This document shows positions 1 to 64,000 of a stretch of 64,000 nucleotides of DNA, piece by piece (the stretch's first letter is position 1; every line of letters starts with the position of its first letter). A program made the translations under genes and the position numbers. This stretch comes from Hyphomonadaceae bacterium. Lineage in GTDB: Bacteria; Pseudomonadota; Alphaproteobacteria; Caulobacterales; Aquidulcibacteraceae. The notes below the pieces were generated by a model that did no database searches, was not told the origin of the DNA, and saw only the letters and a program-made list of their open reading frames with translations. The DNA lies in NCBI GenBank assembly GCA_023384105.1, contig JAHDXR010000003.1:248001-312000 (forward strand). The letters run 5' to 3'.

Positions 1-149
1 AAGCGCTGCGCATGCGCTTCAAGATCGGCCGCGATCGCATCGATCAGCGGCGCGTTGTCGGCGCCGCGGGCGCGATAGACGTTGAAGTCGCAGTACGGGC
101 AGATGGCCGCGCAATACGGCCAATGCACGTAGATGCCGAAGCCGCTCAT
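1..149 (-). CDS. hemW: HemW-like radical SAM protein, N-terminal part
   Basis: Only the first 49 codons lie in the window; the gene continues past the left edge. The protein begins [20 protein letters not shown], with cysteines at residues 13, 17 and 20 in the CX3CX2C arrangement that binds the radical SAM [4Fe-4S] cluster. The HWP..C start is typical of HemW (formerly HemN-like or YggW), a haem chaperone rather than a true coproporphyrinogen dehydrogenase. The start codon overlaps the rdgB stop by four bases (ATGA), so the two genes are probably translationally coupled. The rdgB-hemW pairing is common in alphaproteobacteria. HemN proper cannot be excluded from so short a piece. Confidence 0.85.
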
Positions 150-739
150 CGCAACGCCGCGAGCAGTTTCTCGAACGCGCGCGCGCGATGCGTCAGCGGC
201 AGCTTCTCGTCGTGGCTCATTTCGCCGAACGTGCGCGCATGGCCTTCGGGCTCGAAGACCGGATCGTAGCCGAAGCCCCTGTCGCCGCGCGGCGGCCACA
301 CGATCGTTCCGCGCGCCTCCCCTTCGAACACCTCGACGCCGCCGCCGGGGGCCGCCAACGCCAGCGCGCAGACAAAACGCGCGCCGCGATCCTTGGCCTG
401 GCGGACGTCGAGTTCGTCCGCCACCCGCTTCATGGCGGCGCCGAAGTTCTTCTCCGGCCCGGCCCAGCGGGCGGAATAGATTCCGGGCTCGCCGCCCAAT
501 GCGAACACTTCGAGCCCCGAATCGTCCGCCAGCGCCGGCAGCCCCGACGCCGCGGCGGCGGCGCGGGCCTTCAGCGCCGCGTTGCCGGCGAAGCTGGTCT
601 CGGTCTCGTCCGGCTCGGGCAGGCCGAGCGCGGCCGCCGACACCGCCTCCACCCCCAGCGGCGCAAGCAAGGCGGCGATTTCTCGGACTTTTCCGGCGTT
701 ATGGCTGGCGACGACGAGGCGGCCGGTCAGGCGGGGCAT
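146..739 (-). CDS. rdgB: RdgB/HAM1 non-canonical purine NTP pyrophosphatase
   Basis: 197 residues, the usual length for the family. The enzyme hydrolyses dITP, ITP and XTP to the monophosphate plus pyrophosphate, which keeps deaminated purines out of DNA and RNA. Visible family motifs are [10 protein letters not shown] (residues 11-20), which contacts the triphosphate, ADDSGLEV (71-78) with the metal-binding acid pair, [10 protein letters not shown] (83-92), and FGYDPVF followed by a SHDEK segment near the C-terminus. It is coupled to hemW downstream by an ATGA overlap. In related genomes rdgB usually follows rph directly; here a DUF2975/XRE pair on the opposite strand lies between them. Confidence 0.95.
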
Positions 740-756
740 GATAGCAAGACACTTGT

Positions 757-797
757 TTGACGCGGCCGATCAGGGTCTATATCGTTTATCAATAAAC
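757..797 (+). promoter_or_regulatory. Candidate promoter and operator of the DUF2975/XRE pair
   Basis: A -35-like TTGACG (757-762) is followed after 17 bases by TATCGT (780-785). TATATC at 778-783 is an alternative -10 with a short spacer. A perfect inverted repeat, GTTTAT-CA-ATAAAC (784-797), overlaps the -10 and the expected start of transcription. It stands out as an AT-rich island in GC-rich DNA. The placement suggests an operator for the XRE protein encoded just downstream. This is inferred from position and symmetry only. Confidence 0.45.
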
Positions 798-835
798 TCT
801 GGCTAGGATCGGCCAGGAACGAGGTTCAACGCAGC

Positions 836-1453
836 ATGAAGGCCCTGGGCAAAGGCTCGATCGCCTCGATCGTCGAGGTCGGCCTGACGATCGCCTGGAT
901 CATTCTTTGGGCGGTCCTCGGCCTCTGGGCGGCGGCCACGATCGGCTATCTCGTGTTCATGGCGCTGATCGGCGCGGGCGTCATCGACGCAGCCAGCGTC
1001 GCCGCCGCGGGCTCCGACGCGACCTTCCGCATCCGGATCTCCGGCGTCGAGAGCGAGGCGTTCGAAGCGCTGCAATGGACCGACTGGCACTTCATCGTCC
1101 CGGCGCTCCTGATCGGCGGCGTCACCATCGGCGGATCGCTGATCATCGTCTCGCGCCTGCGCCGGCTGTTCGACAGCTTCCGCTCCGGCGAGCCGTTCCG
1201 GCGCGAGAACGCGCAGCATCTGCGCGTGATCTGGATCACCATGGTGGTGATCGAACTGGCGCGTTACGCGCTGCTTGTAATCGTCGGCGTTCTGTTGAGC
1301 GTGTTCGGCGTGCCGGAGTCCGTAGGCGAGGCTTCGTTCACCATCGACAGCGACAACCTCTCCACCTGGATGTCGATCCTCATCCTGATCGTGCTGGCGG
1401 AAGTCTTCCGTGAAGGCGCGCGCCTCAAGGAAGAGCAGGAGCTGACGATCTGA
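836..1453 (+). CDS. DUF2975 family membrane protein
   Basis: 205 residues with four predicted membrane segments: roughly residues 10-45 (long and possibly re-entrant), 85-105, 130-157 and 172-190. The short cytoplasmic stretch FDSFRSGEPFRREN and the polar C-terminus are typical of the DUF2975 family. Such proteins are commonly encoded next to a small XRE regulator, as here, where the stop and the next start share one base (TGATG at 1451-1455). The biochemical function of DUF2975 is not established. A proposed role as a membrane partner or sensor for the regulator would be inference. The pair interrupts what is usually a continuous rph-rdgB-hemW cluster. Confidence 0.8.
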   Translation: MKALGKGSIASIVEVGLTIAWIILWAVLGLWAAATIGYLVFMALIGAGVIDAASVAAAGSDATFRIRISGVESEAFEALQWTDWHFIVPALLIGGVTIGGSLIIVSRLRRLFDSFRSGEPFRRENAQHLRVIWITMVVIELARYALLVIVGVLLSVFGVPESVGEASFTIDSDNLSTWMSILILIVLAEVFREGARLKEEQELTI

Positions 1454-1698
1454 TGGCGATCCGCGTCACCCTCGACCGCATCCTGCTCGAACGTCGCATG
1501 TCGCTGACCGATCTCAGCGAGAAGGTCGGCGTCACGCTGGCCAATCTCTCGATCCTGAAGACCGGCAAGGCCAAGGCGATCCGCTTCTCGACCCTCAACG
1601 CGCTCTGCCGCGTGCTGGAGTGCCAGCCGGGCGAGCTGCTGTCATATGAACCGAGCGAAAGCGACGCGCTGGAAGAAGCCGCCGACGCCGCCGATTGA
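1453..1698 (+). CDS. Small XRE/Cro-CI type transcriptional regulator
   Basis: 81 residues and essentially one helix-turn-helix domain. The segment MSLTDLSEKVGVTLANLSIL (residues 16-35) is the HTH, and KTGKAKAIRFSTLNALCRVL continues the five-helix bundle. The sequence LECQPGELLSYEP is characteristic of the YozG-like subgroup. The acidic tail (DALEEAADAAD) has no recognised domain. It is translationally coupled to the DUF2975 gene. The likely role is autorepression through the palindrome at 784-797, which is inferred. The stop is followed after 14 bases by the stop of a convergent gene. Confidence 0.88.
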   Translation: MAIRVTLDRILLERRMSLTDLSEKVGVTLANLSILKTGKAKAIRFSTLNALCRVLECQPGELLSYEPSESDALEEAADAAD

Positions 1699-1712
1699 TC
1701 GGAGCCGACGGA

Positions 1713-2174
1713 TCAGACCGGCAAGCCGGTCTCCAGCTTGAAACTCTCGATATACGGGTCGTCGAGCGCCGCGGCGAAGATCAGATCGGCTTCGCCGAAC
1801 AGGGCCAGCTCGCGCTCGCCCACGCTGAACACGTAGCCGACTTCGACGCGATACGGCTGCGTCATCACCAGCCGGTGCGGCCGCTCCAGACGCGCGCCGA
1901 TCAGCCACGGCAGGTCGATATCTCCGCTGCCCCAGCCGCGCGCGATGGCGGCGTAGGCGTCGGGCTCTTCGGTGCGGAGGTGGCCGTATGCGTGCTCCAG
2001 CAGCGGCCCTTCGCGGATCATGATGCCGGTCGCCGCCTCGACGCCGATGTCGACATGGAAGACGCGGCCGTCCGCGAACGTGATCTCGATCGGATCGTCT
2101 TCGTCGAACGGCGCGTGCCCGACCCGCGCAATCCGCGCGATCGGGCCGGCGGCGCAGAGGGCGTGGACGCTCAT
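1713..2174 (-). CDS. Conserved-looking protein of unknown function, coupled to rph
   Basis: 153 residues. The start was chosen because its ATG overlaps the rph stop (ATGA, 2171-2174); the open frame extends further upstream, but that part is the antisense or shifted frame of rph. No catalytic motif is recognised. The sequence is mixed alpha/beta in character, soluble, rich in acidic and aromatic residues (for example [17 protein letters not shown]), with no signal peptide or membrane segment. Translational coupling to rph suggests co-production with RNase PH. It ends 14 bases from the convergent XRE gene. Its function is unknown. Confidence 0.7.
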
Positions 2175-2884
2175 GCCGCGGCCGCGCGCTGCAAGTCGAA
2201 CAGCTGGCCGCATCCGAGCTTCGCCAGCCGCATCAGCTCGGCGAACTCGAGGTCGGTGAACGGCCGCTGCTCGCCGGTCGCCTGAATCTCGATGATGCGG
2301 CCGTCGCCGGACATGACGAAATTGCAGTCCACCTCGGCGCTGGAATCTTCCGCGTAATCGATGTCGAGCACGGCCGCGCCCTCGAACACGCCGCAGGAGA
2401 TCGCCGCCACCTGGCCCGTGACCGGGTTCTCCTTGATCACTTTCTCGTCGACCAGGTACTTGCAGGCGCGCGCCAGCGCCACCCATGCGCCGGTGATCGC
2501 CGCCGTGCGGGTGCCGCCATCGGCCTGGATCACGTCGCAATCGAGCGTGACGGTGCGGTCGCCCAGCGCCTTCAGATCGACCACCGAGCGCAGGCTGCGG
2601 CCGATCAGCCGCTGAATCTCCTGCGTGCGGCCCGACTGCTTGCCCTGCGCCGCTTCACGCCGGCCGCGCGTATGCGTGGCGCGTGGCAACATGCCGTACT
2701 CCGCCGTCACCCAGCCGCGGCCCTGCCCTTTCAGCCAGCCCGGCACGCCCTGCTCGACGCTCGCCGTGCACAGCACGTGCGTCTGGCCGAACCTGGCCAG
2801 GCACGATCCCTCCGCGTAGCGCGAGACGCCCGTTTCGAGAAGGATGTCGCGCAACTGATCGGGCGCGCGGCCGGAGGGACGCAT
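2171..2884 (-). CDS. rph: Ribonuclease PH
   Basis: 237 residues, standard length. RNase PH is a phosphorolytic 3'-to-5' exoribonuclease that trims tRNA precursors as a hexameric ring. The sequence shows the N-terminal RPSGR..DQLR, the RNA-contact block [16 protein letters not shown] (55-70), the phosphate-binding GGTRTA (123-128), and aspartates 180 and 186 in [11 protein letters not shown], which match the conserved catalytic/metal pair. It is transcribed divergently from hrcA; the shared upstream region (2885-3042) holds a striking palindrome. An AGGAG-like ribosome-binding site precedes the start. Confidence 0.97.
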
Positions 2885-2916
2885 GAGGGCTCCTGAGCAA
2901 TAGGATTGTTCGGTCT

Positions 2917-2939
2917 AGTTAGGTCTATAGGACCTAACT
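2917..2939. promoter_or_regulatory. Palindrome in the rph/hrcA divergent promoter region
   Basis: AGTTAGGTC, a 5-base centre (TATAG), then GACCTAACT: a perfect 9-bp inverted repeat. The hexamer GGTCTA also occurs as a direct repeat (2912-2917 and 2922-2927). It is unlike CIRCE (TTAGCACTC-N9-GAGTGCTAA), which was looked for and not found here. Its position between two divergent starts, next to an AT-rich TTATAAAC (2943-2950), suggests an operator. No regulator can be named from the sequence. Confidence 0.4.
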
Positions 2940-3042
2940 CTCTTATAAACGGCTGGCCATCCGCCCTTGGGGAACACGGCGCAATCTGGTCGCGGCGCCG
3001 CCGGCTTGCGCGCCGGGCGCCTTTCGCTACCTAAAGGGCGCA

Positions 3043-4122
3043 ATGGTGCAGCCGCCTGCCCCCGATCTCTCCACCCTCGACGCCCGCGCGCGGGAAATCT
3101 TCCGCGAAATCGTCGAGTCGTACCTCACCACCGGCGAGCCGGTGGGATCGCGCACGCTGTCGAAAATCGGCGGTGTCGGCCTGTCCGCGGCCTCGATCCG
3201 CAACACCATGGCCGATCTCGCCGGCATGGGCCTGCTGCAGGCGCCGCACGCCATGGCCGGGCGCATGCCGACCGAGGTGGGGCTGCGCTTCTTCCTGGAC
3301 AGCCTGCTGCAGCTCGGCGACGTGCCGCCCGAAGAAAAGCGCGAGATCGACGCACGCATCGCGCAGGCGGGCTCCAACCCGCAAGACGTGATGGGTGCGG
3401 CGTCCGACCTGCTCTCCGGCCTGGCCGGCGGCGCCGGCCTCGTCGTGACGCCGCAGCGCGACGCGCCGGTGCGCCACGCCGAGATCGTCGGCATCGGCCC
3501 AGGCCAGGCGCTGCTGGTGCTCGTGTTCGAAGACAACCAGATCGAGAACCGCATCATCAACACGCCGGCGGACCTGCCGCCGGGCGCGCTGACCGAAGCG
3601 GCCAACTATCTGAGCGCCCGGTTCAAGGGAAAGACCCTGGCCGAGGCGCGCGCCGCCGCCGCCGACGCGCTGCAGCGGGACCGCGCCGCGCTTGACGCCG
3701 CGGCGGCCAAGCTGGTCGAGAGCGGACTCGCTGAATGGTCCGGCGAGGACCCCACGCTGGGGCGCTCGCTGATCGTGCGCGGACGCGCCAACCTGCTGAA
3801 GGACCAGCAGGCGATCGTCCATCTGGAGCGCGCCCGCCGGCTGTTCGACGACCTCGAAAAGACGCGGGAACTGATCCAGGTGCTGGACCTGGCCAAGTCG
3901 GCGGAAACCGTGCGCGTCTATATCGGCTCGGAAAATCCGCTCTTTTCACTGTCGGGGTCGAGTTTGATCGTCGCCCCCTATATGAACGCGGAACGGAAGG
4001 TGGTCGGGGCGCTGGGCGTCATCGGCCCGACGCGGCTGAATTACGCCCGGGTGATCCCGGTTGTGGACTATACCGCACGCATCGTCGGCCGGGTGCTCGA
4101 CGGGCGAAGCGGCGAACGCTGA
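3043..4122 (+). CDS. hrcA: Heat-inducible transcription repressor HrcA
   Basis: 359 residues. HrcA represses heat-shock operons by binding CIRCE elements and is kept active by GroEL. The N-terminal winged helix is visible as [20 protein letters not shown] then [19 protein letters not shown] and the wing-like [16 protein letters not shown] (about residues 65-90). The C-terminal GAF-like and dimerisation region ends in [20 protein letters not shown], a conserved family signature. grpE follows after 12 bases, the classical hrcA-grpE operon. No CIRCE copy was recognised in this window; the family's target in many alphaproteobacteria is groESL, which lies elsewhere. Confidence 0.97.
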
Positions 4123-4134
4123 ACGAGGGATGGA

Positions 4135-4698
4135 ATGACGAACGAGGCGAATGCGGAACAGCAGGTGCAGGACGCTACGGCGGCGGAGACCCCGGCGGCG
4201 CCCGACGTTGAGGCGCTGCAAGCCGAACTGGCGAAGGCGCGCGACGATATGTTGCGCGCGCTGGCGGAAGTGGAGAACACCCGCCGCCGCGCCGAACGCC
4301 AGACGGCGGAAGCGCGCGCCTACGCCATCGATCGCTTCGCCGCGGACCTGCTGCCGATCGCCGATACGCTTGGCCGCGCGCTCGCGGCCGCGCCGCAGGA
4401 CAGCGCCGACGATACGGTCCGCACCATGGTCGCCGGCATCGAACTGACCGAACGCACGATGATGGAGGCGTTCGCGCGCCACGGCCTCAAGCGCGTCGGC
4501 GCCAAGGGCGACACGTTCGACCCGAACCTGCACCAGGCCGTGGCCCAGGCCCCGTCGGATCAGCCGGCCGGCCTCATCCTCGAAGTGATGCAGCCCGGCT
4601 ACGTGCTGGGCGACCGCACGCTGCGCGCGGCCATGGTGGTGGTGTCCGCTGGCGGCGGCGCGCGCGCCGCAACGCCGACCGTGGACGTGAAGGTCTAA
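4135..4698 (+). CDS. grpE: Nucleotide exchange factor GrpE
   Basis: 187 residues. GrpE releases ADP from DnaK and so resets the DnaK-DnaJ cycle. The long N-terminal coiled coil runs through about residues 22-70 (LQAELAKARDDMLRALAEVE, then NTRRRAERQ), followed by the helical bundle and the beta domain with FDPNLHQAVAQ and EVMQPGYVLGDRTLRAAMV, the family signature. It is in an operon with hrcA. Its partners dnaK and dnaJ are encoded about 7 kb to the right on the same strand. A palindromic repeat element begins four bases after the stop. Confidence 0.97.
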   Translation: MTNEANAEQQVQDATAAETPAAPDVEALQAELAKARDDMLRALAEVENTRRRAERQTAEARAYAIDRFAADLLPIADTLGRALAAAPQDSADDTVRTMVAGIELTERTMMEAFARHGLKRVGAKGDTFDPNLHQAVAQAPSDQPAGLILEVMQPGYVLGDRTLRAAMVVVSAGGGARAATPTVDVKV

Positions 4699-4701
4699 AG
4701 T

Positions 4702-4819
4702 ATGGACCGCCGGCGTCCCGCCGGCATGAACCGTCTTTTGAAAGGGGGAACGCAGCAGAGCCGCCGTGCGCTCCAACTTGGATAAGTCCGCTCATGCCGG
4801 CGGGACGCCGGCGGTCCAT
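4702..4819. repeat. Palindromic element copy A (full length, 118 bp)
   Basis: Begins ATGGACCGCCGG and ends with its reverse complement CCGGCGGTCCAT. The terminal inverted repeats are about 27 bp and surround a core of about 64 bp. The core matches that of copy E in the same orientation and those of copies B, C and D in reverse complement. No open reading frame lies inside. Copy A is between grpE and the PPC-repeat gene, both on the + strand; it is the only full copy not between convergent genes. Confidence 0.9.
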
Positions 4820-4830
4820 GGGGGCTGCGG

Positions 4831-4854
4831 CGCTGTGGCGACTTCTCCACAGCG
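4831..4854. other. Stem-loop downstream of grpE
   Basis: CGCTGTGG and CCACAGCG form a perfect 8-bp stem with an 8-base loop. There is no T-tract, so it is not a canonical intrinsic terminator. The rest of 4820-5019 holds only the leader of the PPC gene, with a GGAGGGG ribosome-binding site just before 5020. Confidence 0.4.
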
Positions 4855-5019
4855 AGGCATGCTGCGGCCTGCCTCCGCTCTGCGGCGATGGAGCGCGTTA
4901 CCGCCATTTCGCCCCAATCCCGCTTTGCCTCGAACATGAATGATTGTTAACCATGGCGACGTGCAGCGTTCGCCGTGGTCAAACGCCCTTGCGGATTCTG
5001 CGGAACTCGGAGGGGAATC

Positions 5020-7212
5020 ATGATGCGCGGAAAATTGTGGTTTGGCGTGGCGACGGCCGCGCTGGTGTTGGGCTTCACCTCCTCCGCGGCCGCGCAGCAG
5101 GCCGATCCGCCTGCTGACGGCTCGACGACGGCGACGTTCACCGGCGCCGCGATCGAAGGCGAGATTTCTCCCGGCGGCGACGTCGATTGGTACCGCATGC
5201 GCGTGCAGCAAGGCATGCGATACAGCTTCACGCTCGACGGCCTCGCCGCGCCCGGCCAGGAGCGCCCGATCGATCCGGTGCTCTCGATCTATGGCGCGAG
5301 CGGCAATCAGGTCGCTTACAACGACGACGCCAACGGCCTGAACTCGGCCCTCGCCTTCACCCCTTCCGTTTCCGGCGAGGTGTTCGTCGAGGCGCGCGCG
5401 TATGGCGAACGCGAAACCGGCCGCTACCGGCTGAGCGCCACTGCGGCGCCGCTGCCGCCGGACGACGCCGGCAATGGCCCCGATACGCGCGCACGCGTTC
5501 AGCCCGGCCGCGCAGTCTCCGGCAACATCGAATACGAGGGCGACGTCGACTGGTATCGCCTCAGCGCCCGCAGCGGTCATCGCTACCGCATCACCCTCAT
5601 GGGCGTTGAGAGCGACGCCGGCGAACTGGCGCTCGGCGATCCCCTGCTGCGGGTGCTCGACGCGGACGGCAATGAGCTCGCCATGAACGATGACGACGGC
5701 CGCAGCCTCAATTCCGCGCTCGACTTCTTTCCGCGCGCCTCCGGCGACGTGTTTGTCGAGGCGCGCGCCTACGCCGACGCCTATACCGGCCTCTACGCCC
5801 TGAACGTCACCGCCGAGCGGATGCCGACGGATCGCATCTCATCGGACCGCTCCACGCGCGGCCGTATCGATCTCGGCCAGAGCATCGACGGGCAGCTGGA
5901 GTTCCCGACCGACACCGACTGGTATCGCGTGCGCCTGACCGCCGGCGAATCCTATCGCTTCGCGCTCAACAGCAGCGGAGACAATCCGCTGAGCGATCCG
6001 TTACTGCGCGTGTACGACGCCAACGGCGTCGAGGTCGCGATGGACGATGACGGCGGCGACGGCCTCAACTCGTATCTGGAGTTCACCGCGCCGAGCAGCG
6101 GCGCCTATTTCGTCGAGGCCCGCGGCTACAGCGACAATTCCGTCGGCGGCTACACGCTGAGCGCCCGCGCTGGCGACACGCCGGGCGACGCTTCGACCGA
6201 CCTCACCCTGAGCGCCGACGGCGACTATCGCGAAGGCGTGCTCTCCCCCGCCGGCGACCGCGACTGGTTCCGTATCGATCTCGCCGAAGGCCAGGCGCTG
6301 CGCATCGGCGTTGACACGGCGCAGACGATGGATGGCCTCGGCGATCCCTATCTCGTGCTCTATGGCCCGGACGGCGCCGAAGTGGCGCGCGACGACGACG
6401 GCGGCGAAGGCCTCAACGCCTTTCTCGAATATCAGGCCACGGCGGCCGGCGCGCATTTCGCCGAAGTGCGCGGCTATAGCGAAAACGCCGAAGGCCGCTA
6501 CGTGATCGGCGTCCTGCCGGGCGAGATCGGCGCCAGCGCCGAAACCGCCGACTGGATCACGCCGAACGGCGAAGGCCGCACCAGCATCATCGGCACGCCC
6601 GACGACGCGGACTGGTTCATGATCGAGCTGATCGAAGGGCGCCCCTATCGCTTCCGCGTCGAAGGCGTGGGCGACAACCCGCTCGTCGATCCGTATCTGC
6701 GCATCTATGACGGAAACGGCGTCGAGGTGGCGGCGGACGACGACGGCGGCACGGGCCTCAATCCGTACCTGAACTTCGTCTCGCCGACCGGCGGCACGTA
6801 TTTCGCGGCGGTCTCCGCCTATGGCGGCGGCGGCACGGGCCGCTACACGCTGAGCGTTTCCGACACCGACGTGCCAGGCCACATCTACACCGACGAATAT
6901 CTCGACTCCGTCAACGACAGCCGCATCAGCAGCATCGAGATGCCCGGCGACCGCGACACCTACCGCGTCTCGCTCGAAGCCGGGGCGCGCTATGTCATCG
7001 ACGTGCGCGGCCATGGCGGGCATCCGCTCGCCGACGCCTTCCTCACCCTGCTCGACGCAAGCGGCGAGACCATCCTGACCGACGACGATAGCGGCGACGG
7101 CCTCGATGCGCGCCTGCGCTACCGGCCGGAGCATGACGGCGAATACTACATCCAGGCGAGCGGCCTTGGCGGCTCGACCGGAGGCTATCAGGTTCAGATC
7201 GTGCGTCAGTAG
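5020..7212 (+). CDS. Secreted protein with six tandem PPC-like beta-sandwich repeats
   Basis: 730 residues. A signal peptide is clear (positively charged start, hydrophobic core, cut near AAA-QQ at residue 25), and the ATG at 5020 is preceded by GGAGGGG. The remainder is built from six repeats of about 115-123 residues resembling the bacterial pre-peptidase C-terminal (PPC) fold. Each begins with a GDxDWY/F-type strand (residues 54-57, 175-178, 298-301, 413-416, 528-531, and the variant 643-646) and later has an acidic DDDGGxGLN-type loop (about 101, 223, 342, 458, 573, 688) that could bind calcium. No protease or other catalytic domain is present, which is unusual because PPC domains normally accompany secreted enzymes. 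It may be a surface or periplasmic binding protein; the function is unknown. An intrinsic terminator follows. Confidence 0.8.
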   Translation: MMRGKLWFGVATAALVLGFTSSAAAQQADPPADGSTTATFTGAAIEGEISPGGDVDWYRMRVQQGMRYSFTLDGLAAPGQERPIDPVLSIYGASGNQVAYNDDANGLNSALAFTPSVSGEVFVEARAYGERETGRYRLSATAAPLPPDDAGNGPDTRARVQPGRAVSGNIEYEGDVDWYRLSARSGHRYRITLMGVESDAGELALGDPLLRVLDADGNELAMNDDDGRSLNSALDFFPRASGDVFVEARAYADAYTGLYALNVTAERMPTDRISSDRSTRGRIDLGQSIDGQLEFPTDTDWYRVRLTAGESYRFALNSSGDNPLSDPLLRVYDANGVEVAMDDDGGDGLNSYLEFTAPSSGAYFVEARGYSDNSVGGYTLSARAGDTPGDASTDLTLSADGDYREGVLSPAGDRDWFRIDLAEGQALRIGVDTAQTMDGLGDPYLVLYGPDGAEVARDDDGGEGLNAFLEYQATAAGAHFAEVRGYSENAEGRYVIGVLPGEIGASAETADWITPNGEGRTSIIGTPDDADWFMIELIEGRPYRFRVEGVGDNPLVDPYLRIYDGNGVEVAADDDGGTGLNPYLNFVSPTGGTYFAAVSAYGGGGTGRYTLSVSDTDVPGHIYTDEYLDSVNDSRISSIEMPGDRDTYRVSLEAGARYVIDVRGHGGHPLADAFLTLLDASGETILTDDDSGDGLDARLRYRPEHDGEYYIQASGLGGSTGGYQVQIVRQ

Positions 7213-7238
7213 GCTGAACGCGGGGACGCACGCATAGG

Positions 7239-7276
7239 GCGGCGGCGCTGGACAAGAGCGCCGCCGCTTTTCTTTT
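7239..7276 (+). terminator. Intrinsic terminator of the PPC-repeat gene
   Basis: GCGGCGGCGCT (7239-7249) pairs perfectly with AGCGCCGCCGC (7257-7267) around a 7-base loop and is followed by TTTTCTTTT. It lies 27 bases after the stop codon. Confidence 0.9.
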
Positions 7277-7315
7277 GAGCTAAAGCACCGCGCTGAATAC
7301 CGGACACGCCGTCAT

Positions 7316-7419
7316 ATGGACCGCCGGCGTCCCGCCGGCATGCTTGAACCCATCTAAGCTGGAGCGTGCGGCTCCGCCGTGCTCCCCCATTCAAAAGTAC
7401 GCGCAGGCCGGCGGTCCAT
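7316..7419. repeat. Palindromic element copy B (104 bp, right arm shortened)
   Basis: The left terminal repeat is intact (ATGGACCGCCGG and onward), but the right arm lacks about 11 bp of the usual repeat, ending CAGGCCGGCGGTCCAT. The core is in the orientation of copies C and D. The 31 bp to its left (7281-7311) match the 31 bp left of copy D at 29 positions. An outer GCTAAAGC / GCTTTAGC pair (7279-7286, 7426-7433) encloses the element and overlaps the stop of the aldo/keto reductase gene. It lies between convergent genes. Confidence 0.88.
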
Positions 7420-7428
7420 AATGATGCT

Positions 7429-8490
7429 TTAGCTCAGCTTGCTCGCGCGCTCGCCGCCCTGGCGCTCGAGCATCCAGCCCGGATATTCCGGCTTCAGCTT
7501 CGATACTTCATCGAGCCGCTTCAACTCGTCGCCCGAGAACTCGACGCTCACGGCGGCGAGATTGTCGTTGAGCTGCGCTTCGGTCTTGGCGCCGATGATG
7601 ACGCTGGTGACATGTTTCTGGTGCAGCAGCCACGCGAGCGCGATCCGCGCGACGGAGACGCCGCGAGCGTCGCCGATCTCCTTCATCACGTCGATGATGT
7701 CGTAAGCCTTTTCCTTGTCCACCGGCGGGAAGTCGACGACGGAGCGGCGCACGCCTTCGGGCGCGCTGTTGCGCGTGAATTTGCCGGAGAGGAAGCCGCC
7801 GGCGAGCGGGCTCCACGGCAAGATGGCCAGCTCCTGGTCCTTCGCTAGCGGAACGACCTCGCGTTCGAGATCGCGGCTGGCGATCGAATAGTACATCTGC
7901 AGCGACTCGAACCGGGCCAAGCCGTGGCGCTCCGAAACGCCGAGCGATTTTGCGATCTGCCAGGCCGCGAAATTGCAGAGGCCGATATAGCGCGCCCTCC
8001 CCGATTTCACGACTTCGTCCAACGCTTCCAGCGTCTCTTCGAGCGGCGTGACGGGGTCGAACGCGTGGATCTGGTAGAGATCGACATAGTCGAGCTGCAG
8101 CCGTTCGAGGCTCGCATCGATCGAGTCGAAGATGTGCTTGCGCGACAGGCCCCAGAGATTGGCGTTGTTGTAGCGGCGTTCCTGCTCCGGCGTCCGCTCG
8201 CCGCTAAAGGCGTCCATGCGGCCGAACACTTTGGTGGCGATCGCCAGCTCATCGCGCGGCAGATCCTTGATCGCCTGGCCCAGCACCTGCTCAGAGAGAC
8301 CGTTGGCATAGACGTTCGCCGTGTCGATGAAGGTGACGCCCTTGTCGAACGCGGTCCTGACCAGCTTGGTCGAGGCTTCCTGCTCAAGCGCGCCGACGGC
8401 TTTCCAGAAACCATCGCCGCCGAACGTCGCGGCGCCGAGGCAGATTTCAGACACGACAAGGCCCGTGCGGCCGAGTTTGCGATAGCGCAT
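7429..8490 (-). CDS. Aldo/keto reductase
   Basis: 353 residues, a TIM-barrel NADPH-dependent oxidoreductase of the AKR superfamily. The N-terminal MRYRKLGRTGLVVSEICLG is the family signature. The catalytic tetrad can be placed at Asp56 (TFIDTANVY), Tyr61, Lys87 (IATKVFG) and His142 (YQIHAFD). The cofactor-binding end includes VIIGAKTEAQLNDN. It resembles the YajO/YakC-type subgroup. The physiological substrate cannot be read from the sequence. The gene seems to be a single unit, convergent with the PPC gene and 46 bp downstream of the next hydrolase gene. Confidence 0.93.
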   Translation of the reverse strand: MRYRKLGRTGLVVSEICLGAATFGGDGFWKAVGALEQEASTKLVRTAFDKGVTFIDTANVYANGLSEQVLGQAIKDLPRDELAIATKVFGRMDAFSGERTPEQERRYNNANLWGLSRKHIFDSIDASLERLQLDYVDLYQIHAFDPVTPLEETLEALDEVVKSGRARYIGLCNFAAWQIAKSLGVSERHGLARFESLQMYYSIASRDLEREVVPLAKDQELAILPWSPLAGGFLSGKFTRNSAPEGVRRSVVDFPPVDKEKAYDIIDVMKEIGDARGVSVARIALAWLLHQKHVTSVIIGAKTEAQLNDNLAAVSVEFSGDELKRLDEVSKLKPEYPGWMLERQGGERASKLS

Positions 8491-8536
8491 GCGGATCGTC
8501 CTTAGGGCCGAAACGCCGATTTTGGCAATGTGCGCG

Positions 8537-9415
8537 TCAGCTCACGCCATGGTCGCGGAACCACGCCAGGCAGCGCCGCCAGCCGTCCGCGGCCGCTTCG
8601 GCGTTGTAGCTGTCGCGATAATCGGCGTGGAAGCCGTGCTGCGCGCCCGGATAGACGATGATCTCCGAGCCGGTCGGATTGTCCGCTGCGGCGAGTGCGG
8701 CGCGCATGTTCTCCACGCTCTCCAGCGGAATGCCACGGTCGTCCTCCGCGTAGAGGCCGAGCACCGGCGCGTGAATCGTCGCGGCGACGTCGTACGGCCA
8801 CGGCCGCTCCTCCTCCGCGCCCCAGCTGCCCGGCTGCGGCCGCACCAAGCGCCCGTACCACGCCACGCCCGCCTTGACGTCCGGCGACAGCGCCGCCGCC
8901 ATCCACACCACCGTGCCGCCCCAGCAGAAGCCGGTGACGCCGATCGCGTCGCGCTTCACGAAGCTCTGCGCCTTCAGCCAGTCGATCACGCCCTGGGTGT
9001 CGCCCATCACCTGTTCGTGGCTGGCCGTCGCCACGATGTCGCGGATTTGCGCGAAGTCCGTCAGCGGCGCGGGATCGCCGGCGCGGTCGAAATAATCCGG
9101 CGCCAGCGCGGCATAACCTTCGCGCGCGAAGCGGCGGCAGACATCCTTGATGTAGTCGTGGATGCCGAAAATCTCGTTCACGACGACGATCGCGCCGCGC
9201 CGGCCCTGCCCTGCGGGGCGCGCGAGATAGGCGGGCAAGCTGTAGCCGCCCGCACCGGTCACGTGCACGTCTTCGACGACAAGCTCATCGCTGGGTGTGG
9301 TCACAGGGCTCGCGCACGCCGACAGCGCCGCCGCCGCGTAGCCGCTCATGAACAAGGACGCCGCCACCGTTCGGCGGGTCGGCGGGAAATTGCCTTCGGG
9401 CGTATCGAGCCGCAT
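8537..9415 (-). CDS. Dienelactone hydrolase family lipoprotein
   Basis: 292 residues from the ATG at 9415, preceded by an AGGGAGA ribosome-binding site; upstream in-frame codons are probably not translated. The N-terminus has TRRT followed by a hydrophobic stretch ending in a lipobox-like LSAC (Cys34), so a Tat-exported lipoprotein is likely. The alpha/beta-hydrolase body has the nucleophile Cys164 in GFCWGG, an acid at about Asp225-226 (YAEDDRGIP) and His260 (GAQHGFHAD), the Cys-Asp-His triad of dienelactone hydrolases. The substrate is unknown. It is divergent from the M48 protease gene. Confidence 0.88.
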   Translation of the reverse strand: MRLDTPEGNFPPTRRTVAASLFMSGYAAAALSACASPVTTPSDELVVEDVHVTGAGGYSLPAYLARPAGQGRRGAIVVVNEIFGIHDYIKDVCRRFAREGYAALAPDYFDRAGDPAPLTDFAQIRDIVATASHEQVMGDTQGVIDWLKAQSFVKRDAIGVTGFCWGGTVVWMAAALSPDVKAGVAWYGRLVRPQPGSWGAEEERPWPYDVAATIHAPVLGLYAEDDRGIPLESVENMRAALAAADNPTGSEIIVYPGAQHGFHADYRDSYNAEAAADGWRRCLAWFRDHGVS

Positions 9416-9494
9416 GCCGTTCGTCTCCCTGCTCGGTCGCGCCGGACGCGCGTCCTCTTGCGCACAATCTTGGCGCGGCGCAGGCTCGGCGCCA

Positions 9495-9520
9495 GTCAAA
9501 TCTTAGGCCGGTCAAATCTT
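9495..9520. promoter_or_regulatory. Direct repeat in a divergent promoter region
   Basis: GTCAAATCTT occurs twice, at 9495-9504 and 9511-9520, in the 116 bp between the divergent hydrolase and M48 genes. The 16-bp spacing is about one and a half helical turns. This could be a tandem binding site or a chance duplication. Confidence 0.25.
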
Positions 9521-9531
9521 GGGGGAATACG

Positions 9532-10875
9532 ATGAGACTGCTGAGCTGGACCGCCGCCGCCGCGGCTTTCGCTCTGGCCGCGCCGGCGGCGGCGGCGAAC
9601 CTGCCGTTCGATCCGGACCTCGCGACGCACGCCTGGCTCGCCACCATGGGGCCCGAAGCGACAGCGCGCTCCAACGCCTATTTCGAAGGCGGCTACGTCA
9701 TCGACGTCGTCGGCACGGCGATCTCGATCCTGGTCGCGGGACTGATCCTGGTGCTGGGCTGGGCGCGCGGCGTGCGCAGCTTCCTTGAGCGCACGGTGAA
9801 GTGGTTCCCGCTGGTGGCGCTGGGCGTCGGCTTCTTCGTCAATCTTGTCTCCACCGTGCTCACGTTCCCATTCAGCTACTATGTCGGCTTCGTGCGCGAG
9901 CACCGCTACGATCTCTCCACCCAGACCTTCCCGGAATGGTTCGGCGAGCAGCTGATCGGCGCCGCCATCGGCCTCGTCATCGGCTCGATCCTGATCGCGA
10001 TCATCTACGTTATCATCCGCGCGGCGAAGACCACGTGGTGGATCTGGGGCTCGCTCGTCACCATCGCCGCCGCGGCGGTCATGATCATGGTGGCGCCGGT
10101 CTATATCGCGCCGCTGTTCAACACCTACACCGAGATGGAGCAGGGCGAGCTGCGCGACGGCATCATCGCCATGGCCCAGGCCAACGGCGTGCCGGCCGAT
10201 AATGTCTATGTCTACGACCGTTCCCGCCAGACCAGCAGCATCAGCGCCAACGTCTCCGGCCTCGGCGGCACGACGCGCATTTCGCTGGCCGACACGCTGC
10301 TCGACCGCGCCAGCCCCGAAGCCGTGCGCGCGGTGATGGGCCACGAGATCGGCCATTACGTGCTGGGCCACATCTATTCGATCATGCTGATGATGTCCGG
10401 CGTCATCCTGTTCAGCTTCGCGGTGGTGCATTACGCCTTCCGCGCCATCGCCAAGAACGAGCGCTGGGGCATTCGCGACATCGGCGATCCGGCGGGCCTG
10501 CCGCTGATCCTGGTGATCCTGGCCGTGGTCGGCCTGTTCACCGCGCCGCTCCAGCGCAACCTCGTCTACTTCCACGAACAGCAGGCCGACATGTTCGGCC
10601 TGAACGCCGCGCGCGAGCCCGACGGCTTCGCCGAGGCCGCGGTGCTGCTCAGCGAGTATCGCAAGATGGAGCCGAGCGCATTCGAGGAATGGTTCTTCTA
10701 CGATCACCCTTCGGGCTGGAACCGCGTCCATAATGCGATGGTCTGGAAGGCGCACGAGATCGCCGCCGGACGTCTGCCGCCCTCCCCCGGCGGCCCGCCC
10801 GAAGGCTGGGTCCCCGACTTCGTGCGCGCGCGGCAAGCCGCGGAAGCAGCGGCGACCGACCACCCGCCGGAATGA
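9532..10875 (+). CDS. M48 (Ste24/HtpX type) integral membrane zinc metalloprotease
   Basis: 447 residues. The zinc motif HEIGH lies at 271-275 inside VRAVMGHEIGHYVLGH, with the probable third ligand Glu349 in YFHEQQADMFG. Membrane segments are at about 58-80, 92-118, 140-163, 172-195, 284-302 and 325-342. The N-terminal half (FxxxFxxYxG, EHRYDLSTQTFPEWF) matches the CAAX prenyl protease N-terminal domain, so it is closer to eukaryotic Ste24 than to short HtpX. A cleavable-looking N-terminal segment (residues 1-22) precedes it. Its probable role is membrane protein quality control. A palindromic element follows five bases after the stop. Confidence 0.92.
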   Translation: MRLLSWTAAAAAFALAAPAAAANLPFDPDLATHAWLATMGPEATARSNAYFEGGYVIDVVGTAISILVAGLILVLGWARGVRSFLERTVKWFPLVALGVGFFVNLVSTVLTFPFSYYVGFVREHRYDLSTQTFPEWFGEQLIGAAIGLVIGSILIAIIYVIIRAAKTTWWIWGSLVTIAAAAVMIMVAPVYIAPLFNTYTEMEQGELRDGIIAMAQANGVPADNVYVYDRSRQTSSISANVSGLGGTTRISLADTLLDRASPEAVRAVMGHEIGHYVLGHIYSIMLMMSGVILFSFAVVHYAFRAIAKNERWGIRDIGDPAGLPLILVILAVVGLFTAPLQRNLVYFHEQQADMFGLNAAREPDGFAEAAVLLSEYRKMEPSAFEEWFFYDHPSGWNRVHNAMVWKAHEIAAGRLPPSPGGPPEGWVPDFVRARQAAEAAATDHPPE

Positions 10876-10879
10876 ACTC

Positions 10880-10995
10880 ATGGACCGCCGGCGTCCCGCC
10901 GGTATGCGCGGACCTATCCAGGTCGGCGCGCATGGCTCCGCCGCGCTCCCTCTTTTTAGAAGTTGACGCATGCCGGCGGGACGCCGGCGGTCCAT
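10880..10995. repeat. Palindromic element copy C (116 bp)
   Basis: Full-length copy with both approximately 27-bp terminal inverted repeats and one substitution in the left arm. Its core, read in reverse complement, matches copies A and E. It lies between the convergent M48 and alkB genes and fills most of their 151-bp gap. Confidence 0.9.
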
Positions 10996-11026
10996 AAGGG
11001 CGAGTCCAAATTCTTGGCGCAGAGCT

Positions 11027-11653
11027 TCAGCCCGGAACCGTCACCCGCCGCAGCGTTAGATTGATCCGCCCGCCTTTCGGCAAGAGCCGCGAGGTGCCCG
11101 GCAGGATGCGGTCCACGCCGTGATAGGCGCGCCGCGCCGCGCCGCCGAGCAGGCACACGTCGCCCGACGCCAGGCGTACGCTGCGCGTCGGGTCCGAGCG
11201 CAACGCGCCGCCGATGCGGAAGATCGCGGTGTCCCCCAGCGAGATCGAAAGCACCGGCGCGTCCCACGCCTCCTCGTCGCTATCGACATGGAGTCCCATG
11301 CGCGCGTCGCCTTCGTACAGGTTCACCAGGCACGCCTCCGGCTCTGCGCCGTAGCCCGACAGCTCACGCCACAACGCCAGCGCTTGCGGCGGCATGTCCG
11401 GCCAGGGCTTGCCGGTCTCGGGATGCGTGGGCTGGTAGCGATAGCCGCGCTCCTTGTCCGTCACCCAGCCGAGCGGTCCGAAATTGGTCATCCGCACCCG
11501 CATCGGCTGGCCGGACTTCGGCATCCGCGGAATGTAGAGCGGCCCCGCCCGCATGCGTGCGAACACCTCGTCGCGCAGCGCCTCTTGGGCGGCGCGGTCC
11601 AGCAGGCCCGGCCAAAGCCGGAAGCCGTCGAGGTCGGAGGCGGGACGGGTCAT
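11027..11653 (-). CDS. alkB: AlkB-type 2-oxoglutarate/Fe(II) dioxygenase
   Basis: 208 residues. AlkB removes 1-methyladenine and 3-methylcytosine lesions by oxidative demethylation. The iron ligands are His122 and Asp124 (LHVDSDE) and His178 (YHGVDR). The 2-oxoglutarate arginine lies in RINLTLRR (196-203), the C-terminal family signature. The substrate-lid region NLYEGDARMGLHVD is also typical. It stands alone, convergent with the M48 gene and divergent from dnaK. No Ada box was found. Confidence 0.95.
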   Translation of the reverse strand: MTRPASDLDGFRLWPGLLDRAAQEALRDEVFARMRAGPLYIPRMPKSGQPMRVRMTNFGPLGWVTDKERGYRYQPTHPETGKPWPDMPPQALALWRELSGYGAEPEACLVNLYEGDARMGLHVDSDEEAWDAPVLSISLGDTAIFRIGGALRSDPTRSVRLASGDVCLLGGAARRAYHGVDRILPGTSRLLPKGGRINLTLRRVTVPG

Positions 11654-11777
11654 CCTTCAAGCGCCTATGTAGGTGTTCGGTTTCTTTTTTGTTCCAGCCC
11701 CACCTTGAGCCCGATCAAACCTGTGCGGACGAAGGGCAATTTCCTTGCCCGGAATGCGGATACCGCCGTCCAAAAGC

Positions 11778-11805
11778 CTTGCACGCCGTGGGCGATACAC
11801 CACAT
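11778..11805 (+). promoter_or_regulatory. Candidate heat-shock (sigma-32) promoter for dnaK
   Basis: CTTGCAC (11778-11784), 13 bases, then CACCACAT (11798-11805) resembles the alphaproteobacterial sigma-32 pattern (CTTG-rich -35, C-rich CCAT-containing -10). It lies about 155 bp upstream of dnaK within the 305-bp gap to alkB. Apart from the alkB leader, nothing else was recognised in that gap. Other CTTG sequences occur nearby (11704, 11742), so the call is weak. Confidence 0.3.
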
Positions 11806-11958
11806 GAACCCCGGAACGAACGCGGCTTGGAGCTTGGACGGGGCGCCGGGCCGCGAGACCGCTAGAACGCAAGGAACAGGACGCGGGCTTCGCGGACGCC
11901 AATTGCATGGGTCCTAAGAGCCGAAACCGCGCCGCTGAAAAGAACGAGGATCAAGACT

Positions 11959-13869
<1,911 letters not shown>

Positions 13870-13925
13870 GCCAATTACGTCATCGAGGTCGGGCGATGCG
13901 TCAACGCGCTTCCACAACTGACATC

Positions 13926-13963
13926 GGGCGGCTTGCCTCCTTGCGGGGAAGCCGCCCCTTTCT
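13926..13963 (+). terminator. Hairpin between dnaK and dnaJ
   Basis: GGGCGGCTT (13926-13934) pairs with AAGCCGCCC (13949-13957), followed by CTTTCT. It is a moderately T-rich intrinsic terminator or attenuator, probably leaky because dnaJ begins 16 bases later without an obvious promoter of its own. Confidence 0.55.
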
Positions 13964-13978
13964 CACCTCGGTTGTGTC

Positions 13979-15136
13979 ATGACCACCGAGCGCGATTACT
14001 ACGAAGTCCTTGGCGTGCCGCGCGATGCGGACCAGGCGACGATCAAATCGGCGTTCCGCAAGCTCGCGATGAAGCTGCATCCGGACCAGAACCCCGGCTG
14101 CAAGGTCTCCGAAGAGAAGTTCAAGGAGCTGGGCGAAGCCTACGCCGTGCTCTCCGATCCGCAGAAGCGCGCCGCATATGATCGCTACGGCAAAGCCGGC
14201 GTTGGCGGCGCGGGCGGCGGGCCGGGCTTCGGCCCCGGCTCCGCCGGCTTCAGCGACTTCTCCGACCTGTTCAACGAAATCTTCGGCGGCGGCTTCGAGG
14301 AGATGTTCACGGGCGGCCGCGCCCGCACCGGCCCGCAGCGCGGCGCCGATCTCCGCTACGATGTCGAGATCACGCTCGAGCAAGCCTTCAGAGGCAGCGA
14401 ACGCGAGATCGTCGTGCCGCGCGCGCAGACGTGCGAGCCGTGCAGCGGCTCGGGCTCGGAAGGCAACGCCCCGCTCGAGACCTGCCGCACCTGCGGCGGC
14501 GCCGGCCAGGTGCGCGCCCAGCAAGGCATGTTCCGCATGGTGCGCACCTGCCCCGCCTGTCACGGCCGCGGCCAGTCGATCAAGACGCCGTGCAAGAGCT
14601 GCGGCGGCCGCGGCGTCGTGCAGAAGGAGCGCACGCTTTCGGTCAAGATTCCGGCCGGCGTCGAGGACGGCACGCGCATCCGTCTCGCCGGCGAAGGCGA
14701 CACCGGCGCCCGCGGCGGCCCGCCCGGCGATCTCTATCTCTTCCTGTCGGTGAAGCCGCACCAATTGTTCGAGCGCGACGGCCCCGATCTCTACTGCCGC
14801 GCGCCGACGCCGATGTGCAAAGCCGCCCTCGGCGGCGAGATCGAGATTCCCACCATCGACGGCGAGCGCGCCAAGGTGACGATCCCCGCCGGCGCCCAAA
14901 CCGGCCGCCGCTTCCGCATCAAGGGCAAGGGCATGACGCACCTGCGCGGAAAGGACCGCGGCGATCTCCACGTCGAGCTGCTGGTCGAAACGCCGGTCAA
15001 CCTTACCGCCAAGCAGCGCAAACTGCTCGAGGAGTTCTCGAAAGATTGCTGCGAGGAAGCCCACCCGCAAACGCAAGGCTTCTTCGACAGCGTCAAGAAA
15101 TTCTTCGAAGGCGCCAGCGAAGGCCCGACGCGCTAA
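13979..15136 (+). CDS. dnaJ: Co-chaperone DnaJ (Hsp40)
   Basis: 385 residues. The J-domain contains the HPD triad at 34-36 (KLHPDQN), which stimulates the DnaK ATPase. A Gly/Phe-rich stretch follows (about 75-105). The zinc-binding region has four CxxCxGxG motifs ([32 protein letters not shown]). The C-terminal client-binding domains follow. All elements of a type I DnaJ are present. It works with DnaK and GrpE, encoded nearby. The reading frame is intact. Confidence 0.98.
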
Positions 15137-15181
15137 CAGCCGCGCAAAAAGCAAATGGCGGCTCCCGCTCCCCGGACGCAG

Positions 15182-15280
15182 CCCCGGCGAAAGCCGGGGT
15201 GCGAGCCGGGGCCTAGGGGGTGAAACGCGCTGCGTTCGCCCCTGGGTCCCGGCTCTCCGCTGCGCTCGGCCGGGAAGCGG
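15182..15280. repeat. Cluster of GC-rich hairpins after dnaJ
   Basis: CCCCGGC-GAAA-GCCGGGG (15182-15199) is a stable tetraloop hairpin. It is followed by an imperfect inverted repeat, GAGCCGGGGCCTAGGGG against CCCCTGGGTCCCGGCTC (15203-15255), and a third CCGGC/GCCGG hairpin. The arrangement looks like a dispersed intergenic repeat common in alphaproteobacteria. It may also end dnaJ transcription. It lies 45 bp after dnaJ and before dapB. Confidence 0.55.
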
Positions 15281-15358
15281 AGGCGCCGACTCCCCCAATC
15301 CCGAAAACCCAATCCCCAAAGCTTGCCGCTGGCGCGGCGAACGTCCATGGAGAGTCGC

Positions 15359-16165
15359 ATGACGCTTTCCATCGCCATTGCCGGCGCCGCGGGCCGGATG
15401 GGCCGCGCGCTGATCCGCGCCGCCAGCGCCGATGCGCGCTTCGCCATCGTCGGCGGCACCGAGCGTGGCGAAGGCCAGTTCCTAGGCGCCGATCTCGGCG
15501 CGCTGGCCGGCATCGCTCCCCTGTTCATGACCACCAGCGACGCCGCCGATCACGCCGCGGAGAAGGCCGACGTCTGGATCGACTTCACCACGCCCGACGC
15601 CACGCTCGCCGCGCTCGAAGCGCTGAAACGCACGACCGCGCGGGCCGCCATTATCGGCACGACCGGTCTCGACGCCGGCCAGGAAGCGCGCATCGCCGCG
15701 CACGCCGAGCGCATCGCCATCGTCCGCTCCGGCAATTTCAGCCTCGGCGTGAACCTGCTCGCGGCGCTGGTGGAGCAGGCGGCGCAGCGGCTCGGCCCGA
15801 GCTGGGACATCGAGATCGCCGAGGCCCACCATCGCCGCAAGGTCGACGCGCCGTCCGGCACCGCCCTCCTCCTCGGCGAAGCCGCCGCGCACGGCCGCGG
15901 CGCGCCGCTGAGCGGCCTCAAGCTCAAGCCCTATGACGGCGTCACCGGCCCGCGCCCCGAAGGCGGGATCGGCTTCTCCGTCATTCGCGGCGGCGGCATT
16001 GTCGGCGAGCACGACGTGCGCTTCATCGCCGAACGCGAAGTGCTGACGCTTTCGCACCAGGCGCTCGACCGCGCCGTGTTCGCGGACGGCGCGCTGGCCG
16101 CCGCGCTCTGGGCCGCGGACAAGCCGCCCGACCTCTACTCGATGCGCGACGTGCTCGGGCTTTGA
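15359..16165 (+). CDS. dapB: 4-hydroxy-tetrahydrodipicolinate reductase
   Basis: 268 residues from ATG 15359, preceded by GGAGAG; a longer open frame begins upstream but lacks such a site. DapB makes tetrahydrodipicolinate in the diaminopimelate/lysine pathway using NAD(P)H. The Rossmann motif GAAGRMGRAL is at about 9-18, and the catalytic block EAHHRRKVDAPSGTAL at about 155-170 has the conserved His-His pair and the Lys. The VDFTTPDA-type dinucleotide loop (WIDFTTPDATL) is also present. dnaJ-dapB adjacency is seen in related bacteria. Confidence 0.97.
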   Translation: MTLSIAIAGAAGRMGRALIRAASADARFAIVGGTERGEGQFLGADLGALAGIAPLFMTTSDAADHAAEKADVWIDFTTPDATLAALEALKRTTARAAIIGTTGLDAGQEARIAAHAERIAIVRSGNFSLGVNLLAALVEQAAQRLGPSWDIEIAEAHHRRKVDAPSGTALLLGEAAAHGRGAPLSGLKLKPYDGVTGPRPEGGIGFSVIRGGGIVGEHDVRFIAEREVLTLSHQALDRAVFADGALAAALWAADKPPDLYSMRDVLGL

Positions 16166-16185
16166 ATGTCGTGCGCGGTTACTCC

Positions 16186-16267
16186 GCGTCGCCTTCGACA
16201 AGCTCAGGCTGACGCTGCCGGATGCGCCGGTGGGTGGGGTGGCGCCATGCCTGTCGAAGCGCGACGC
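16186..16267. repeat. Dispersed repeat containing CTTCGACAAGCTCAGGCTGA
   Basis: GCGTCGCCTTCGACA (16186-16200) is mirrored imperfectly by TGTCGAAGCGCGACGC (16252-16267). The CCTTCGACAAGCTCA stretch recurs near 60030-60050 and twice in the cruciform at 63777-63931. It fills the space between the convergent dapB and DUF2244 genes. Confidence 0.6.
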
Positions 16268-16281
16268 CATGCACCAGCGCT

Positions 16282-16779
16282 TTAGCCGCCGCGTTTGGCT
16301 TTATAGAGCGCTGCATCGAGCGCTGCGGCGAAGCTGTCGCATTCTTTCGGCGATAGAAACGCGCCAACGCGCATTTGCCCGTTGCCCGCCCGGATCAGCA
16401 CGCCGCGCCCATCGCGCGCCACCCGCGCCCACACCGGATTGAGCACCCAATGTTTCACTTCGCCAATATTATCGATCGCCATGACATGCATGGCGCCGGA
16501 CGCGACCTGGACATATTCGGCTACCTGCCCCGCCCGATAATTCCAGCGAAACGCAAGCCACAACGCCAGCACGTCGAGGCCCAAAAACCCCGCCACAGGA
16601 AAGGCGCCGCGCGCAATGAACACGATCGACATGATCGCGTTCAGCCCGATCACCGCGATCAGCATCGCCTTGAACGCCTTGGCGCTCCAGCTGCGGTGCG
16701 GGCGCAGCTCCGCATCGAAGAAAAGCGGCTTGCCGTCCAGCGGCGGCGGACCTGGCGAACGTTCCCAGCGCGGGGTCAT
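16282..16779 (-). CDS. DUF2244 family membrane protein
   Basis: 165 residues with two adjacent membrane segments (about 38-57 and 61-77: MLIAVIGLNAIMSIVFIARG and VAGFLGLDVLALWLAF). They are followed by a soluble beta-rich part containing WVLNPVWARVARD and a C-terminal FLSPKECDSFAAAL motif, typical of DUF2244. The family has no assigned biochemical function. It is divergent from nth, an association also common in relatives; the starts are 48 bp apart and share the promoter region. Confidence 0.85.
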   Translation of the reverse strand: MTPRWERSPGPPPLDGKPLFFDAELRPHRSWSAKAFKAMLIAVIGLNAIMSIVFIARGAFPVAGFLGLDVLALWLAFRWNYRAGQVAEYVQVASGAMHVMAIDNIGEVKHWVLNPVWARVARDGRGVLIRAGNGQMRVGAFLSPKECDSFAAALDAALYKAKRGG

Positions 16780-16826
16780 ATGCCTAAGCTAACGCACCCT
16801 GTTCGCACGCCAAGGATTTCACGCAC

Positions 16827-17525
16827 GTGGCCAAGCGTCTGACCAAAGCCAAGGCGGAAGAGCTTTACGCGCGCCTCGCCCATGTGCGTCCGGACCCGCG
16901 CACAGAGCTTGAATATACCAATCCCTACACCCTGCTCGTCGCCGTCGTCCTCTCCGCGCAGGCGACCGACAAAGGCGTGAACCGCGCCACCGGCCCGCTG
17001 TTCAAGGCGGCCGACACGCCGCAGAAAATGGTCAGACTCGGGGAAGAGAAGCTCGGCGATTACATCAAAACCATAGGGCTTTGGCGCAACAAGGCCAAGA
17101 ACGTGATCGCGCTGTCGCGAGCGCTGATCGAAAAACACGGCGGCGAAGTTCCGCATGATCGCGCGGCGCTGGAGGCGCTCCTCGGCGTCGGCCGCAAGAC
17201 CGCCAATGTCGTGCTGATGGAGGTATTCGGCGAAGGCGCCATCGCCGTCGACACCCACGTCTTCCGCGTCGCCAACCGCACCGGCCTCGCCGACGGCAAG
17301 ACGCCCTACGAGGTCGAACAGCAGCTGATGCGGATCACGCCGCAGAAATATCTGCATGGCGCGCATCACTGGCTAATCCTGCACGGCCGCTATGTTTGTC
17401 TCGCGCGCAAACCAGAGTGCCCGCGCTGCGTGATCGCCGACATCTGCCTTTACAAACCCAAAACGCGTGCGATCGCGCCAGCGAAAACGCCGGCGTCAAA
17501 GAGCGCGAAGTCAAAGAAAAGGTAA
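16827..17525 (+). CDS. nth: Endonuclease III (DNA glycosylase/AP lyase)
   Basis: 232 residues from a GTG start. It excises oxidised pyrimidines and cleaves the AP site. The helix-hairpin-helix LLGVGRKTANVV contains the catalytic Lys124, and Asp142 is in VDTHVFR. Cysteines 191, 198, 201 and 207 form the C-X6-C-X2-C-X5-C [4Fe-4S] site. The C-terminal tail beyond residue 210 is lysine-rich (SAKSKKR) and probably aids DNA contact. A bidirectional hairpin lies just after the stop. Confidence 0.97.
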   Translation: MAKRLTKAKAEELYARLAHVRPDPRTELEYTNPYTLLVAVVLSAQATDKGVNRATGPLFKAADTPQKMVRLGEEKLGDYIKTIGLWRNKAKNVIALSRALIEKHGGEVPHDRAALEALLGVGRKTANVVLMEVFGEGAIAVDTHVFRVANRTGLADGKTPYEVEQQLMRITPQKYLHGAHHWLILHGRYVCLARKPECPRCVIADICLYKPKTRAIAPAKTPASKSAKSKKR

Positions 17526-17527
17526 GG

Positions 17528-17548
17528 GCGTGATCGTTTCGATCACGC
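17528..17548. terminator. Bidirectional hairpin between convergent genes
   Basis: GCGTGATCG-TTT-CGATCACGC is a perfect 9-bp stem with a three-base loop. It sits in the 26 bp between the nth stop and the lipoprotein stop. It has no T-tract on either side, so it probably pauses rather than fully terminates transcription. Confidence 0.5.
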
Positions 17549-17551
17549 GCG

Positions 17552-17944
17552 TCAGCCGGAGCGGCGCGCCGAGGCTTCCGTCGCGCACTGCTCCAGGCTC
17601 GGCGCCGCCGCTCCGGCTGCGCGCGCGCTCGGGTGCGCTTCCGCGAGGCGCATCTCGTTGCGCCCGTCCGCCGCGAACAGCAGCAGCAGCGCGCAGTCCT
17701 GGAGCCGGTAGGTCAGCGCCGCGCCCGCCCCGTCGCGCCGCATGATGTCAGGCGCGCCGAGCACGCGCTCGATCTCGCGCTGGCTTGGCGCATCGTCGCG
17801 GCCCGCGGCGGCGAGCAATTGCGCGGCCCGCGACGGCTGGATAGGCGCGGCGCCGGCTTCGGACGCCGGCGCCGGCGCGGACGGGCTTGCCGTGGCGCAT
17901 GCGGCCAGCAGCGCCAGGGCGGGAGCGGTGACGATGAATCGCAT
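17552..17944 (-). CDS. Small predicted lipoprotein
   Basis: 130 residues from ATG 17944. The start MRFIVTAPALALLAACATAS has a short signal with a lipobox-like LAAC (Cys18). After a Pro/Ala-rich linker, the mature part has a PSQREIERVLGAPDIMRRDG segment and a single later Cys pair (LQDCALLL, LEQCA). No catalytic motif is recognised; it resembles small outer-membrane lipoproteins with a BamE/SmpA-like LGxPD strand, but this is a guess. It is divergent from the adenosine kinase gene. Confidence 0.72.
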   Translation of the reverse strand: MRFIVTAPALALLAACATASPSAPAPASEAGAAPIQPSRAAQLLAAAGRDDAPSQREIERVLGAPDIMRRDGAGAALTYRLQDCALLLLFAADGRNEMRLAEAHPSARAAGAAAPSLEQCATEASARRSG

Positions 17945-18035
17945 GGCGCGAACATGCCGCCCAAACCCCGGCCCGGCAATGCTTGCCACCGGCGCCTGAC
18001 CGGGGTTTAAGGCGCTTGGATTTGAAAGGATTCCC

Positions 18036-19034
18036 ATGACTTCCTCGACTTACGACGTCGTCGCCGTCGGCAACGCCATCATCGACGTGCTGCAGTCCGC
18101 GCCCGACGCGTTCCTGGCCGAGGAGAACATCGCCAAGGGCGGGATGACGCTGATCGACGAGGCCCGCGCCGACCATCTCACGGCGCGCTTCGCCGACGCC
18201 GTCCTCGCCGCCGGCGGCTCGGCGGCGAACACCGTGACCGGCGTCGCCAGCTTCGGCGGCAAGGCCGGCTATATCGGCAAGGTCGCCGACGACGCGCTGG
18301 GCGCGCGCTTCACCGCGGAATTCCGCGCCGCCGGCGTCTCGTTCAGCACGCCGCCCCGGCCCGGCAAGCCGGGCACCGCGCGCTGCCTGATCGCCGTCAC
18401 GCCGGACGGCCAGCGCTCGATGAGCACCTATCTCGGCGCCTCCACCCTGCTCGAACCGAACGACATCGACGCCGACCTGGTGCGCGCCGGGGAGACGCTT
18501 TTTTTAGAGGGTTATCTGTTCGACCGCGACGAAGCGAAGGCCGCTTTCGTGCGCGCCGCGGAAGTCGCGCGCAGCGCCGGCCGTAAGGTCTCGCTCACGC
18601 TGTCGGACAAGTTCTGCGTCGACCGCCACCGCGACAGCTTCCGCCATCTCGTCGCCGGCCATGTCGACATCCTGTTCTCGAACGAAAGCGAAATTCTCTC
18701 GCTCTACGAGCAGGACGATCTCGGCGCCGCGCTCGAAGCCGCGCGCGCGGCCTGCCCGGTCGTGATCGTCACCCGCTCGGAGGTCGGCTCGCTGATCGCG
18801 ACGAAAGACGAGACCGTTGACGTAAAGCCCATTCCCGTCGCCAAGGTGGTGGACACGACCGGCGCCGGCGATTTGTATGCGGCGGGCTTCCTGTTCGGCT
18901 ATGCGCGCGGTCGCTCGCTGGCGGAATGCGGCGCCCTCGCCTCGCTGGCGGCGGCGGAAGTGATTTCGCACATGGGTCCGCGCCCGGAACAGAACCTCCG
19001 CGCGCTGGCGCTGAAGAACGGCTTCCGCGTCTAA
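18036..19034 (+). CDS. Adenosine kinase-type PfkB family sugar kinase
   Basis: 332 residues. The PfkB family signatures are both present: the N-terminal GGSAANTVTGVASFGGKAGYI region and the C-terminal DTTGAGDLYAAGFLFG, whose GAGD supplies the catalytic aspartate and anion hole. The order AVGNAIIDVL at the start and the length fit bacterial adenosine kinases more than ribokinases or fructokinases. Its expected role is phosphorylation of adenosine or a related nucleoside for salvage; substrate choice is not provable from the sequence. It is followed by a palindromic element and convergent hslU. Confidence 0.9.
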   Translation: MTSSTYDVVAVGNAIIDVLQSAPDAFLAEENIAKGGMTLIDEARADHLTARFADAVLAAGGSAANTVTGVASFGGKAGYIGKVADDALGARFTAEFRAAGVSFSTPPRPGKPGTARCLIAVTPDGQRSMSTYLGASTLLEPNDIDADLVRAGETLFLEGYLFDRDEAKAAFVRAAEVARSAGRKVSLTLSDKFCVDRHRDSFRHLVAGHVDILFSNESEILSLYEQDDLGAALEAARAACPVVIVTRSEVGSLIATKDETVDVKPIPVAKVVDTTGAGDLYAAGFLFGYARGRSLAECGALASLAAAEVISHMGPRPEQNLRALALKNGFRV

Positions 19035-19067
19035 AGCGCCACGCTGAATACCGGACACGCCGCCTCT

Positions 19068-19180
19068 ATGGACCGCCGGCGTCCCGCCGGCCTGCGCAAA
19101 CCTATCCAAGCTGAAGCATAGGACGGCTTCGCTCCGCATGCTTGTCGGAGGCGCAGGCCGGCGGGACGCCGGCGGTCCAT
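19068..19180. repeat. Palindromic element copy D (113 bp)
   Basis: Both terminal inverted repeats are present, with CTG/CAG at the inner edge in place of the usual ATG/CAT (a paired change). The core has the orientation of B and C. The 31 bp on the left (19032-19062), starting at the kinase stop codon, match those left of copy B at 29 positions. It lies between the convergent kinase and hslU genes. Confidence 0.9.
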
Positions 19181-19189
19181 AGGGCGCTC

Positions 19190-20491
19190 TTAAAGGATGA
19201 AGCGCGACAGGTCGGCGTTCTTGGCCAGATCGCCGACGTTCTTGCGCACGTACTCCGCATCGATGCGCACGGTCTCGCCGTTGCGGTCCGGCGCGGAGAA
19301 GCTGATCTCGTCCAGCAGGCGCTCCATCACCGTCTGCAGCCGCCGCGCGCCGATATTCTCGACCGTCGTGTTCACGTCGGCCGCCACCGCCGCGATCGCC
19401 TCCACCGCATCGGCGGTGACCTCCAGCGTCACGCCCTCCGTCGCCATCAGCGCCTTGTATTGCGTGACGAGGCTCGCTTCCGGCTCCGTCAGGATGCGGC
19501 GGAAATCGTCGCGCGTGAGCGCCTTGAGCTCGACGCGGATCGGCAGCCGGCCCTGCAGCTCCGGCAGCAGATCCGATGGCTTGGCCACGTGGAAGGCGCC
19601 GGAGGCGATGAACAGGATGTGGTCCGTCTTCACCGGGCCGTACTTGGTGGTGACGATGGTGCCTTCGATCAGCGGCAGCAGATCGCGCTGCACGCCCTCG
19701 CGGCTTACATCGCCGCCGACGCGCTCCGAGCGCGACGCGATCTTGTCGATCTCATCGAGGAAGACGATGCCGTCCTCCGCCGTCAGCGACAGCGCTTCCT
19801 TCACCAGCGTGTCCTGATCGATCAGCTTGTCGCTTTCCTCGCGCACCAGCGGCTCGTAGGCTTCGTCCACCGTCATGCGCACGCGCTTGGTGCGGCGGCC
19901 GAACGCCTTGCCGAAGATCTCGCCGATATTGACCACGCCGACCCCCGGCTGGCCGGGAATGTCCAGCTGGCCGAGCGGCGAGGCGCTGTCCTCCACCTCG
20001 ATCTCGACCGCGGAGGCGCCGAGTTCGTTGCTGCGCAGCTTCTTGCGAAAAGACTCGCGCGTCGCCGCGCTCGCGCCCTGCCCCACCAGCGCATCGAGCA
20101 CACGCTCTTCCGCCGCCGCTTCGGCCCGCGCGCGCACTTCGCGGCGGCGCTTCTCGCGCGCCATGTTGAGCGCGACTTCCACCAGGTCGCGCACGATCTG
20201 CTCGACGTCGCGCCCGACATAACCGACCTCCGTGAACTTGGTCGCTTCCACCTTGAGAAACGGCGCGCCCGCAAGCTTGGCCAGGCGGCGCGCGATCTCG
20301 GTTTTGCCGACGCCGGTCGGGCCGATCATCAGGATGTTCTTCGGCGTGACTTCTTCGCGCAAATCTTCCGGCAACTGCTTGCGCCGCCAGCGGTTGCGCA
20401 GCGCGATGGCGACGGCGCGTTTCGCGTCGGCCTGGCCGACGATGAAGCGGTCGAGTTCGGAAACGATTTCGCGGGGAGAGAAATGGGTCAT
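19190..20491 (-). CDS. hslU: HslU, ATPase subunit of the HslVU protease
   Basis: 433 residues. HslU is the AAA+ unfoldase that feeds proteins to HslV. Walker [10 protein letters not shown] lies at 58-66, Walker B is in [11 protein letters not shown], and the I-domain lies between. The C-terminus ends in DLSRFIL, the tail that docks into HslV and activates it. The gene lies 61 bp downstream of hslV in the usual hslV-hslU order. The reading frame is full length. Confidence 0.98.
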
Positions 20492-20552
20492 CGCGCTTCA
20501 TCTAGGCGGGCCGGCCGGCCGCGTGAAGTGCGGCGCCGCGCGCCAGTCCGGA

Positions 20553-21098
20553 TCAGCCGCCGAGCGTTTCGATCGTGAGGTTGCCGTTTGTATAGACGCA
20601 GATGTCCGCCGCGATCGCCATCGCCTCGCGCGCGATTCCTTCGGCGTCATCGACGCGATCATACAGCGCCCGCGCCGCGGCGAGGGCGAAATTGCCGCCG
20701 GAGCCGACGGCGACGACCTTGTGTTCGGGGTCCAGCACGTCGCCGGCGCCGGTGATGAGAAAAGTTTCCGTCGCGTCGGCGACGATCAGCATGGCGTCGA
20801 GCCGCCGCAGCGCGCGGTCCGTGCGCCAGTCCTTGGCCAGCTCCACGCAGGCCCGCGCCAGTTGAGCCGGAAAACGCTCCAGCTTCTGCTCCAACCGCTC
20901 GAACAGCGCGAACGCATCGGCCGTCGCGCCGGCGAAGCCGACGATCACGGCGCCGCCCGCCAGCCGGCGCACCTTGCGCGCATTGCCCTTGAGGATCGTC
21001 GGCCCCGTGGAGACCTGCCCGTCGCCGGCGATCACGACTTTTCCGTTCTTACGGACGCACAGGATGGTCGTCCCATGCCAGCTCTGCTGCTCGCTCAT
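20553..21098 (-). CDS. hslV: HslV, peptidase subunit of the HslVU protease
   Basis: 181 residues from ATG 21098. HslV is a threonine protease related to proteasome beta subunits. The N-terminus MSEQQSWHG precedes [20 protein letters not shown], so Thr10 should become the N-terminal nucleophile after removal of a nine-residue propeptide; short propeptides ending in HG are common in alphaproteobacteria. The [16 protein letters not shown] and C-terminal CVYTN segments are conserved. It is co-transcribed with hslU. Confidence 0.97.
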
Positions 21099-21130
21099 GC
21101 CTGGAGATGTGGCGGAGCGGACGGCGCCGA

Positions 21131-23215
21131 TCAAGCCGCGTCTTCGGCTGCGACGTCGTCGCCGGCCTGGCGGCGCAGCAGTTCCGCGAATTCCGGCGCG
21201 GAGACCGCCGCGCCGTAGAAGAAGCCCTGCACCCATTTGCAGCCGCGTGCGGCCATGAACTCCATCTCCTCCCGCCGTTCGACGCCCTCGGCGACGACTT
21301 CGAGCCCCAGCGTGCGCGCCAGCGCCAGGATCATCTCGACGATAGCATCGGCCTGGGCGTCGCCGCGCTCCAGCGCGCGAACGAAGTGCTGATCGATCTT
21401 GATCACGTCGAACGGCAGCTTCGACAGCGCCGCGAGGCTCGAATGGCCGACGCCGAAATCGTCGATGGCAAGCCGCACGCCGGCGTCGCGCAGCGGTTCG
21501 ATGATGCGCAGCGCGCGGTCGGGATCCTCGAGCGCGACGGACTCGGTGATCTCCAGCTCAAGCTGCTCCGGCGCCAGGCCCGCATGCTGCACCACGCGCA
21601 GCACGTTCTCCGCGAAGCGGTCGCTACGGAACTGCAGCGCCGAAACGTTGACCGCCACTTTCGCCGGCTGCCCCGCCCTGGCCCACGCCGCCGCCTTCCA
21701 GCACGCCTCGCGCATGATCGCATCCGAGAGCGGGCCGATCAGTCCGCTTTCCTCCGCCACGGGAATGAACCGGCCGGGGCTGATGATGGTGCGGTCCGGC
21801 CTGATCCAGCGCGCCAGCGCCTCGCACGCCTCGATGCGGCCGGTGGCGAGATTGATCTTCGGCTGGAAGTAGGCGCGGAACTCGTTGCGCTCCAGCGCCC
21901 CGCGCATCTCGCGCTCCAGCGTCAGCCGCGCCACGGCCTCGCGGTCCAGCGACTGGGTGAACACCTTCACCTTCGCCGGCGCGGTTTGCGCTGCGGCAAG
22001 CGCCATGCGCGCGCGCCTCACCACCGCGTCGGCGTCGCGTCCGTCCTGCGGCGCCAGCGCCACGCCGCAGCAGGCGCTCAAGACCAGTTTGTGACTGCGC
22101 CAGTCGAACGGCTGATTGAGCGCGGCGCCAAGGTGCTGGGCCATGCGCGCGGCGTCCGCTTGCGCCAGCTTCGGCGCGAACACCGCAAACTCGGCGGCGC
22201 CGAGGCGCGCGCACATCGTCGGCTCGTCGGAGCGCCGGACAATGCGGCTCACGGTGCGCACGGCCGAGCTAAGCTTGTCGGCGACCAGACGAAGCAGTTC
22301 GCGCGCCGCGTCCGGGTCCAGCGTCTGCATCAGCCGCGGCAGCCGATGGAATTCCACCAGGATCACGGCGCCCGAACCGTTCTGCAGAATGCAGTGATCG
22401 ACCTCGCGGACGAAGCGTTCCTGGTTCGGCAGCCGCGTCGCCGGATCGACGAAGGCGATTTCCTGGATTTGCCGCATCGACCGTTCGAGCCGCGCCGTCA
22501 TGTTGTTGAACGCATTGGCGAGGGTTTCGAACTCGTCGCCCGTATGCAGCTCGATCGCCTCGGCGGTCCCGCGCTCGCCGACGCGCTCGGCGAACCGTGC
22601 GAGCACATCGAGAGGCGCCGCCGCCTTGCGGACAACCCGAGCGGTCAGGATCATCGAGATCAGGATCAGGCAGGTCAGGCTCAGCAGCAGCGGCGCGATC
22701 GTCGTCAGCACGTCGAAGCGATAGGCGCCCGGCTCCCACATGCGGGTCACGGCGCCGATGACGTGGCCCTCGCGCACGATCGGCGCCGCCACAGCCACCG
22801 CGCCGTCGCTCAGCCGCTGATCGACGATCTCGCGCTGCTCCAGCGCGCGCCGCGCCAGCGCGTCCATGATTGCCGTGTCCGCCGCGCCGCCGCCCTCTTG
22901 CGCCAGCAGCGCGCCGCTTGCATCGCGGACGGCAAAGGCCCGCATGCCGTTGTTCTTGGTGACGCCCTCGATCCGGTGCGCAATGCCGGCGGCGTTGCCG
23001 CGCGCCAGAAAATCGCCGATCCGCGACGCCGCGCTCTCTGTGAGATCGCGGGCGATGGAGAGTTCGCGGCGCGAGACCTCGCTCTGCGCGCCCGTCAGCA
23101 CGACGCCCGTCGACAGCGCGGCGGTGACCGCCACCAGCAGCGTCGTGAACGCGATCGCGCGCGCGGCCAGTCCGCGAGGGCGGCGCAGCGGCGGCAAGCG
23201 TGACAACGGTATCAT
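21131..23215 (-). CDS. Membrane HAMP-GGDEF(degenerate)-EAL protein, probable c-di-GMP phosphodiesterase
   Basis: 694 residues from ATG 23215, which has GGAG seven bases upstream (a GTG 18 bp earlier is possible). Two membrane helices (20-42 and 170-192) enclose a periplasmic sensor region, followed by HAMP (193-245). The GGDEF-like domain (about 250-425) has GAAEF at 339-343, so cyclase activity should be lost. The EAL domain keeps its catalytic set: EAL at 465-467, [20 protein letters not shown] (585-593), KID (606-608) and AEGVE (642-646). Hydrolysis of c-di-GMP is the likely activity; the GGDEF relic may bind GTP. The sensed signal is unknown. Confidence 0.9.
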
Positions 23216-23323
23216 CGGCGCTCCAACGAACACGCCCGCGAGCGTGCGCGCGCAGAGTTGAGCAAAATGGTTAGAACCTACTGAAAGTTTAGGCGTTTTT
23301 GGTGAACGGCGCGGTGACGAAGC

Positions 23324-23860
23324 TTAAGCTTCGGTTTCCCGCGGCCGCTTCAGAAACACGTAGAACGCGCCGGCGCCGCCGTGCGCGCGGTGCGCCGGCG
23401 CGACGCCGGAGATCAGCGGCCGCACTTCCGGCGAGCCCAGCCAGTCCGGCAGCCGGCGCTTCAGCACCCCTTCCCCGCCGCGGCCAACGCCCGTGATCAC
23501 GATCACGGTCCTGTCGCCGCGCGCGTGGGCGGCGTGGAGAAACCGCGTCAACGCGGCGCGCGCGGTCTCCTGAGTGTGGCCGTGCAGATCCAGCTTGCCG
23601 CCGATGTCCAGTTTGCCCCGGCGGACCCGCTTCTCCGCGCCGCGGCTCGGCACGGGCGCAGCGACCGGACGCGGCTTCGGCGGCGACACGGCAGGCGCTG
23701 TCGGCCGCGCCGCGCGCGCCGCGCGCGGTGCGGCCTTTGACGCAGGCTCGTGCTCAGGCTCATCAGCCGGCAAGGGCCGGCGGCGCACCTTCACGTTCGT
23801 GGCGACGCGCCGCCACAGCTTCTTCTCTTCGCTAGTGAGATCGCGCCTGCTTTTGCTCAC
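23324..23860 (-). CDS. Smr (MutS2 C-terminal-like) domain protein
   Basis: 178 residues. The N-terminal half is basic and Pro/Ala-rich (low complexity, about residues 25-80). The C-terminal half is a Smr domain with KLDLHGHTQETAR (about 88-100) and VITGVGRGGEGVLKRRLP (about 120-137). Stand-alone Smr proteins are nucleases or nucleic-acid binding proteins; the LDLHG motif is the one linked to endonuclease activity. Its start overlaps the stop of the upstream Tim44-like gene by four bases (ATGA), so the two are coupled. A specific substrate is unknown. Confidence 0.88.
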   Translation of the reverse strand: MSKSRRDLTSEEKKLWRRVATNVKVRRRPLPADEPEHEPASKAAPRAARAARPTAPAVSPPKPRPVAAPVPSRGAEKRVRRGKLDIGGKLDLHGHTQETARAALTRFLHAAHARGDRTVIVITGVGRGGEGVLKRRLPDWLGSPEVRPLISGVAPAHRAHGGAGAFYVFLKRPRETEA

Positions 23861-24456
23861 GCCGCCTGGACGCGCGAGAGCAGCCAGTTCGGATCGGAGG
23901 CGCGGACGTTGCGTTCGAAGGTCCAGCGTTCGCGCGCGTCGCGCACGCCATGCGCGCCTTCCGCCAGCTCGGCCTCGAACTTCACCGTCACCCGCGCCGT
24001 ATCGCCGCTCAGCGCCGCTTCGACGATCTCAGCCGATTTGAGCCGCACCAGTTCAGGCACCGTATCGCCCTCCGCGCGTTTGGTGATCGCCGCGGCGTAG
24101 GATTCGTAAACGCGCGGCGTCAGCAGCCCGCGCAGCGTGGCCGCGTCGCCCTTCGCAAACGCGTTGACGATCATCTCGTAGGCGGCGCGCGAACCGACGA
24201 CGAAATGCTCGACGTCGAAATTCGGATCGGCGCGGACGATCGCCATCAGCCCCTGCCCGGCAGGCCCCGAGGCCGCCTGCGGCGAGAGCGGCTGCGCGCC
24301 CGGCATCTCGCGCGGCATCTGGCCCTGCACCGGCGCCGGCTGGGGCTGCGATGGGCGTTCCGCGCCCGTGCGCTTGCCCAAAGTCGTGTACAGCCGGAAC
24401 AGCACGAAGCCGGCCACGAACGCCAGTATCAGGATTTCGATCAGGGACTGATCCAA
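23857..24456 (-). CDS. Tim44/TimA-like membrane-anchored protein
   Basis: 199 residues. One N-terminal membrane helix (about 6-22) is followed by a Pro/Gln-rich linker (30-65), then a Tim44-like domain with FDVEHFVVGSRAAYEMIVNAFAKGD, LRGLLTPRVYESYAAAI and a C-terminal ERWTFERNVRASDPNWLLSRVQA, all typical of the alphaproteobacterial homologues of mitochondrial Tim44. In Caulobacter the homologue is envelope-associated. Proximity to secB (divergent, 141 bp apart) is conserved in relatives. The exact role is uncertain. Confidence 0.92.
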   Translation of the reverse strand: MDQSLIEILILAFVAGFVLFRLYTTLGKRTGAERPSQPQPAPVQGQMPREMPGAQPLSPQAASGPAGQGLMAIVRADPNFDVEHFVVGSRAAYEMIVNAFAKGDAATLRGLLTPRVYESYAAAITKRAEGDTVPELVRLKSAEIVEAALSGDTARVTVKFEAELAEGAHGVRDARERWTFERNVRASDPNWLLSRVQAA

Positions 24457-24597
24457 CGCCTTGCTCCACCGCGCATTCGCTCTGCGCGGAATTAAGATAA
24501 TGCCAACAGGCGGCTACTTCTAGCGCGGTTGCGTCGCGCCCTCTCCCGCCCCATTCTAGCCGCCTAGTTCCCAGGCCACCCCAGCGAAAGTTGGCGC

Positions 24598-25131
24598 ATG
24601 AACACCCATTCCGCGCCCGAGGGCGCCCCGATACCAGCGGATTCGCCTCATCTGCGGGTTCTCGCTCAATATGTGAAGGAGATGTCATTTCGCAACGTCA
24701 TGGGCGCCACCGCTCAGGCCTATGACATCCAGCCGACCATCGACATGGGCGTGGAGGTGAAATCGCGCCCCATCGGCCAGGGCGAGGCGATGGAGGTGGA
24801 CCTGTGCATGAACGTGCAGGCTAAGCGCCAGGACGTGCTGATGTTTTCGGTCGACCTGGTCTATTCCGGTCTTTTTCAGTTCATGAACGTGCGCCCCGAC
24901 GACGTCGAGCCGCTGATCTGGATCGAGTGCCCTCGCCTGCTGTTCCCGTTCAGCCGCCAGATCCTGGCCGAGGTCACCCGCGAAGGCGGCTATCCGCCGC
25001 TGCTGATCAACCCGATCGACTTCGCGCCGCTCTACTGGGCCGAGCTGCGCGAGCGGCAAACCCGCGGCGACGTGCCGCTCGCCGGCGCCGCCCAAGACGG
25101 CAGCGGCGCCTCATCGGCCAACGCGTTCTAA
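24598..25131 (+). CDS. secB: Protein-export chaperone SecB
   Basis: 177 residues. SecB keeps precursor proteins unfolded and hands them to SecA. Conserved blocks include LAQYVKEMSFRNV, the central EVDLCMNVQAKR strands, VYSGLFQF, and the C-terminal half ECPRLLFPFSRQILAEVTREGGYPPLLI followed by INPIDFAPLYW. The N- and C-terminal tails are flexible. A palindromic element starts seven bases after the stop. In relatives secB lies close to the origin, as here. Confidence 0.97.
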   Translation: MNTHSAPEGAPIPADSPHLRVLAQYVKEMSFRNVMGATAQAYDIQPTIDMGVEVKSRPIGQGEAMEVDLCMNVQAKRQDVLMFSVDLVYSGLFQFMNVRPDDVEPLIWIECPRLLFPFSRQILAEVTREGGYPPLLINPIDFAPLYWAELRERQTRGDVPLAGAAQDGSGASSANAF

Positions 25132-25137
25132 GCCCCT

Positions 25138-25253
25138 ATGGACCGCCGGCGTCCCGCCGGCCCGGCCGGTACTTTTGAAGAGGGGAGCGCGGCGGAACCG
25201 CGCAGTCCAGCCTTTACAGATTCGCGCATGCCGGCGGGACGCCGGCGGTCCAT
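25138..25253. repeat. Palindromic element copy E (116 bp)
   Basis: Full copy with both terminal inverted repeats. The core is in the orientation of copy A, opposite to B, C and D. It occupies nearly all of the 135 bp between convergent secB and dnaQ. The outermost bases extend the symmetry by one (TATGG...CCATA). Confidence 0.9.
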
Positions 25254-25266
25254 AGGACGCAGCGCC

Positions 25267-26007
25267 TTAGCTCACCTTCAGCCACAGCGCGTTCGGCCCG
25301 AGCTTCTGCACGAACGCCTCATGCGCGGCGCGCTCTTCGTCTGTGCCGCGCGGCGCGAGCGGCGTCGGCCGCGGCTGCCGGCGTACGAACTCGATCGACC
25401 GCTGCGCCGCCGCGCTTTCGGACGCCGCCTCGCCCGCATCGAACGCCAGCCGCTGCTCGCGCCCGCCTTTGAGATGCAGATACACTTCCGCGAGAATGCG
25501 CGAGTCGATCAGAGCGCCGTGTCCGCCCGCGCCTTTGCGCGCGGCAAGATCGAAGCCGTAGCGGTCGAGCTGGAAGCGCTTCGCCAACGCATCGAGCGAG
25601 CACGACGCGCCAGGAAAGCGCTTGCGCGCGATGGCCAGCGTATCGACGAAGCGGCCGTTGCCCAGGATGTCGCGGCCGCAGCGCCTCAGCTCGGCGTTGA
25701 GGAAGCCCTGGTCGAACGCCGCGTTGTGCGCAACCAGGGGCGAGTCGGCGATGAAATCGAGCAGTTCTTCCGCCGCCTCGGCGAAGCGGCGGTGGTTGCG
25801 CAGAAACTCGAGCCGCAGGCCGTGGACCCGCACGACCTCCTCCGGCACGTCCCGCTCGGGATTGAAATAGGCGTGAAATTCGCGGCCCGTGCGCTCGAGA
25901 TTGATCACCTCCACACAGCCGATCTCGACAATGCGGTCGCGCTGCTTCGGGTCCTCGTGCTCCGGAAAGACGCCCGTGGTTTCCGTGTCGAACAAAATCT
26001 CGCGCAT
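25267..26007 (-). CDS. dnaQ: DNA polymerase III epsilon subunit (proofreading exonuclease)
   Basis: 246 residues. DEDDh exonuclease motifs: Exo I FDTETTG with Asp7 and Glu9, Exo II around LVAHNAAFDQGFLN, and Exo III HGALIDSRILAEVY with the catalytic His and Asp. The C-terminal tail after about residue 185 is the segment that contacts the alpha subunit. The gene is the last of the ppsR-maf-aroE-coaE-dnaQ operon, nine bases after coaE, an order known next to alphaproteobacterial origins. Confidence 0.96.
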   Translation of the reverse strand: MREILFDTETTGVFPEHEDPKQRDRIVEIGCVEVINLERTGREFHAYFNPERDVPEEVVRVHGLRLEFLRNHRRFAEAAEELLDFIADSPLVAHNAAFDQGFLNAELRRCGRDILGNGRFVDTLAIARKRFPGASCSLDALAKRFQLDRYGFDLAARKGAGGHGALIDSRILAEVYLHLKGGREQRLAFDAGEAASESAAAQRSIEFVRRQPRPTPLAPRGTDEERAAHEAFVQKLGPNALWLKVS

Positions 26008-26016
26008 GCTTTGGGG

Positions 26017-26610
26017 CTAATCCTGTTCGCGCAGCGCGTCCAGCACGGCGCGGGCCTGCGCGCGCGTGGCCTCCAGCGACCCGCCGGTGTCGATGACGAA
26101 ATCGGCCCGCGCGCGCTTTTCCGCATCGGGCGTCTGCCGCGCCAGGATCGCTTCGAACTTCTCCGCCGTCATGCCGGGCCGCGCCAGCACGCGCTCACGC
26201 TGCACGTCGGCCGCGGCCGAAACCACCGCCACCTTGTCCACCAGCTTCGCGCCGCCGCTCTCGAACAGCAGCGGAATGTCGAGCACGACCACCTTCGTTC
26301 CCGCGTCGCGGTTCGTCTGCAGAAACTCCGCCTGCGCCTGGCGCACCAGCGGATGCACGATCATTTCCAGCCGCTTGATCGCCGCCTCGTCGCCGACCAC
26401 CCGGCGCGACAGCGCTTCGCGATCGACCGCGCCATCCACGGTCACGCCGGGAAACGCGGCTTCCACCGGCGCCGCCGCCGCGCCGCCGGCGGCGTAGAGC
26501 GCATGCACCGCGGCGTCCGAGTCGAACACCGGCGCGCCCTCCTCCGCGAACATCTTGCCCACGGTGGACTTACCCATGCCGATCGAGCCGGTGAGGCCGA
26601 GAACAATCAT
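26017..26610 (-). CDS. coaE: Dephospho-CoA kinase
   Basis: 197 residues from ATG 26610; the longer upstream frame is a shifted reading of aroE. CoaE catalyses the last step of CoA synthesis. The P-loop [13 protein letters not shown] lies at 5-17, [10 protein letters not shown] supplies the catalytic aspartate region, and [11 protein letters not shown] and the [18 protein letters not shown] signature near the C-terminus are typical. The start overlaps the aroE stop (ATGA, 26607-26610), indicating translational coupling. Confidence 0.97.
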
Positions 26611-27428
26611 TGCAGCGCCGCGACCAAACGTTGGCGCGCCTTCGCCGTATCCGGCCTGACGCCGAACCACAGTTCGAATGCGCGCGCGCCTTGATGGATC
26701 AGCATGCCCAGGCCGTCCATCGTCGTCAGCCCGCGCGCGTGCGCCGCGCGCAGCAGCTCGGTCTCGAGCGGGCGATAGACGATGTCCGCCACAATCGCCG
26801 TCGAGCGGCACACTGCAACCGGCCACTCGTGCTGCGCCTGGCCTTCCATGCCGAGCGTCGTCGTCTGCACGATCAGGTCCGCCGCGCCGAAGCCGCGCTC
26901 CAGATCGTCCCAGCGCAGCACCCGCCCGTTCCGCAGCGCCGCCGCCGCCGCTTCCCCGCGCGCATGCGTGCGGTTGGCGTAATAGACATTATCCACGAAC
27001 GGCGAGAGCGCTTGGCCGATCCCCGCCGCCGCTCCGCCCGCGCCGACGATCAGCACGCGCTTCACCCGCGTGCGCCAGTCCGGCGCAGCTTCGGAAAGCG
27101 CGTCGAGAAAGCCCGCGCCATCCGTGTTGAACGCGGAGAGAAAGCCGTCTTCATCCCAGCGCAGCACGTTGGCGACGCTGACGTCGCCGCGGTCCGCCGC
27201 CTGCGCGGCGGCTTCCTTGTGCGGCACCGTCACGTTGAGCCCGCCGAAGCCGAAGCCCCTGAGCGCGCGGATGGACGCCACCGGATGCGCCGCCTTCAGC
27301 GCCAGCGCGACATAGACCGCATCGATCCCATGATCGGCCATCCAGCCATTGTGCATGATCGGCGACAACGAATGGCCGACCGGATCGCCGATGACGCCGA
27401 ACACTTTTGTCTTGGCGGTGATGGTCAT
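26607..27428 (-). CDS. aroE: Shikimate dehydrogenase
   Basis: 273 residues. It reduces 3-dehydroshikimate with NADPH in aromatic amino acid synthesis. The N-terminal substrate site [14 protein letters not shown], the catalytic lysine in [10 protein letters not shown], Asp in FNTDGAGF, and the NADP loop [12 protein letters not shown] with downstream NRT are all visible. The C-terminal [18 protein letters not shown] closes the active site. It is coupled by ATGA overlaps to maf upstream and coaE downstream. Confidence 0.97.
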
Positions 27429-28015
27429 GCGCGCACGACCCCATGTTCGCGCAGGAACGCCAGCAGCGGCAGCAAGGGCAGTCCGAGCACGGAGAAGAAA
27501 TCCCCTTCCACGCGCTCGAACAATTGCGCGCCCAAGCCTTCGAGCTGATAGGCGCCGACGGAGCGCAGCACATCGTCCCCCGCGTACCGCATGTAATCGT
27601 CGAGGAAATCGTCCGAGAACGCGCGCATCTTCAGCTTCGGCGTATCGATATGCCGCCAGATCGCTGCGCCGTCGCGGGTGATCGTCGCCGCAGTGATCAG
27701 TTCGTGCGTGCGGCCACGCAGGCGCAGCAGATGCTGGCGCGCTTCGGCCGCGCTCCTCGGCTTGTCCAGCACCTCGCCCTCGACCGCCAGCATCTGGTCG
27801 GCGCCGATCACCAGGCCGGCGCGTTTCCGTGAAACGGAAAGCGCTTTCAGCTCCGCCAGCGCATTGGCCTGATCGCGCGGACTCAAGCCCTCCCGGCGCA
27901 GGCTGGCCTTGGCCCCCTCCTCATCCATCTGCGGAAGCTCGACCGCGAAATCGAGCCCCGCCGCCTGCAGCATCTGCCGGCGCGCTGCGCTTCCGGAAGC
28001 GAGGATCAGCGTCAC
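27425..28015 (-). CDS. maf: Maf family nucleotide pyrophosphatase
   Basis: 196 residues. Maf proteins hydrolyse non-canonical or selected nucleoside triphosphates to monophosphates. The N-terminal LILASGSAARRQMLQAAGL holds the conserved SxSxxR signature, GADQMLAVEGEVLDKP the acidic and Lys residues, and RSVGAYQLEGLGAQLFE the C-terminal substrate loop. Sequence alone does not separate the dTTP/UTP type from the m7GTP type. It overlaps ppsR and aroE by four bases on each side. Confidence 0.95.
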   Translation of the reverse strand: MTLILASGSAARRQMLQAAGLDFAVELPQMDEEGAKASLRREGLSPRDQANALAELKALSVSRKRAGLVIGADQMLAVEGEVLDKPRSAAEARQHLLRLRGRTHELITAATITRDGAAIWRHIDTPKLKMRAFSDDFLDDYMRYAGDDVLRSVGAYQLEGLGAQLFERVEGDFFSVLGLPLLPLLAFLREHGVVRA

Positions 28016-28839
28016 TGTTCGCGATGCTCCGCCAATAGGTTGAGCACTTGCGCCGCCGTCTCCTCGATCGAGCGCCGCGAGACGTCGATCGTCGGCCAGC
28101 CCTCGCGCTCGAACAGTTTCTGCGCTTCCATCACTTCCCGCCGCACCGCGTCTTCATCTGTATAATCGCCGGCGCGCGTTTCCTTCATCGCGGCGAGACG
28201 ATTGCGCCGGATATGAATGAGCCGGTCCGCCGTGATCAGCAGCCCCACCACCAGCGGGCGGTTTTCCTGGAACAGAATGTCCGGCAGCGGCACGCCCGGC
28301 ACGATCGGCACGTTCGCCGCCTTCACGCCGCGATGGGCCAGATAGACGCTGGTCGGCGTTTTCGAGGTGCGACTGACGCCGACGAGAATCACGTCGGCCG
28401 CCAACAGCTCCACCGCCTGCTGGCCGTCGTCGTGGTACATGGCGTAATCGAGCGCGTCGATGCGCTTGAAATATTCCGCATTGAGCCGCCGCGCCGCCCC
28501 TACCCGGTGGTTGAGCTCCAGCCCGAGATAGCGCGAGGTGATGTCCAGCACCGGATCGAGCACCGCCACGCACGGCATGTTCATCCTGGCGCAGGCGTCT
28601 TCGAGCATCGCCCGATGTTCCAGGCTCGACAGCGTGAACATCACCAGGCCCGGCGCCTCCTCGATCTCCCGGATCACCCGCTCCAACTGTCGCGCCGAGC
28701 GGACCAGGAAGTAGGAGTGTTCCACCGGCAGGATGTTGTCGAACTGGGCGCAGGTGGCGCGCATGACCCCGGCCAGGGTCTCGCCGGTCGAGTCCGAGAC
28801 CAGGTGCACATTGAAATAGATGGCCAGCCGTTCGCGCAT
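28012..28839 (-). CDS. ppsR: PPDK regulatory protein family (DUF299, RP001 type)
   Basis: 275 residues from ATG 28839 (MRERLAIYFNVHLVSDSTGET); a longer frame reaches upstream into the candidate origin but shows no coding signal. The family phosphorylates and dephosphorylates pyruvate phosphate dikinase or PEP synthase. The P-loop-like GVSRTSKTPTSVYLAHRG and the IRRNRL segment near the C-terminus are signatures. In Rickettsia the homologue is RP001, one of the two genes flanking the origin; in Caulobacter it likewise faces hemE across the origin. It is the first gene of a five-gene coupled operon. Confidence 0.93.
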   Translation of the reverse strand: MRERLAIYFNVHLVSDSTGETLAGVMRATCAQFDNILPVEHSYFLVRSARQLERVIREIEEAPGLVMFTLSSLEHRAMLEDACARMNMPCVAVLDPVLDITSRYLGLELNHRVGAARRLNAEYFKRIDALDYAMYHDDGQQAVELLAADVILVGVSRTSKTPTSVYLAHRGVKAANVPIVPGVPLPDILFQENRPLVVGLLITADRLIHIRRNRLAAMKETRAGDYTDEDAVRREVMEAQKLFEREGWPTIDVSRRSIEETAAQVLNLLAEHREQ

Positions 28840-29181
28840 GTCGGCGTCACATATCAGGCCTGGCGAGGATGTGGACAAGCTGTTGGCGAGCGCCCGGCTA
28901 AACCGGCCGCGAGCCGGAGAGGCGTCCCCGAGGCGCGGTTTTCCCTTCCCGGGCGCCCGATTCCCTAAACGGCTTTCCACAGCGGGACCCTGCGGCCAAA
29001 AAGGAATCGCCCCCGCGCCCTCTCGACAACAAAGCCTCTATCGCCAACAGCTTCCGCCGCGGCACCGGCTTGAATAAGTCTGTGGACGGCCTGTGAACAT
29101 CCGAGTTGCCCTGGTTTACGGATCGCCACAACAACGAGTCCTCATTAATCGAGATTCAGATTTTAAGTTTGGAAGGAAGAC
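28840..29181. other. Probable chromosomal replication origin (oriC) between ppsR and hemE
   Basis: 342 non-coding bases between divergent ppsR and hemE, the gene pair known to flank the origin in Caulobacter and Rickettsia. Visible signals: TGTGGACAA at 28870-28878, whose complement TTGTCCACA differs from the DnaA box TTATCCACA at one position; weaker boxes CTTTCCACA (28973-28981), TGTGGACGG (29081-29089) and TGTGAACAT (29092-29100); four GANTC sites (28959, 29004, 29136, 29153), the CcrM methylation sequence; and an AT-rich stretch at 29141-29170 (22 of 30 bases A/T) as a possible unwinding site. The last also serves the hemE promoter region. No full CtrA site was found, and no dnaA gene lies in the window. 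Confidence 0.7.
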
Positions 29182-30222
29182 ATGGCCGATCGGGAAAGCC
29201 CTCCCGCGCTTTTGCGCGTTCTGAACGGAGAGAGGCTCGATCCGCCCCCGATCTGGATCATGCGTCAGGCCGGCCGGTATCTCCCGGAGTACCGGGAGCT
29301 GCGGAAACGGACGAAGAGCTTCCTCGACTTCTGCTACTCCCCTTCCCTGGCGACCGAAGCGGTGATGCAGCCGTTGCGGCGTTTCCCGCTCGATGCGGCG
29401 ATCCTGTTCTCGGACATTCTGGTCGTGCCGGACGCGCTGGGCCAGAAGGTCTGGTTCGTCGAAGGCGAAGGGCCGCGGCTTGAACCGCTGCTGCCGGAGA
29501 CGGCCTGGAAGCTGGGCGAGCCGGAGAAAGCGATCCAACGCCTTTCGCCGGTCTATGAAACGGTGGAGCGGATCAAGGCTCAACTCGAGCCCGGCATAGC
29601 GCTGATCGGCTTCGCCGGCGCGCCGTGGACGGTGGCGACCTACATGCTGCAGGGCCGCGGCGGCGATAAGGACGAAGCCCGCCGCGCCATTTATCAGCGT
29701 CCCCAGGAGATGGACGCGCTTCTCGCCGCTCTGGTGGAAACCACCGCGCAACATCTAGCCGCGCAAGTCAGGGCCGGCGCCGATTGCCTGCAGCTGTTCG
29801 AGAGCTGGGCCGAAGGCCTGCCACCGCAGGCGTTCCAGCGTGTCGTGATCCACCCGACGCGCAAGCTGGTGCGGCGCCTGCGCGAGCTTGGCGTTGGCGC
29901 GCCGATCATCGGTTTCCCGCGCGGCGCCGGCGCGCAGATCGCGGCTTACGCCAACGAAACGGGCGTCAACGCGCTGGGCGTGGATACGCAGACGCCCGCC
30001 CAGTTCGCTTACGACGTTGCGCCCGAGGGCATGCCTTTGCAGGGCAATCTCGATCCGCAAACCCTGGTCGTCGGCGGCGAAGCGCTGGAGCGCGCCGCGC
30101 GCGATGTGCTGATCGCCTTCAAGAGCGCGCCGCACATCTTCAATCTCGGCCACGGCATCACGCCGGACGCGACGCCGGAAAATGTGGCGCGGCTGGTCCA
30201 GGTCGTGAAAGGCGGCGTATGA
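29182..30222 (+). CDS. hemE: Uroporphyrinogen decarboxylase
   Basis: 346 residues. It converts uroporphyrinogen III to coproporphyrinogen III. The N-terminal signature WIMRQAGRYLPEYRE (25-39) holds the substrate-binding arginines, and GFAGAPWTVATYMLQG is the second signature. GFPRGAGAQ, GVDTQTP and the C-terminal FNLGHGITPDATPENV are also conserved. GGAAGGAAG precedes the ATG. The stop overlaps the hemH start (ATGA). Its place beside the origin matches Caulobacter. Confidence 0.98.
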   Translation: MADRESPPALLRVLNGERLDPPPIWIMRQAGRYLPEYRELRKRTKSFLDFCYSPSLATEAVMQPLRRFPLDAAILFSDILVVPDALGQKVWFVEGEGPRLEPLLPETAWKLGEPEKAIQRLSPVYETVERIKAQLEPGIALIGFAGAPWTVATYMLQGRGGDKDEARRAIYQRPQEMDALLAALVETTAQHLAAQVRAGADCLQLFESWAEGLPPQAFQRVVIHPTRKLVRRLRELGVGAPIIGFPRGAGAQIAAYANETGVNALGVDTQTPAQFAYDVAPEGMPLQGNLDPQTLVVGGEALERAARDVLIAFKSAPHIFNLGHGITPDATPENVARLVQVVKGGV

Positions 30223-31310
30223 GCGCCGTGCCTCAAGAGCAGGACCCTTTCCCGGCGCTCGATGGTCCGCACCTTCGCGTGATGACGTCGCGCCGCGTCG
30301 CCATCGTTCTGTTCAATCTCGGCGGGCCGGAATCGCAGGACTCGGTGCGTCCGTTCCTGTTCAACCTGTTCAACGACAAGGCCATCATCGGCGCGCCGCA
30401 GCCGTTGCGCTTCATGATCGCGCAGCTGATCTCGCGCACGCGCGAGAAACTGGCCAAGGCCAACTACGCCTTGATGGGCGGCGGTTCGCCTATTCTGCCG
30501 GAAACCGAAAAACAGGCGGCCGCTCTCGAAGCGGAGATTTCGAAGCGCGTCGGCAATGTGACTTTCAAGTGCTTCCCAGCGATGCGCTACTGGAAGCCGT
30601 TCGTGAGAGACGCCGCGCGCGCCGCGAAGGATTGGGGCGCAACCGACGCGATCCTGCTGCCACTCTATCCGCAGTACTCGTCGACAACCACCGCCTCGTC
30701 GCTGCGCGCCTGGGCTCGCGTCAGCGATCTCCCCGCCTCCACCATCTGCTGCTACCCGCGCGGCGGCGCCTTCGCGCAGGCCCATGCCGACGCCATTCTT
30801 GCGACTTGGCGCAACGCCGGCTCGCCCGCTCGCCCGCGCCTGCTGTTCTCCGCGCACGGCCTGCCGCAACGCGTGATCGACAGCGGCGACCCCTACCAGT
30901 GGCAGGTCGAGCAAAGCGTCGCCGCGACACGCCGGCTGCTGCCGCAGGATTGGGAGGTCCGCATCTGCTACCAGTCCCGCGTCGGCCCGCTGAAATGGAT
31001 CGGCCCCTCGACCGAGGAAGAAATCCACGCCGCCGGCAAGGACGGAGCGGGCGTGATCGTCTCCCCTATCGCCTTCGTCTCGGAGCACGTCGAAACCCTG
31101 GTCGAGCTCGACATTGAGTATGCTCAACTCGCCAAGCGGCTGGGTCTGCCATTTTATTTACGCGCCCCCGTCCCCGGCGCGGCGTCGCGCTTCATTGAAA
31201 CGCTTGCCGAATTGGCCGAGCGTGCGCTAACGGCGCCGGGGCGGACGCAGTCCGAGTCTGGGGGCAGGATCTGCCCGGCGCAGTGGGGCCTTTGCCCGCA
31301 AAGCAAGTGA
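30219..31310 (+). CDS. hemH: Ferrochelatase, probably [2Fe-2S] type
   Basis: 363 residues from the ATG overlapping the hemE stop. It inserts Fe(II) into protoporphyrin IX at the membrane face. Features include VLFNLGGPESQDSVRPFL, YPQYSSTTTAS, the conserved His in LLFSAHGLPQRVI, and the active-site region SPIAFVSEHVETLVELDIEY. The C-terminus ends CPAQWGLCPQSK: two late cysteines, together with internal ones, fit the [2Fe-2S] cluster known in Caulobacter ferrochelatase. An N-terminal extension of about 25 residues precedes the core. Confidence 0.96.
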   Translation: MSAVPQEQDPFPALDGPHLRVMTSRRVAIVLFNLGGPESQDSVRPFLFNLFNDKAIIGAPQPLRFMIAQLISRTREKLAKANYALMGGGSPILPETEKQAAALEAEISKRVGNVTFKCFPAMRYWKPFVRDAARAAKDWGATDAILLPLYPQYSSTTTASSLRAWARVSDLPASTICCYPRGGAFAQAHADAILATWRNAGSPARPRLLFSAHGLPQRVIDSGDPYQWQVEQSVAATRRLLPQDWEVRICYQSRVGPLKWIGPSTEEEIHAAGKDGAGVIVSPIAFVSEHVETLVELDIEYAQLAKRLGLPFYLRAPVPGAASRFIETLAELAERALTAPGRTQSESGGRICPAQWGLCPQSK

Positions 31311-31325
31311 GGGAGCCCCGGGGCG

Positions 31326-31796
31326 ATGGACCACGTAATCGGCTACGACCTCGCCCGGGGCCTGCACATCATCGCGGTCATCGCCTGGATCGCGGGCCTG
31401 CTGATGCTGCCGCGCTTCTACGCCTACATCACCGCCTCCGCGCCCGGCGGCGAGCTGGAGGCCGCCATGCTCAAAGCGGCGGGCAACCTGCGCATGATCA
31501 TCTTGGCGCCCAGCCTGGTGCTGGCCTGGGCCTTCGGCCTGTTCCTGTTCGCCACCTACATCACCGGCGACTGGAACCGCCCGATCCCCGAAGTGCTCGC
31601 CACCGTGCCGCACTGGTTCTGGGGCAAGCTGATCCTGGTCCTGGGCTTGAGCGGCTACCAGGGCTTCCTATCTGCAGAGGGCCGGCGGCTGACCAGGGGC
31701 GAGCGCCGGCACAGCGAGCGGTACTGGCGGCTGATGAGCGAAGTCCCTTTCCTGGTGGCCATCGCCGCTGTGCTGCTGGCGACGCTGGAGCCCTGA
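31326..31796 (+). CDS. hemJ: Protoporphyrinogen oxidase HemJ
   Basis: 156 residues with four membrane helices (about 10-32, 52-75, 92-110, 133-153). HemJ is the non-flavin protoporphyrinogen IX oxidase found in many alphaproteobacteria. The first helix carries the conserved His14 in ARGLHIIAVIAWIAGLLMLP, followed by RFYAY. A later helix contains the conserved LVLGLSGYQGFL, preceded by FWGKL. It lies 15 bases after hemH, completing a hemE-hemH-hemJ operon for the end of haem synthesis. Confidence 0.94.
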   Translation: MDHVIGYDLARGLHIIAVIAWIAGLLMLPRFYAYITASAPGGELEAAMLKAAGNLRMIILAPSLVLAWAFGLFLFATYITGDWNRPIPEVLATVPHWFWGKLILVLGLSGYQGFLSAEGRRLTRGERRHSERYWRLMSEVPFLVAIAAVLLATLEP

Positions 31797-31995
31797 ACTC
31801 CAAGGCAGCCTTAACGTCCGCTTGACGGGCTGGGCGCTATGTGGTGTCCATGCGGCTGACGCGCTTTCCCAGAGCGCGTGTGCGACGGCGGCGCCGCAAC
31901 CTTTCCCAACCGCCGACATTCACTCGATCTGACGGCCCCGCCCCAGCGCCTGCGCGCCGGAAGTCCGTCCAAAAACCATCCCTTCAGAGACATCC

Positions 31996-33288
31996 ATGAC
32001 CGAAACCCAAGCCCTCGAAGAGCTCACCTCGCTCACGCTGCAGGAGCTCAAGCGCAAGCCCGCCGCGGAACTGCTGGCGCTCGCAGAATCGCTCGAGATC
32101 GAGGGCGCCAACACGCTGCGCATGCAGGACATGCAGGCCGCGATCCTCAAGCACGTCGCCGAGCGCGGCGTGGAGATCGGCGGCTCGGGCGTGATCGAAA
32201 TTCTGCCGGACGGCTTCGGCTTCCTGCGTTCGCCGCAATCCAACTACCTGCCGGGCCCGGACGACATCTACGTCTCGCCGCAGCAGATCCGTAAGTTCGG
32301 CCTGCGCACCGGCGACACTGTCGAAGGCCAGATCAAGGCCCCGAAAGACGGCGAGCGCTACTTCGCCCTGGTGAAGGTGACCTCGATCAATTTCGAGGAC
32401 CCCGACCGCGTCCGCCACAAGGTCCATTTCGACAACTTGACGCCGCTCTACCCGACCGAGCGGCTGAAAATGGAAATCGACGATCCGACGCTGAAGGACA
32501 AAACCGGCCGCGTCATCGACATCGTCGCGCCGATCGGCAAGGGCCAGCGCTCGCTGATCGTGGCCCAGCCGCGCACCGGCAAGACCGTGATCATGCAGAA
32601 CATCGCCCGGGCGATCGAGGCGAACCACCCGGAAGTGTTCCTGATCGTGCTGCTGATCGACGAACGCCCCGAGGAAGTCACCGACATGCAGCGCTCGGTG
32701 AAGGGCGAGGTGATCTCCTCGACCTTCGACGAGCCGGCCACGCGCCACGTCGCGGTGGCGGAAATGGTGATCGAGAAAGCCAAGCGCCTGGCCGAGCATG
32801 GCAAGGACGTGGTGATCCTGCTCGACTCCATCACCCGCCTCGGCCGCGCCTACAACACGGTTGTGCCCTCTTCCGGCAAGGTGCTGACGGGCGGCGTCGA
32901 CGCCAATGCGCTGCAGCGGCCGAAGCGCTTCTTCGGCGCGGCGCGCAATCTCGAAGAAGGCGGCTCGCTCACCATCATCGCCACGGCGCTGATCGACACC
33001 GGCAGCCGCATGGACGAAGTCATCTTCGAAGAGTTCAAGGGCACGGGCAATTCAGAGCTTCAGCTCGACCGCAAGGTCGCCGACCGCCGCATCTTCCCGG
33101 CCATCGACATTCTCAAGTCGGGCACGCGCAAGGACGAGCTCATCACCCCCAAGGAGCACCTGCAAAAAACCTACGTGCTCCGCCGCATCCTCTCGCCCAT
33201 GGGCACGCAGGACGCGATCGAATTCCTGCTCGATAAGCTCAAGTCCTCGAAAAACAACGACGACTTCTTCCAGAGCATGAACACGTAA
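31996..33288 (+). CDS. rho: Transcription termination factor Rho
   Basis: 430 residues. The N-terminal helical part is followed by an RNA-binding cold-shock-like domain ([16 protein letters not shown], 65-80). Walker A is QPRTGKT (191-197) after APIGKGQR, the bicyclomycin/R-loop region [14 protein letters not shown] is intact, and [18 protein letters not shown] covers Walker B and the Q-loop. The 199-bp leader (31797-31995) contains no other gene. A long leader fits the known autoregulation of rho, but no specific element is recognised. The gene order hemJ-rho is conserved. Confidence 0.98.
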
Positions 33289-33311
33289 GGCGCCGTCGGC
33301 GCCTCCCGCAC

Positions 33312-33355
33312 CTCGTCATCCTGGGGCGTGCGCAGCACGAACCCAGGATGACGAG
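33312..33355. repeat. Inverted repeat downstream of rho
   Basis: CTCGTCATCCTGGG (33312-33325) is the exact reverse complement of CCCAGGATGACGAG (33342-33355), with 16 bases between. It begins 24 bases after the rho stop. The sequence resembles a dispersed palindromic repeat seen in many alphaproteobacteria. There is no T-tract, but a long stem could stop or pause RNA polymerase. Confidence 0.65.
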
Positions 33356-33399
33356 TGCTGCGGCCGGTGCTAATTCCTCTTCAAATTGAGGAGGCGCCC

Positions 33400-34005
33400 A
33401 TGCTCAAAATCTATCATGCGCAAGGCGCGCGCTCGCTGCGCGTGCTGTGGCTGTGCGAGGAAATGGGCGCGCCGTACGAGACGGCGGAGGCGTCCTTCTT
33501 CAAGCCAAGCGAGGAGTTCGCGCGCGCCAATCCGCTGCGCACGATCCCTGCTCTGGTCGACGGCGACGTGGCGATGATCGAGTCCGTCGCGATGATGATC
33601 TACATCATGAACAAGTACGGCCCGACCGATCTCGACGTGAAGCCGCACGAGCCAGGCTACGCCGATTACCTCCAGTATTTGCTGTTCGGCGAAGCCGGCA
33701 TCGCCGCCTACGGCAATCCGCTTGTGGCCACGCGTTTCCTGGCGCCCGACGAGCAGAAGCGGAACTGGACGGTCGAGCACCTCGAGAACGCAATCGTCAA
33801 GCGGCTGGAGTTCGTCTGCGACCGCCTGGGCGATAAGCAATACGTCGCCGCGAACCGCTTCACCGCTGCCGACATTTCCGTCGCCTACATCGTCAGCGCC
33901 GCGAAGTTCGCCGGCATCGAAGAAAAGATTCCAGCGCGCATGCGCGCTTACTCCGACAACCTAGCGCAACGCCCCGCCTTCCAGCGCGCCGCAGCGGTGA
34001 AATAA
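33400..34005 (+). CDS. Glutathione S-transferase family protein
   Basis: 201 residues from ATG 33400, preceded by GAGGAGG. The N-terminal thioredoxin-fold half is MLKIYHAQGARSLRVLWLCE with the G-site segment NPLRTIPALVDGDVAMIESVAMM (Pro-Ala-Leu and the acid-Ser pair). The all-helical C-terminal half contains NRFTAADISVAYIV, the conserved N-capping box and hydrophobic staple. The electrophilic substrate is unknown. The stop codon is the first base triplet of hairpin element F, shared with the convergent gene. Confidence 0.93.
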   Translation: MLKIYHAQGARSLRVLWLCEEMGAPYETAEASFFKPSEEFARANPLRTIPALVDGDVAMIESVAMMIYIMNKYGPTDLDVKPHEPGYADYLQYLLFGEAGIAAYGNPLVATRFLAPDEQKRNWTVEHLENAIVKRLEFVCDRLGDKQYVAANRFTAADISVAYIVSAAKFAGIEEKIPARMRAYSDNLAQRPAFQRAAAVK

Positions 34006-34041
34006 TATGGACCGCCGGCGGGACGCCGGCGGTCCATATTA
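34003..34041. repeat. Palindromic element copy F, compact hairpin bounded by two stop codons
   Basis: An 18-bp perfect stem (TAATATGGACCGCCGGCG and its complement) with a three-base loop (GGA). It consists of the element's terminal repeats without the core. The first three bases are the GST stop (TAA) and the last three (TTA) the stop of the convergent oxidoreductase, so the hairpin exactly fills the space between two genes. A bidirectional terminator is likely. Confidence 0.88.
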
Positions 34042-35007
34042 TGGCGTGAGCACCAAGCTTCCTGTCGTCTTGCGCGCTTCCAGATCCCGGTGCGCTTGCG
34101 CGGCATCCGCAAGCGCGTAGCGCTTGGGCGGCGCGATCTTCACCGCGCCGCGCTCGATCGCATCGAACAGGTCCGCGGCCGTTTCATCGAGCTGTTCGAC
34201 GGTCGCGGTGTAGTGAAACAGCGTCGGCCGCGTGAGAAACAGCGAGCCCTTCTGCGAAAGCGTGAGCGGATTGACGTCCGGCGGCGGGCCCGACGCATTG
34301 CCGTAGCTCACCATCATGCCGAGCGGGCGCAAGCTGTCGAGCGACGCCGCAAACGTGTCCTTGCCGACGCCGTCATACACGACGTGCGCGCCGACGCCGG
34401 TGATCTCACGCACGCGCAAGGCGATGTCCTCGCGCCCCTGCACGATCACATGATCGGCGCCCAGCGCACGCGCGATCTCCGCTTTCGCGTCGCCGCCGAC
34501 AACGGCGATGACCAGCGCGCCGAGATGCTTCGCCCACTGCACGGCGATCTGGCCGACGCCGCCGGCGGCCGCGTGGATGACGACGGCGTGGCGCTGTTCC
34601 ACGCGAAACGTCTTGCGCAGAAGATAACGCGCGGTCATGCCCCTGAGCGTCGCCGCGGCGGCGACATCGTACGGAATCGCCGCCGGCAATTTCACTGCGC
34701 GCGCTTCGTTGACGACGTGCGCTTCCGCGTATGCGCCGATCGGTCCGCTGCAATACGCGATGCGGTCGCCCGTTCTGAAGCGCGTGACGTTGGCGCCGAC
34801 CGCATCGACAACGCCGGCGGCTTCCAGGCCCAATCCGCTCGGCAGCGAAGTCTTGTACAACCCGCTGCGGTGATACGTGTCGATGAAGTTCACGCCGATC
34901 GCGTGATGGCGCACGCGCACCTCGTTGGCGCCGGGCTGCGGCTCGGGGACGTCGGCAAGCGCCATTGCGTCCGGCCCGCCGTTCTGCTCGATGCGTATCG
35001 CCTTCAT
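34039..35007 (-). CDS. Quinone oxidoreductase (zinc-independent MDR family)
   Basis: 322 residues, close to the E. coli QorA length. The GroES-like N-terminal half contains NGGPDAMALADVP, GVNFIDTYHRSGLY and PSGLGLEAAGVVDAVG. The NADPH-binding half has HAAAGGVGQIAVQWAKHLG (AxxGxxG-type loop), VVGGDAKAEIARALGADHVI, and a late DAAQAHRDLEARKTTGSLVL. No catalytic zinc ligands are seen. It probably reduces quinones or alpha,beta-unsaturated carbonyls. It ends in hairpin F. Confidence 0.94.
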   Translation of the reverse strand: MKAIRIEQNGGPDAMALADVPEPQPGANEVRVRHHAIGVNFIDTYHRSGLYKTSLPSGLGLEAAGVVDAVGANVTRFRTGDRIAYCSGPIGAYAEAHVVNEARAVKLPAAIPYDVAAAATLRGMTARYLLRKTFRVEQRHAVVIHAAAGGVGQIAVQWAKHLGALVIAVVGGDAKAEIARALGADHVIVQGREDIALRVREITGVGAHVVYDGVGKDTFAASLDSLRPLGMMVSYGNASGPPPDVNPLTLSQKGSLFLTRPTLFHYTATVEQLDETAADLFDAIERGAVKIAPPKRYALADAAQAHRDLEARKTTGSLVLTP

Positions 35008-35058
35008 CTCGCCGTCTCCGCGCTCACGCTGCAGATGTAGCCGCCGGCGCCCCGCGCG

Positions 35059-35958
35059 TCATCGGGCAGCCAGGCATTGCAGCGCGGCATAGCCCTCTTC
35101 GCCGTCGGCCGCATCGAGGTCGCGCACGGCTTCGGGTGCGTCGTCCACCGCCACGATCTGCGCGCGGGCGCGGATGGCGTTGGCGTAGTCGCGGCTGCCG
35201 CCGAACATGCCGAACCGCGCCTCCACGCCGCGCGCCGCCAGCGCCTCGACCAGCGCGGCGTCCGGCGCCTGCGTTCCCACCCAGGCGACGATGCGCCGGA
35301 GATCGACGCCGCGCCGCTCCAGCAGATCGAGTTCGCGCGGGCTGGAGATCGTGGTGTAGATCATCGCGTCCGGCGCCAGCCGCGCGAGCCGGGAGGCGGC
35401 GTCGATGCTGTAGGTGATGAACACGACCCGCCCCATCGCGCCGGCCTCCTCGACCTCGCGCACCACGTCCTCGAACGCCACGCTGCGCTTGATGTCGAGT
35501 TCGAGGATCGCGCGCCCGTTCGCCCAGTCGAGCGCCTGGCGCAAGGACGGCGGATGCTGGTCCAGCGTCGCGCCGCTTTCGTCCTGGAGCCGCAGCGCCT
35601 TAAACTCCGCCAGCGTCATCGCCGCGACCGCGCCGCGTCCGTCGGTCGTGCGCTCGACATCGTCGTCATGCATCAACACCAGCACGCCGTCGCGCGTGAC
35701 GCTGACGTCCACTTCGAGGAACGCGGGCGCATGGCCGATCGTGCGCCGGAAGGTCTCCACCGCGTTCTCGGCATAGCCAGGCGCGGGTCCGCCGCGGTGG
35801 GCGGAGACAGCGGTCTGCCCCCGCTCCCGCAGGCAGTCGAAGAACGCCGGCAGATCGGCGGGCGCCAGCGTCGCCGTCGGATTCGCACCGATGCTCTCCG
35901 GCGCCATATCCCCGCACGCCGCCAGCGCCAGCGCCGCAGCGGTCAGCGCGCGCCTCAC
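35059..35958 (-). CDS. Glycerophosphodiester phosphodiesterase family lipoprotein
   Basis: 299 residues. The short signal MRRALTAAALALAACG has a lipobox-like LAAC (Cys15). The GDPD TIM-barrel begins VSAHRGGPAPGYAENAVETF, with HRG and the EN pair as catalytic and metal residues; FLEVDVSVTRDGVLVLMHDDDVERTTDG carries the second metal ligand and the general acid His, and ILELDIKR a further ligand. It hydrolyses glycerophosphodiesters, or a related lipid headgroup, in the periplasm. The start overlaps the stop of the upstream hydrolase by four bases (ATGA). Confidence 0.92.
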   Translation of the reverse strand: MRRALTAAALALAACGDMAPESIGANPTATLAPADLPAFFDCLRERGQTAVSAHRGGPAPGYAENAVETFRRTIGHAPAFLEVDVSVTRDGVLVLMHDDDVERTTDGRGAVAAMTLAEFKALRLQDESGATLDQHPPSLRQALDWANGRAILELDIKRSVAFEDVVREVEEAGAMGRVVFITYSIDAASRLARLAPDAMIYTTISSPRELDLLERRGVDLRRIVAWVGTQAPDAALVEALAARGVEARFGMFGGSRDYANAIRARAQIVAVDDAPEAVRDLDAADGEEGYAALQCLAAR

Positions 35959-36644
35959 GCCAGGTGCTGCTTGAAGAACGCGATGGTGCGCGCGTCCGCC
36001 AGCTTGGTCGCATCCGCGTCGTAGTGCTTGCCGCCTTCGCGCGTGAACGCGTGATCCTGCTTGGCGTATTCATGGATCGTGACGAGCGGATTTCCCTTCA
36101 GCGTTTCGCGGATCGTGTTGAGCGCTTCGATCGGGATGAAGCTGTCCTTCATTGGGTTGTGCAGCAGCAGCGGCTTGCCGATGTTCTTCGCCTCGTCGAG
36201 CGCGGTATGGATGCCGCCGCCGTGATAGGCGACCGTCGCGTCCGTATCGGTCCGGCAGGCTGCCAGGAACGCGATATAGCCGCCCATGCAATAGCCCATG
36301 ACGCCGGCCTTGCTCGCGCCTTGCGCGCGCGCATGCGCCAGCGTCGCCGCCACGTCCTTGAGGGCCGCGTTCTTGTCGAGCTGGTTCATGTAGTCGATCG
36401 CTTCTTTCCACTCGGCATCGGTCTGGTCCGTGAGCTCGATGCCCGGCCTGATCCGCCAGAACAGGTCCGGCGCGATCGCCAGGAAGCCTTCGCGCGCCAG
36501 CCAATCGGCCTTGCCGCGCATCACCGCGTTGACGCCGAAAATCTCCTGGACGACGACGACCGCCGCTTTCGGCGTTCCGCTCGGCCGCGCCACGTAGGCC
36601 TTGAACCCGCCATCCGGCCCTTGAACCTGAACCCATTCGCTCAT
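35955..36644 (-). CDS. Dienelactone hydrolase family protein (cytoplasmic)
   Basis: 229 residues with no signal peptide. The alpha/beta-hydrolase motifs are VVVVQEIFGVNAVMR (oxyanion strand), the nucleophile Cys in VMGYCMGGY, an acid in the HNPMKDSFIP region, and His in KQDHAFTREGG, giving the Cys-Asp-His triad of the DLH family. It differs from the lipoprotein DLH at 8537-9415 by location and N-terminus. It is coupled to the GDPD gene downstream and divergent from the DUF6489 gene. The substrate is unknown. Confidence 0.92.
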   Translation of the reverse strand: MSEWVQVQGPDGGFKAYVARPSGTPKAAVVVVQEIFGVNAVMRGKADWLAREGFLAIAPDLFWRIRPGIELTDQTDAEWKEAIDYMNQLDKNAALKDVAATLAHARAQGASKAGVMGYCMGGYIAFLAACRTDTDATVAYHGGGIHTALDEAKNIGKPLLLHNPMKDSFIPIEALNTIRETLKGNPLVTIHEYAKQDHAFTREGGKHYDADATKLADARTIAFFKQHLA

Positions 36645-36726
36645 CGTCGTGCTCCCATCTCTGTCTCTGCACGTGCTGCCGCGTTATAGACGCGGCGAGC
36701 CTGCCAACGCGAAGGGATTTGAAGCC

Positions 36727-36987
36727 ATGAAGTTCACCGTCAACGTGGAATGCTCGCCGGAGGAAGCGCGTCGCTTCATGGGTCTGCCGGACGTCACCCC
36801 GATCAACGAGAAGCTGGTCGAGGAGATGGGCAAGCGCATGGAAGCCAATCTCAAGCTGATGAGCGGCGAGAGCCTGATGAGCTCCTGGATGAGCGTGGGC
36901 TCCCAGGCCCAGGACGCCTTCGTGAAGCTGATGACCTCGGGCGTGACCGCCGCGGCCGCCGCCAGCGCTCCACGTGAAAAGCCCTAA
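36727..36987 (+). CDS. DUF6489-like small protein
   Basis: 86 residues from ATG 36727. It begins MKFTVNVECSPEEARRFMGL followed by PDVTPINEKLVEEMGKRM, a pattern remembered from short alphaproteobacterial proteins annotated DUF6489, then a helical Met-rich stretch and an Ala-rich C-terminus. No signal or membrane segment is present. Similar proteins resemble phasin-like polypeptides, but no function is established. mnmE starts 21 bp after the stop, in the same direction, within a parS-like sequence. Confidence 0.72.
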   Translation: MKFTVNVECSPEEARRFMGLPDVTPINEKLVEEMGKRMEANLKLMSGESLMSSWMSVGSQAQDAFVKLMTSGVTAAAAASAPREKP

Positions 36988-37000
36988 TCGGCGCTTAGAT

Positions 37001-37016
37001 ATTTTCACATGAAACC
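37001..37016. promoter_or_regulatory. parS: parS-like site at the mnmE start
   Basis: The 14-base core at 37002-37015 (TTTTCACATGAAAC) matches GTTTCACGTGAAAC at 12 positions. The ATG of mnmE is inside it (37009-37011). A weaker CACGTGAAA-containing match lies just upstream (36966-36981, 11 of 16). ParB is encoded about 5.5 kb away. Confidence 0.4.
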
Positions 37017-38358
37017 GGACACCATCGTCGCGCTGGCCTCCGGCGCGGGCCGCGCCGGCGTCGCGGTGATCCGGCTGTCCGGGCCTGCCGCCGGCGACGT
37101 CCTGCGCGCGCTGACCGACCGCGACCTGCCCAGGCCGCGCGTCGCCGCCCGCATGGCGTTCTGCGCGCCGGACGGCGGCCTTTCGCTCGATGACGGACTG
37201 GCGCTCTGGTTTCCCGCCCCCCACAGCTTCACAGGCGAGGACGTCGCCGAGCTGCATATCCATGGCGGCCCGGCGGTGATCGCCGCCATCATCGACGCCT
37301 GCCTCAGCCGGCTTGGCGTGCGCGTGGCGGAGCCCGGCGAGTACACCCGTCGCGCCTTCGAGAACGGCAAGCTCGATCTGGCCGAAGCCGAGGGCCTGGC
37401 GGACCTCGTGGACGCCGAAACCGAAGGCCAGCGCCGCCAGGCGCTGCGCCAGCGCCGCGGCGCTCTGAGCGCCGTCTATGAGGGCTGGCGGAGCCGTCTG
37501 ATCGAGGCGGCGGCGCTGATCGAGGCCGAGATCGATTTCCCGGACGAGGACCTGCCGGGCGCGCTTTCCCGTCGCGCCGGCCCGCTGCTCCAGGCGCTCG
37601 CCGCCGACATGGCCCGCCACCTCGACGACGCCCATCGCGGCGAGCGCATCCGCGACGGCTATCGCATCGCCATCGTGGGCCCGCCCAATGCCGGCAAGTC
37701 GAGCCTGCTGAACGCGCTGGCCCAGCGCGAGGCGGCCATCGTCAGCGACATCCCCGGCACGACCCGCGACGTGGTCGAGGTGCGCCTGGTGCTGGCCGGC
37801 TACCCGGTCTGGATCGCCGACACCGCCGGGCTGCGCGAAGCGGCGGACGCCATCGAGGCGGAAGGCGTGCGCCGGGCGCTGGCGCGGGCCGAGGAGGCGG
37901 ATCTGCGGATCGGCGTGGTGGAAGCGGGGGCCGATGTCCCCGGCTCCGTCCGCAGCGTCCTGGGACCCAATGATATCCTCGTCCGCTCCAAGCTCGACCT
38001 CCATGGACCGCCGGCGTCTCGCCGGCAGGCGGCGGCGTTGGCCGGCGAGACGCCGGCGGTCCATATCAGCGCTACGACCGGCGAAGGGTTGCGCGACCTC
38101 GAGGAACTGCTGGCGCGTCGCGTCGCCGAAGCGCTCGGCCGCGAAGAGGCGCCGGTGCTGACGCGGGCGCGTCACCGGCGGCTGGTGGAGGCGGCGCGGG
38201 CGGCGCTTCAGCGCGCGATCCCGGCGCTCGATCGGGGGCCGGAACTGGCGGCGGAGGACGTGCGCATCGCCGCCGATCAGATCGGCCGCCTGACCGGCCG
38301 CATCGACGTCGAAGATCTGCTCGACGAGATCTTTTCGAGCTTCTGCATCGGCAAATGA
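37009..38358 (+). CDS. mnmE: tRNA modification GTPase MnmE with an in-frame repeat insertion
   Basis: 449 residues, an ordinary length. MnmE works with MnmG to place carboxymethylaminomethyl (or related) groups on wobble uridine 34. The N-terminal folate-binding domain (1-115), helical domain, and G domain with G1 GPPNAGKSS (224-232), G2 TTRD (251-254) and G3 DTAG (271-274) are clear. G4 is unusual: RSKLD (326-330) instead of NKxD. Between G4 and G5 (ISATTGEGL from 353) lie residues 332-352, encoded by palindromic element G. The C-terminal CIGK needed for modification is intact. Because the total length is normal, the element may have replaced a variable loop. Confidence 0.95.
   Translation: MKPDTIVALASGAGRAGVAVIRLSGPAAGDVLRALTDRDLPRPRVAARMAFCAPDGGLSLDDGLALWFPAPHSFTGEDVAELHIHGGPAVIAAIIDACLSRLGVRVAEPGEYTRRAFENGKLDLAEAEGLADLVDAETEGQRRQALRQRRGALSAVYEGWRSRLIEAAALIEAEIDFPDEDLPGALSRRAGPLLQALAADMARHLDDAHRGERIRDGYRIAIVGPPNAGKSSLLNALAQREAAIVSDIPGTTRDVVEVRLVLAGYPVWIADTAGLREAADAIEAEGVRRALARAEEADLRIGVVEAGADVPGSVRSVLGPNDILVRSKLDLHGPPASRRQAAALAGETPAVHISATTGEGLRDLEELLARRVAEALGREEAPVLTRARHRRLVEAARAALQRAIPALDRGPELAAEDVRIAADQIGRLTGRIDVEDLLDEIFSSFCIGK
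38002..38064. repeat. Palindromic element copy G inside mnmE, in frame
   Basis: 38003-38064 consists of perfect 24-bp arms (starting ATGGACCGCCGG) around a 14-base loop. Relative to the other copies both arms carry the same paired change (GTCCCGCC to GTCTCGCC on the left, its complement on the right). With one extra base it supplies 21 codons, from HGPPASRR to GETPAVH, between the G4 and G5 motifs of the GTPase domain. No stop or frameshift results. Confidence 0.9.
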
Positions 38359-38388
38359 AACCGCGCGAAAACCCGCATGAAATGCGGC

Positions 38389-38436
38389 GTTTCACGCGAA
38401 ACTGGTGAAAGTGCGTTAGCGAGTTTCGCGTGAAAA
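38389..38436. promoter_or_regulatory. parS: Two inverted parS-like sites between mnmE and mnmG
   Basis: GTTTCACGCGAAAC (38389-38402) matches GTTTCACGTGAAAC at 13 of 14 positions. GTTTCGCGTGAAAA (38423-38436) matches at 12 and is nearly the reverse complement of the first. Together they could also form a hairpin with a loop of about 20 bases after mnmE, so a terminator role is an alternative. The position near parAB and 9.3 kb from the candidate origin favours ParB binding. Confidence 0.5.
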
Positions 38437-38448
38437 CAAGACGCCGAT

Positions 38449-38482
38449 CTTGGACCGCCGGCGAGGACGCTGGCGGTCCAAG
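38449..38482. repeat. Palindromic element copy H (degenerate hairpin)
   Basis: CTTGGACCGCC and GGCGGTCCAAG flank a 12-base centre. It looks like a reduced and mutated version of the same palindromic family, lacking the core. It lies 40 bp before the mnmG start. Confidence 0.65.
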
Positions 38483-38521
38483 AGTGACGCCGCTCCGCGC
38501 CTCCTATATGAACCCCAGCAT

Positions 38522-40507
38522 ATGAACCCAGAGCGCTCCTACGACGTCATCGTCATCGGCGGCGGCCATGCCGGCTGCGAGGCAGCAGCGGCGGCTGCGC
38601 GCCTGGGCGCGCGCACGCTGCTGCTCACGCACAAGCTCGAAACCATCGGCGAGATGAGCTGCAACCCGGCCATCGGCGGCCTGGGCAAAGGCCACCTGGT
38701 CCGCGAGATCGACGCGCTGGACGGCGTCATGGGCCGCGTCGCCGACGCCGCGGGAATCCAGTTCCGCCTGCTCAACCGTTCCAAGGGCCCCGCCGTGCGC
38801 GGGCCGCGGGCGCAGTCGGACCGGAAGCTCTATCGCCAGGCCATGCAGGCCGCGCTGGCGGCGCAGGGGGGCCTGACGATCGAGGCGGCGGCGGTGGAGG
38901 ACTTGATCCTGGTTTCTTCCCCCGCGCACGAGGGAAGTGGCCGCGCCGGAGGCGCGGTCGAAGGGGGCGGCGCGAGCCCCCTTGGTCAGCCCGCTGCGCG
39001 GCCTGACAGATCCCCCGTAAACGGGGGAGCAAAGCAGTACGTCGCAGGCGTCGCCACCGCCGATGGCCGGACGTTCACCGCCCCCCGCGTCGTCCTCACC
39101 ACCGGCACGTTCCTGAAGGGCGTGATCCATATCGGCGACAGGCGCATCCCCGCCGGCCGCCATGGCGAGGCGCCGGCGGTCGGCCTGTCGGATCGGCTCT
39201 ACGCGGCCGGCTTCGCCATGGGCCGGCTCAAGACCGGCACGCCGGCGCGCCTCCAATCCAGCTCGATCGACTGGGCTTCGCTGGAGCTGCAGCACGGCGA
39301 CGAGGAGCCCTCGCCGTTCTCGTTTCTGACCGAGCGGATCGCCAATCCGCAGGTGGCCTGCGGCGTCACCTATACGAACGAAGCGACGCATCGGATCATC
39401 GAACAATCGCTGTCGAAGAGCGCCGTCTATTCCGGTGCGATCAGCGGGCGGGGGCCGCGCTACTGCCCGTCGATCGAAGACAAGGTCGTGCGCTTCGCCG
39501 AGAAGACCGCGCACCAGATCTTCCTCGAACCGGAAGGGCTTGACGACGACACCGTCTATCCGAACGGCATCTCGACATCGCTGCCGGAGGACGTGCAGGA
39601 GCGCTTCATCCGCACCATCCCGGGGCTGGAGAACGCCGTCATCAAGCGCCACGCCTACGCGATCGAGTACGACTACGTCGATCCGCGCGAGCTGATGCCG
39701 ACGCTGGAGACCAAGCGCATCAAGGGCCTCTATCTCGCCGGCCAGATCAACGGCACGACCGGTTACGAGGAGGCGGCGGCGCAAGGACTGATCGCCGGCC
39801 TCAACGCGGCGCGCGCGGCGTCCGGAGCAGGGCCGTTCGAGATCACGCGGGCCGAGGGCTATATCGGCGTGATGATCGACGACCTCGTCACGCGCGGCGT
39901 CACCGAGCCCTATCGCATGTTCACTTCGCGCGCCGAGTATCGGCTCTCGCTGCGCGCCGACAACGCCGACCAGCGCCTCACGCCAAAGGGCGTCGCGCTC
40001 GGCTGCGTGGGTGCGGAGCGGGCGCGCAAATTCGCAGATAAAATGCGGGAAATCGAGACGGCGCGCGCGCTGGCGAAATCGCTGCAGCTCACGCCGGCGC
40101 AAGCGCAGGCGCGCGGCCTCGTCGTGAACCAGGACGGCCAGCGGCGCGATGCGCTGCAGCTGCTCGCCTATCCTTCGATAGGCTACGACCGGCTTGCCGC
40201 GATCTGGCCCGAACTCGGCGCGCTCAGCCGTCAGGCGCGCGAGCAGCTCGAGATCGACGCGATGTACTCAGGCTATCTCGAACGCCAGGCGCTCGATGTC
40301 GAAGCCTTCAAGCGCGACGAGGATCTGCGCCTTTCGCCCGATCTCGATTACGCCGGCGTCGGCGGTCTCTCGAACGAAGTGCGCGAGAAGCTCGCCGCCG
40401 CGCGGCCTGTCACGCTGGGCCAAGCCTCGCGCATCGAAGGCGTCACGCCCGGCGCACTCACCGCTTTGCTTGCGCATGTGAAGCGCGAAAACAGGAAACG
40501 TGCATGA
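38522..40507 (+). CDS. mnmG: MnmG (GidA) with a 41-residue in-frame repeat insertion
   Basis: 661 residues from ATG 38522; the family is usually about 620-630. MnmG is the FAD-binding partner of MnmE in wobble uridine 34 modification. The FAD motif [14 protein letters not shown] is at 9-22; [26 protein letters not shown] and [25 protein letters not shown] are family signatures, as is [18 protein letters not shown] further on. Residues 132-172 (SSPAHEGSG to NGGAKQ) are not typical of the family and are encoded by hairpin-rich DNA between VEDLILV and [12 protein letters not shown]. The stop overlaps the next gene by four bases (ATGA). Confidence 0.95.
38915..39037. repeat. Multi-hairpin repeat inserted in frame in mnmG
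   Basis: 123 bp, exactly 41 codons. It contains several inverted repeats in series: CTTCCC/GGGAAG, CCGCGCC/GGCGCGG, GGGGGC/GCCCCC and CCCCCGT/ACGGGGG. The start CTTCCCCCGC..GAGGGAAG resembles the intergenic repeat at 40855-40960 (CTTCCCCGC..CGAGGGAGC). It differs from element G in mnmE, so two repeat families have entered adjacent genes. Confidence 0.8.
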
Positions 40508-40854
40508 TGCTCGCGCGCGATACGCTGTTCATTCTCAGGGCGCCGTTCGAGGACGCTGTGCTCGAAGGGAAATGGTTCTGCGCCGCGTGCGCGACTATGG
40601 AGGGGGCGCTGCTCGCCAACCCGCACTGGGCCACGCACATCGATGTGAAGCGCATGCCGTTTCCGCGGCCGCGCCACGAGATGATCGTGCTGATCGGCGA
40701 GGAGAACCAGTCGATGCCGGTGCTGGTGCTGGCCGACGGCGCCAAGCCGCCGCCCGACGCCAAGCAGTTCGAGGGCCGCTACTATCTCGACGAGCCCAAG
40801 CCGATCGCCCGCTACCTCGCCGCGACCTATGGCGGAGCAGGGCCGCACCCGTGA
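40504..40854 (+). CDS. DUF3088 family protein
   Basis: 116 residues. It starts [20 protein letters not shown], has a CAAC pair ([10 protein letters not shown], about 25-34) in the place of a thioredoxin-like active site, then [33 protein letters not shown], which is characteristic of DUF3088. The family has a probable thioredoxin/GST-N fold. A redox role is possible, but the motif is not a canonical CPxC. It overlaps the mnmG stop (ATGA) and so is part of the mnmE-mnmG transcription unit. The function is unknown. Confidence 0.82.
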
Positions 40855-40960
40855 GGCTGAGGCGTCTTCATGCTTCCCCGCAAGCGAGGGAGCTGCCGAG
40901 CGGAGCGAGGCTGAGGGGGGCGTCGCCGGCCTCCCTGTTCGCCGCAGGCGTTGACGCCCT
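40855..40960. repeat. Intergenic repeat between the DUF3088 gene and rsmG
   Basis: AGGCTGAGG occurs at 40854-40862 and 40908-40916 as a direct repeat around a CTTCCCCGC..GCGAGGGAG hairpin. The later part is GC-rich without an open frame. It resembles the hairpin element inside mnmG in sequence style and in its CTTCCCC/GAGGGA arms. Confidence 0.55.
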
Positions 40961-41590
40961 ATGACCTACGGCCCGGCCGAGTTCCAGGCGGCGCTCGATG
41001 TTTCACAGGAAACCATGGAACGTTTGGAAGCCTTCCGCCGGCTGCTGGCGGAGTGGTCCGAGCGTATCAACCTGATCGGCCCGAAGGAGCTTGAGCTGTT
41101 CTGGCCGCGCCATGCCCTGGACAGCGCCCAACTGCTGCGGTTCGCCCCAGAGGCGAAAAAGTGGGTGGATTTAGGTTCGGGGGCGGGCTTCCCGGCGCTG
41201 GTGCTGGCCTGCTTCCTCAAGGATCGGCCGGGCGCCAGCGTCCACATGGTGGAGGCGACCGGCAAGAAGGCGCGTTTCCTTCGGGCGGTAGCCGACGAAC
41301 TCGCGCTGCCGGCGAAGGTGTTCAACTGCCGTATCGAGGCGTTCCAGGCCGGCGAAGGCCCGTATGACGTGGTTACCGCGCGTGCGCTGGCGCCCTTGAA
41401 CCGACTCATCCCCTATGCGAAGCCGATTCTCGATCGCGGCGCGATCGGGCTCTTCCCAAAAGGCGCGAACCTCGACGCCGAGCTGGCCGCCGCGAAAGAC
41501 GTCCTGGATGGTGGGGCGTACCGGGCAGACGTGCTGGAGAGCCTGAGCGATCCGCGCGGCCGCATTGTTCGCATAACAAAGGCCCGCTGA
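40961..41590 (+). CDS. rsmG: 16S rRNA (guanine-527-N7)-methyltransferase
   Basis: 209 residues. RsmG (GidB) methylates G527 of 16S rRNA using S-adenosylmethionine. The N-terminal LLAEWSERINLIGPKELELFWPRHALDS is the family signature. Motif I is WVDLGSGAGFPALVLA (about 68-83), followed by HMVEATGKKARFLRAV and VVTARALAPLNRLIPY. It lies between mnmG and parA in the widely conserved mnmG-rsmG-parA-parB order. A parS-like sequence lies within its first 20 codons. Confidence 0.97.
   Translation: MTYGPAEFQAALDVSQETMERLEAFRRLLAEWSERINLIGPKELELFWPRHALDSAQLLRFAPEAKKWVDLGSGAGFPALVLACFLKDRPGASVHMVEATGKKARFLRAVADELALPAKVFNCRIEAFQAGEGPYDVVTARALAPLNRLIPYAKPILDRGAIGLFPKGANLDAELAAAKDVLDGGAYRADVLESLSDPRGRIVRITKAR
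40999..41014. promoter_or_regulatory. parS: parS-like site inside rsmG
   Basis: TGTTTCACAGGAAACC matches TGTTTCACGTGAAACA at 13 of 16 positions (12 of 14 in the core 41000-41013). It lies in coding sequence, so part of the match may be constrained by codons. Confidence 0.4.
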
Positions 41591-41622
41591 TCGCTCTCGG
41601 CTCCGCAAAGGAGTTAGGGGAC

Positions 41623-42411
41623 ATGCGCGCTTTGGCGATCGCCAACCAGAAGGGCGGCGTGGGCAAGACGACGACCGCCATCAACCTTGGCACCGCGCTG
41701 GCGGCCGCCGGGAAGGGGGTTCTGATCTTCGACACCGATCCGCAGGGCAATGCCTCGACCGGTCTCGACATCCATCCGCACGACCGCAGCGTCACCAGCT
41801 ACGACGTGCTCGTCGGCCAGCTGCCGCTGGCGAAAGCAATCCTGCCGACGAAGGTGCCGCAGCTCTACATCACGCCCGGCGACGCGCGCTTGTCGGGTGT
41901 CGAAGGCGAACTGATGGGCGAAGCGCAGCCGCAGTTTTTCCTGCGCAACGCGATCGAACAATTCCGCGCGGAGCAGACGCTCGGCGTCGATTACGTCCTG
42001 ATCGATTGCCCGCCGTCGTTGAACGTTCTGACGGTGAATGCGCTCACCGCGGCCGATGGCGTGCTGGTGCCGCTGCAGACGGAATACTTCGCGCTCGAAG
42101 GCCTCGCGCAATTGCTCGCCACCATCAATGCGGTGAAGGCGAACCTCAATCCGGCGCTCGATATTCAAGGCGTCGTGCTCACCATGTACGACAAGCGCAC
42201 CACGCTTTCGGATCAAGTGGCGCAAGAGGTGAGGGCGCACTTCCCGGACAAGGTCTATGAGACGGTGATCCCGCGCAACGTGCGCATCAGCGAGGCGCCG
42301 AGTCACGGACTGCCCGCGATCATCTACGATCAGAACGCCGCCGGCAGCAAAGCCTACATCAAGCTTGCCAAGGAGCTGATCGATCGCGAGCGGATGCTCA
42401 ACGCTGCGTAG
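41623..42411 (+). CDS. parA: Chromosome partitioning ATPase ParA
   Basis: 262 residues. ParA dimerises on ATP, binds DNA non-specifically and moves ParB-parS complexes. The deviant Walker A is NQKGGVGKTTTAINL (8-22), with DTDPQGNAST (Walker A prime), DYVLIDCPPSLNVLTVNAL (Walker B) and QTEYFALEGLAQLL following. It is a Soj-type chromosomal ParA without an N-terminal DNA-binding domain. An AAGGAG ribosome-binding site precedes the ATG. parB follows after 90 bp. Confidence 0.98.
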   Translation: MRALAIANQKGGVGKTTTAINLGTALAAAGKGVLIFDTDPQGNASTGLDIHPHDRSVTSYDVLVGQLPLAKAILPTKVPQLYITPGDARLSGVEGELMGEAQPQFFLRNAIEQFRAEQTLGVDYVLIDCPPSLNVLTVNALTAADGVLVPLQTEYFALEGLAQLLATINAVKANLNPALDIQGVVLTMYDKRTTLSDQVAQEVRAHFPDKVYETVIPRNVRISEAPSHGLPAIIYDQNAAGSKAYIKLAKELIDRERMLNAA

Positions 42412-42433
42412 TGAATAAGCGGGAAATTTTTAC

Positions 42434-42456
42434 TGGTGGGCAAGGATTTCCCACCA
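42434..42456. other. Hairpin between parA and parB
   Basis: TGGTGGG (42434-42440) pairs with CCCACCA (42450-42456) around a nine-base AT-containing loop, followed by AAGTTTTAAG. It may be a weak terminator or an attenuator that sets the ParA:ParB ratio. The surrounding 42412-42501 is the AT-richest part of the locus. No parS match was seen in it. Confidence 0.45.
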
Positions 42457-42501
42457 AAGTTTTAAGCATACCGAATCGGGTCGGGTGCAGGAGACGGGAC
42501 G

Positions 42502-43602
42502 ATGAGCGAGTTTGCGAGAAGGGGATTGGGACGCGGCCTCTCGGCTTTGCTCGGCGAACCCGTGCGCACCGAACCGCCGCGCCCCGCCAACAGCTTCGCG
42601 CCGCAACCGCAGCCGCAACCGCAGCCCGAACCGCCGCGCGCGCCGATCGAGCCGCCGCGCAATGTGTTCGAGCTGCCGATCACCAGCGCGCCGCCGCAGC
42701 CGGCGCCCGCGCCTACTCCGGCCGCGCCGCCTGTTGTGAACGAAGCGCCGGCCACGCCGCCGGCCGCGCCTGCTTCCGCTGCGACGCCCGCGCCGGCTCA
42801 AGCCGCTGCGCCTGAAAGCGGCCCGCGCTCGGTCCCGATCGATCTGGTGCAGCGCAATCCGCACCAGCCGCGCAAGCATTTCGACGAAGCCGACCTGGGC
42901 GACCTCGCCGGTTCGATCCGCACGCACGGCGTGCTGCAGCCGATCCTGGTGCGCCCGATCGCCGGCGGCAAATACGAGATCGTCGCCGGCGAACGCCGCT
43001 GGCGCGCGGCGCAGCGCGCGGGCCTGCACGTCATCCCGGCGGTGATCCGCGAGCTCGACGAAGTCGAAGTGCTCGAGATCGCCATCGTCGAGAACGTCCA
43101 GCGCACGGATCTGAACCCGATCGAAGAAGCGCAAGGCTTCCAGGCGCTGATCGACCGCTTCGGCCGCACGCAGGAAGAGATCGCCGAAGCGGTCGGCAAG
43201 TCGCGCCCGCACATCGCCAACATGCTGCGGCTGCTGAAGCTGCCGGACGATTTGCAGGAGATGGTGCGCGACGGCCGCCTGAGCGCCGGCCACGCGCGCG
43301 CGATCCTGACGGCGCCCGATCCGCACGGCCTGGCGCGGCGCGCCATCGCGGAAGGGCTCAACGTCCGCGAAGTCGAGCGCATCGCCCAGCAGGCCAAGGA
43401 CGAAAAGCACGGCCCGCGCGTCACGCCCGGCGCGGTCGAGACCAAGAGCGCCGACACTCGCGCGCTGGAGCAATCGCTCTCCAACGCGCTCGGCCTCGAC
43501 GTCACGATCACCGACAAAGCCGGCGCCGGCGAAGTGAAGATCGCCTACAAGACGCTGGAGCAGCTCGACGACGTGATCCGCCGCTTGCGCGGCGGGTTCT
43601 GA
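42502..43602 (+). CDS. parB: Chromosome partitioning protein ParB with a long Pro/Ala-rich linker
   Basis: 366 residues. ParB is a CTPase clamp that loads at parS and spreads. The N-terminal ParA-activating peptide is RRGLGRGLSALLGE (6-19). A low-complexity Pro/Gln/Ala-rich linker spans about residues 20-108, longer than in most ParBs. The catalytic core has LVQRNPHQPRKHF, the C-motif GERRWRAA (163-170), ENVQRTDLNPIEEAQGFQ and the HTH region TQEEIAEAVGKSRPHIANML, which reads parS. The C-terminal dimerisation domain ends in the conserved VIRRLRGGF. It ends only three bases from a convergent stop. Confidence 0.97.
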   Translation: MSEFARRGLGRGLSALLGEPVRTEPPRPANSFAPQPQPQPQPEPPRAPIEPPRNVFELPITSAPPQPAPAPTPAAPPVVNEAPATPPAAPASAATPAPAQAAAPESGPRSVPIDLVQRNPHQPRKHFDEADLGDLAGSIRTHGVLQPILVRPIAGGKYEIVAGERRWRAAQRAGLHVIPAVIRELDEVEVLEIAIVENVQRTDLNPIEEAQGFQALIDRFGRTQEEIAEAVGKSRPHIANMLRLLKLPDDLQEMVRDGRLSAGHARAILTAPDPHGLARRAIAEGLNVREVERIAQQAKDEKHGPRVTPGAVETKSADTRALEQSLSNALGLDVTITDKAGAGEVKIAYKTLEQLDDVIRRLRGGF

Positions 43603-43605
43603 ACG

Positions 43606-44562
43606 TCAAGTCCCGGAGACGGCTGCGCCCTCCAGAAACGCGCGCACCGCCGCGCGCGTTTCGTCGGAGCGCCCTACGAGCAGGTGGCCGCCGTTCTCGA
43701 AGAGCACCAGCCGGGCGTTAGGGATTCGGCTGGCGCTGTATTCCGCCGCCGGAGCCGTATTGAACAGGTCGTCGCGGGCGGAGATCGCCAAGGTTGGCGC
43801 GCCGATGTGCTCCAGCGGCCGCGCGCGCAGGTCTCCCATGCTGTCGATGTTGATGCCGCGCATCCGCGCGGAAAGCGGCTGCATCGCCGCTAATATCTCC
43901 GCAACGCGCCGCCTTTCTGCGGCCGGCGCATCCGCAACGATCTGGGGCGGCACGCCGACAAATCGCACAAGTGCGGACGGCGCCATGCGCTCAGCCGCCC
44001 ACCACGCGAAGTCCCCGCCGTTATTGACGGCCCAGAACGCAAACGCATTGCCGCGGTTCTCTACGATCCTCACCGGATCATCCGGCGAATAAGACGCCGG
44101 CACGATCAGGATCAGCGCGCGCACCTTCTCCGGATGTCGCAGCGCCAATTCCATCGCCGAGAGCGCGCCGGCCGAAACGCCGAGTACCATGGCCTGCGGA
44201 ATCTCCAGCGCATCCATGAGCGCGGCGTGCGCATCCGCCTGGGCCTCCGCCGACGCCTCTTCCGGCTCTAGCGTTCGCAGGTAACCGAAGCGAGAGGGCG
44301 CGATGATCCGGAATTCCTCGCCCACCAGGTTCGCCCCGAGGCTGAGCCCCTGGTCGTAGCCGCCGCCGGCGCCGTGAATCGAGAACAGGGGCGGTCCTTC
44401 GCCGCGCTCGCCATATTCGATCAAACCTGCGCGGGTTTCGATGAGCTGTCCGCCATCGCGCGCGGCCGCGCGCGCACGCTCAAGATTGCGACGGAATTGG
44501 ACGGAAACCGCCGCCGCGACGATGACGGCCGCCACGAACGCCCACATCAAAAACCGGCCCAT
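43606..44562 (-). CDS. Alpha/beta hydrolase with N-terminal membrane anchor
   Basis: 318 residues from ATG 44562 (MGRFLMWAFVAAVIVAAAVS), giving one N-terminal membrane helix or uncleaved signal. The hydrolase core has PPLFSIHGAGGGYDQGL (oxyanion His-Gly), the nucleophile Ser in VLGVSAGALSAMELAL, an acid in LAISARDDLFNTA, and His in FENGGHLLVGRSDE. The substrate is not predictable. It is convergent with parB with only three bases between stops, and divergent from the aminotransferase gene. Confidence 0.9.
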   Translation of the reverse strand: MGRFLMWAFVAAVIVAAAVSVQFRRNLERARAAARDGGQLIETRAGLIEYGERGEGPPLFSIHGAGGGYDQGLSLGANLVGEEFRIIAPSRFGYLRTLEPEEASAEAQADAHAALMDALEIPQAMVLGVSAGALSAMELALRHPEKVRALILIVPASYSPDDPVRIVENRGNAFAFWAVNNGGDFAWWAAERMAPSALVRFVGVPPQIVADAPAAERRRVAEILAAMQPLSARMRGINIDSMGDLRARPLEHIGAPTLAISARDDLFNTAPAAEYSASRIPNARLVLFENGGHLLVGRSDETRAAVRAFLEGAAVSGT

Positions 44563-44689
44563 CGCGCGTCCGCCAATGAAATCGGCCCACACTGAGCCCG
44601 TAACTCCGGCGCCTCGTTGACGCCGATCAAGTTTTGCAGCGCCGCAACGGCGCTTGCGCGAGCGGCCATGTCGGTTTCCATTATCCCGC

Positions 44690-45835
44690 ATGAACAGCGT
44701 CTACGCGTCCCTCGGCGCCACCGTGTTCGAGACCATGTCGCGGCTCGCGGCGGAGAAGGGGGCGGTCAATCTCGGCCAGGGCTTTCCCGAGGACGACGGT
44801 CCGCGCGACATTCTCGAAGCGGCCGCGCGCGCCACGCTCGACGGCCCCAACCAGTATCCGCCGATGCGCGGCCTGCCCGAGCTGCGCCAGGCCGTCGCCG
44901 CGCACTATCGCGAACATCAGCGAATCGAACTCGACTGGCAGCGCGAAATCACCATCACCTCCGGCGCCACCGAGGCCATCGCCGCGGCGCTGCTCGCGTT
45001 CATCGAACCGGGCGACGACGTGGTGCTGTTCGAGCCGATGTACGACGCCTACCTGCCGATGGTGCGCCGGGCCGGCGGGATTCCGCGCATCGTGCGCCTC
45101 AACCCGCCGCACTGGCGGCTCGAGCGCGATGCGCTCGCCGCGGCGTTCAGCGAAAGGACGCGCGTCGTCGTCATCAACACGCCGCACAACCCCTGCGCCA
45201 GCGTGATCAGCGGCGAGGAGCTGGCGCTGCTCGCCGAATTCTGCCGCGCCCATGACGCGATCGTCGTCAGCGACGAAGTGTGGGAGCACGTCACCTTCGA
45301 CGGCCTGCAGCACGCGTCGATGCTGCAGGCGCTGCGGGAGCGCACGCTGAAGATCGGCTCGGCCGGCAAGATGTTTTCGCTCACCGGCTGGAAGGTCGGC
45401 TTCGCCTGCGGCGCGCCGGCGCTGACGGAGCAGTTCGTCAAGGCGCACCAGTTCCTGACCTTCACCACGCCGCCCAATCTGCAGCGCGCCGTCGCCTACG
45501 CGCTGGGCAAGGAGCGCGCTTACTTCGAGGACATGCGCGCAGGCTTCCAGCGTGCGCGCGATCGCCTGGTCGGCGCGCTGGCGGGGGAGGGCTTCGTGCT
45601 GCTGCCGGCGAGGGGCGCCTACTTCGTCAGCATCGATCTCGCCGCCTCCGGCGTCGGCATGGGCGACGTCGCGTTCGCGCGGCACGCGATCGAACACGGC
45701 GTCGCCACCATTCCGCTCTCCGGCTTCTACGCCACGCCGGAGCCGCCGAACCTCGTGCGCCTCTGCTTCGCCAAGCGCGACGATACGCTCGACCGCGGCG
45801 CCGAGGCGCTAATCAGGGCCAAGCGCTCAGCGTAG
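44690..45835 (+). CDS. PLP-dependent aminotransferase class I/II
   Basis: 381 residues from ATG 44690 (MNSVYASLGATVFETMSRLA); an upstream TTG in frame is less likely. Fold-type I features: NLGQGFPEDDGP, NQYPPMRGLPELRQAVAAHY, TSGATEAIAAALLAF, NTPHNPCASVI, the acid in VVSDEVWEHVTFDG, and the PLP lysine in GSAGKMFSLTGWKVGF. It most resembles the methionine/kynurenine aminotransferase subgroup (YbdL/KAT-like). The exact substrate is uncertain. Its end overlaps the convergent DUF5694 gene by nine bases. Confidence 0.93.
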   Translation: MNSVYASLGATVFETMSRLAAEKGAVNLGQGFPEDDGPRDILEAAARATLDGPNQYPPMRGLPELRQAVAAHYREHQRIELDWQREITITSGATEAIAAALLAFIEPGDDVVLFEPMYDAYLPMVRRAGGIPRIVRLNPPHWRLERDALAAAFSERTRVVVINTPHNPCASVISGEELALLAEFCRAHDAIVVSDEVWEHVTFDGLQHASMLQALRERTLKIGSAGKMFSLTGWKVGFACGAPALTEQFVKAHQFLTFTTPPNLQRAVAYALGKERAYFEDMRAGFQRARDRLVGALAGEGFVLLPARGAYFVSIDLAASGVGMGDVAFARHAIEHGVATIPLSGFYATPEPPNLVRLCFAKRDDTLDRGAEALIRAKRSA

Positions 45836-46909
45836 CACGCGCCGCGCGTCGACGAGGCGGACATCCGTCATCATGCCGAGATAGGCGTCGAACCACGGCT
45901 TGTGCGCGGAGCCGACGATGACGAGCACGCGCGCGCCGGGCTGGCCGGCGATGGCTTCTCGGATGTTCGCGACCTGACGCAGGTTGCGCGTCTCCCATTC
46001 CGCAACCCGCGTGCGGCCCACATCGTTCGGGCTGCGCCGCTGAATCATCGACAGCCACTGCGCGTCGGAATCGGTCTGTCCGGCCGCGGGCGAGTTCAGC
46101 ATGCGGTAGGTCGCCAGCGCCTGTTGCGGCGTCGTCAGGTTTTGCGCGGCTTCGCGCATCGGGCGGAAGCGCTCGTCCGCCATCATCTCGCCCACCCACG
46201 GCTCGGCGAAGAACGCTTCCAGATCCGCCATGCGGCTGAGGACGACGTCGTCGCTGGCGTGATCGTCGACCGGATAGAGCCGCTCCAGCCCCAGCCGCGC
46301 GGCGAGGCGCGCGCCGATCAAGTGGTTTTCGTTCCGGCGCGTGTCGTACTGCGCCATCTGCTCCGCCATCGGCGCGCTGACGCCGTCCTCGGCGATGCGT
46401 TCGGCCGGATCGAGCCGCCACCATTGCACCAGCGCCGAGTGCGGATCGCCCGAGGCCACGAACAACGCCGCAAGCCGGCGGCGCTGCGCCGCGGTCGGCT
46501 CGGCTGGCCAGTCGGCGAGCGTGCGGCGCGCTTCCGCCTCGGCGTCCGCCATGTCCAGTTGCAGGCCGTGACGGACGCCGGCGGCCATGGTCATCGCCCG
46601 GCCGCCATAGCTGGTGGCGACTTCGGGGTAGATTTCGCGATAGCGCCAGAGTGCGTCGATGCTTTCGCCGGACAAGGCTTCGATAGCGATGATGTCGGGC
46701 CGGAACGCTGCGAGCCGGTCGAGCAGGGGCTCGAGCACCGCCGGATCGAAGTCGTCAGGCGTTCCGCTCAGGTGCGGCGTCGCCAGCACCAGCACTTGCG
46801 TCGGCTCGCCCACGACGCGGCGCTGATAGGCGCGCGGATCGAAGTCCTGGGCGAAAGCCGGGGCGACGGCCGCCGCGAGAAGCGTTGCGGCGGCGAGTAC
46901 GGTTTTCAT
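45827..46909 (-). CDS. DUF5694 domain secreted protein
   Basis: 360 residues from ATG 46909; an 843-codon open frame continues upstream, but that part is a shifted reading of the symporter gene. The signal peptide is MKTVLAAATLLAAAVAPAFAQ. The mature protein has VLVLATPHLSGTPDDF, AFRPDIIAIEALSGE and a C-terminal VLVIVGSAHKPWFDAYL, resembling the TraB/GumN/DUF5694 group with a conserved His in TPHL and a GSAH motif. Enzymatic activity is unproven. The last nine bases overlap the aminotransferase gene. Confidence 0.8.
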   Translation of the reverse strand: MKTVLAAATLLAAAVAPAFAQDFDPRAYQRRVVGEPTQVLVLATPHLSGTPDDFDPAVLEPLLDRLAAFRPDIIAIEALSGESIDALWRYREIYPEVATSYGGRAMTMAAGVRHGLQLDMADAEAEARRTLADWPAEPTAAQRRRLAALFVASGDPHSALVQWWRLDPAERIAEDGVSAPMAEQMAQYDTRRNENHLIGARLAARLGLERLYPVDDHASDDVVLSRMADLEAFFAEPWVGEMMADERFRPMREAAQNLTTPQQALATYRMLNSPAAGQTDSDAQWLSMIQRRSPNDVGRTRVAEWETRNLRQVANIREAIAGQPGARVLVIVGSAHKPWFDAYLGMMTDVRLVDARRVLR

Positions 46910-46974
46910 GCTGTCCTCCCGAAAGCAGTTCTTTTCAGGAGACGGCGCCAGGCGCGCGTTTGGATGCAGGCCCG

Positions 46975-48294
46975 TCAGGGCGACGGCGCAAGCGGCGCGA
47001 CGCGCGGCTCGCCCGCCGGGTCGGCTTCGCCGCGCGACACCACCGTCGCCACCACGAGGTCGCCGGTGACGTTGAGCGTGGTCCGGCACATGTCGAGGAA
47101 GCGGTCGACGCCGAGGATGAGGCCGATGCCCTCCGGCGGCACCCCGACCATCACCAGGATCATCGCGATCACCGGCAGCGACCCCGCCGGCACGCCGGCC
47201 GTGCCGATGCCGCCGAGGATGCACACCAGCATGACGACGATCTGCTGCTGGAGCGAAAGGTCGATGCCGAAGAACTGCGCCAGGAACAGCACGGTCACGC
47301 CCTCGAACAGGGCGGTGCCGTTCTGGTTGGCGGTGGCGCCGACGGTCAGCACGAAGCGCGAGATCTTGCGCGGCAGCTTCAGTTCGGTCTCCGCCGCGCG
47401 CAGCGAAACGGGGAGGGTGGCGTTGGACGATGCGGTGGAGAAGGCCACGACCATCGGTTCGCGCACGTCGGCGAAGAACCGGAACGGATTGCGCCCGCCG
47501 AAGATCAGCACCACCAGCGGGTAGACCACGAACATGTGGATCGCCATCGCCGCCACGGCGACGCCTGTGAACGCCGCGAGCCGCAGCAGCAGGTCCCAGC
47601 CGAACAGCGCCGCGAGATTGAACATGAGGCACGCGATCGCGATCGGCGCCAGTTTGATGACGAGGTTGATGAGCTTCATCATCACCTCGAACATCCCGGC
47701 GATGGTCAGCTGCAGCTGATCGGTGGCGGGACTCTTCACCATCACCAGGCCGATGCCGAAGAACAGCGCGAACACCATCACCGGCAGCACCAGATTGGCG
47801 CTGGCGGCGGCGAACACGTTCGACGGCACCAGATCGAGGAAGAACTGGCCGAGATTCACGCTTTGCGGCGCGTTGGCGACGATGCCGGCGGCGCCTTCGG
47901 CGCCTTGCGCCAGGAGCTGTTGCGCCAGCGCCGGATCGACCCCGTCGCCCGGCCGCAACACGTTGACCATGCCGAGGCCGATGAGCACGGCGATGGTGGA
48001 GATCACCACCGTCATCAGCAGCGTCTTCCAGCCGACGCGGCCCAGCGCGCCCAGATCGCCCATCTCGGCGACGCCCATCACCAGCGCGCTGAACAACAGC
48101 GGCAGCACCAGCATGAACAGGAGGCGCAGGAAAATCTGGCCGAGCGGGCCGGTGATGTTGTCGGTCAGCCAGATCACCCAGGCGGTGTCGGGCCCGAGAT
48201 TGAGATTGACATAGAGGCCCGCGCCCAAGCCGACGGCGAAGCCAAGCAGCATCAGCCAATGCAGCGGGAGGCCGCCCTTCTTGGTCGCTTCCAT
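46975..48294 (-). CDS. Dicarboxylate/cation symporter (SLC1/DAACS family)
   Basis: 439 residues with eight predicted membrane helices and two hairpins. The family signatures are present: a serine-rich HP1 STASSNATLPVSLRAAE and the TM7 motif GATANQNGTALFEGVTVLF (in place of NMDGT), followed by HP2 GGIGTAGVPAGSLPVIAMIL and TM8 VDRFLDMCRTTLNVTGDL with the substrate-binding Asp, Arg and Asn. It probably takes up C4-dicarboxylates or acidic amino acids with sodium or protons. The terminator at 48422-48455 separates it from the small ORFs upstream. Confidence 0.93.
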   Translation of the reverse strand: MEATKKGGLPLHWLMLLGFAVGLGAGLYVNLNLGPDTAWVIWLTDNITGPLGQIFLRLLFMLVLPLLFSALVMGVAEMGDLGALGRVGWKTLLMTVVISTIAVLIGLGMVNVLRPGDGVDPALAQQLLAQGAEGAAGIVANAPQSVNLGQFFLDLVPSNVFAAASANLVLPVMVFALFFGIGLVMVKSPATDQLQLTIAGMFEVMMKLINLVIKLAPIAIACLMFNLAALFGWDLLLRLAAFTGVAVAAMAIHMFVVYPLVVLIFGGRNPFRFFADVREPMVVAFSTASSNATLPVSLRAAETELKLPRKISRFVLTVGATANQNGTALFEGVTVLFLAQFFGIDLSLQQQIVVMLVCILGGIGTAGVPAGSLPVIAMILVMVGVPPEGIGLILGVDRFLDMCRTTLNVTGDLVVATVVSRGEADPAGEPRVAPLAPSP

Positions 48295-48421
48295 GTCTTT
48301 CCCCCGCGCCTGTTTTGTTCTGGTGAGCTTGGCTAGCGGCAGGGGCGCGCGCGATCAACCCGCGCGGTTATAGCTTTTGTTTCGGCGTGGCCCCCCGCAA
48401 ATCGAAACGCCGCCATAAGCG

Positions 48422-48455
48422 AAGGCCGCGGAGGGGGAGCATCCTCCGCGGCCTT
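48422..48455 (-). terminator. Strong hairpin downstream of the two 30-residue ORFs
   Basis: AAGGCCGCGGAGG and CCTCCGCGGCCTT form a perfect 13-bp stem with an eight-base loop. On the minus strand it is followed by CGCTTATGG, a weak T-tract. It ends 43 bases after the second small ORF and separates it from the symporter gene. Confidence 0.7.
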
Positions 48456-48497
48456 GCTGTCGGGCCGCCCGGCTGGGGGCGGATCGGTCGCGGGGAG

Positions 48498-48590
48498 CTA
48501 CGCGACGATTTGGGCGGCTTGGGTCATGACGGACATCGCGACCGGAGCGAACACGGCGCAGGCGGCGATCAGGGCGTAGAACTTGGTCAT
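48498..48590 (-). CDS. 30-residue hydrophobic small protein, paralogue 2
   Basis: Sequence starts MTKFYALIAACAVFAPVAMS and ends QAAQIVA. It is one hydrophobic helix with a basic N-terminus, either a signal peptide-like or membrane-inserted peptide. A GAGAG ribosome-binding site lies nine bases upstream. It is similar along its whole length to the ORF 28 bp upstream (MTKFY...FAP...QAAQIVA), so the two arose by tandem duplication and are under coding constraint. Too short for usual gene callers. The function is unknown. Confidence 0.65.
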   Translation of the reverse strand: MTKFYALIAACAVFAPVAMSVMTQAAQIVA

Positions 48591-48618
48591 CGGATTGCTC
48601 TCGAAACGGGGTTGGCGC

Positions 48619-48711
48619 TTAGGCGACGATCTGGGCGGCTTGGTTCAGCGCGGCGTAGGCCATCGGCGCGAACGTCAGGGCCGCGAACAGGATCGAGTAG
48701 AACTTGGTCAT
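48619..48711 (-). CDS. 30-residue hydrophobic small protein, paralogue 1
   Basis: Sequence starts MTKFYSILFAALTFAPMAYA and ends NQAAQIVA. GGAGGAG lies eight bases before the ATG, a strong ribosome-binding site. The length is identical to paralogue 2, with both ends conserved and the middle diverged but still hydrophobic. A CRP-like site lies about 70 bp upstream, and the pair ends with a hairpin terminator, so it appears to be a small two-gene operon. Confidence 0.68.
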   Translation of the reverse strand: MTKFYSILFAALTFAPMAYAALNQAAQIVA

Positions 48712-48782
48712 GGGTCTTGCTCCTCCGGGCGAAGCGCCATCGCCTCGATGAGGAGAAGCTACCCGCCGCCCCGCCTGGGCGC

Positions 48783-48798
48783 TGTGACGCCGGTCACG
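48783..48798. promoter_or_regulatory. CRP/FNR-like site
   Basis: TGTGA-CGCCGG-TCACG matches the CRP consensus TGTGA-N6-TCACA at nine of ten specified bases. It lies between the divergent small-ORF pair (72 bp to the first start) and the 58-residue acidic protein (84 bp). The regulator is not in this window. Confidence 0.35.
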
Positions 48799-48881
48799 CC
48801 CGCAAAACGCCGGCGCGGCGGCGCGACCGGGGCGCGATTGGCGGCTATGATTCGCGCGACCGAATCCCAGGGGAGGCGTGC

Positions 48882-49058
48882 ATGGCTGAGGAGATCGAGT
48901 TCGAGGAAGTCGAGGAGGAGTGGGATGAAGTCCTCATCGACATGCGCCGGTTCGCGGTCGAGCAGGCGGTGCTGCTGAGAGCGCCGGGCGACACGCTCGC
49001 GGACGTTCTCAAGGCCGCCGAGCGCATCGTGCAGTACATCGCCCACGGGCCGGAATAA
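48882..49058 (+). CDS. Small acidic protein of unknown function
   Basis: 58 residues from ATG 48882, which has GGGGAGG five bases upstream; the in-frame extension further upstream has no ribosome-binding site. The N-terminal third is extremely acidic (EEIEFEEVEEEWDEVLID), followed by a basic-amphipathic helix (MRRFAVEQAVLLRAPGDTLA, then DVLKAAERIVQYI). It has no signal or membrane segment. The charge pattern could suit a protein-binding peptide. Not recognised; convergent with holA. Confidence 0.6.
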   Translation: MAEEIEFEEVEEEWDEVLIDMRRFAVEQAVLLRAPGDTLADVLKAAERIVQYIAHGPE

Positions 49059-49082
49059 GACCGCCTCCCAAAGCGCCGCGCC

Positions 49083-50105
49083 TCAGGCCACCAGTTTCGC
49101 CACGCTGCGATAGGCGTCGGCGGCGATCAGGTCTTGCGGCGCGCCGGCGGTCTTGGCGCGCAGTTCGGCGGTCCAGAGAATATCGAACGCGGCGTTGAGC
49201 TTCCTGCCGGTCCAGAGCCGCGCCTGCGCGGCGACGGCGTCGCGCTCTTTCCAGAACACGGGCGGGCGCAGCTTGGCGACGGCGTCGCTCGGGCTCAGGC
49301 CGGAATCGATCAGCAGGCGCGCCTCACGCAGCTGAAGCATGCGCCGCAACAAGGCCCGCAGCGCCGAAACGCCGGAGAGCGCATCGATCCGCGCCAGCGC
49401 CTCCACCGCCTGCGCGGCGCGCCCCTGCGCGGCGGCGAGGCTGGCGGCGTCGAGCGCGCTCTCGGCTTCGTCGGCCAGCAGCGCGCCGAGGTCGGCGGCG
49501 CTGACCGGACGGCCGAGCCCATGCGCATAAAGCGCGAGCTTCTCGATCTCCTTGACGGCGAGGCCGCGGTCGGCGGGGAGGGCGGAGAGGAACGCGTCTT
49601 CCGCGCCGGGCTCGAAACTCAGGCCCAATTCCTTCGCCAGCGTGCGCGCGTGCTGGGCGCGTTCGGCGTCGGTCTCTTCGTAGAAAGCGATGACGGCGCC
49701 GGTCTTGGCGGCGGCGAACTTCTTCACCAGCTCGGCGGTGGAGCCGAGATCGCCGGCTTCGACGATGAGATAGCCCAGCGGCTCGCCGCGCTCGACGGCG
49801 TCGAGCGCGTCAAGAATCGCCGCATCCGCGCCTTTGCCGGAGATGCGCGCCCACACGATCGTCGGTCCGCCCAGCAGTGATTGCGCCGCCAGCGCATCGG
49901 CGAGCCGGGCGCCGTCCTTTCTGATCTCGTCTTCGCCGAGCTTGGTGACGGCGTAGGGATCGTCGCTCTTGCCGACGGCCCAGGCGGCCAGCTTCTGCGC
50001 CGCTTCGTGAGCGAAGCTTTCGTTCGGGCCATAGAGCAGAACGGCGCGGACGGCTTTGTCCGGCTTGTCGAGGAAGCGCCGGATCGAGGCGCCCTGAATC
50101 TTCAC
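49083..50105 (-). CDS. holA: DNA polymerase III delta subunit
   Basis: 340 residues. HolA opens the beta clamp within the clamp loader. The start KIQGASIRRFLDKPDKAVRAVLLYGPNESFAHEAAQKLA is typical: a YGPNE-type degenerate P-loop that does not bind ATP. Later family segments include IVEAGDLGSTAELVKKFAAAKTGAVIAFYEET, DRGLAVKEIEKLALYAHG and a helical C-terminal collar. It lies ten bases after lptE, in the conserved leuS-lptE-holA operon. Confidence 0.94.
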   Translation of the reverse strand: MKIQGASIRRFLDKPDKAVRAVLLYGPNESFAHEAAQKLAAWAVGKSDDPYAVTKLGEDEIRKDGARLADALAAQSLLGGPTIVWARISGKGADAAILDALDAVERGEPLGYLIVEAGDLGSTAELVKKFAAAKTGAVIAFYEETDAERAQHARTLAKELGLSFEPGAEDAFLSALPADRGLAVKEIEKLALYAHGLGRPVSAADLGALLADEAESALDAASLAAAQGRAAQAVEALARIDALSGVSALRALLRRMLQLREARLLIDSGLSPSDAVAKLRPPVFWKERDAVAAQARLWTGRKLNAAFDILWTAELRAKTAGAPQDLIAADAYRSVAKLVA

Positions 50106-50115
50106 CGCGCCGGAC

Positions 50116-50607
50116 TCACCGGGCCGCGCCGGCTTCGCGCGCGTGCGCCAGGCGCAGCGCCAGCTCGGCGCGGAAGCGCTGCGCCATGGTCTCGGCCGCG
50201 CGCTCGCGCGCGTCGTCCTGCGAGGTGATTTCGCCGAATGCCGCGGTGGGGATGTCGTAATTCACCGTGGTGGTGACGGAGCCGCGCATCACCTGCGCGC
50301 CCGGCTGCGGCGGCGTCAGCACATAATTGGCGATCAGCCGCAGTTCCGCGCGCGTGGCGGACTCGTCGATACGGATGCCGAGCGGCGTGACCCGCTCGGT
50401 CAGCCTGATCTCGAGCTGCGCGGGCGCGTCGCCGTTTTCCACCGCCAGGATGCGCGACAGCTCGGTGCGCAGCACGTGGCCGGCCTTGCCCTCGATCTCG
50501 CCGATCCGCACCGGGCCGATGGCCTGGCCGCCGCCGGCCGGAGCGTACATCGGCTGGAAGCCGCAGGCGCCCAGGAGAAGCGTAAGGCTCACAATCAGCA
50601 TGCGCAT
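50116..50607 (-). CDS. lptE: LPS assembly lipoprotein LptE
   Basis: 163 residues. The signal MRMLIVSLTLLLGACGFQPMYAP has a lipobox LGAC (Cys15) followed by GFQPMY, a hallmark of alphaproteobacterial LptE. The mature part has two alternating beta strands and helices (LRTELSRIL, AELRLIANYVL, VTTTVNYDIPT) in the usual order. It plugs the LptD barrel in the outer membrane. Gene order leuS-lptE-holA supports the call. Confidence 0.93.
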   Translation of the reverse strand: MRMLIVSLTLLLGACGFQPMYAPAGGGQAIGPVRIGEIEGKAGHVLRTELSRILAVENGDAPAQLEIRLTERVTPLGIRIDESATRAELRLIANYVLTPPQPGAQVMRGSVTTTVNYDIPTAAFGEITSQDDARERAAETMAQRFRAELALRLAHAREAGAAR

Positions 50608-50675
50608 CAGGGGTTCTCCCGCCGCTTTTCCTTACCGCGCGCCCCCGGACGCAAAACCGGCGGCTGCCGGGCGCG

Positions 50676-53408
50676 CTAGTTGGCGACGATATTCACGATC
50701 CTGTCGGGAACGACAATCACCTTGCGGACGGTGACGCCCTCCAGGAACGGTTTCACCGCCGCATGCTGCAGTGCGAGTTCGCGCACGTCGGCCTCGGCGG
50801 CGCCTTTGGGCGCCTCGATTTCCGCGCGTTTCTTGCCGTTCACCTGGATCGGCAGCGTCACCGTGGTGCGCGCCGCCAGCGCCGGGTCGGCGGCCGGCCA
50901 GGGCGCGGTGGCGACGAAGCCTTCGCCGCCCAGCGTCTCCCAGCATTCTTCGGCCAGGTGCGGCATGAACGGGGAGATGAGCTGGGTCAGGATGCGCAGC
51001 GCCTCGCCGCGGGCGAACACGGCGCCTTCGCCGTCGCCCTTCAGCTTGGCGATGGCGTTGACCAGTTCGTAGCCGCGCGCGACCGCGACATTGAAGCGGA
51101 AGCTCTCGATGTCGTCGGTGACGCTCTGGATGGCGCGATGCGCGAGCTGGCGCAGCGCCAGCGCTTCGCCTTCATTGGCGGCTTGCGGCGCGGCCTCGCC
51201 TGGCTTCGGCGCGGGCCGGCCGTGCGCTTCGACCAGCGTCCACACGCGCTGCACGAAGTTCCAGGCGCCTTTGACGCCGGAAGCGGTCCATTCCACGTCG
51301 CGCTCGGGCGGCGAATCGCTGAGCACGAACCAGCGGGCGACGTCGGCGCCGAAATCCTGCACGAACGCGTCGAGATCGACGACGTTCTTCTTCGATTTCG
51401 ACATCTTCTCGACCGCGCCGGTCTCGATCTGGAACAGCGAGCCTTTCTCGTAGAGCGTGCCGTCGCGGTTCTCGATCTCTTCCGGCAGCAGCCAGACAGG
51501 GGAGACGCGGTAGGGCTGAGGACCGTCCGCCTTCTCGGCGGCGAAGCCGGTGCCTTTTTCGACCAGGCGATCGCCCTTGCGCTCGACATAATCGGCCTGC
51601 AGCGGGCGCGGCGCGCGCCGGTAGGTCTCGTGCACCACCATGCCTTGCGTGAACAGGCTCCTGAACGGCTCGCCGTCGGCGGGGCCGTCGAGGAAGCCGC
51701 AATCGCGCATCGCGCGCGTGAAGAAGCGCGCGTAGAGCAGGTGCAGCACCGCATGCTCGACGCCGCCGACATATTGATCGACCGGCAGCCAATAGCCCGC
51801 GAGCTTCTTGTCAAACGGGGCGGCTTCGTTGTCCGGATCGGTGAAGCGCGCGAAGTACCAGCTCGAATCCACGAACGTATCGAGCGTGTCGGTTTCGCGC
51901 TCGGCCTTGCCGCCGCACTGCGGGCAGTCGACGTGCTTCCAGGTCGGGTGATGCGCCAGCGGATTGCCCGGCTTGTCGAATTTCACGTCGTTCGGCAGCG
52001 CCACCGGCAAATCCTTCTCCGGCACCGGCGCGACGCCGCACTTGGCGCAATGGATCGCCGGGATCGGGCAGCCCCAGTAGCGCTGGCGCGAAACGCCCCA
52101 GTCGCGCAGGCGCCATTGCGTGGTCGCTTCGCCCTTGCCGAGCTTCACCAGTTCCTCGATCGCGCGCGCGATCGCGTCCTTGGTGGAGAGGCCGTCGAGG
52201 AAGCGCGAATTATAGATCACGCCGTCTTCGGCATAGGCTTCAGTGGTGATCGCGTGCGTGGCCGGATCGGCGCCCGGCGGCAGCACCACCGGCTTGAACG
52301 GCAGCTTGTACTTGTTGGCGAAGTCCAGGTCGCGCTGGTCGCCCGCCGGCGAGCCGAAAATCGCGCCCGTGCCGTAGCTCGAGAGCACGAAATTCGCCGC
52401 CCACACCGGCAATTCCCAGCTCTCGTCGAACGGGTGCTTCACGCGCAGGCCGAGATCGACGCCGAACTTCTCGGCTTTCTCGATGTCCGCTTCGCTGGTG
52501 CCGAGCTGGCCGGCCTTGGCGATGAAATCGGCGACGGCCGCATTGGTTTCGGCGATGCGCTTGGTGATCGGATGATCCGGCGCCAGCGCGACGAAGCTCG
52601 CGCCGAACAGCGTGTCCGGGCGCGTGGTGAACACTTCGATGGAGCGCGCGTCTTCAGACGCGCCTTGCGGGCCAGAAGGCCCGCGGTCCGAGATTTCGAA
52701 CCGGAACCGCGCGCCCTGGCTCTTGCCGATCCAGTTCGTCTGCATCAGCCGCACTTTGTCCGGCCACTTGTCGAGCTTCTCCAGCGCGGCCAGCAGATCC
52801 TCGGCGTAGGCCGTGACCTTGAACATCCACTGTTCGAGTTCGCGCGTCTCCACCGGCGCGCCGGAGCGCCAGCCGCGGCCGTCCACCACCTGCTCGTTGG
52901 CGAGCACGGTGTTGTCGACCGGGTCCCAGTTCACCTTCTGCTTCTTGCGATAGACGAGGCCCTTTTTCCAGAACGCCAGGAACATCGCCTGCTGATGCTT
53001 GTAGTATTCGGGATCGCAGGTCGCGATTTCGCGCGACCAGTCGATCGCCAGGCCGAGCAATTTCAGCTGCTCGCGCATCGCGGCGATGTTGTCGTAGGTC
53101 CAGCCTTTCGGGTGGATGCCGCGCTCCATGGCGGCGTTTTCCGCCGGCAGGCCGAACGCATCCCAGCCCATCGGGTGCAGCACGTTGTAGCCGTTCGAGC
53201 GGCGGAAGCGGGCGATCACGTCGCCCATCGCGTAGTTGCGCGAGTGGCCGACATGGATGCGCCCCGAAGGGTAGGGGAACATCTCCAGCACGTAGGCCTT
53301 CTTCTTGCCCTTGGCCTCGTCGGGGCTGAGCGCGCGGTCGATCCCTGCGGCGGCCCAACGCTCGCGCCACTTCGGCTCGACTTCGCGATGATTGTATCTT
53401 GACGACAT
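50676..53408 (-). CDS. leuS: Leucyl-tRNA synthetase with extra segments
   Basis: 910 residues; most bacterial LeuRS proteins are about 860-880. The HIGH-type motif HVGH is at 52-55 ([15 protein letters not shown]), the KMSKS motif is present in [11 protein letters not shown], and the CP1 editing domain has [13 protein letters not shown] with its threonine-rich site. A zinc-like CxxC pair (IHCAKCG, DCPQCG) is also seen. At about residues 241-255, [15 protein letters not shown] is encoded by a double hairpin immediately before the editing motif. A second longer stretch lies before KMSKS (around [15 protein letters not shown]). First gene of leuS-lptE-holA. Confidence 0.96.
52644..52689. repeat. 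Double-hairpin element in frame inside leuS
   Basis: GCGCGTCT-TC-AGACGCGC (52646-52663) and GCGGGCC-AGAA-GGCCCGC (52667-52684) are two perfect hairpins side by side. On the coding strand they give about 15 codons just before the TTRPDTLFG editing motif. It looks like a compact palindromic repeat analogous to, but different from, the elements in mnmE and mnmG. Confidence 0.7.
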
Positions 53409-53460
53409 GGCTGCTCACGCCCCTTCCGGAGCGTTGTTAAGACGAGAACCGAACGCCGGT

Positions 53461-53967
53461 CTAGCGGACGTTGCTAAGCCGCAGCTGGCGCGCGCGCGTG
53501 AGGATCGCGTTTTCGATCTGGATTTCGGTGTCCGGATCGACGGTGGCGTCCACCCACTGGCCGTTCTGCTGCGTCTGCTTGAAGATCGAGACGTTCAGCG
53601 CGTCGGCGCGCAGGCGCGTGTCGAGGATATAGACCGTGGCCTTGAAGCGCTCGTTCGGCGTCGTCGGATCGGAGTACCAGTCGGTGATGATTACGCCGCC
53701 GAACGGGTCGGCCGAGGCGAGCGGCATGAAATTCAGCGTGTCGAGCGAAGCGCGCCACAGGAACGAGTTCACGCCGATGCCGGCTTCCTGGCGGCTGCTC
53801 CCGCCGCCGCCGCCGAACAGCGGGATGCCGCCGCGTTCGCGGTCGGCGTCGGCGCGGGACTGGCCGGCCGGCGAATCGTCGGCGCGGAACATCGAGCACG
53901 CGGAAAGCGCTACGGCCGCCGTCATGAAGAGAGCGCCCTTCAAGAGCGTCCGCCCAGCCTTCGTCAT
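53461..53967 (-). CDS. DUF3576 family lipoprotein
   Basis: 168 residues from ATG 53967, preceded by GGAGG. The signal MTKAGRTLLKGALFMTAAVA ends in a lipobox LSAC. After a Gly/Ser-rich linker, the mature domain has GIGVNSFLWRASLDTLNFMPLASADPFGGVIITDWY, the DUF3576 signature, then VYILDTRLRADALNVSIFKQ. The family is usually encoded just upstream of leuS in alphaproteobacteria, as here. Association with outer-membrane assembly is suspected from context only. Confidence 0.9.
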   Translation of the reverse strand: MTKAGRTLLKGALFMTAAVALSACSMFRADDSPAGQSRADADRERGGIPLFGGGGGSSRQEAGIGVNSFLWRASLDTLNFMPLASADPFGGVIITDWYSDPTTPNERFKATVYILDTRLRADALNVSIFKQTQQNGQWVDATVDPDTEIQIENAILTRARQLRLSNVR

Positions 53968-54127
53968 CTGATAGTCCCTCCGCGTGTCCATTGGCCGCCG
54001 TTTCAGCCCCCGGCGGGCAGCCCATATAACATGCAGCCGGGGTGGGGCCAGTGGTCCACTGCGAAGCCGGCTATCTTGTGGCTGTCGCTCGCCGAATTGG
54101 TTAAGGCAACTGGGAACGGGGCCTGAT

Positions 54128-54143
54128 CGTCAAGATTTTGACG
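54128..54143. promoter_or_regulatory. Small palindrome upstream of ntrZ
   Basis: CGTCAA-GATT-TTGACG, a perfect 6-bp inverted repeat with a four-base centre, followed by the AT-rich GAAATATTCG. It lies about 100 bp before the ntrZ start and could be an operator or part of the promoter. No regulator is assigned. Confidence 0.3.
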
Positions 54144-54238
54144 AAATATTCGCCTCCACGTGTGACCTTAAATTCACAGCGCGCCCCCCGAGATTCGGGT
54201 ATGGTGGGCGGCTAGGGCAGAGAGCTGAGGGGTAGTTG

Positions 54239-54694
54239 GTGTTTCGGCCAGCCACATTCGTGATCGCAGGAGCCGCCGTTTTGGCGACGGCCGGCGTCGC
54301 GCATGCGCAGCAGGCCCCGGCCGCCCCGGTGGCCGAAAGCACCGCGAGCCGCGCCGCCGTGCCCTGGTACCAGCGCTTCACCACTTCCAATGGCGTCACC
54401 GAGTCGATCACCGGCGAACGCGAGAACGACCGGGTCCTGCCGCCGGCGTGGTCGCTGAGCCAGCGCTGGGGCCTCACGCTCGACGTGCGCGAAGCCCAGC
54501 GGATCGAGCGCTCGCCGGAAGGCGGCCGCGGCGACCAGGCCTCCGTCGGCGCCTATTACCAGTTCACGCCGAACATGCGTCTCGGCGGCGAAGTCAGCGT
54601 CGAGTCCGGCGAACGGCCGCTGACCCTGACCCCGGCCGAGCGCCGCGACGAGCCGCGCGCCGACGTCCGGATCGAATCTGCGTTCCGCTTCTAA
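54239..54694 (+). CDS. ntrZ: NtrZ-like periplasmic regulatory protein
   Basis: 151 residues from GTG 54239, six bases after GAGGGG; a TTG one codon earlier is possible. The signal [24 protein letters not shown] is clear. The mature protein contains [33 protein letters not shown] and the C-terminal [11 protein letters not shown], as in Caulobacter NtrZ, which restrains the NtrY sensor kinase from the periplasm. NtrY and NtrX are not in this window. It is convergent with the ThiE-like gene. Confidence 0.85.
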
Positions 54695-55284
54695 GCGGCC
54701 GCCAAAGCCTCCACAGCCGCCAGTCCGGCGAAGCCGCGCCCGCTGAGCCGGCGCGCCGTTTCGGCGTTGACGCCTCCCAGCGCAATCACTGGAACTCTGG
54801 CGTTGCGCGCCAATTGGCTGGCGCGGAACAGTCCCAGCGGCGTCCGGCCCGAGCCGCTTCGGGTCGGCAGCACCGGGGCGAGGACGCAGGCGTCGGCGCC
54901 GAGGGCCTCCGCCCGCGCGATCCCCGCCGCATCGTGCGCCGCCGCCGTGACCAGCCCCGGCCCGCGCTGCGCCGGGACCAGCCGCTGCGGCCAGTGCACC
55001 CCGTCCGCGCCCACCCGCTGGGCCAGGGCCGGGTCCGCCGCAATCAGCAGAACCAGCCCGCGAGACCGGGCGATCGTCCGAAGCCGCCGCGCCATCCGCG
55101 CGCGATCCGGCGCGCCGAAGTGGCGATAGACGATCGCCGTCCCGCGCGGCAGCCGCCGGGCCGCGGCGCACGGATCGGGTGTCCGCTCGGGATCGGTGAA
55201 GAAAAACAGCGCCGGAATCGACGGTGCGCCGGCCCCCCGGTTGAGCCGCCGCGCCTGCGCCGCTAGTGCGTTCGCTGAGCCCAT
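54691..55284 (-). CDS. Thiamine phosphate synthase-like (ThiE/TenI family) protein
   Basis: 197 residues from ATG 55284. The fold signatures are [29 protein letters not shown] (the family usually has GADGVHLGQ), [30 protein letters not shown] and [16 protein letters not shown]. The HLGQ region is altered, so the reaction may differ from joining thiazole and pyrimidine phosphates. The start codon shares bases with that of divergent yggS (CATG, 55282-55285). No other thiamine genes are nearby. Confidence 0.8.
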
Positions 55285-55957
55285 GAACATCGCCTCCGAC
55301 ATCGCCGCCGCCCGCGCCGGCATCCTCGATCGCATCGCCGCCGCCGCCCGCGCCGCCGGGCGCGATCCCCAAGCTGTTGCGCTGGTCGCGGTGTCGAAGC
55401 AACAGCCGGACGAGCGGATCGAGGCGATGCTGGCGGCCGGCCAGCGGTTGTTCGGCGAAAACCGGGTGCAGGAAGCGCAGGCGCGCTGGAGCGAACGCAG
55501 GGCCGCCGTTCCCGGCCTCAAGCTTCGGCTGATCGGCCCGCTCCAGTCCAACAAGGCCGCCGACGCGGCGCGCCTGTTCGACGCCATCGACAGCCTCGGC
55601 CGGCCCAAGCTCGCCGCCGCCATCGCCGACGCGGCGCAGAAGCAGGGCCGCTGTCCCGAGCTGCTGATCCAGGTGAACACCGGCGAGGAGCCGCAGAAGG
55701 CGGGCGTCGCTCCGGCCGAGGCCGACGCCTTCATCCGCGCCGTGCGCAAGGAATACGGGCTGCCGGTGGCGGGCCTGATGTGCATCCCGCCCGCCGACGA
55801 AGAGCCGGCGATGCACTTCGCCTTGCTGGCCAAGATCGCCGCGCGGAACGGACTCGTGGAACTTTCCATGGGCATGAGCCATGATTTCGAGACCGCCATC
55901 CGCTTCGGCGCAACCCAAGTGCGGGTAGGGTCGGCTCTTTTCGGAGCCAGGGGCTAG
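55283..55957 (+). CDS. YggS/PLPBP family PLP homeostasis protein
   Basis: 224 residues. This family binds PLP without known catalysis and helps keep PLP and amino acid pools balanced. The PLP lysine is Lys39 in [57 protein letters not shown] and the C-terminal [29 protein letters not shown] are all family signatures. The ATG overlaps the start of the divergent ThiE-like gene. Both products relate to B-vitamin cofactors, but a link is unproven. Confidence 0.95.
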
Positions 55958-56028
55958 GCCGGCCGGGCGAGTCCGGTTGCAAAACCCTGAAAGGACGTGG
56001 TCATTACCCGGAGGGTAAATTCAGGCCG

Positions 56029-56718
56029 ATGGCGCGCGAGACAATCATCCTCATCATCGACGACGACGCCGACCTGCGCCAGGCGCTGGTCGAGCAGTTC
56101 GATCTCGAAGAAGGGTTCGGCGGCGTCGGCGCCGCGAGCGCCGCCGAAGGCTTCGCCGCCGCGGCCGAGCAGAAACCCGCCGCCATCGTGCTCGACGTCT
56201 CGCTGCCCGACATGGACGGGTTCGAGGCCTGCCAGAAGCTGCGCGAGCAGGGGGTCAAATGCCCCATCATCATGCTCACCGGCGCGGCGCAGGAAGAAGA
56301 ACAGCAGGTCCGCGGGCTCGACGCCGGCGCCAACGATTACGTGCTGAAGCCGTTCAAGTTCTCGGTGCTGCTGGCGCGCATCCGCGCGCACCTTCGCAGC
56401 CACGAAGCCAGCGAGGACGCGGTCTATCGCATCGGCCCGTACGAGTTCCGCCCGGCCATGCGCATGCTGATCGATCAGCAGGAAAAGAAAATCCGCCTCA
56501 CCGACAAGGAGGCGGCGATCCTGCGCTACCTCTACCGTTCGGGCGAGAAACCGGTCGGCCGCGACGAGCTGCTGCGCGAGGTGTGGGGCTACAACGCCAA
56601 CGTCACCACCCACACGCTGGAAACGCACATCTACCGCCTGCGCCAGAAGATAGAGCCCGACGCCCAGAGCCCGAAGCTCCTGATCACCGAAACCGGCGGC
56701 TACCGGCTGCAGGTGTGA
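56029..56718 (+). CDS. OmpR/PhoB-type response regulator
   Basis: 229 residues. The receiver domain (1-120) has the acid triad DDD at 11-13, the phospho-acceptor Asp56 in IVLDVSLPDMDG, the conserved Thr in IIMLTGAA and Lys in DYVLKPFKFSVLLARI. A winged-helix effector domain follows (about 130-229) with LTDKEAAILRYLYRSGEKPVGR, then ELLREVWGYN and THTLETHIYRLRQKIEP, ending GGYRLQV. No histidine kinase is adjacent, so the partner lies elsewhere. The next gene starts two bases after its stop. Confidence 0.95.
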   Translation: MARETIILIIDDDADLRQALVEQFDLEEGFGGVGAASAAEGFAAAAEQKPAAIVLDVSLPDMDGFEACQKLREQGVKCPIIMLTGAAQEEEQQVRGLDAGANDYVLKPFKFSVLLARIRAHLRSHEASEDAVYRIGPYEFRPAMRMLIDQQEKKIRLTDKEAAILRYLYRSGEKPVGRDELLREVWGYNANVTTHTLETHIYRLRQKIEPDAQSPKLLITETGGYRLQV

Positions 56719-56720
56719 GC

Positions 56721-57503
56721 ATGACGAACACGGCCGTAGAGACGCGCAAGCAGTCGCTGTTCCAGCAAGTCTACGGTCTGACGGCGCGCGATGTGGCGTT
56801 GTGGGCGCTGGCCGGTCCCGCCGCGCTGGGCGTACTGGCCAATTTTCTCGATGCGGCGGATTTGGGCGTGTTGCTGGAGCGCGCGGTGCTCGGCTATGCG
56901 CGCGTGTCGGTCGCCGCCTGGGCGTGGCTGTCGGGCTATCTGCCGGACTGGATCGAGTTCAGCACCGGCAACAAGCACTCGCTGACCATGGGCCTGATGA
57001 TGCTGCTGGCCGCGGTGCGGCGGAGCAAGCCGCCCGAGAGCCTGCTCGCATTCTCGGACGCGCCGCTCACGCGCCAGTTCGGCGTCTGGATCCTGCTCGG
57101 AGCGCCGGTCGCGGCGATCAGCTTCGCGTTCCTGGTGATGGGCAATCCCAATGTCGGGTTCAGCTGGGGCACGGCCGCCAAGTACGCGCTGCTGAGCGTG
57201 CCGATCGGCTACCTTCTGCTGATGGTGATGGACCCGGATCGGGAAGGCCGCTGGTGGGGCATCGGCGGCGCCCTGACCGGCATGTTGCTGCTCAGCATGG
57301 TGCAGGTCTGGACCAATGACGTGCGCTGGGTCACGATCATCTGTCTCAACATATTTTATCTCGGCGCGGCGATCTGCGCGATCCGCAACTACAAGGCGCC
57401 GCTGGGGATTTGCGCCGTGAGCGCCGGCCTGTTCGCGGCGGACTGGATCGCCGCCAAAGTCGCGCCGGCCGTCACCGCCTGGTTCAACGCCAACGGCATT
57501 TAG
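56721..57503 (+). CDS. Membrane protein of unknown function
   Basis: 260 residues with about six to seven hydrophobic segments (around 25-45, 55-72, 88-100, 122-142, 153-170, 180-197, 203-222, 228-248). It starts ATG 56721, two bases after the response regulator, so it is probably co-transcribed. No catalytic or transport motif is recognised. The N-terminal TARDVALWALAGPAALG and the internal NPNVGFSWGTAAKYALLS are the most distinctive parts. It might be regulated by, or act with, the response regulator, but this is only context. Confidence 0.75.
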   Translation: MTNTAVETRKQSLFQQVYGLTARDVALWALAGPAALGVLANFLDAADLGVLLERAVLGYARVSVAAWAWLSGYLPDWIEFSTGNKHSLTMGLMMLLAAVRRSKPPESLLAFSDAPLTRQFGVWILLGAPVAAISFAFLVMGNPNVGFSWGTAAKYALLSVPIGYLLLMVMDPDREGRWWGIGGALTGMLLLSMVQVWTNDVRWVTIICLNIFYLGAAICAIRNYKAPLGICAVSAGLFAADWIAAKVAPAVTAWFNANGI

Positions 57504-57519
57504 CGGATCAATCCGGCCC

Positions 57520-57681
57520 TCAGGCGTGGGCGCGGACCTCGCGCCGCGCCGCATCACGGCGGCGGTGATCGCTGAATTTCTCACCGTCGCGCCGCTCGGT
57601 CGCAAAGCCATTGGCTTTCCAAGGTTTGCACAACTTGCAGCCCGCTCGGCGATTCCGCGAACGCTTGCGTTTATGGTGCAT
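57520..57681 (-). CDS. Small basic CxxC protein
   Basis: 53 residues: a basic start (MHHKRKRSRNRR), then AGCKLCKPWKANGF with one CxxC pair, and a basic helical end (DHRRRDAARREVRAHA). AAGGAG lies upstream of the ATG at 57681. The RAGCKLCKPWK pattern is remembered from short unannotated proteins in other proteobacteria, which supports it as a real gene. It could be a nucleic-acid or ribosome-binding protein; the single CxxC may join a dimeric zinc site. The function is unknown. Confidence 0.68.
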   Translation of the reverse strand: MHHKRKRSRNRRAGCKLCKPWKANGFATERRDGEKFSDHRRRDAARREVRAHA

Positions 57682-57763
57682 GGCGCGCGTCTCCTTGCCG
57701 CGGAATATAAGCTGGCGCCGGCTGAGACACTAGCGAGAGCAGGGCGCCGTGAGGAAAATCCGG

Positions 57764-57796
57764 CAAAGAAAAACGCGGACCTTGCGGCCCGCGTTT
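57764..57796 (-). terminator. Intrinsic terminator of pckG
   Basis: AAACGCGG (57771-57778) pairs with CCGCGTTT (57789-57796). Read on the minus strand, the stem is followed by a T-rich TTCTTTG run. It begins about 26 bases after the pckG stop. Confidence 0.75.
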
Positions 57797-57821
57797 CCGG
57801 TTCTGCTTGCGCCGATGCGGC

Positions 57822-59735
57822 TTAGCCGGCGGCGCCTCTCTTGGCCGTGGTGCGCGGCGCGGCGGCCGTGCGGGCGGCGGCGATCTTGAGCGGCGGCTTG
57901 CCGGTGCGGGCTTCGCCGAGGCGCTCGACCAGGGCGGCGTATTCGTCCCACAGGCCTTGCGGCAGATGATCGCCGAACTTCTCGTAGTGACCCGGGATCA
58001 GGCTTGCTTCCTCGGCCCAGACGTCGAGATCGACGCTGGTCAGCAGATCGAGCGCTTCATCGCCGATGTCGAGGCCGCTGAGATCGAGCGCGGCCTTGGT
58101 CGGCAGGTTGCCGATCGGCGTCGCTTTCGCTTCGGCCTTGCCGTCGATGCGCTCGCTGATCCACTTCAGCACGCGGGCGTTGTCGCCGAAGCCCGGCCAG
58201 ACGAACTTGCCGTTCTGGTCCTTCCGGAACCAGTTGACGAAATAGATTTTCGGCAGCTTCGCGCCCCCACGCGCTTCCGGGCGTTCGCCGATCTTCAGCC
58301 AGTGGCCGAAATAATCGCCCATGTTGTAGCCGCAGAACGGCAGCATCGCGAACGGATCGCGGCGCAGTTCGCCGACCTTGTTCTCCGCCGCCGCGGTGCC
58401 TTCCGAAGCGACGTTCGAAGCCAGGAATACGCCGTGGCGCCAGTCGAACGCCTCGGTGACGAGCGGCACCGCCGTGGCGCGGCGGCCGCCGAACAGAATG
58501 GCGTCGATCGGCACGCCCTTGGGGTCTTCCCATTCCGGCGCGATCATCGGGCACTGGCCCGCCGGCACCGCGAAGCGCGCGTTCGGGTGCGCGGCCGGGA
58601 ACTTGGAATCCGGCAGCCACGGATTGCCCTGCCAGTCGGTCAGACCGGGAGGCGGCTGCTTGGTCATGCCCTCCCACCAGACGTCGCCGTTCTGGGTCAG
58701 CGCGACGTTGGTGAAGATGGTGTTGGCGTGCAGCGTGTCGAGCGCGTTCTTGTTGGTCGACGTGCTGGTGCCCGGCGCGACGCCGAAGAAGCCGGCTTCG
58801 GGGTTGATGGCGTAGAGGCGGCCGTCTTCGCCGAAGCGCATCCAGGCGATGTCGTCGCCGATCGTCTCGGCCTTCCAGCCGGGAATCGTCGGGATCAGCA
58901 TGGCGAGGTTGGTCTTGCCGCAGGCGCTCGGGAACGCTGCCGCCATGTACTTCACCTCGTTCTGCGGCGAGGTGAGCTTCAGGATCAGCATGTGCTCGGC
59001 GAGCCAGCCTTCGTCGCGCGCCATCACCGAGGCGATGCGCAGCGCGTAGCACTTCTTGCCCAGCAGCGCGTTGCCGCCATAGCCCGAGCCGTAGCTCCAG
59101 ATTTCACGGGTTTCGGGGAAGTGGACGATCCACTTCTCGTCGTTGCACGGCCAGGGCGCGTCCTTCTGGCCCGGCGCGAGCGGCGCGCCGATCGAATGGA
59201 CCGCCGGAACGAAGAAGCCGTCTTCGCCCATCGCGTCGAGCGCGGCCTTGCCCATGCGCGTCATGATCCGCATCGAGGCGGCGACGTAGCCCGAATCCGT
59301 GATCTCGACGCCCAGCGCGCTGATCGGCGAGCCGATCGGGCCCATCGAGAAGGGGACGACATACATCGTGCGCCCGCGCATGCAGCCGTCGAACAGGCCG
59401 CCCAGCTTGGCGCGCATCTCGGCCGGGTCGATCCAGTTGTTGGTCGGGCCGGCGTCATCCTTCTTCTCGGAGCAGATGAAGGTGCGGCTTTCGACGCGCG
59501 CGACGTCCTTCGGGTCGGAGGCGGCGTAGAACGAATTGGGCCGCAGTTCAGGATTCAGCCGCTTCAGCGTGCCGGCGGCGATCAGCTCCTCGGTCAGCCG
59601 CTCCCATTCCGCGTCCGAGCCGTCGCACCAATAGACACGGTCGGGTTTCGTCAGCGTGGCGATCTGTTCGACCCATGCTACGAGTTTCTTGTGCTTGGTC
59701 GGGGCCGGATGCAGGCCGGCGATGGATGCGGTCAA
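57822..59735 (-). CDS. pckG: Phosphoenolpyruvate carboxykinase (GTP)
   Basis: 637 residues from a TTG start at 59735 that has GGAGGG eight bases upstream; longer readings upstream lack such a site. It converts oxaloacetate and GTP to PEP, GDP and CO2, the entry to gluconeogenesis. The GTP-type features are [60 protein letters not shown], the kinase-1a loop [13 protein letters not shown] with the reactive cysteine, and the later [11 protein letters not shown]-type segment. The Ala/Thr/Arg-rich C-terminal tail is extra. A 48-bp palindrome lies about 105 bp upstream. Confidence 0.97.
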
Positions 59736-59840
59736 CGGAATCCCTCCAGGCGCCGCGGACCCGCGGCGCTCGTGCGTTTTACCCACAAACGTGCTTGCGC
59801 AGGGGCATGTCAAACGTGTTCTGCGAGGCCGATGTGACGG

Positions 59841-59888
59841 GCTGACGCATTCGCCATTGCTACCGGTAGCAATGGCGAATGCGTCAGC
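59841..59888. promoter_or_regulatory. Perfect 48-bp palindrome upstream of pckG
   Basis: Two 24-bp arms with no spacer, centred on TTGCTACCGGTAGCAA (59857-59872). The core resembles LacI-family operators with a central CG. It lies between the DUF885 gene (stop 60054) and pckG, both on the minus strand, so it could also be a terminator hairpin, although no T-tract follows. The remaining part of 59736-60053 has no gene; at 60025-60053 it holds a piece of the CTTCGACAAGCTC repeat. Confidence 0.6.
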
Positions 59889-60053
59889 AGGATTGCAGGG
59901 CTGCCGCTCTTCGCACGTGCGGTACGGTGCAGACGAACGGCGGAGCGCCGGCTGGCGCTCCTTGGTTAAGCTCTGGCGCCGGCAAGCTCGGCATGACGCC
60001 CTGTCTCATGGCGGTGCGGAGACCGCGTCAGCCTGAGCTTGTCGAAGGCCACC

Positions 60054-61904
60054 TTAAGCGCTCTGCGTCTCGGCCCAATCGTTCACAATGCGCTCGAGCA
60101 CCGAGAGCGGCACGGCGCCGTTGGCTAGCATGGTGTCGTGGAAGCCCTTCAGGTCGAAGCGGCCGCCCAGCGCGGCGCGGGCGCCGTCGCGCATGCGGTT
60201 GATGGCTTGGCGGCCGACCATGTAGCTGCACGCTTGGCCCGGCCACACCGCGTAGCGCTCGATCTCGGTGGTGACCGAGCTTTCCTGGTCGCCGGTCGCT
60301 TCCACCATCGAGGCGATGGCCTGTTCGCGGCTCCAGCGCTTGTGGTGCATGCCGGTGTCGACGACGAGGCGGGAGGCGCGGAAGGTCGCCGACTGCAGAT
60401 AGCCGAGCCGGCCGAGCGGGTCGTCGGCGTAGACGCCGAGTTCGTCCGCGAGTTGTTCGGCATAGAGGCCCCAGCCTTCGCTGAAGGCGCTGAAGCCGAG
60501 CATGGCGCTGCGGATGAACGGGATAGAGCCCGATTCCTGCTGGATCGAGATCTGCCAGTGATGGCCGGGCACGCCTTCGTGGTAGTTCAGCGTCGGCAGC
60601 GTGAAGCGCGGCCATTCGTGCGTGTTGCGCAGGTTGATGTAGTAGGCGCCCGGCCGCGAGCCGTCGAGCGCGGCGCGCTGGTAATAGCCGCCCGGCGCGC
60701 CGGCTTCCGTCGTCGCCGGCACGCGGCGGATTTCGAGCTGCGCCTGCGCCAGCGTGTTGAACGCCTGCGGCATCAGCGATTCGATGTGGCGGGTCTGGGC
60801 GTTGAGATCGGCCAGGATCTGGGCGCGGCCTTCGTCGGTGTTCGGATAGAGCTGATCCGGCCGGCGCGAGAGCGCCTGCACGCGCTGGGCGACGCTGCCG
60901 CGCGTCATCCCCTGGCTACGCAGGATCGCGTCCATTTCGGAATGGAATTGCCGGATGAGTTCGGCGCCCATGTCGTGGATTTCGTCCGGCGACATGGTCG
61001 TGGTGGTGCGGCTGCGCAGCGCGGCGGCGTACATCTCCGCGCCCTGCGGCAGACGCCAGATTCCCGCATCATGCACGGCGTTGCGACGCACCTCCGCCAG
61101 CGCCGCCTTCTGGCGTTCGTACGCGGGGAAGATCGCATCGCGCACCGCGGCTTCAGCCTGCGCGACATAGGCGGCGCGCTCGCTTTCGGGGATGTCGGCG
61201 ACGCTCGGCAGGCGGCGCACCAGCGTCTGCACCAGCACGGTCTGCGCCGGCGCGGTCGAGGTGAAGGCGTTCATCTGTTCGAGCGCGCGGTCGATGGCGA
61301 AGTCCGGCGGGATCACCCCGCCTGCGGCGTCTTCGCGGATGATCGCCGTTTCCTGGTCGAGCGCGCGCACATACTCGGTCAGCCGGGCCATGTAGCCGTC
61401 GGCCTCGTCGCGCGTGCGCAGCGGGTGCTGCGCGTCCATGAAGTCCGGGAAGTTGCGGTAGGCGCCGGTGAGCTGCGTCACCGCATAGGGCGCGCCCGCG
61501 CCGCCGCCGACCTCGAACGCCGACGTGGCGAGACTGTATTCGTACGACGTTTTCACCACGTCGACGGTGACGTTCTCCTGAGCGCTCAGCGCCGAGCGGT
61601 CGATCGCGTCCAGTTCGGAGATGGCGGTCTGCAGGATGGCGCGGTAGCGGCGCGCGCCGTCCTTGGAGGCGTCGCTCAGCTTGTCGATGAAACGATAGCC
61701 GGCTCGTTCCTCGGTGAGGCCGAGCGCCGTGCAGCGCTCCGGCGACTGGCGCAGGATCGCTGCAACGGTGCGGTCGAGCGTGGCGGCGAGCTGTTCGCTC
61801 GCGGTTTGCGGCGGAGCTTGCGTTTGCGCGCCGGTGGCGCAGCCGGCGAGAACAGCGGCGCCCGCGGCGCCGGCGCCCAACAGGGCGCGACGAGAAATCT
61901 GCAT
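60054..61904 (-). CDS. DUF885 family metallopeptidase, lipoprotein with Tat-type signal
   Basis: 616 residues. The N-terminus MQISRRALLGAGAAGAAVLA has SRR followed by a hydrophobic stretch and a lipobox LAGC, suggesting Tat export and lipidation. The peptidase core contains NYHEGVPGHHWQISIQQ, the HExxxGH zinc motif of the DUF885 group, and GWGLYAEQLADELG with a probable third ligand Glu. GACYMVG-like QACSYMVGRQAINRMR near the C-terminus is also typical. It is probably a periplasmic carboxypeptidase-like enzyme. The substrate is unknown. Confidence 0.9.
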   Translation of the reverse strand: MQISRRALLGAGAAGAAVLAGCATGAQTQAPPQTASEQLAATLDRTVAAILRQSPERCTALGLTEERAGYRFIDKLSDASKDGARRYRAILQTAISELDAIDRSALSAQENVTVDVVKTSYEYSLATSAFEVGGGAGAPYAVTQLTGAYRNFPDFMDAQHPLRTRDEADGYMARLTEYVRALDQETAIIREDAAGGVIPPDFAIDRALEQMNAFTSTAPAQTVLVQTLVRRLPSVADIPESERAAYVAQAEAAVRDAIFPAYERQKAALAEVRRNAVHDAGIWRLPQGAEMYAAALRSRTTTTMSPDEIHDMGAELIRQFHSEMDAILRSQGMTRGSVAQRVQALSRRPDQLYPNTDEGRAQILADLNAQTRHIESLMPQAFNTLAQAQLEIRRVPATTEAGAPGGYYQRAALDGSRPGAYYINLRNTHEWPRFTLPTLNYHEGVPGHHWQISIQQESGSIPFIRSAMLGFSAFSEGWGLYAEQLADELGVYADDPLGRLGYLQSATFRASRLVVDTGMHHKRWSREQAIASMVEATGDQESSVTTEIERYAVWPGQACSYMVGRQAINRMRDGARAALGGRFDLKGFHDTMLANGAVPLSVLERIVNDWAETQSA

Positions 61905-61978
61905 CTGTGATCCCCCTTGTTAGATCGGCCCGCATGCTAACGGCGCGCGCCGATCGCTCAATGCCGCATGCGACGAAG

Positions 61979-62773
61979 CTACAATTTGAGGCCGGCGACC
62001 ACGGGAACGTGATCGCTCGGACGCTCCCATGAGCGGCACGGCACGTGGATGTGGAACGCTTCCGCGCGTGAGGTCACAGCGACATCGCCGCTGGCCCAGA
62101 TGTGATCGAGGCGGCGGCCGCGATTGTTCTTGGTCCAATCGGGGCTTCTGTAGCTCCACCAGGTGAACAGCTTTTCCGGGTCCGGCCGGTGCAGGCGCGC
62201 GAGGTCGACGAAGCCGCCGAGGTCGCGCACGGCGTTGAGGCGGTCCGTCTCGCCCGGCGTATGGCTGACGACGTTGAGGAGCTGCTTGTGGCTCCAGACG
62301 TCATGCTCGCCCGGCGCGACGTTGAGATCGCCGACGAGGACAGTCGGCGTCGCGCCTTTGCGCTTCTTGTAGAGCCGCTTCATGCGGTCGAGCACGTCGA
62401 GCTTGTGCTTGAACTTCGGGTTGCCGATCGGATCGGGCTCGTCCGCGCCCGCGGGCACATAGAGATTATGCAGCTCGACGCCGTCGATCCTCGCGGCGGC
62501 GATGCGGGCTTCCTTCTTCGGACAGATCGGCGGCGCTTCGACCGGTTCGAGCTTCAGCTTCGAGACGATGGCCACGCCATGCCAGCCCTTCTGGCCGGCC
62601 ACATGCATGTGCTTGTAGCCGGCGTCCTTGAACGCCTTGGCCGGGAACTCGCCGTCGCGGCACTTGATCTCCTGCAAACACAAAACGTGCGGCTGCGCTT
62701 CGGCGAGGAAACGGCAAACGGCGTCGATCCGGAGCCTGACGGAATTGATGTTCCAGGTGGCGATTTTCAGCAT
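61979..62773 (-). CDS. xthA: Exodeoxyribonuclease III (AP endonuclease)
   Basis: 264 residues. It cleaves DNA at abasic sites and removes 3' blocking groups. MLKIATWNINSVRLR begins the fold; Glu35 in CLQEIKCRDGEFP is a metal ligand. YVPAGADEPD, VLVGDLNVAPGEHDVW (Asp and Asn), WWSYRSPDW, RGRRLDHIWAS and the catalytic Asp-His of SDHVPVV are all present. Upstream is a candidate small RNA gene and its terminator, so xthA probably has its own promoter. Confidence 0.97.
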   Translation of the reverse strand: MLKIATWNINSVRLRIDAVCRFLAEAQPHVLCLQEIKCRDGEFPAKAFKDAGYKHMHVAGQKGWHGVAIVSKLKLEPVEAPPICPKKEARIAAARIDGVELHNLYVPAGADEPDPIGNPKFKHKLDVLDRMKRLYKKRKGATPTVLVGDLNVAPGEHDVWSHKQLLNVVSHTPGETDRLNAVRDLGGFVDLARLHRPDPEKLFTWWSYRSPDWTKNNRGRRLDHIWASGDVAVTSRAEAFHIHVPCRSWERPSDHVPVVAGLKL

Positions 62774-62796
62774 CGGTGCTTCATGGCGTGCGCCGG

Positions 62797-62953
62797 CGAA
62801 AAAACGAAGAGGCCCGGCTCGCTTCGCGACCGGGCCTCAGAGCGCCTTGAGGGGGGCGCAGGTGCCGGCAGGGGATGTCCGGCCCTTGGCCGCCGCGCTG
62901 GATCCGTCAGCGGGGGGACGACGCCATCCAGGGGGATGTAGCGGCGGCCAGGT
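62797..62953 (-). ncRNA. Candidate small RNA with C-rich loops between lolA and xthA
   Basis: On the minus strand a promoter TTGAAT (62983-62988), 17 bases, TATATG (62960-62965) is followed by about 155 bases ending in an intrinsic terminator (stem GAGGCCCGG/CCGGGCCTC at 62809-62838, then TTCGTTTTTTC). Inside, UGGCCGCCGC pairs perfectly with GCGGCGGCCA (62941-62950 with 62887-62896), enclosing CUGGAU/AUCCAG, and two more hairpins (GCCGG/CCGGC; GCGCC/GGCGC) follow. Four unpaired segments contain CCCC or longer. No open frame with a ribosome-binding site fits. It is not recognised as 6S, 4.5S, RNase P or tmRNA. Confidence 0.6.
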
Positions 62954-63031
62954 ACGTTGCATATAGGCCACAACGGCCAAAAATTCAAGCCGCAACCCGG
63001 GGAATTGGCTTGCCAATGCAGCGCCGACTCA

Positions 63032-63688
63032 TCAGCGGCGGCGGCTTGGCGCGACCACGTCCGGCAGGCGGAACAGGCTGCGGTCGAGGCTGGCCGGGCG
63101 CGTGACCTCGGAGAGGGTGACGCGGGTGCGGGCGCCGGTGGCGTCGACCACGTCCCACGAGCGCAGCTCGCCATTGTTGAAATGCAGCGTGATGGCGCCG
63201 TCGGTTTGCCCGCTGCGGTCGCGCGCGGTGACCAGCGTCCACGGCGCCTGGCGCGAGACGCGGATAATGCGGGCGTTGCGTTCGAGATCGATGCGTTCGC
63301 CCAGGATCAGGCTGAGCGGCGTCGACCGCAACGGCGTGCGCTCGGTGGTGCGCAACGCCGTATCGCGCATGGCGACGACGCTGCCGTCGGAGACGATCAG
63401 CAGCGTGGCCGGCGGATCGTACTCGAAGCGCAGCCGGCCCGGCCGCTCGAGATAGAAGTTGCCGGCGACGCGGGCGCCGTCCGGCGCGGTCTGGACGAAC
63501 CGGCCTTGCAGGCGCTGGATCGCGTTCAGTTCCGCGTTCATGGCCGCCAGCGCTTCGGCGCGCTCGGCGCCTTCGAGCGTGACCAGGGCCGAACTCGCGG
63601 CGGCGACGGCCGCCGGACGCGGAGCTTGCGCAAGCGCCGGAGCGGCGGCGAACGCCAGGGCGGCGGCGAGGAGGAGGCGTCTCTTCAT
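63032..63688 (-). CDS. lolA: Outer-membrane lipoprotein carrier LolA-like protein
   Basis: 218 residues from ATG 63688 (MKRRLLLAAALAFAAAPALAQ), chosen for the signal peptide; in-frame ATGs lie three and about seven codons upstream. The mature domain has LNAIQRLQGRFVQTAPDGARVAGNFYLERPGRLRFEYDPP, the LolA signature, then LLIVSDGSVVAMRD and ITLHFNNGELRSWDVVDATG. It ferries lipoproteins from the LolCDE complex to the outer membrane. Gene order lolA-xthA is known in relatives. A long cruciform lies upstream. Confidence 0.92.
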   Translation of the reverse strand: MKRRLLLAAALAFAAAPALAQAPRPAAVAAASSALVTLEGAERAEALAAMNAELNAIQRLQGRFVQTAPDGARVAGNFYLERPGRLRFEYDPPATLLIVSDGSVVAMRDTALRTTERTPLRSTPLSLILGERIDLERNARIIRVSRQAPWTLVTARDRSGQTDGAITLHFNNGELRSWDVVDATGARTRVTLSEVTRPASLDRSLFRLPDVVAPSRRR

Positions 63689-63776
63689 GGGGTTCATGTG
63701 CCGCAAACGCATGGCGGAAAAAAGGGTTCTCCGGTGCGGCAGTGAGGCGTTTGGGTTCAGGTTCCGTTCAGGGGCC

Positions 63777-63931
63777 GGGGACTGGGGACTGGGGATTAGG
63801 GAGCGCAGCGTCAGCATTGGCGTCGCGCTGAGCTTGTCGAAGCGCGGCGCCGCGCACCGCGTCCCCTTCGACAAGCTCAAGGTGACGCTACCAGCGTAGC
63901 GCCGCTCCCTAATCCCCAGTCCCCAGTCCCC
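63777..63931. repeat. Nested cruciform repeat with tandem GGGGACT units
   Basis: 29-bp outer arms (63777-63805 and 63903-63931) are exact reverse complements and consist of GGGGACT repeats plus GATTAGGGAGCG. Inside, GAGCTTGTCGAAG (63830-63842) is mirrored by CTTCGACAAGCTC (63866-63878). The right CCCCAGT array continues a little beyond. The inner motif recurs at 16191-16205 and 60030-60050. It lies between lolA and the partial gene at the right edge. Confidence 0.85.
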
Positions 63932-63949
63932 AGTCCCCAGCCCCTATCC

Positions 63950-64000
63950 TCACGCGGAGCTGAAGTGCCGCCGCCAGAGCGTTTCGGCCTGATCGCCGGC
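63950..64000 (-). CDS. C-terminal end of an unidentified gene
   Basis: The last 16 codons read AGDQAETLWRRHFSSA followed by TGA (63950-63952). The codon use and amphipathic sequence look coding, but the piece is too short to identify. Its position upstream of lolA might suggest a co-directional operon, except that the cruciform repeat separates them. Confidence 0.4.
   Translation of the reverse strand, partial: AGDQAETLWRRHFSSA

Follow-up and report, generated by a model that had tools for sequence, protein, structure and literature searches.

The ppsR-hemE gap and its neighbourhood

The window analysed here is a 64,000-nucleotide stretch of contig C24 (248001-312000), in a 3.67-Mb draft genome of 28 contigs (labelled G000 in our comparisons). 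The organism is a Terricaulis-type member of the Caulobacterales, with its closest hemE matches in a Hyphomonadaceae MAG (88%) and a Terricaulis MAG (77%). The feature of interest is a 342-bp gap between two divergent genes, ppsR and hemE. Its bounds are exact: the start codon of ppsR lies at 28837-28839 on the minus strand, and the ATG of hemE is at 29182 on the plus strand. We take ppsR, COG1806, DUF299 and RP001 to be names of the same gene. The features of the region are as follows.

28012..28839, minus strand: ppsR (COG1806/DUF299, RP001-type), the first flank (NCBIfam PRK05339, 324 bits, cut-off 225)
28840..29181: candidate oriC, the ppsR-hemE intergenic gap (gene calls and NCBIfam)
28870..28878, minus strand: DnaA box 1 (TTGTCCACA), one mismatch to TTATCCACA, then a conserved GCTGTTG
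28957..28965: CGATTCC block with the GANTC site at 28959; CGATTCC occurs in 28 of 28 same-genus gaps
28973..28981, plus strand: DnaA box 2, weak (CTTTCCACA), two mismatches; at least 7 of 9 bases match in 21 of 28 aligned rows
29003..29009: GGAATCG block with the GANTC site at 29004; GAATC in 28 of 28 and GGAATC in 21 of 28 same-genus gaps
29081..29100, minus strand: two weak DnaA boxes, TGTGGACGG and TGTGAACAT, with starts 11 bp apart (sequence and alignment)
29106..29114, plus strand: conserved TTGTCCCGG-like block (TTGCCCTGG in the window), a possible very weak box (1.38 bits per column)
29129..29140, plus strand: CAACAACGAGTC, the most conserved block (1.97 bits per column), overlapping the GANTC site at 29136
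29130..29173: AT-rich patch, a candidate unwinding element (68% AT over 40 bp, in a region of 67% GC)
29182..30222, plus strand: hemE, the second flank (NCBIfam TIGR01464, 370 bits, cut-off 303)
36966..36981: parS-like site CGCTCCACGTGAAAAG, just before mnmE and 7.8 kb from hemE, with a similar site in relatives
41623..43602, plus strand: parA and parB, origin-linked genes for chromosome segregation (NCBIfam matches)

On the hemE side the genes run hemE, hemH, a hemJ-like gene, rho, mnmE, mnmG, rsmG, parA, parB and leuS, and on the other side ppsR is followed by maf and aroE. An earlier reading of the DNA, made from its sequence only, had stated that neighbouring genes mostly point away from the gap. 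This holds close to the gap, where ppsR, maf and aroE lie to its left in minus orientation and hemE, hemH, the hemJ-like gene and rho to its right in plus orientation; farther out the strands are mixed. Divergent hemE and ppsR/COG1806 genes with a gap between them, one of the marks of a hemE/COG1806-flanked alphaproteobacterial oriC, are thus present. The same reading had likened this context to that of Caulobacter, and the gene pair does match the one at Cori, the origin mapped experimentally in Caulobacter (described in PMC1914354).

CcnA is an RNA described at the Caulobacter origin. A search of positions 28500-29500 against Rfam returned one chance match within hemE and nothing in the gap, so no known RNA is supported there.

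Elsewhere in the window, a minus-strand open reading frame of 843 codons (45827-48358) has no NCBIfam match and is perhaps spurious. It is overlapped in another frame by a 439-codon open reading frame (46975-48294) that is 80-87% kept in two related genomes, G033 and G053.

Conserved blocks within the gap

The gap was compared with its counterparts in relatives. In 28 of 29 same-genus loci ppsR and hemE adjoin with a gap of about 321-367 bp; the other, L109, is an incomplete locus. The set of 29 gaps referred to below as the genus set consists of 28 same-genus gaps and that of L122, from genus g11 of the same family. Left out of the counts were L015, L016 and L018, whose gap sequences equal those of L110, L111 and L119, and L017 (95% in PpsR, like L096); L022 was left out of some counts, and the alignment has 28 rows, without L122, L022 and the duplicates. 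A further 15 loci are called Caulobacteraceae-like, a label taken from record titles and gap length rather than from a tree. The mean gap length is 343 bp in the genus set versus 516 bp in those 15 loci.

Conservation in the 28 same-genus gaps is punctuated, with the same blocks at aligned places: TGTGGACAAG at 28870, CGATTCC, a TCCACA box, GAATC, the TGTGGACAA..TGTGGACA pair, TTGTCCCG, CAACAACGAGTC and then AT-rich DNA. The near-consensus DnaA box reported earlier (TTGTCCACA, minus strand, 28870-28878) was recovered, and it is identical in 22 of the 28 rows, with 7 or 8 of 9 bases matching in 27. The weaker boxes were found as well, one of them with at most two mismatches at 28973-28981 and still weaker ones at 29081-29100. 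Box 2 is unremarkable by itself, as 17% of the gap's 9-mers are equally conserved. The second box of the weak pair starts 37 bp ahead of CAACAA in 26 of the 29 gaps of the genus set. The TTGTCCCGG-like block is the eighth highest conservation peak of the gap; compared by eye with the DnaA consensus, its genus form matches at 5 of 9 positions and its window form at 4 of 9.

The AT-rich patch noticed earlier was likewise confirmed as a 40-mer with 68% AT from about 29130. Among some 2,499 further 40-mers across 100 kb, only 2 equal its AT richness, as expected of an oriC, and the patch is less distinct in G051 (19 other 40-mers as rich) and G054 (85 others). In G048 the 345 bp before hemE contain box 1, three GANTC sites and CAACAACGAGTC.

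Sites chosen from the window before the alignment was made were more conserved than random positions (p=0.013 for the boxes and p=0.0008 for GANTC, by random placement within the gap). Conservation of the gap as a whole was rejected as evidence for an origin: the gap ranks 11th of 16 intergenic stretches, with 25% of its columns at 90% conservation or more (0-51% in the other tested stretches). Nine more stretches were skipped for having too few orthologues, and some of the stretches may hold unannotated genes. Because overall conservation is ordinary, the case depends on the identity of the conserved blocks.

DnaA boxes compared with chance

The window has 4 sites with at most one mismatch to TTATCCACA and 64 with at most two; the gap holds one of each kind, the second with two mismatches. 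In a plain count at up to two mismatches the gap has 2 sites, versus 4 at about 25.9-26.4 kb and 3 at about 63.6 kb. With a graded score the gap only narrowly leads a field of about 284 windows (350 bp each, taken from 100 kb; 3.9 vs 3.8), and at a stricter threshold it is tied (2.1 vs 2.1). The gap's single strong box is unexceptional in the sampled parts of its own contig. The DnaA-box signal of the window genome alone is weak, barely above background.

Among generic DnaA-box clusters over about 100 kb, that of the gap comes first in 8 of 12 genomes with the looser threshold and in 7 with the stricter one, where one of the 7 is a tie. G048 fails clearly, with one box at the looser threshold and 12 windows that score better. 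In larger sampled stretches the gap ranks first in G033 and G053 and third in G032. Several DnaA boxes conserved among relatives, a hallmark of an oriC, are therefore present, though weak in G048 and in the window genome when it is taken by itself; the strength of the boxes as evidence comes from the comparison with relatives and not from the window genome. The box scores, and the gene calls used for skew, were made with our own simple scripts.

The four sites with at most two mismatches at 25901-26353 lie within 342 bp of coding DNA on the minus strand, between secB and aroE, in genes that are presumably dnaQ/coaE.

CtrA sites, GANTC sites and methylation

The genome encodes CtrA (NF045991, 425 bits, cut-off 350), GcrA (PF07750, over its cut-off) and a CcrM homologue (NF050803, 610 bits, below the cut-off of 830). 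CtrA sites were scanned for in the form TTAA-N7-TTAA with at most one mismatch. The window's gap has none, in agreement with the earlier statement that full CtrA sites are missing, and a single two-mismatch site lies at 29145; the several TTAA-N7-TTAA sites that mark a CtrA-gated origin of the Cori type were thus not found at this threshold. At the same threshold, 18 of 28 same-genus gaps have no CtrA site, versus 0 of 15 Caulobacteraceae-like gaps.

The remaining 10 same-genus gaps have single sites. One is exact, 7 of the 10 lie within 60 bp of hemE, and five of the gaps have one common site, TTAATCA(G/C)GATTCAA. On average the genus set has 0.34 sites per gap versus 0.07 in shuffles (maximum 0.21), and the Caulobacteraceae-like gaps 2.20 versus 0.06. 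A complete loss of CtrA sites in the genus is not claimed, since the residual single sites exceed the shuffles. The suggestion that CtrA regulation may differ from that in Caulobacter is therefore supported for the genus, with this residue of single sites. In the wider family, sites are above expectation (uncorrected P <=0.03) in the gaps read from g2, g4-g8, g10, g12 and g13, and absent from those read from g3 (4 of 4), g9 (1) and g14 (3 of 3). Genome-wide, the CtrA consensus has 11 matches versus 4 in a reversed control, which speaks only weakly for an unchanged CtrA specificity.

GANTC sites show a different pattern. The four that had been reported in the gap were found at 28959, 29004, 29136 and 29153; the first three are near-invariant in the genus and the fourth is not. 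The genus set has 4.34 GANTC sites per gap versus 1.53 in shuffles, the Caulobacteraceae-like gaps 2.53 versus 2.16, and other alphaproteobacterial gaps 2.36 versus 1.79. Only 2 of about 288 windows in the window genome exceed the gap's count of four. No other window matches the gap's count in G032, G046, G044 or G053, and more sites than in the gap are found in five windows of G048, two of G054 and one of G047. GANTC sites are known in Caulobacter origins, where deletion of ccrM left initiation undisturbed according to PMC3973325, so a role for them here is only possible.

Segregation genes and strand skew

Partition genes lie on the hemE side, with parAB 12-14 kb to the right of the gap. ParB exceeds the cut-off of TIGR00180 parB_part with 200.5 bits; none of the ParA models reaches its own cut-off. 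Searches for canonical parS 16-mers, with two patterns and up to two mismatches, found none in the window's own genome. The parS-like site before mnmE has 3-4 mismatches to the parS pattern, and 11 of 12 genomes have a similar one between +7.1 and +8.5 kb; G048 has GGTTCCACGTGGAACC at +9.2 kb instead. The site, CGCTCCACGTGAAAAG, falls at the end of a short open reading frame, so its conservation may be that of coding sequence.

Cumulative GC skew had been proposed as a check on the origin. In all 12 genomes the raw minimum lies 6-36 kb toward the hemE side (+17 kb on the window's contig). Sampled skew on C24 is mostly negative to about 290 kb and mostly positive beyond, and in G032 the sampled stretches are mostly negative to the left of the hemE region and mostly positive to its right. 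Third-codon-position skew depends strongly on gene strand (an effect of about -0.11), and a strand correction was therefore applied. With the 12 genomes pooled, corrected skew is -0.10 over the final 5 kb to the left of hemE and +0.01 over the 5 kb that follow on the right. From there to +40 kb its values range from -0.03 to 0.06, and past that point they are 0.07-0.14.

Genome by genome, the best corrected change-point falls no more than 1 kb from the gap in the window's genome, G053, G031 and G054. In G048, G034 and G044 the gap is in the support interval or at most about 0.5 kb outside it, which brings the total to 7 of 12. The change-point lies elsewhere in the other five: G032 (+35 kb), G046 (+36), G047 (+36, interval from +6), G033 (+12) and G051 (+21). 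Placing the change at the gap costs these five genomes about 26, 20, 5, 14 and 2 log-likelihood units, respectively. On the window's contig the preferred position depends on the fit: it is +27 kb in a wider fit of 206 genes, where the gap loses only 0.5 units, and the gap itself in a narrower one. The skew check thus came out divided: the pooled corrected step is at the gap, while the raw minima in every genome and the corrected change-points in five are not.

These displaced turns speak for another explanation, namely that the gap is a mere divergent promoter of ppsR and hemE under DnaA and GcrA/CcrM (GANTC) control, with the origin farther along on the hemE side, close to parAB or around +35 kb, the place at which raw skew turns. 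Many Caulobacter promoters also carry DnaA boxes, as described in PMC4468827, and many promoters are methylated by CcrM (PMC11514494). The best other box clusters, however, are at unrelated sites (G032 +24.8 kb, G046 +53.3 kb and G047 +57.2 kb). The skew flip also moves although gene order is nearly identical in the window, G032, G033 and G053: from hemE to the window's end the order is kept in these three genomes, with a few genes missing or inserted at about 44-49 kb, so an inversion does not explain the shifted change. Local skew varies over tens of kb, and the pooled step stands at the gap. We consider the promoter-only explanation highly unlikely. Raw GC skew is displaced by gene strand and by local variation and was therefore rejected as a pinpoint; as a guide to the position of the origin, skew is only approximate.

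A second, sharper step in corrected skew was seen at about +35 to +40 kb from hemE (window positions of about 61000-64000; G032, G046 and G047), and no rearrangement was seen there in G032. A second origin at +35 kb was considered and rejected, as no recurring DnaA-box cluster is found there.

The dnaA locus

The origin might instead adjoin dnaA, as it does in many bacteria outside the Alphaproteobacteria, and a skew minimum beside dnaA had been named as an observation that would speak against the gap. In the window's own draft genome dnaA is on a separate contig (C4). In same-genus genomes that consist of a single contig it is on the hemE side, 130 kb from hemE in G032, 115 kb in G033 and 224 kb in G053, the last two distances assuming that the contigs are circular. 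The Caulobacter dnaA lies near the origin on the opposite side.

There are DnaA boxes upstream of dnaA, two in the window's genome and three in G032, where they slightly outscore the hemE gap. Corrected skew in short flanks also steps up across dnaA, from -0.015 to 0.054 in the window's genome, from -0.042 to 0.065 in G053 and from -0.008 to 0.073 in G032. There is thus a small step at dnaA, but it is not the main one in G032, where the whole stretch between hemE and dnaA was covered: raw skew there is already positive at about 2,046 to 2,110 kb, starting about 95 kb before dnaA, and drops to almost nothing in the surroundings of dnaA itself (2,140 kb), which places the main change elsewhere. 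Besides the 115-224 kb that separate the two loci, both of the mapped alphaproteobacterial origins cited here are at hemE as their sources describe them (PMC1914354, PMC6650430). An origin beside dnaA is hardly credible in this organism.

The CAACAACGAGTC block and the DnaA protein

CAACAA is found in all 28 same-genus gaps and the CAACAACGAGTC 12-mer, within two mismatches, in 27. The 12-mer is found in 0 of 57 further alphaproteobacterial gaps and in 1 of 20 gaps from other genera of the family (G012). It contains the repeat CAA CAA CGA, or 3'-GTT GTT GCT on the lower strand, between the boxes and the AT-rich patch. A 3-base repeat on the right strand and at a fixed spacing between boxes and AT-rich DNA, the arrangement of a BUS/DnaA-trio origin, is thus present here.

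Other alphaproteobacterial gaps often have period-3 repeats at the same place and strand, such as CTACTA, CAACAA and CTACAACAACTACTAC (L064), and L094 has CAACAACAACAAC five bases past a perfect TTATCCACA. CWACWA was looked for in the 130 bp nearest to hemE, in 57 non-redundant gaps from other genera without the Caulobacteraceae-like ones; the tally was 23 on the plus strand versus 2 on the minus strand. Of 90 composition-matched patterns it ranks third, and the two that equal its plus-strand count are C-led triplet pairs as well. The 15 Caulobacteraceae-like gaps have no CWACWA on the plus strand.

A published definition of the DnaA-trio (PMC8287927) asks for three or more 3'-NAN-5' trios no farther than 16 bp from a DnaA box. 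Read from the sequence, the CAACAACGAGTC block has no central adenine and so is not a DnaA-trio by this definition. In B. subtilis the central adenine is read by Asn187 and thymine works poorly, according to PMC10721633. A trio survey suspected trios without a central adenine among the 15% of genomes in which it detected none (PMC8287927). By its place and repeat, CAACAACGAGTC is a candidate thymine-centred DnaA-trio-like element and may work like a DnaA-trio; no title among the literature matches listed on DnaA-trios, Alphaproteobacteria, CtrA or GANTC treats such a trio.

The window's genome encodes DnaA (L002, on C4; TIGR00362, 290 bits, below the cut-off of 344). DnaA was read in 28 of 28 same-genus loci and in 59 of 61 others (L290 and L300 have no readable frame), and two genomes had no match. 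In the genus it is divergent (L002, L258-L285), with a Walker A motif of HSSPGCGKT or similar versus YGGVGLGKT and the Walker B context DDFHRICGK. All 28 same-genus proteins have Glu at position 187 (B. subtilis numbering) and Gln at 183 and 190. Glu187 is also present in g3, g5, g10, g11 and g14. Asn187 is found in g2 and g8, whose gaps carry CTACTG or TTACTA/TTACTAC. Gln190 and Lys202 are common to genera with other repeats, Lys202 to nearly all alphaproteobacterial DnaA read.

A strict co-variation of residue 187 with the central base of the trio was not established, because there are exceptions: Glu187 with CTACTA or CTACCACTA (G013, G024), Asn187 with CAACAA (L081), and Tyr187 with both. 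The pairing of residue and repeat, which is confounded by descent and has these exceptions, is suggestive.

A bolder idea is that DnaA and the origin co-evolved an altered opening code in this genus and the sister genera closest to it, in which a 3'-GTT trio would be read by Glu in place of Asn187 and Gln in place of Ile190, while CtrA gating was given up and the three fixed GANTC sites, one of them fused to the trio, became the timing signal. As a whole this is speculative and we think it rather unlikely. If it were true, DnaA of the genus would be more active on CAACAACGA than on CTACTACTA, and Glu187Asn would switch the preference. Given a near-invariant repeat with a central thymine and an altered residue at the reading position of DnaA, the idea of trios without a central adenine becomes testable.

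Proposed working of the probable origin

We conclude that this Caulobacterales bacterium very probably has its chromosomal origin (oriC) in the gap, in the position that Cori occupies in Caulobacter. The original suggestion of an origin between ppsR and hemE is supported by the gene context, the box blocks aligned in 28 gaps, the AT-rich patch and the pooled corrected skew step.

By analogy with known origins, DnaA would bind box 1 (28870) and the weak boxes (28973 and 29081-29100). A DnaA filament would then grow toward hemE and capture one strand at CAACAACGA, and the AT-rich patch would open and let the helicase load. Since CtrA sites are mostly missing and three GANTC sites are near-invariant, timing is probably set by DnaA itself, perhaps with CcrM methylation, rather than by CtrA sitting on the origin.

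Comparison with known origins

Among the literature matches listed on Terricaulis, no report of this genus's origin was found, and a little-studied branch of the Caulobacterales gains a defined candidate origin.

Cori of Caulobacter crescentus, as described in PMC1914354, PMC4468827 and PMC3973325, is like the gap in its flanking genes, its weak DnaA boxes, its AT-rich patch, its GANTC sites and a partition locus nearby. Unlike the gap, which has 0 CtrA sites at up to one mismatch, Cori is described as having five CtrA sites and two G-boxes (PMC1914354, PMC4468827). The gap differs from Cori, too, in its near-invariant GANTC positions and shorter length.

Hyphomonas neptunium, which we take to belong to the same bacterial order as the window organism, is the second comparison. 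Its marker-frequency maximum is close to hemE, although its GC skew, dnaA and DnaA sites gave no clear answer (PMC6650430), and it is thus a precedent for an origin near hemE that skew does not show clearly. Its parAB is about 7 kb from hemE, and it has two perfect parS sites (PMC6650430), in contrast to none at up to two mismatches here.

The third comparison is with the BUS module of Bacillus subtilis. The order of boxes, spacer, 3-base repeat and AT-rich DNA is the same, and the repeat is on the expected strand (PMC8287927, PMC10721633). The repeat here is 3'-GTT versus 3'-GAT, the nearest box is very weak, and Glu is in the place of Asn187 in 28 of 28 same-genus DnaA proteins read.

The location is well supported and is an ordinary one for an alphaproteobacterial origin. 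The lineage itself departs from the known systems in its scarce CtrA sites, its fixed GANTC sites, its presumed opening element and its DnaA. It offers a natural contrast to Caulobacter, since in this lineage CtrA is encoded yet its sites are scarce at the candidate origin, and GANTC is fixed.
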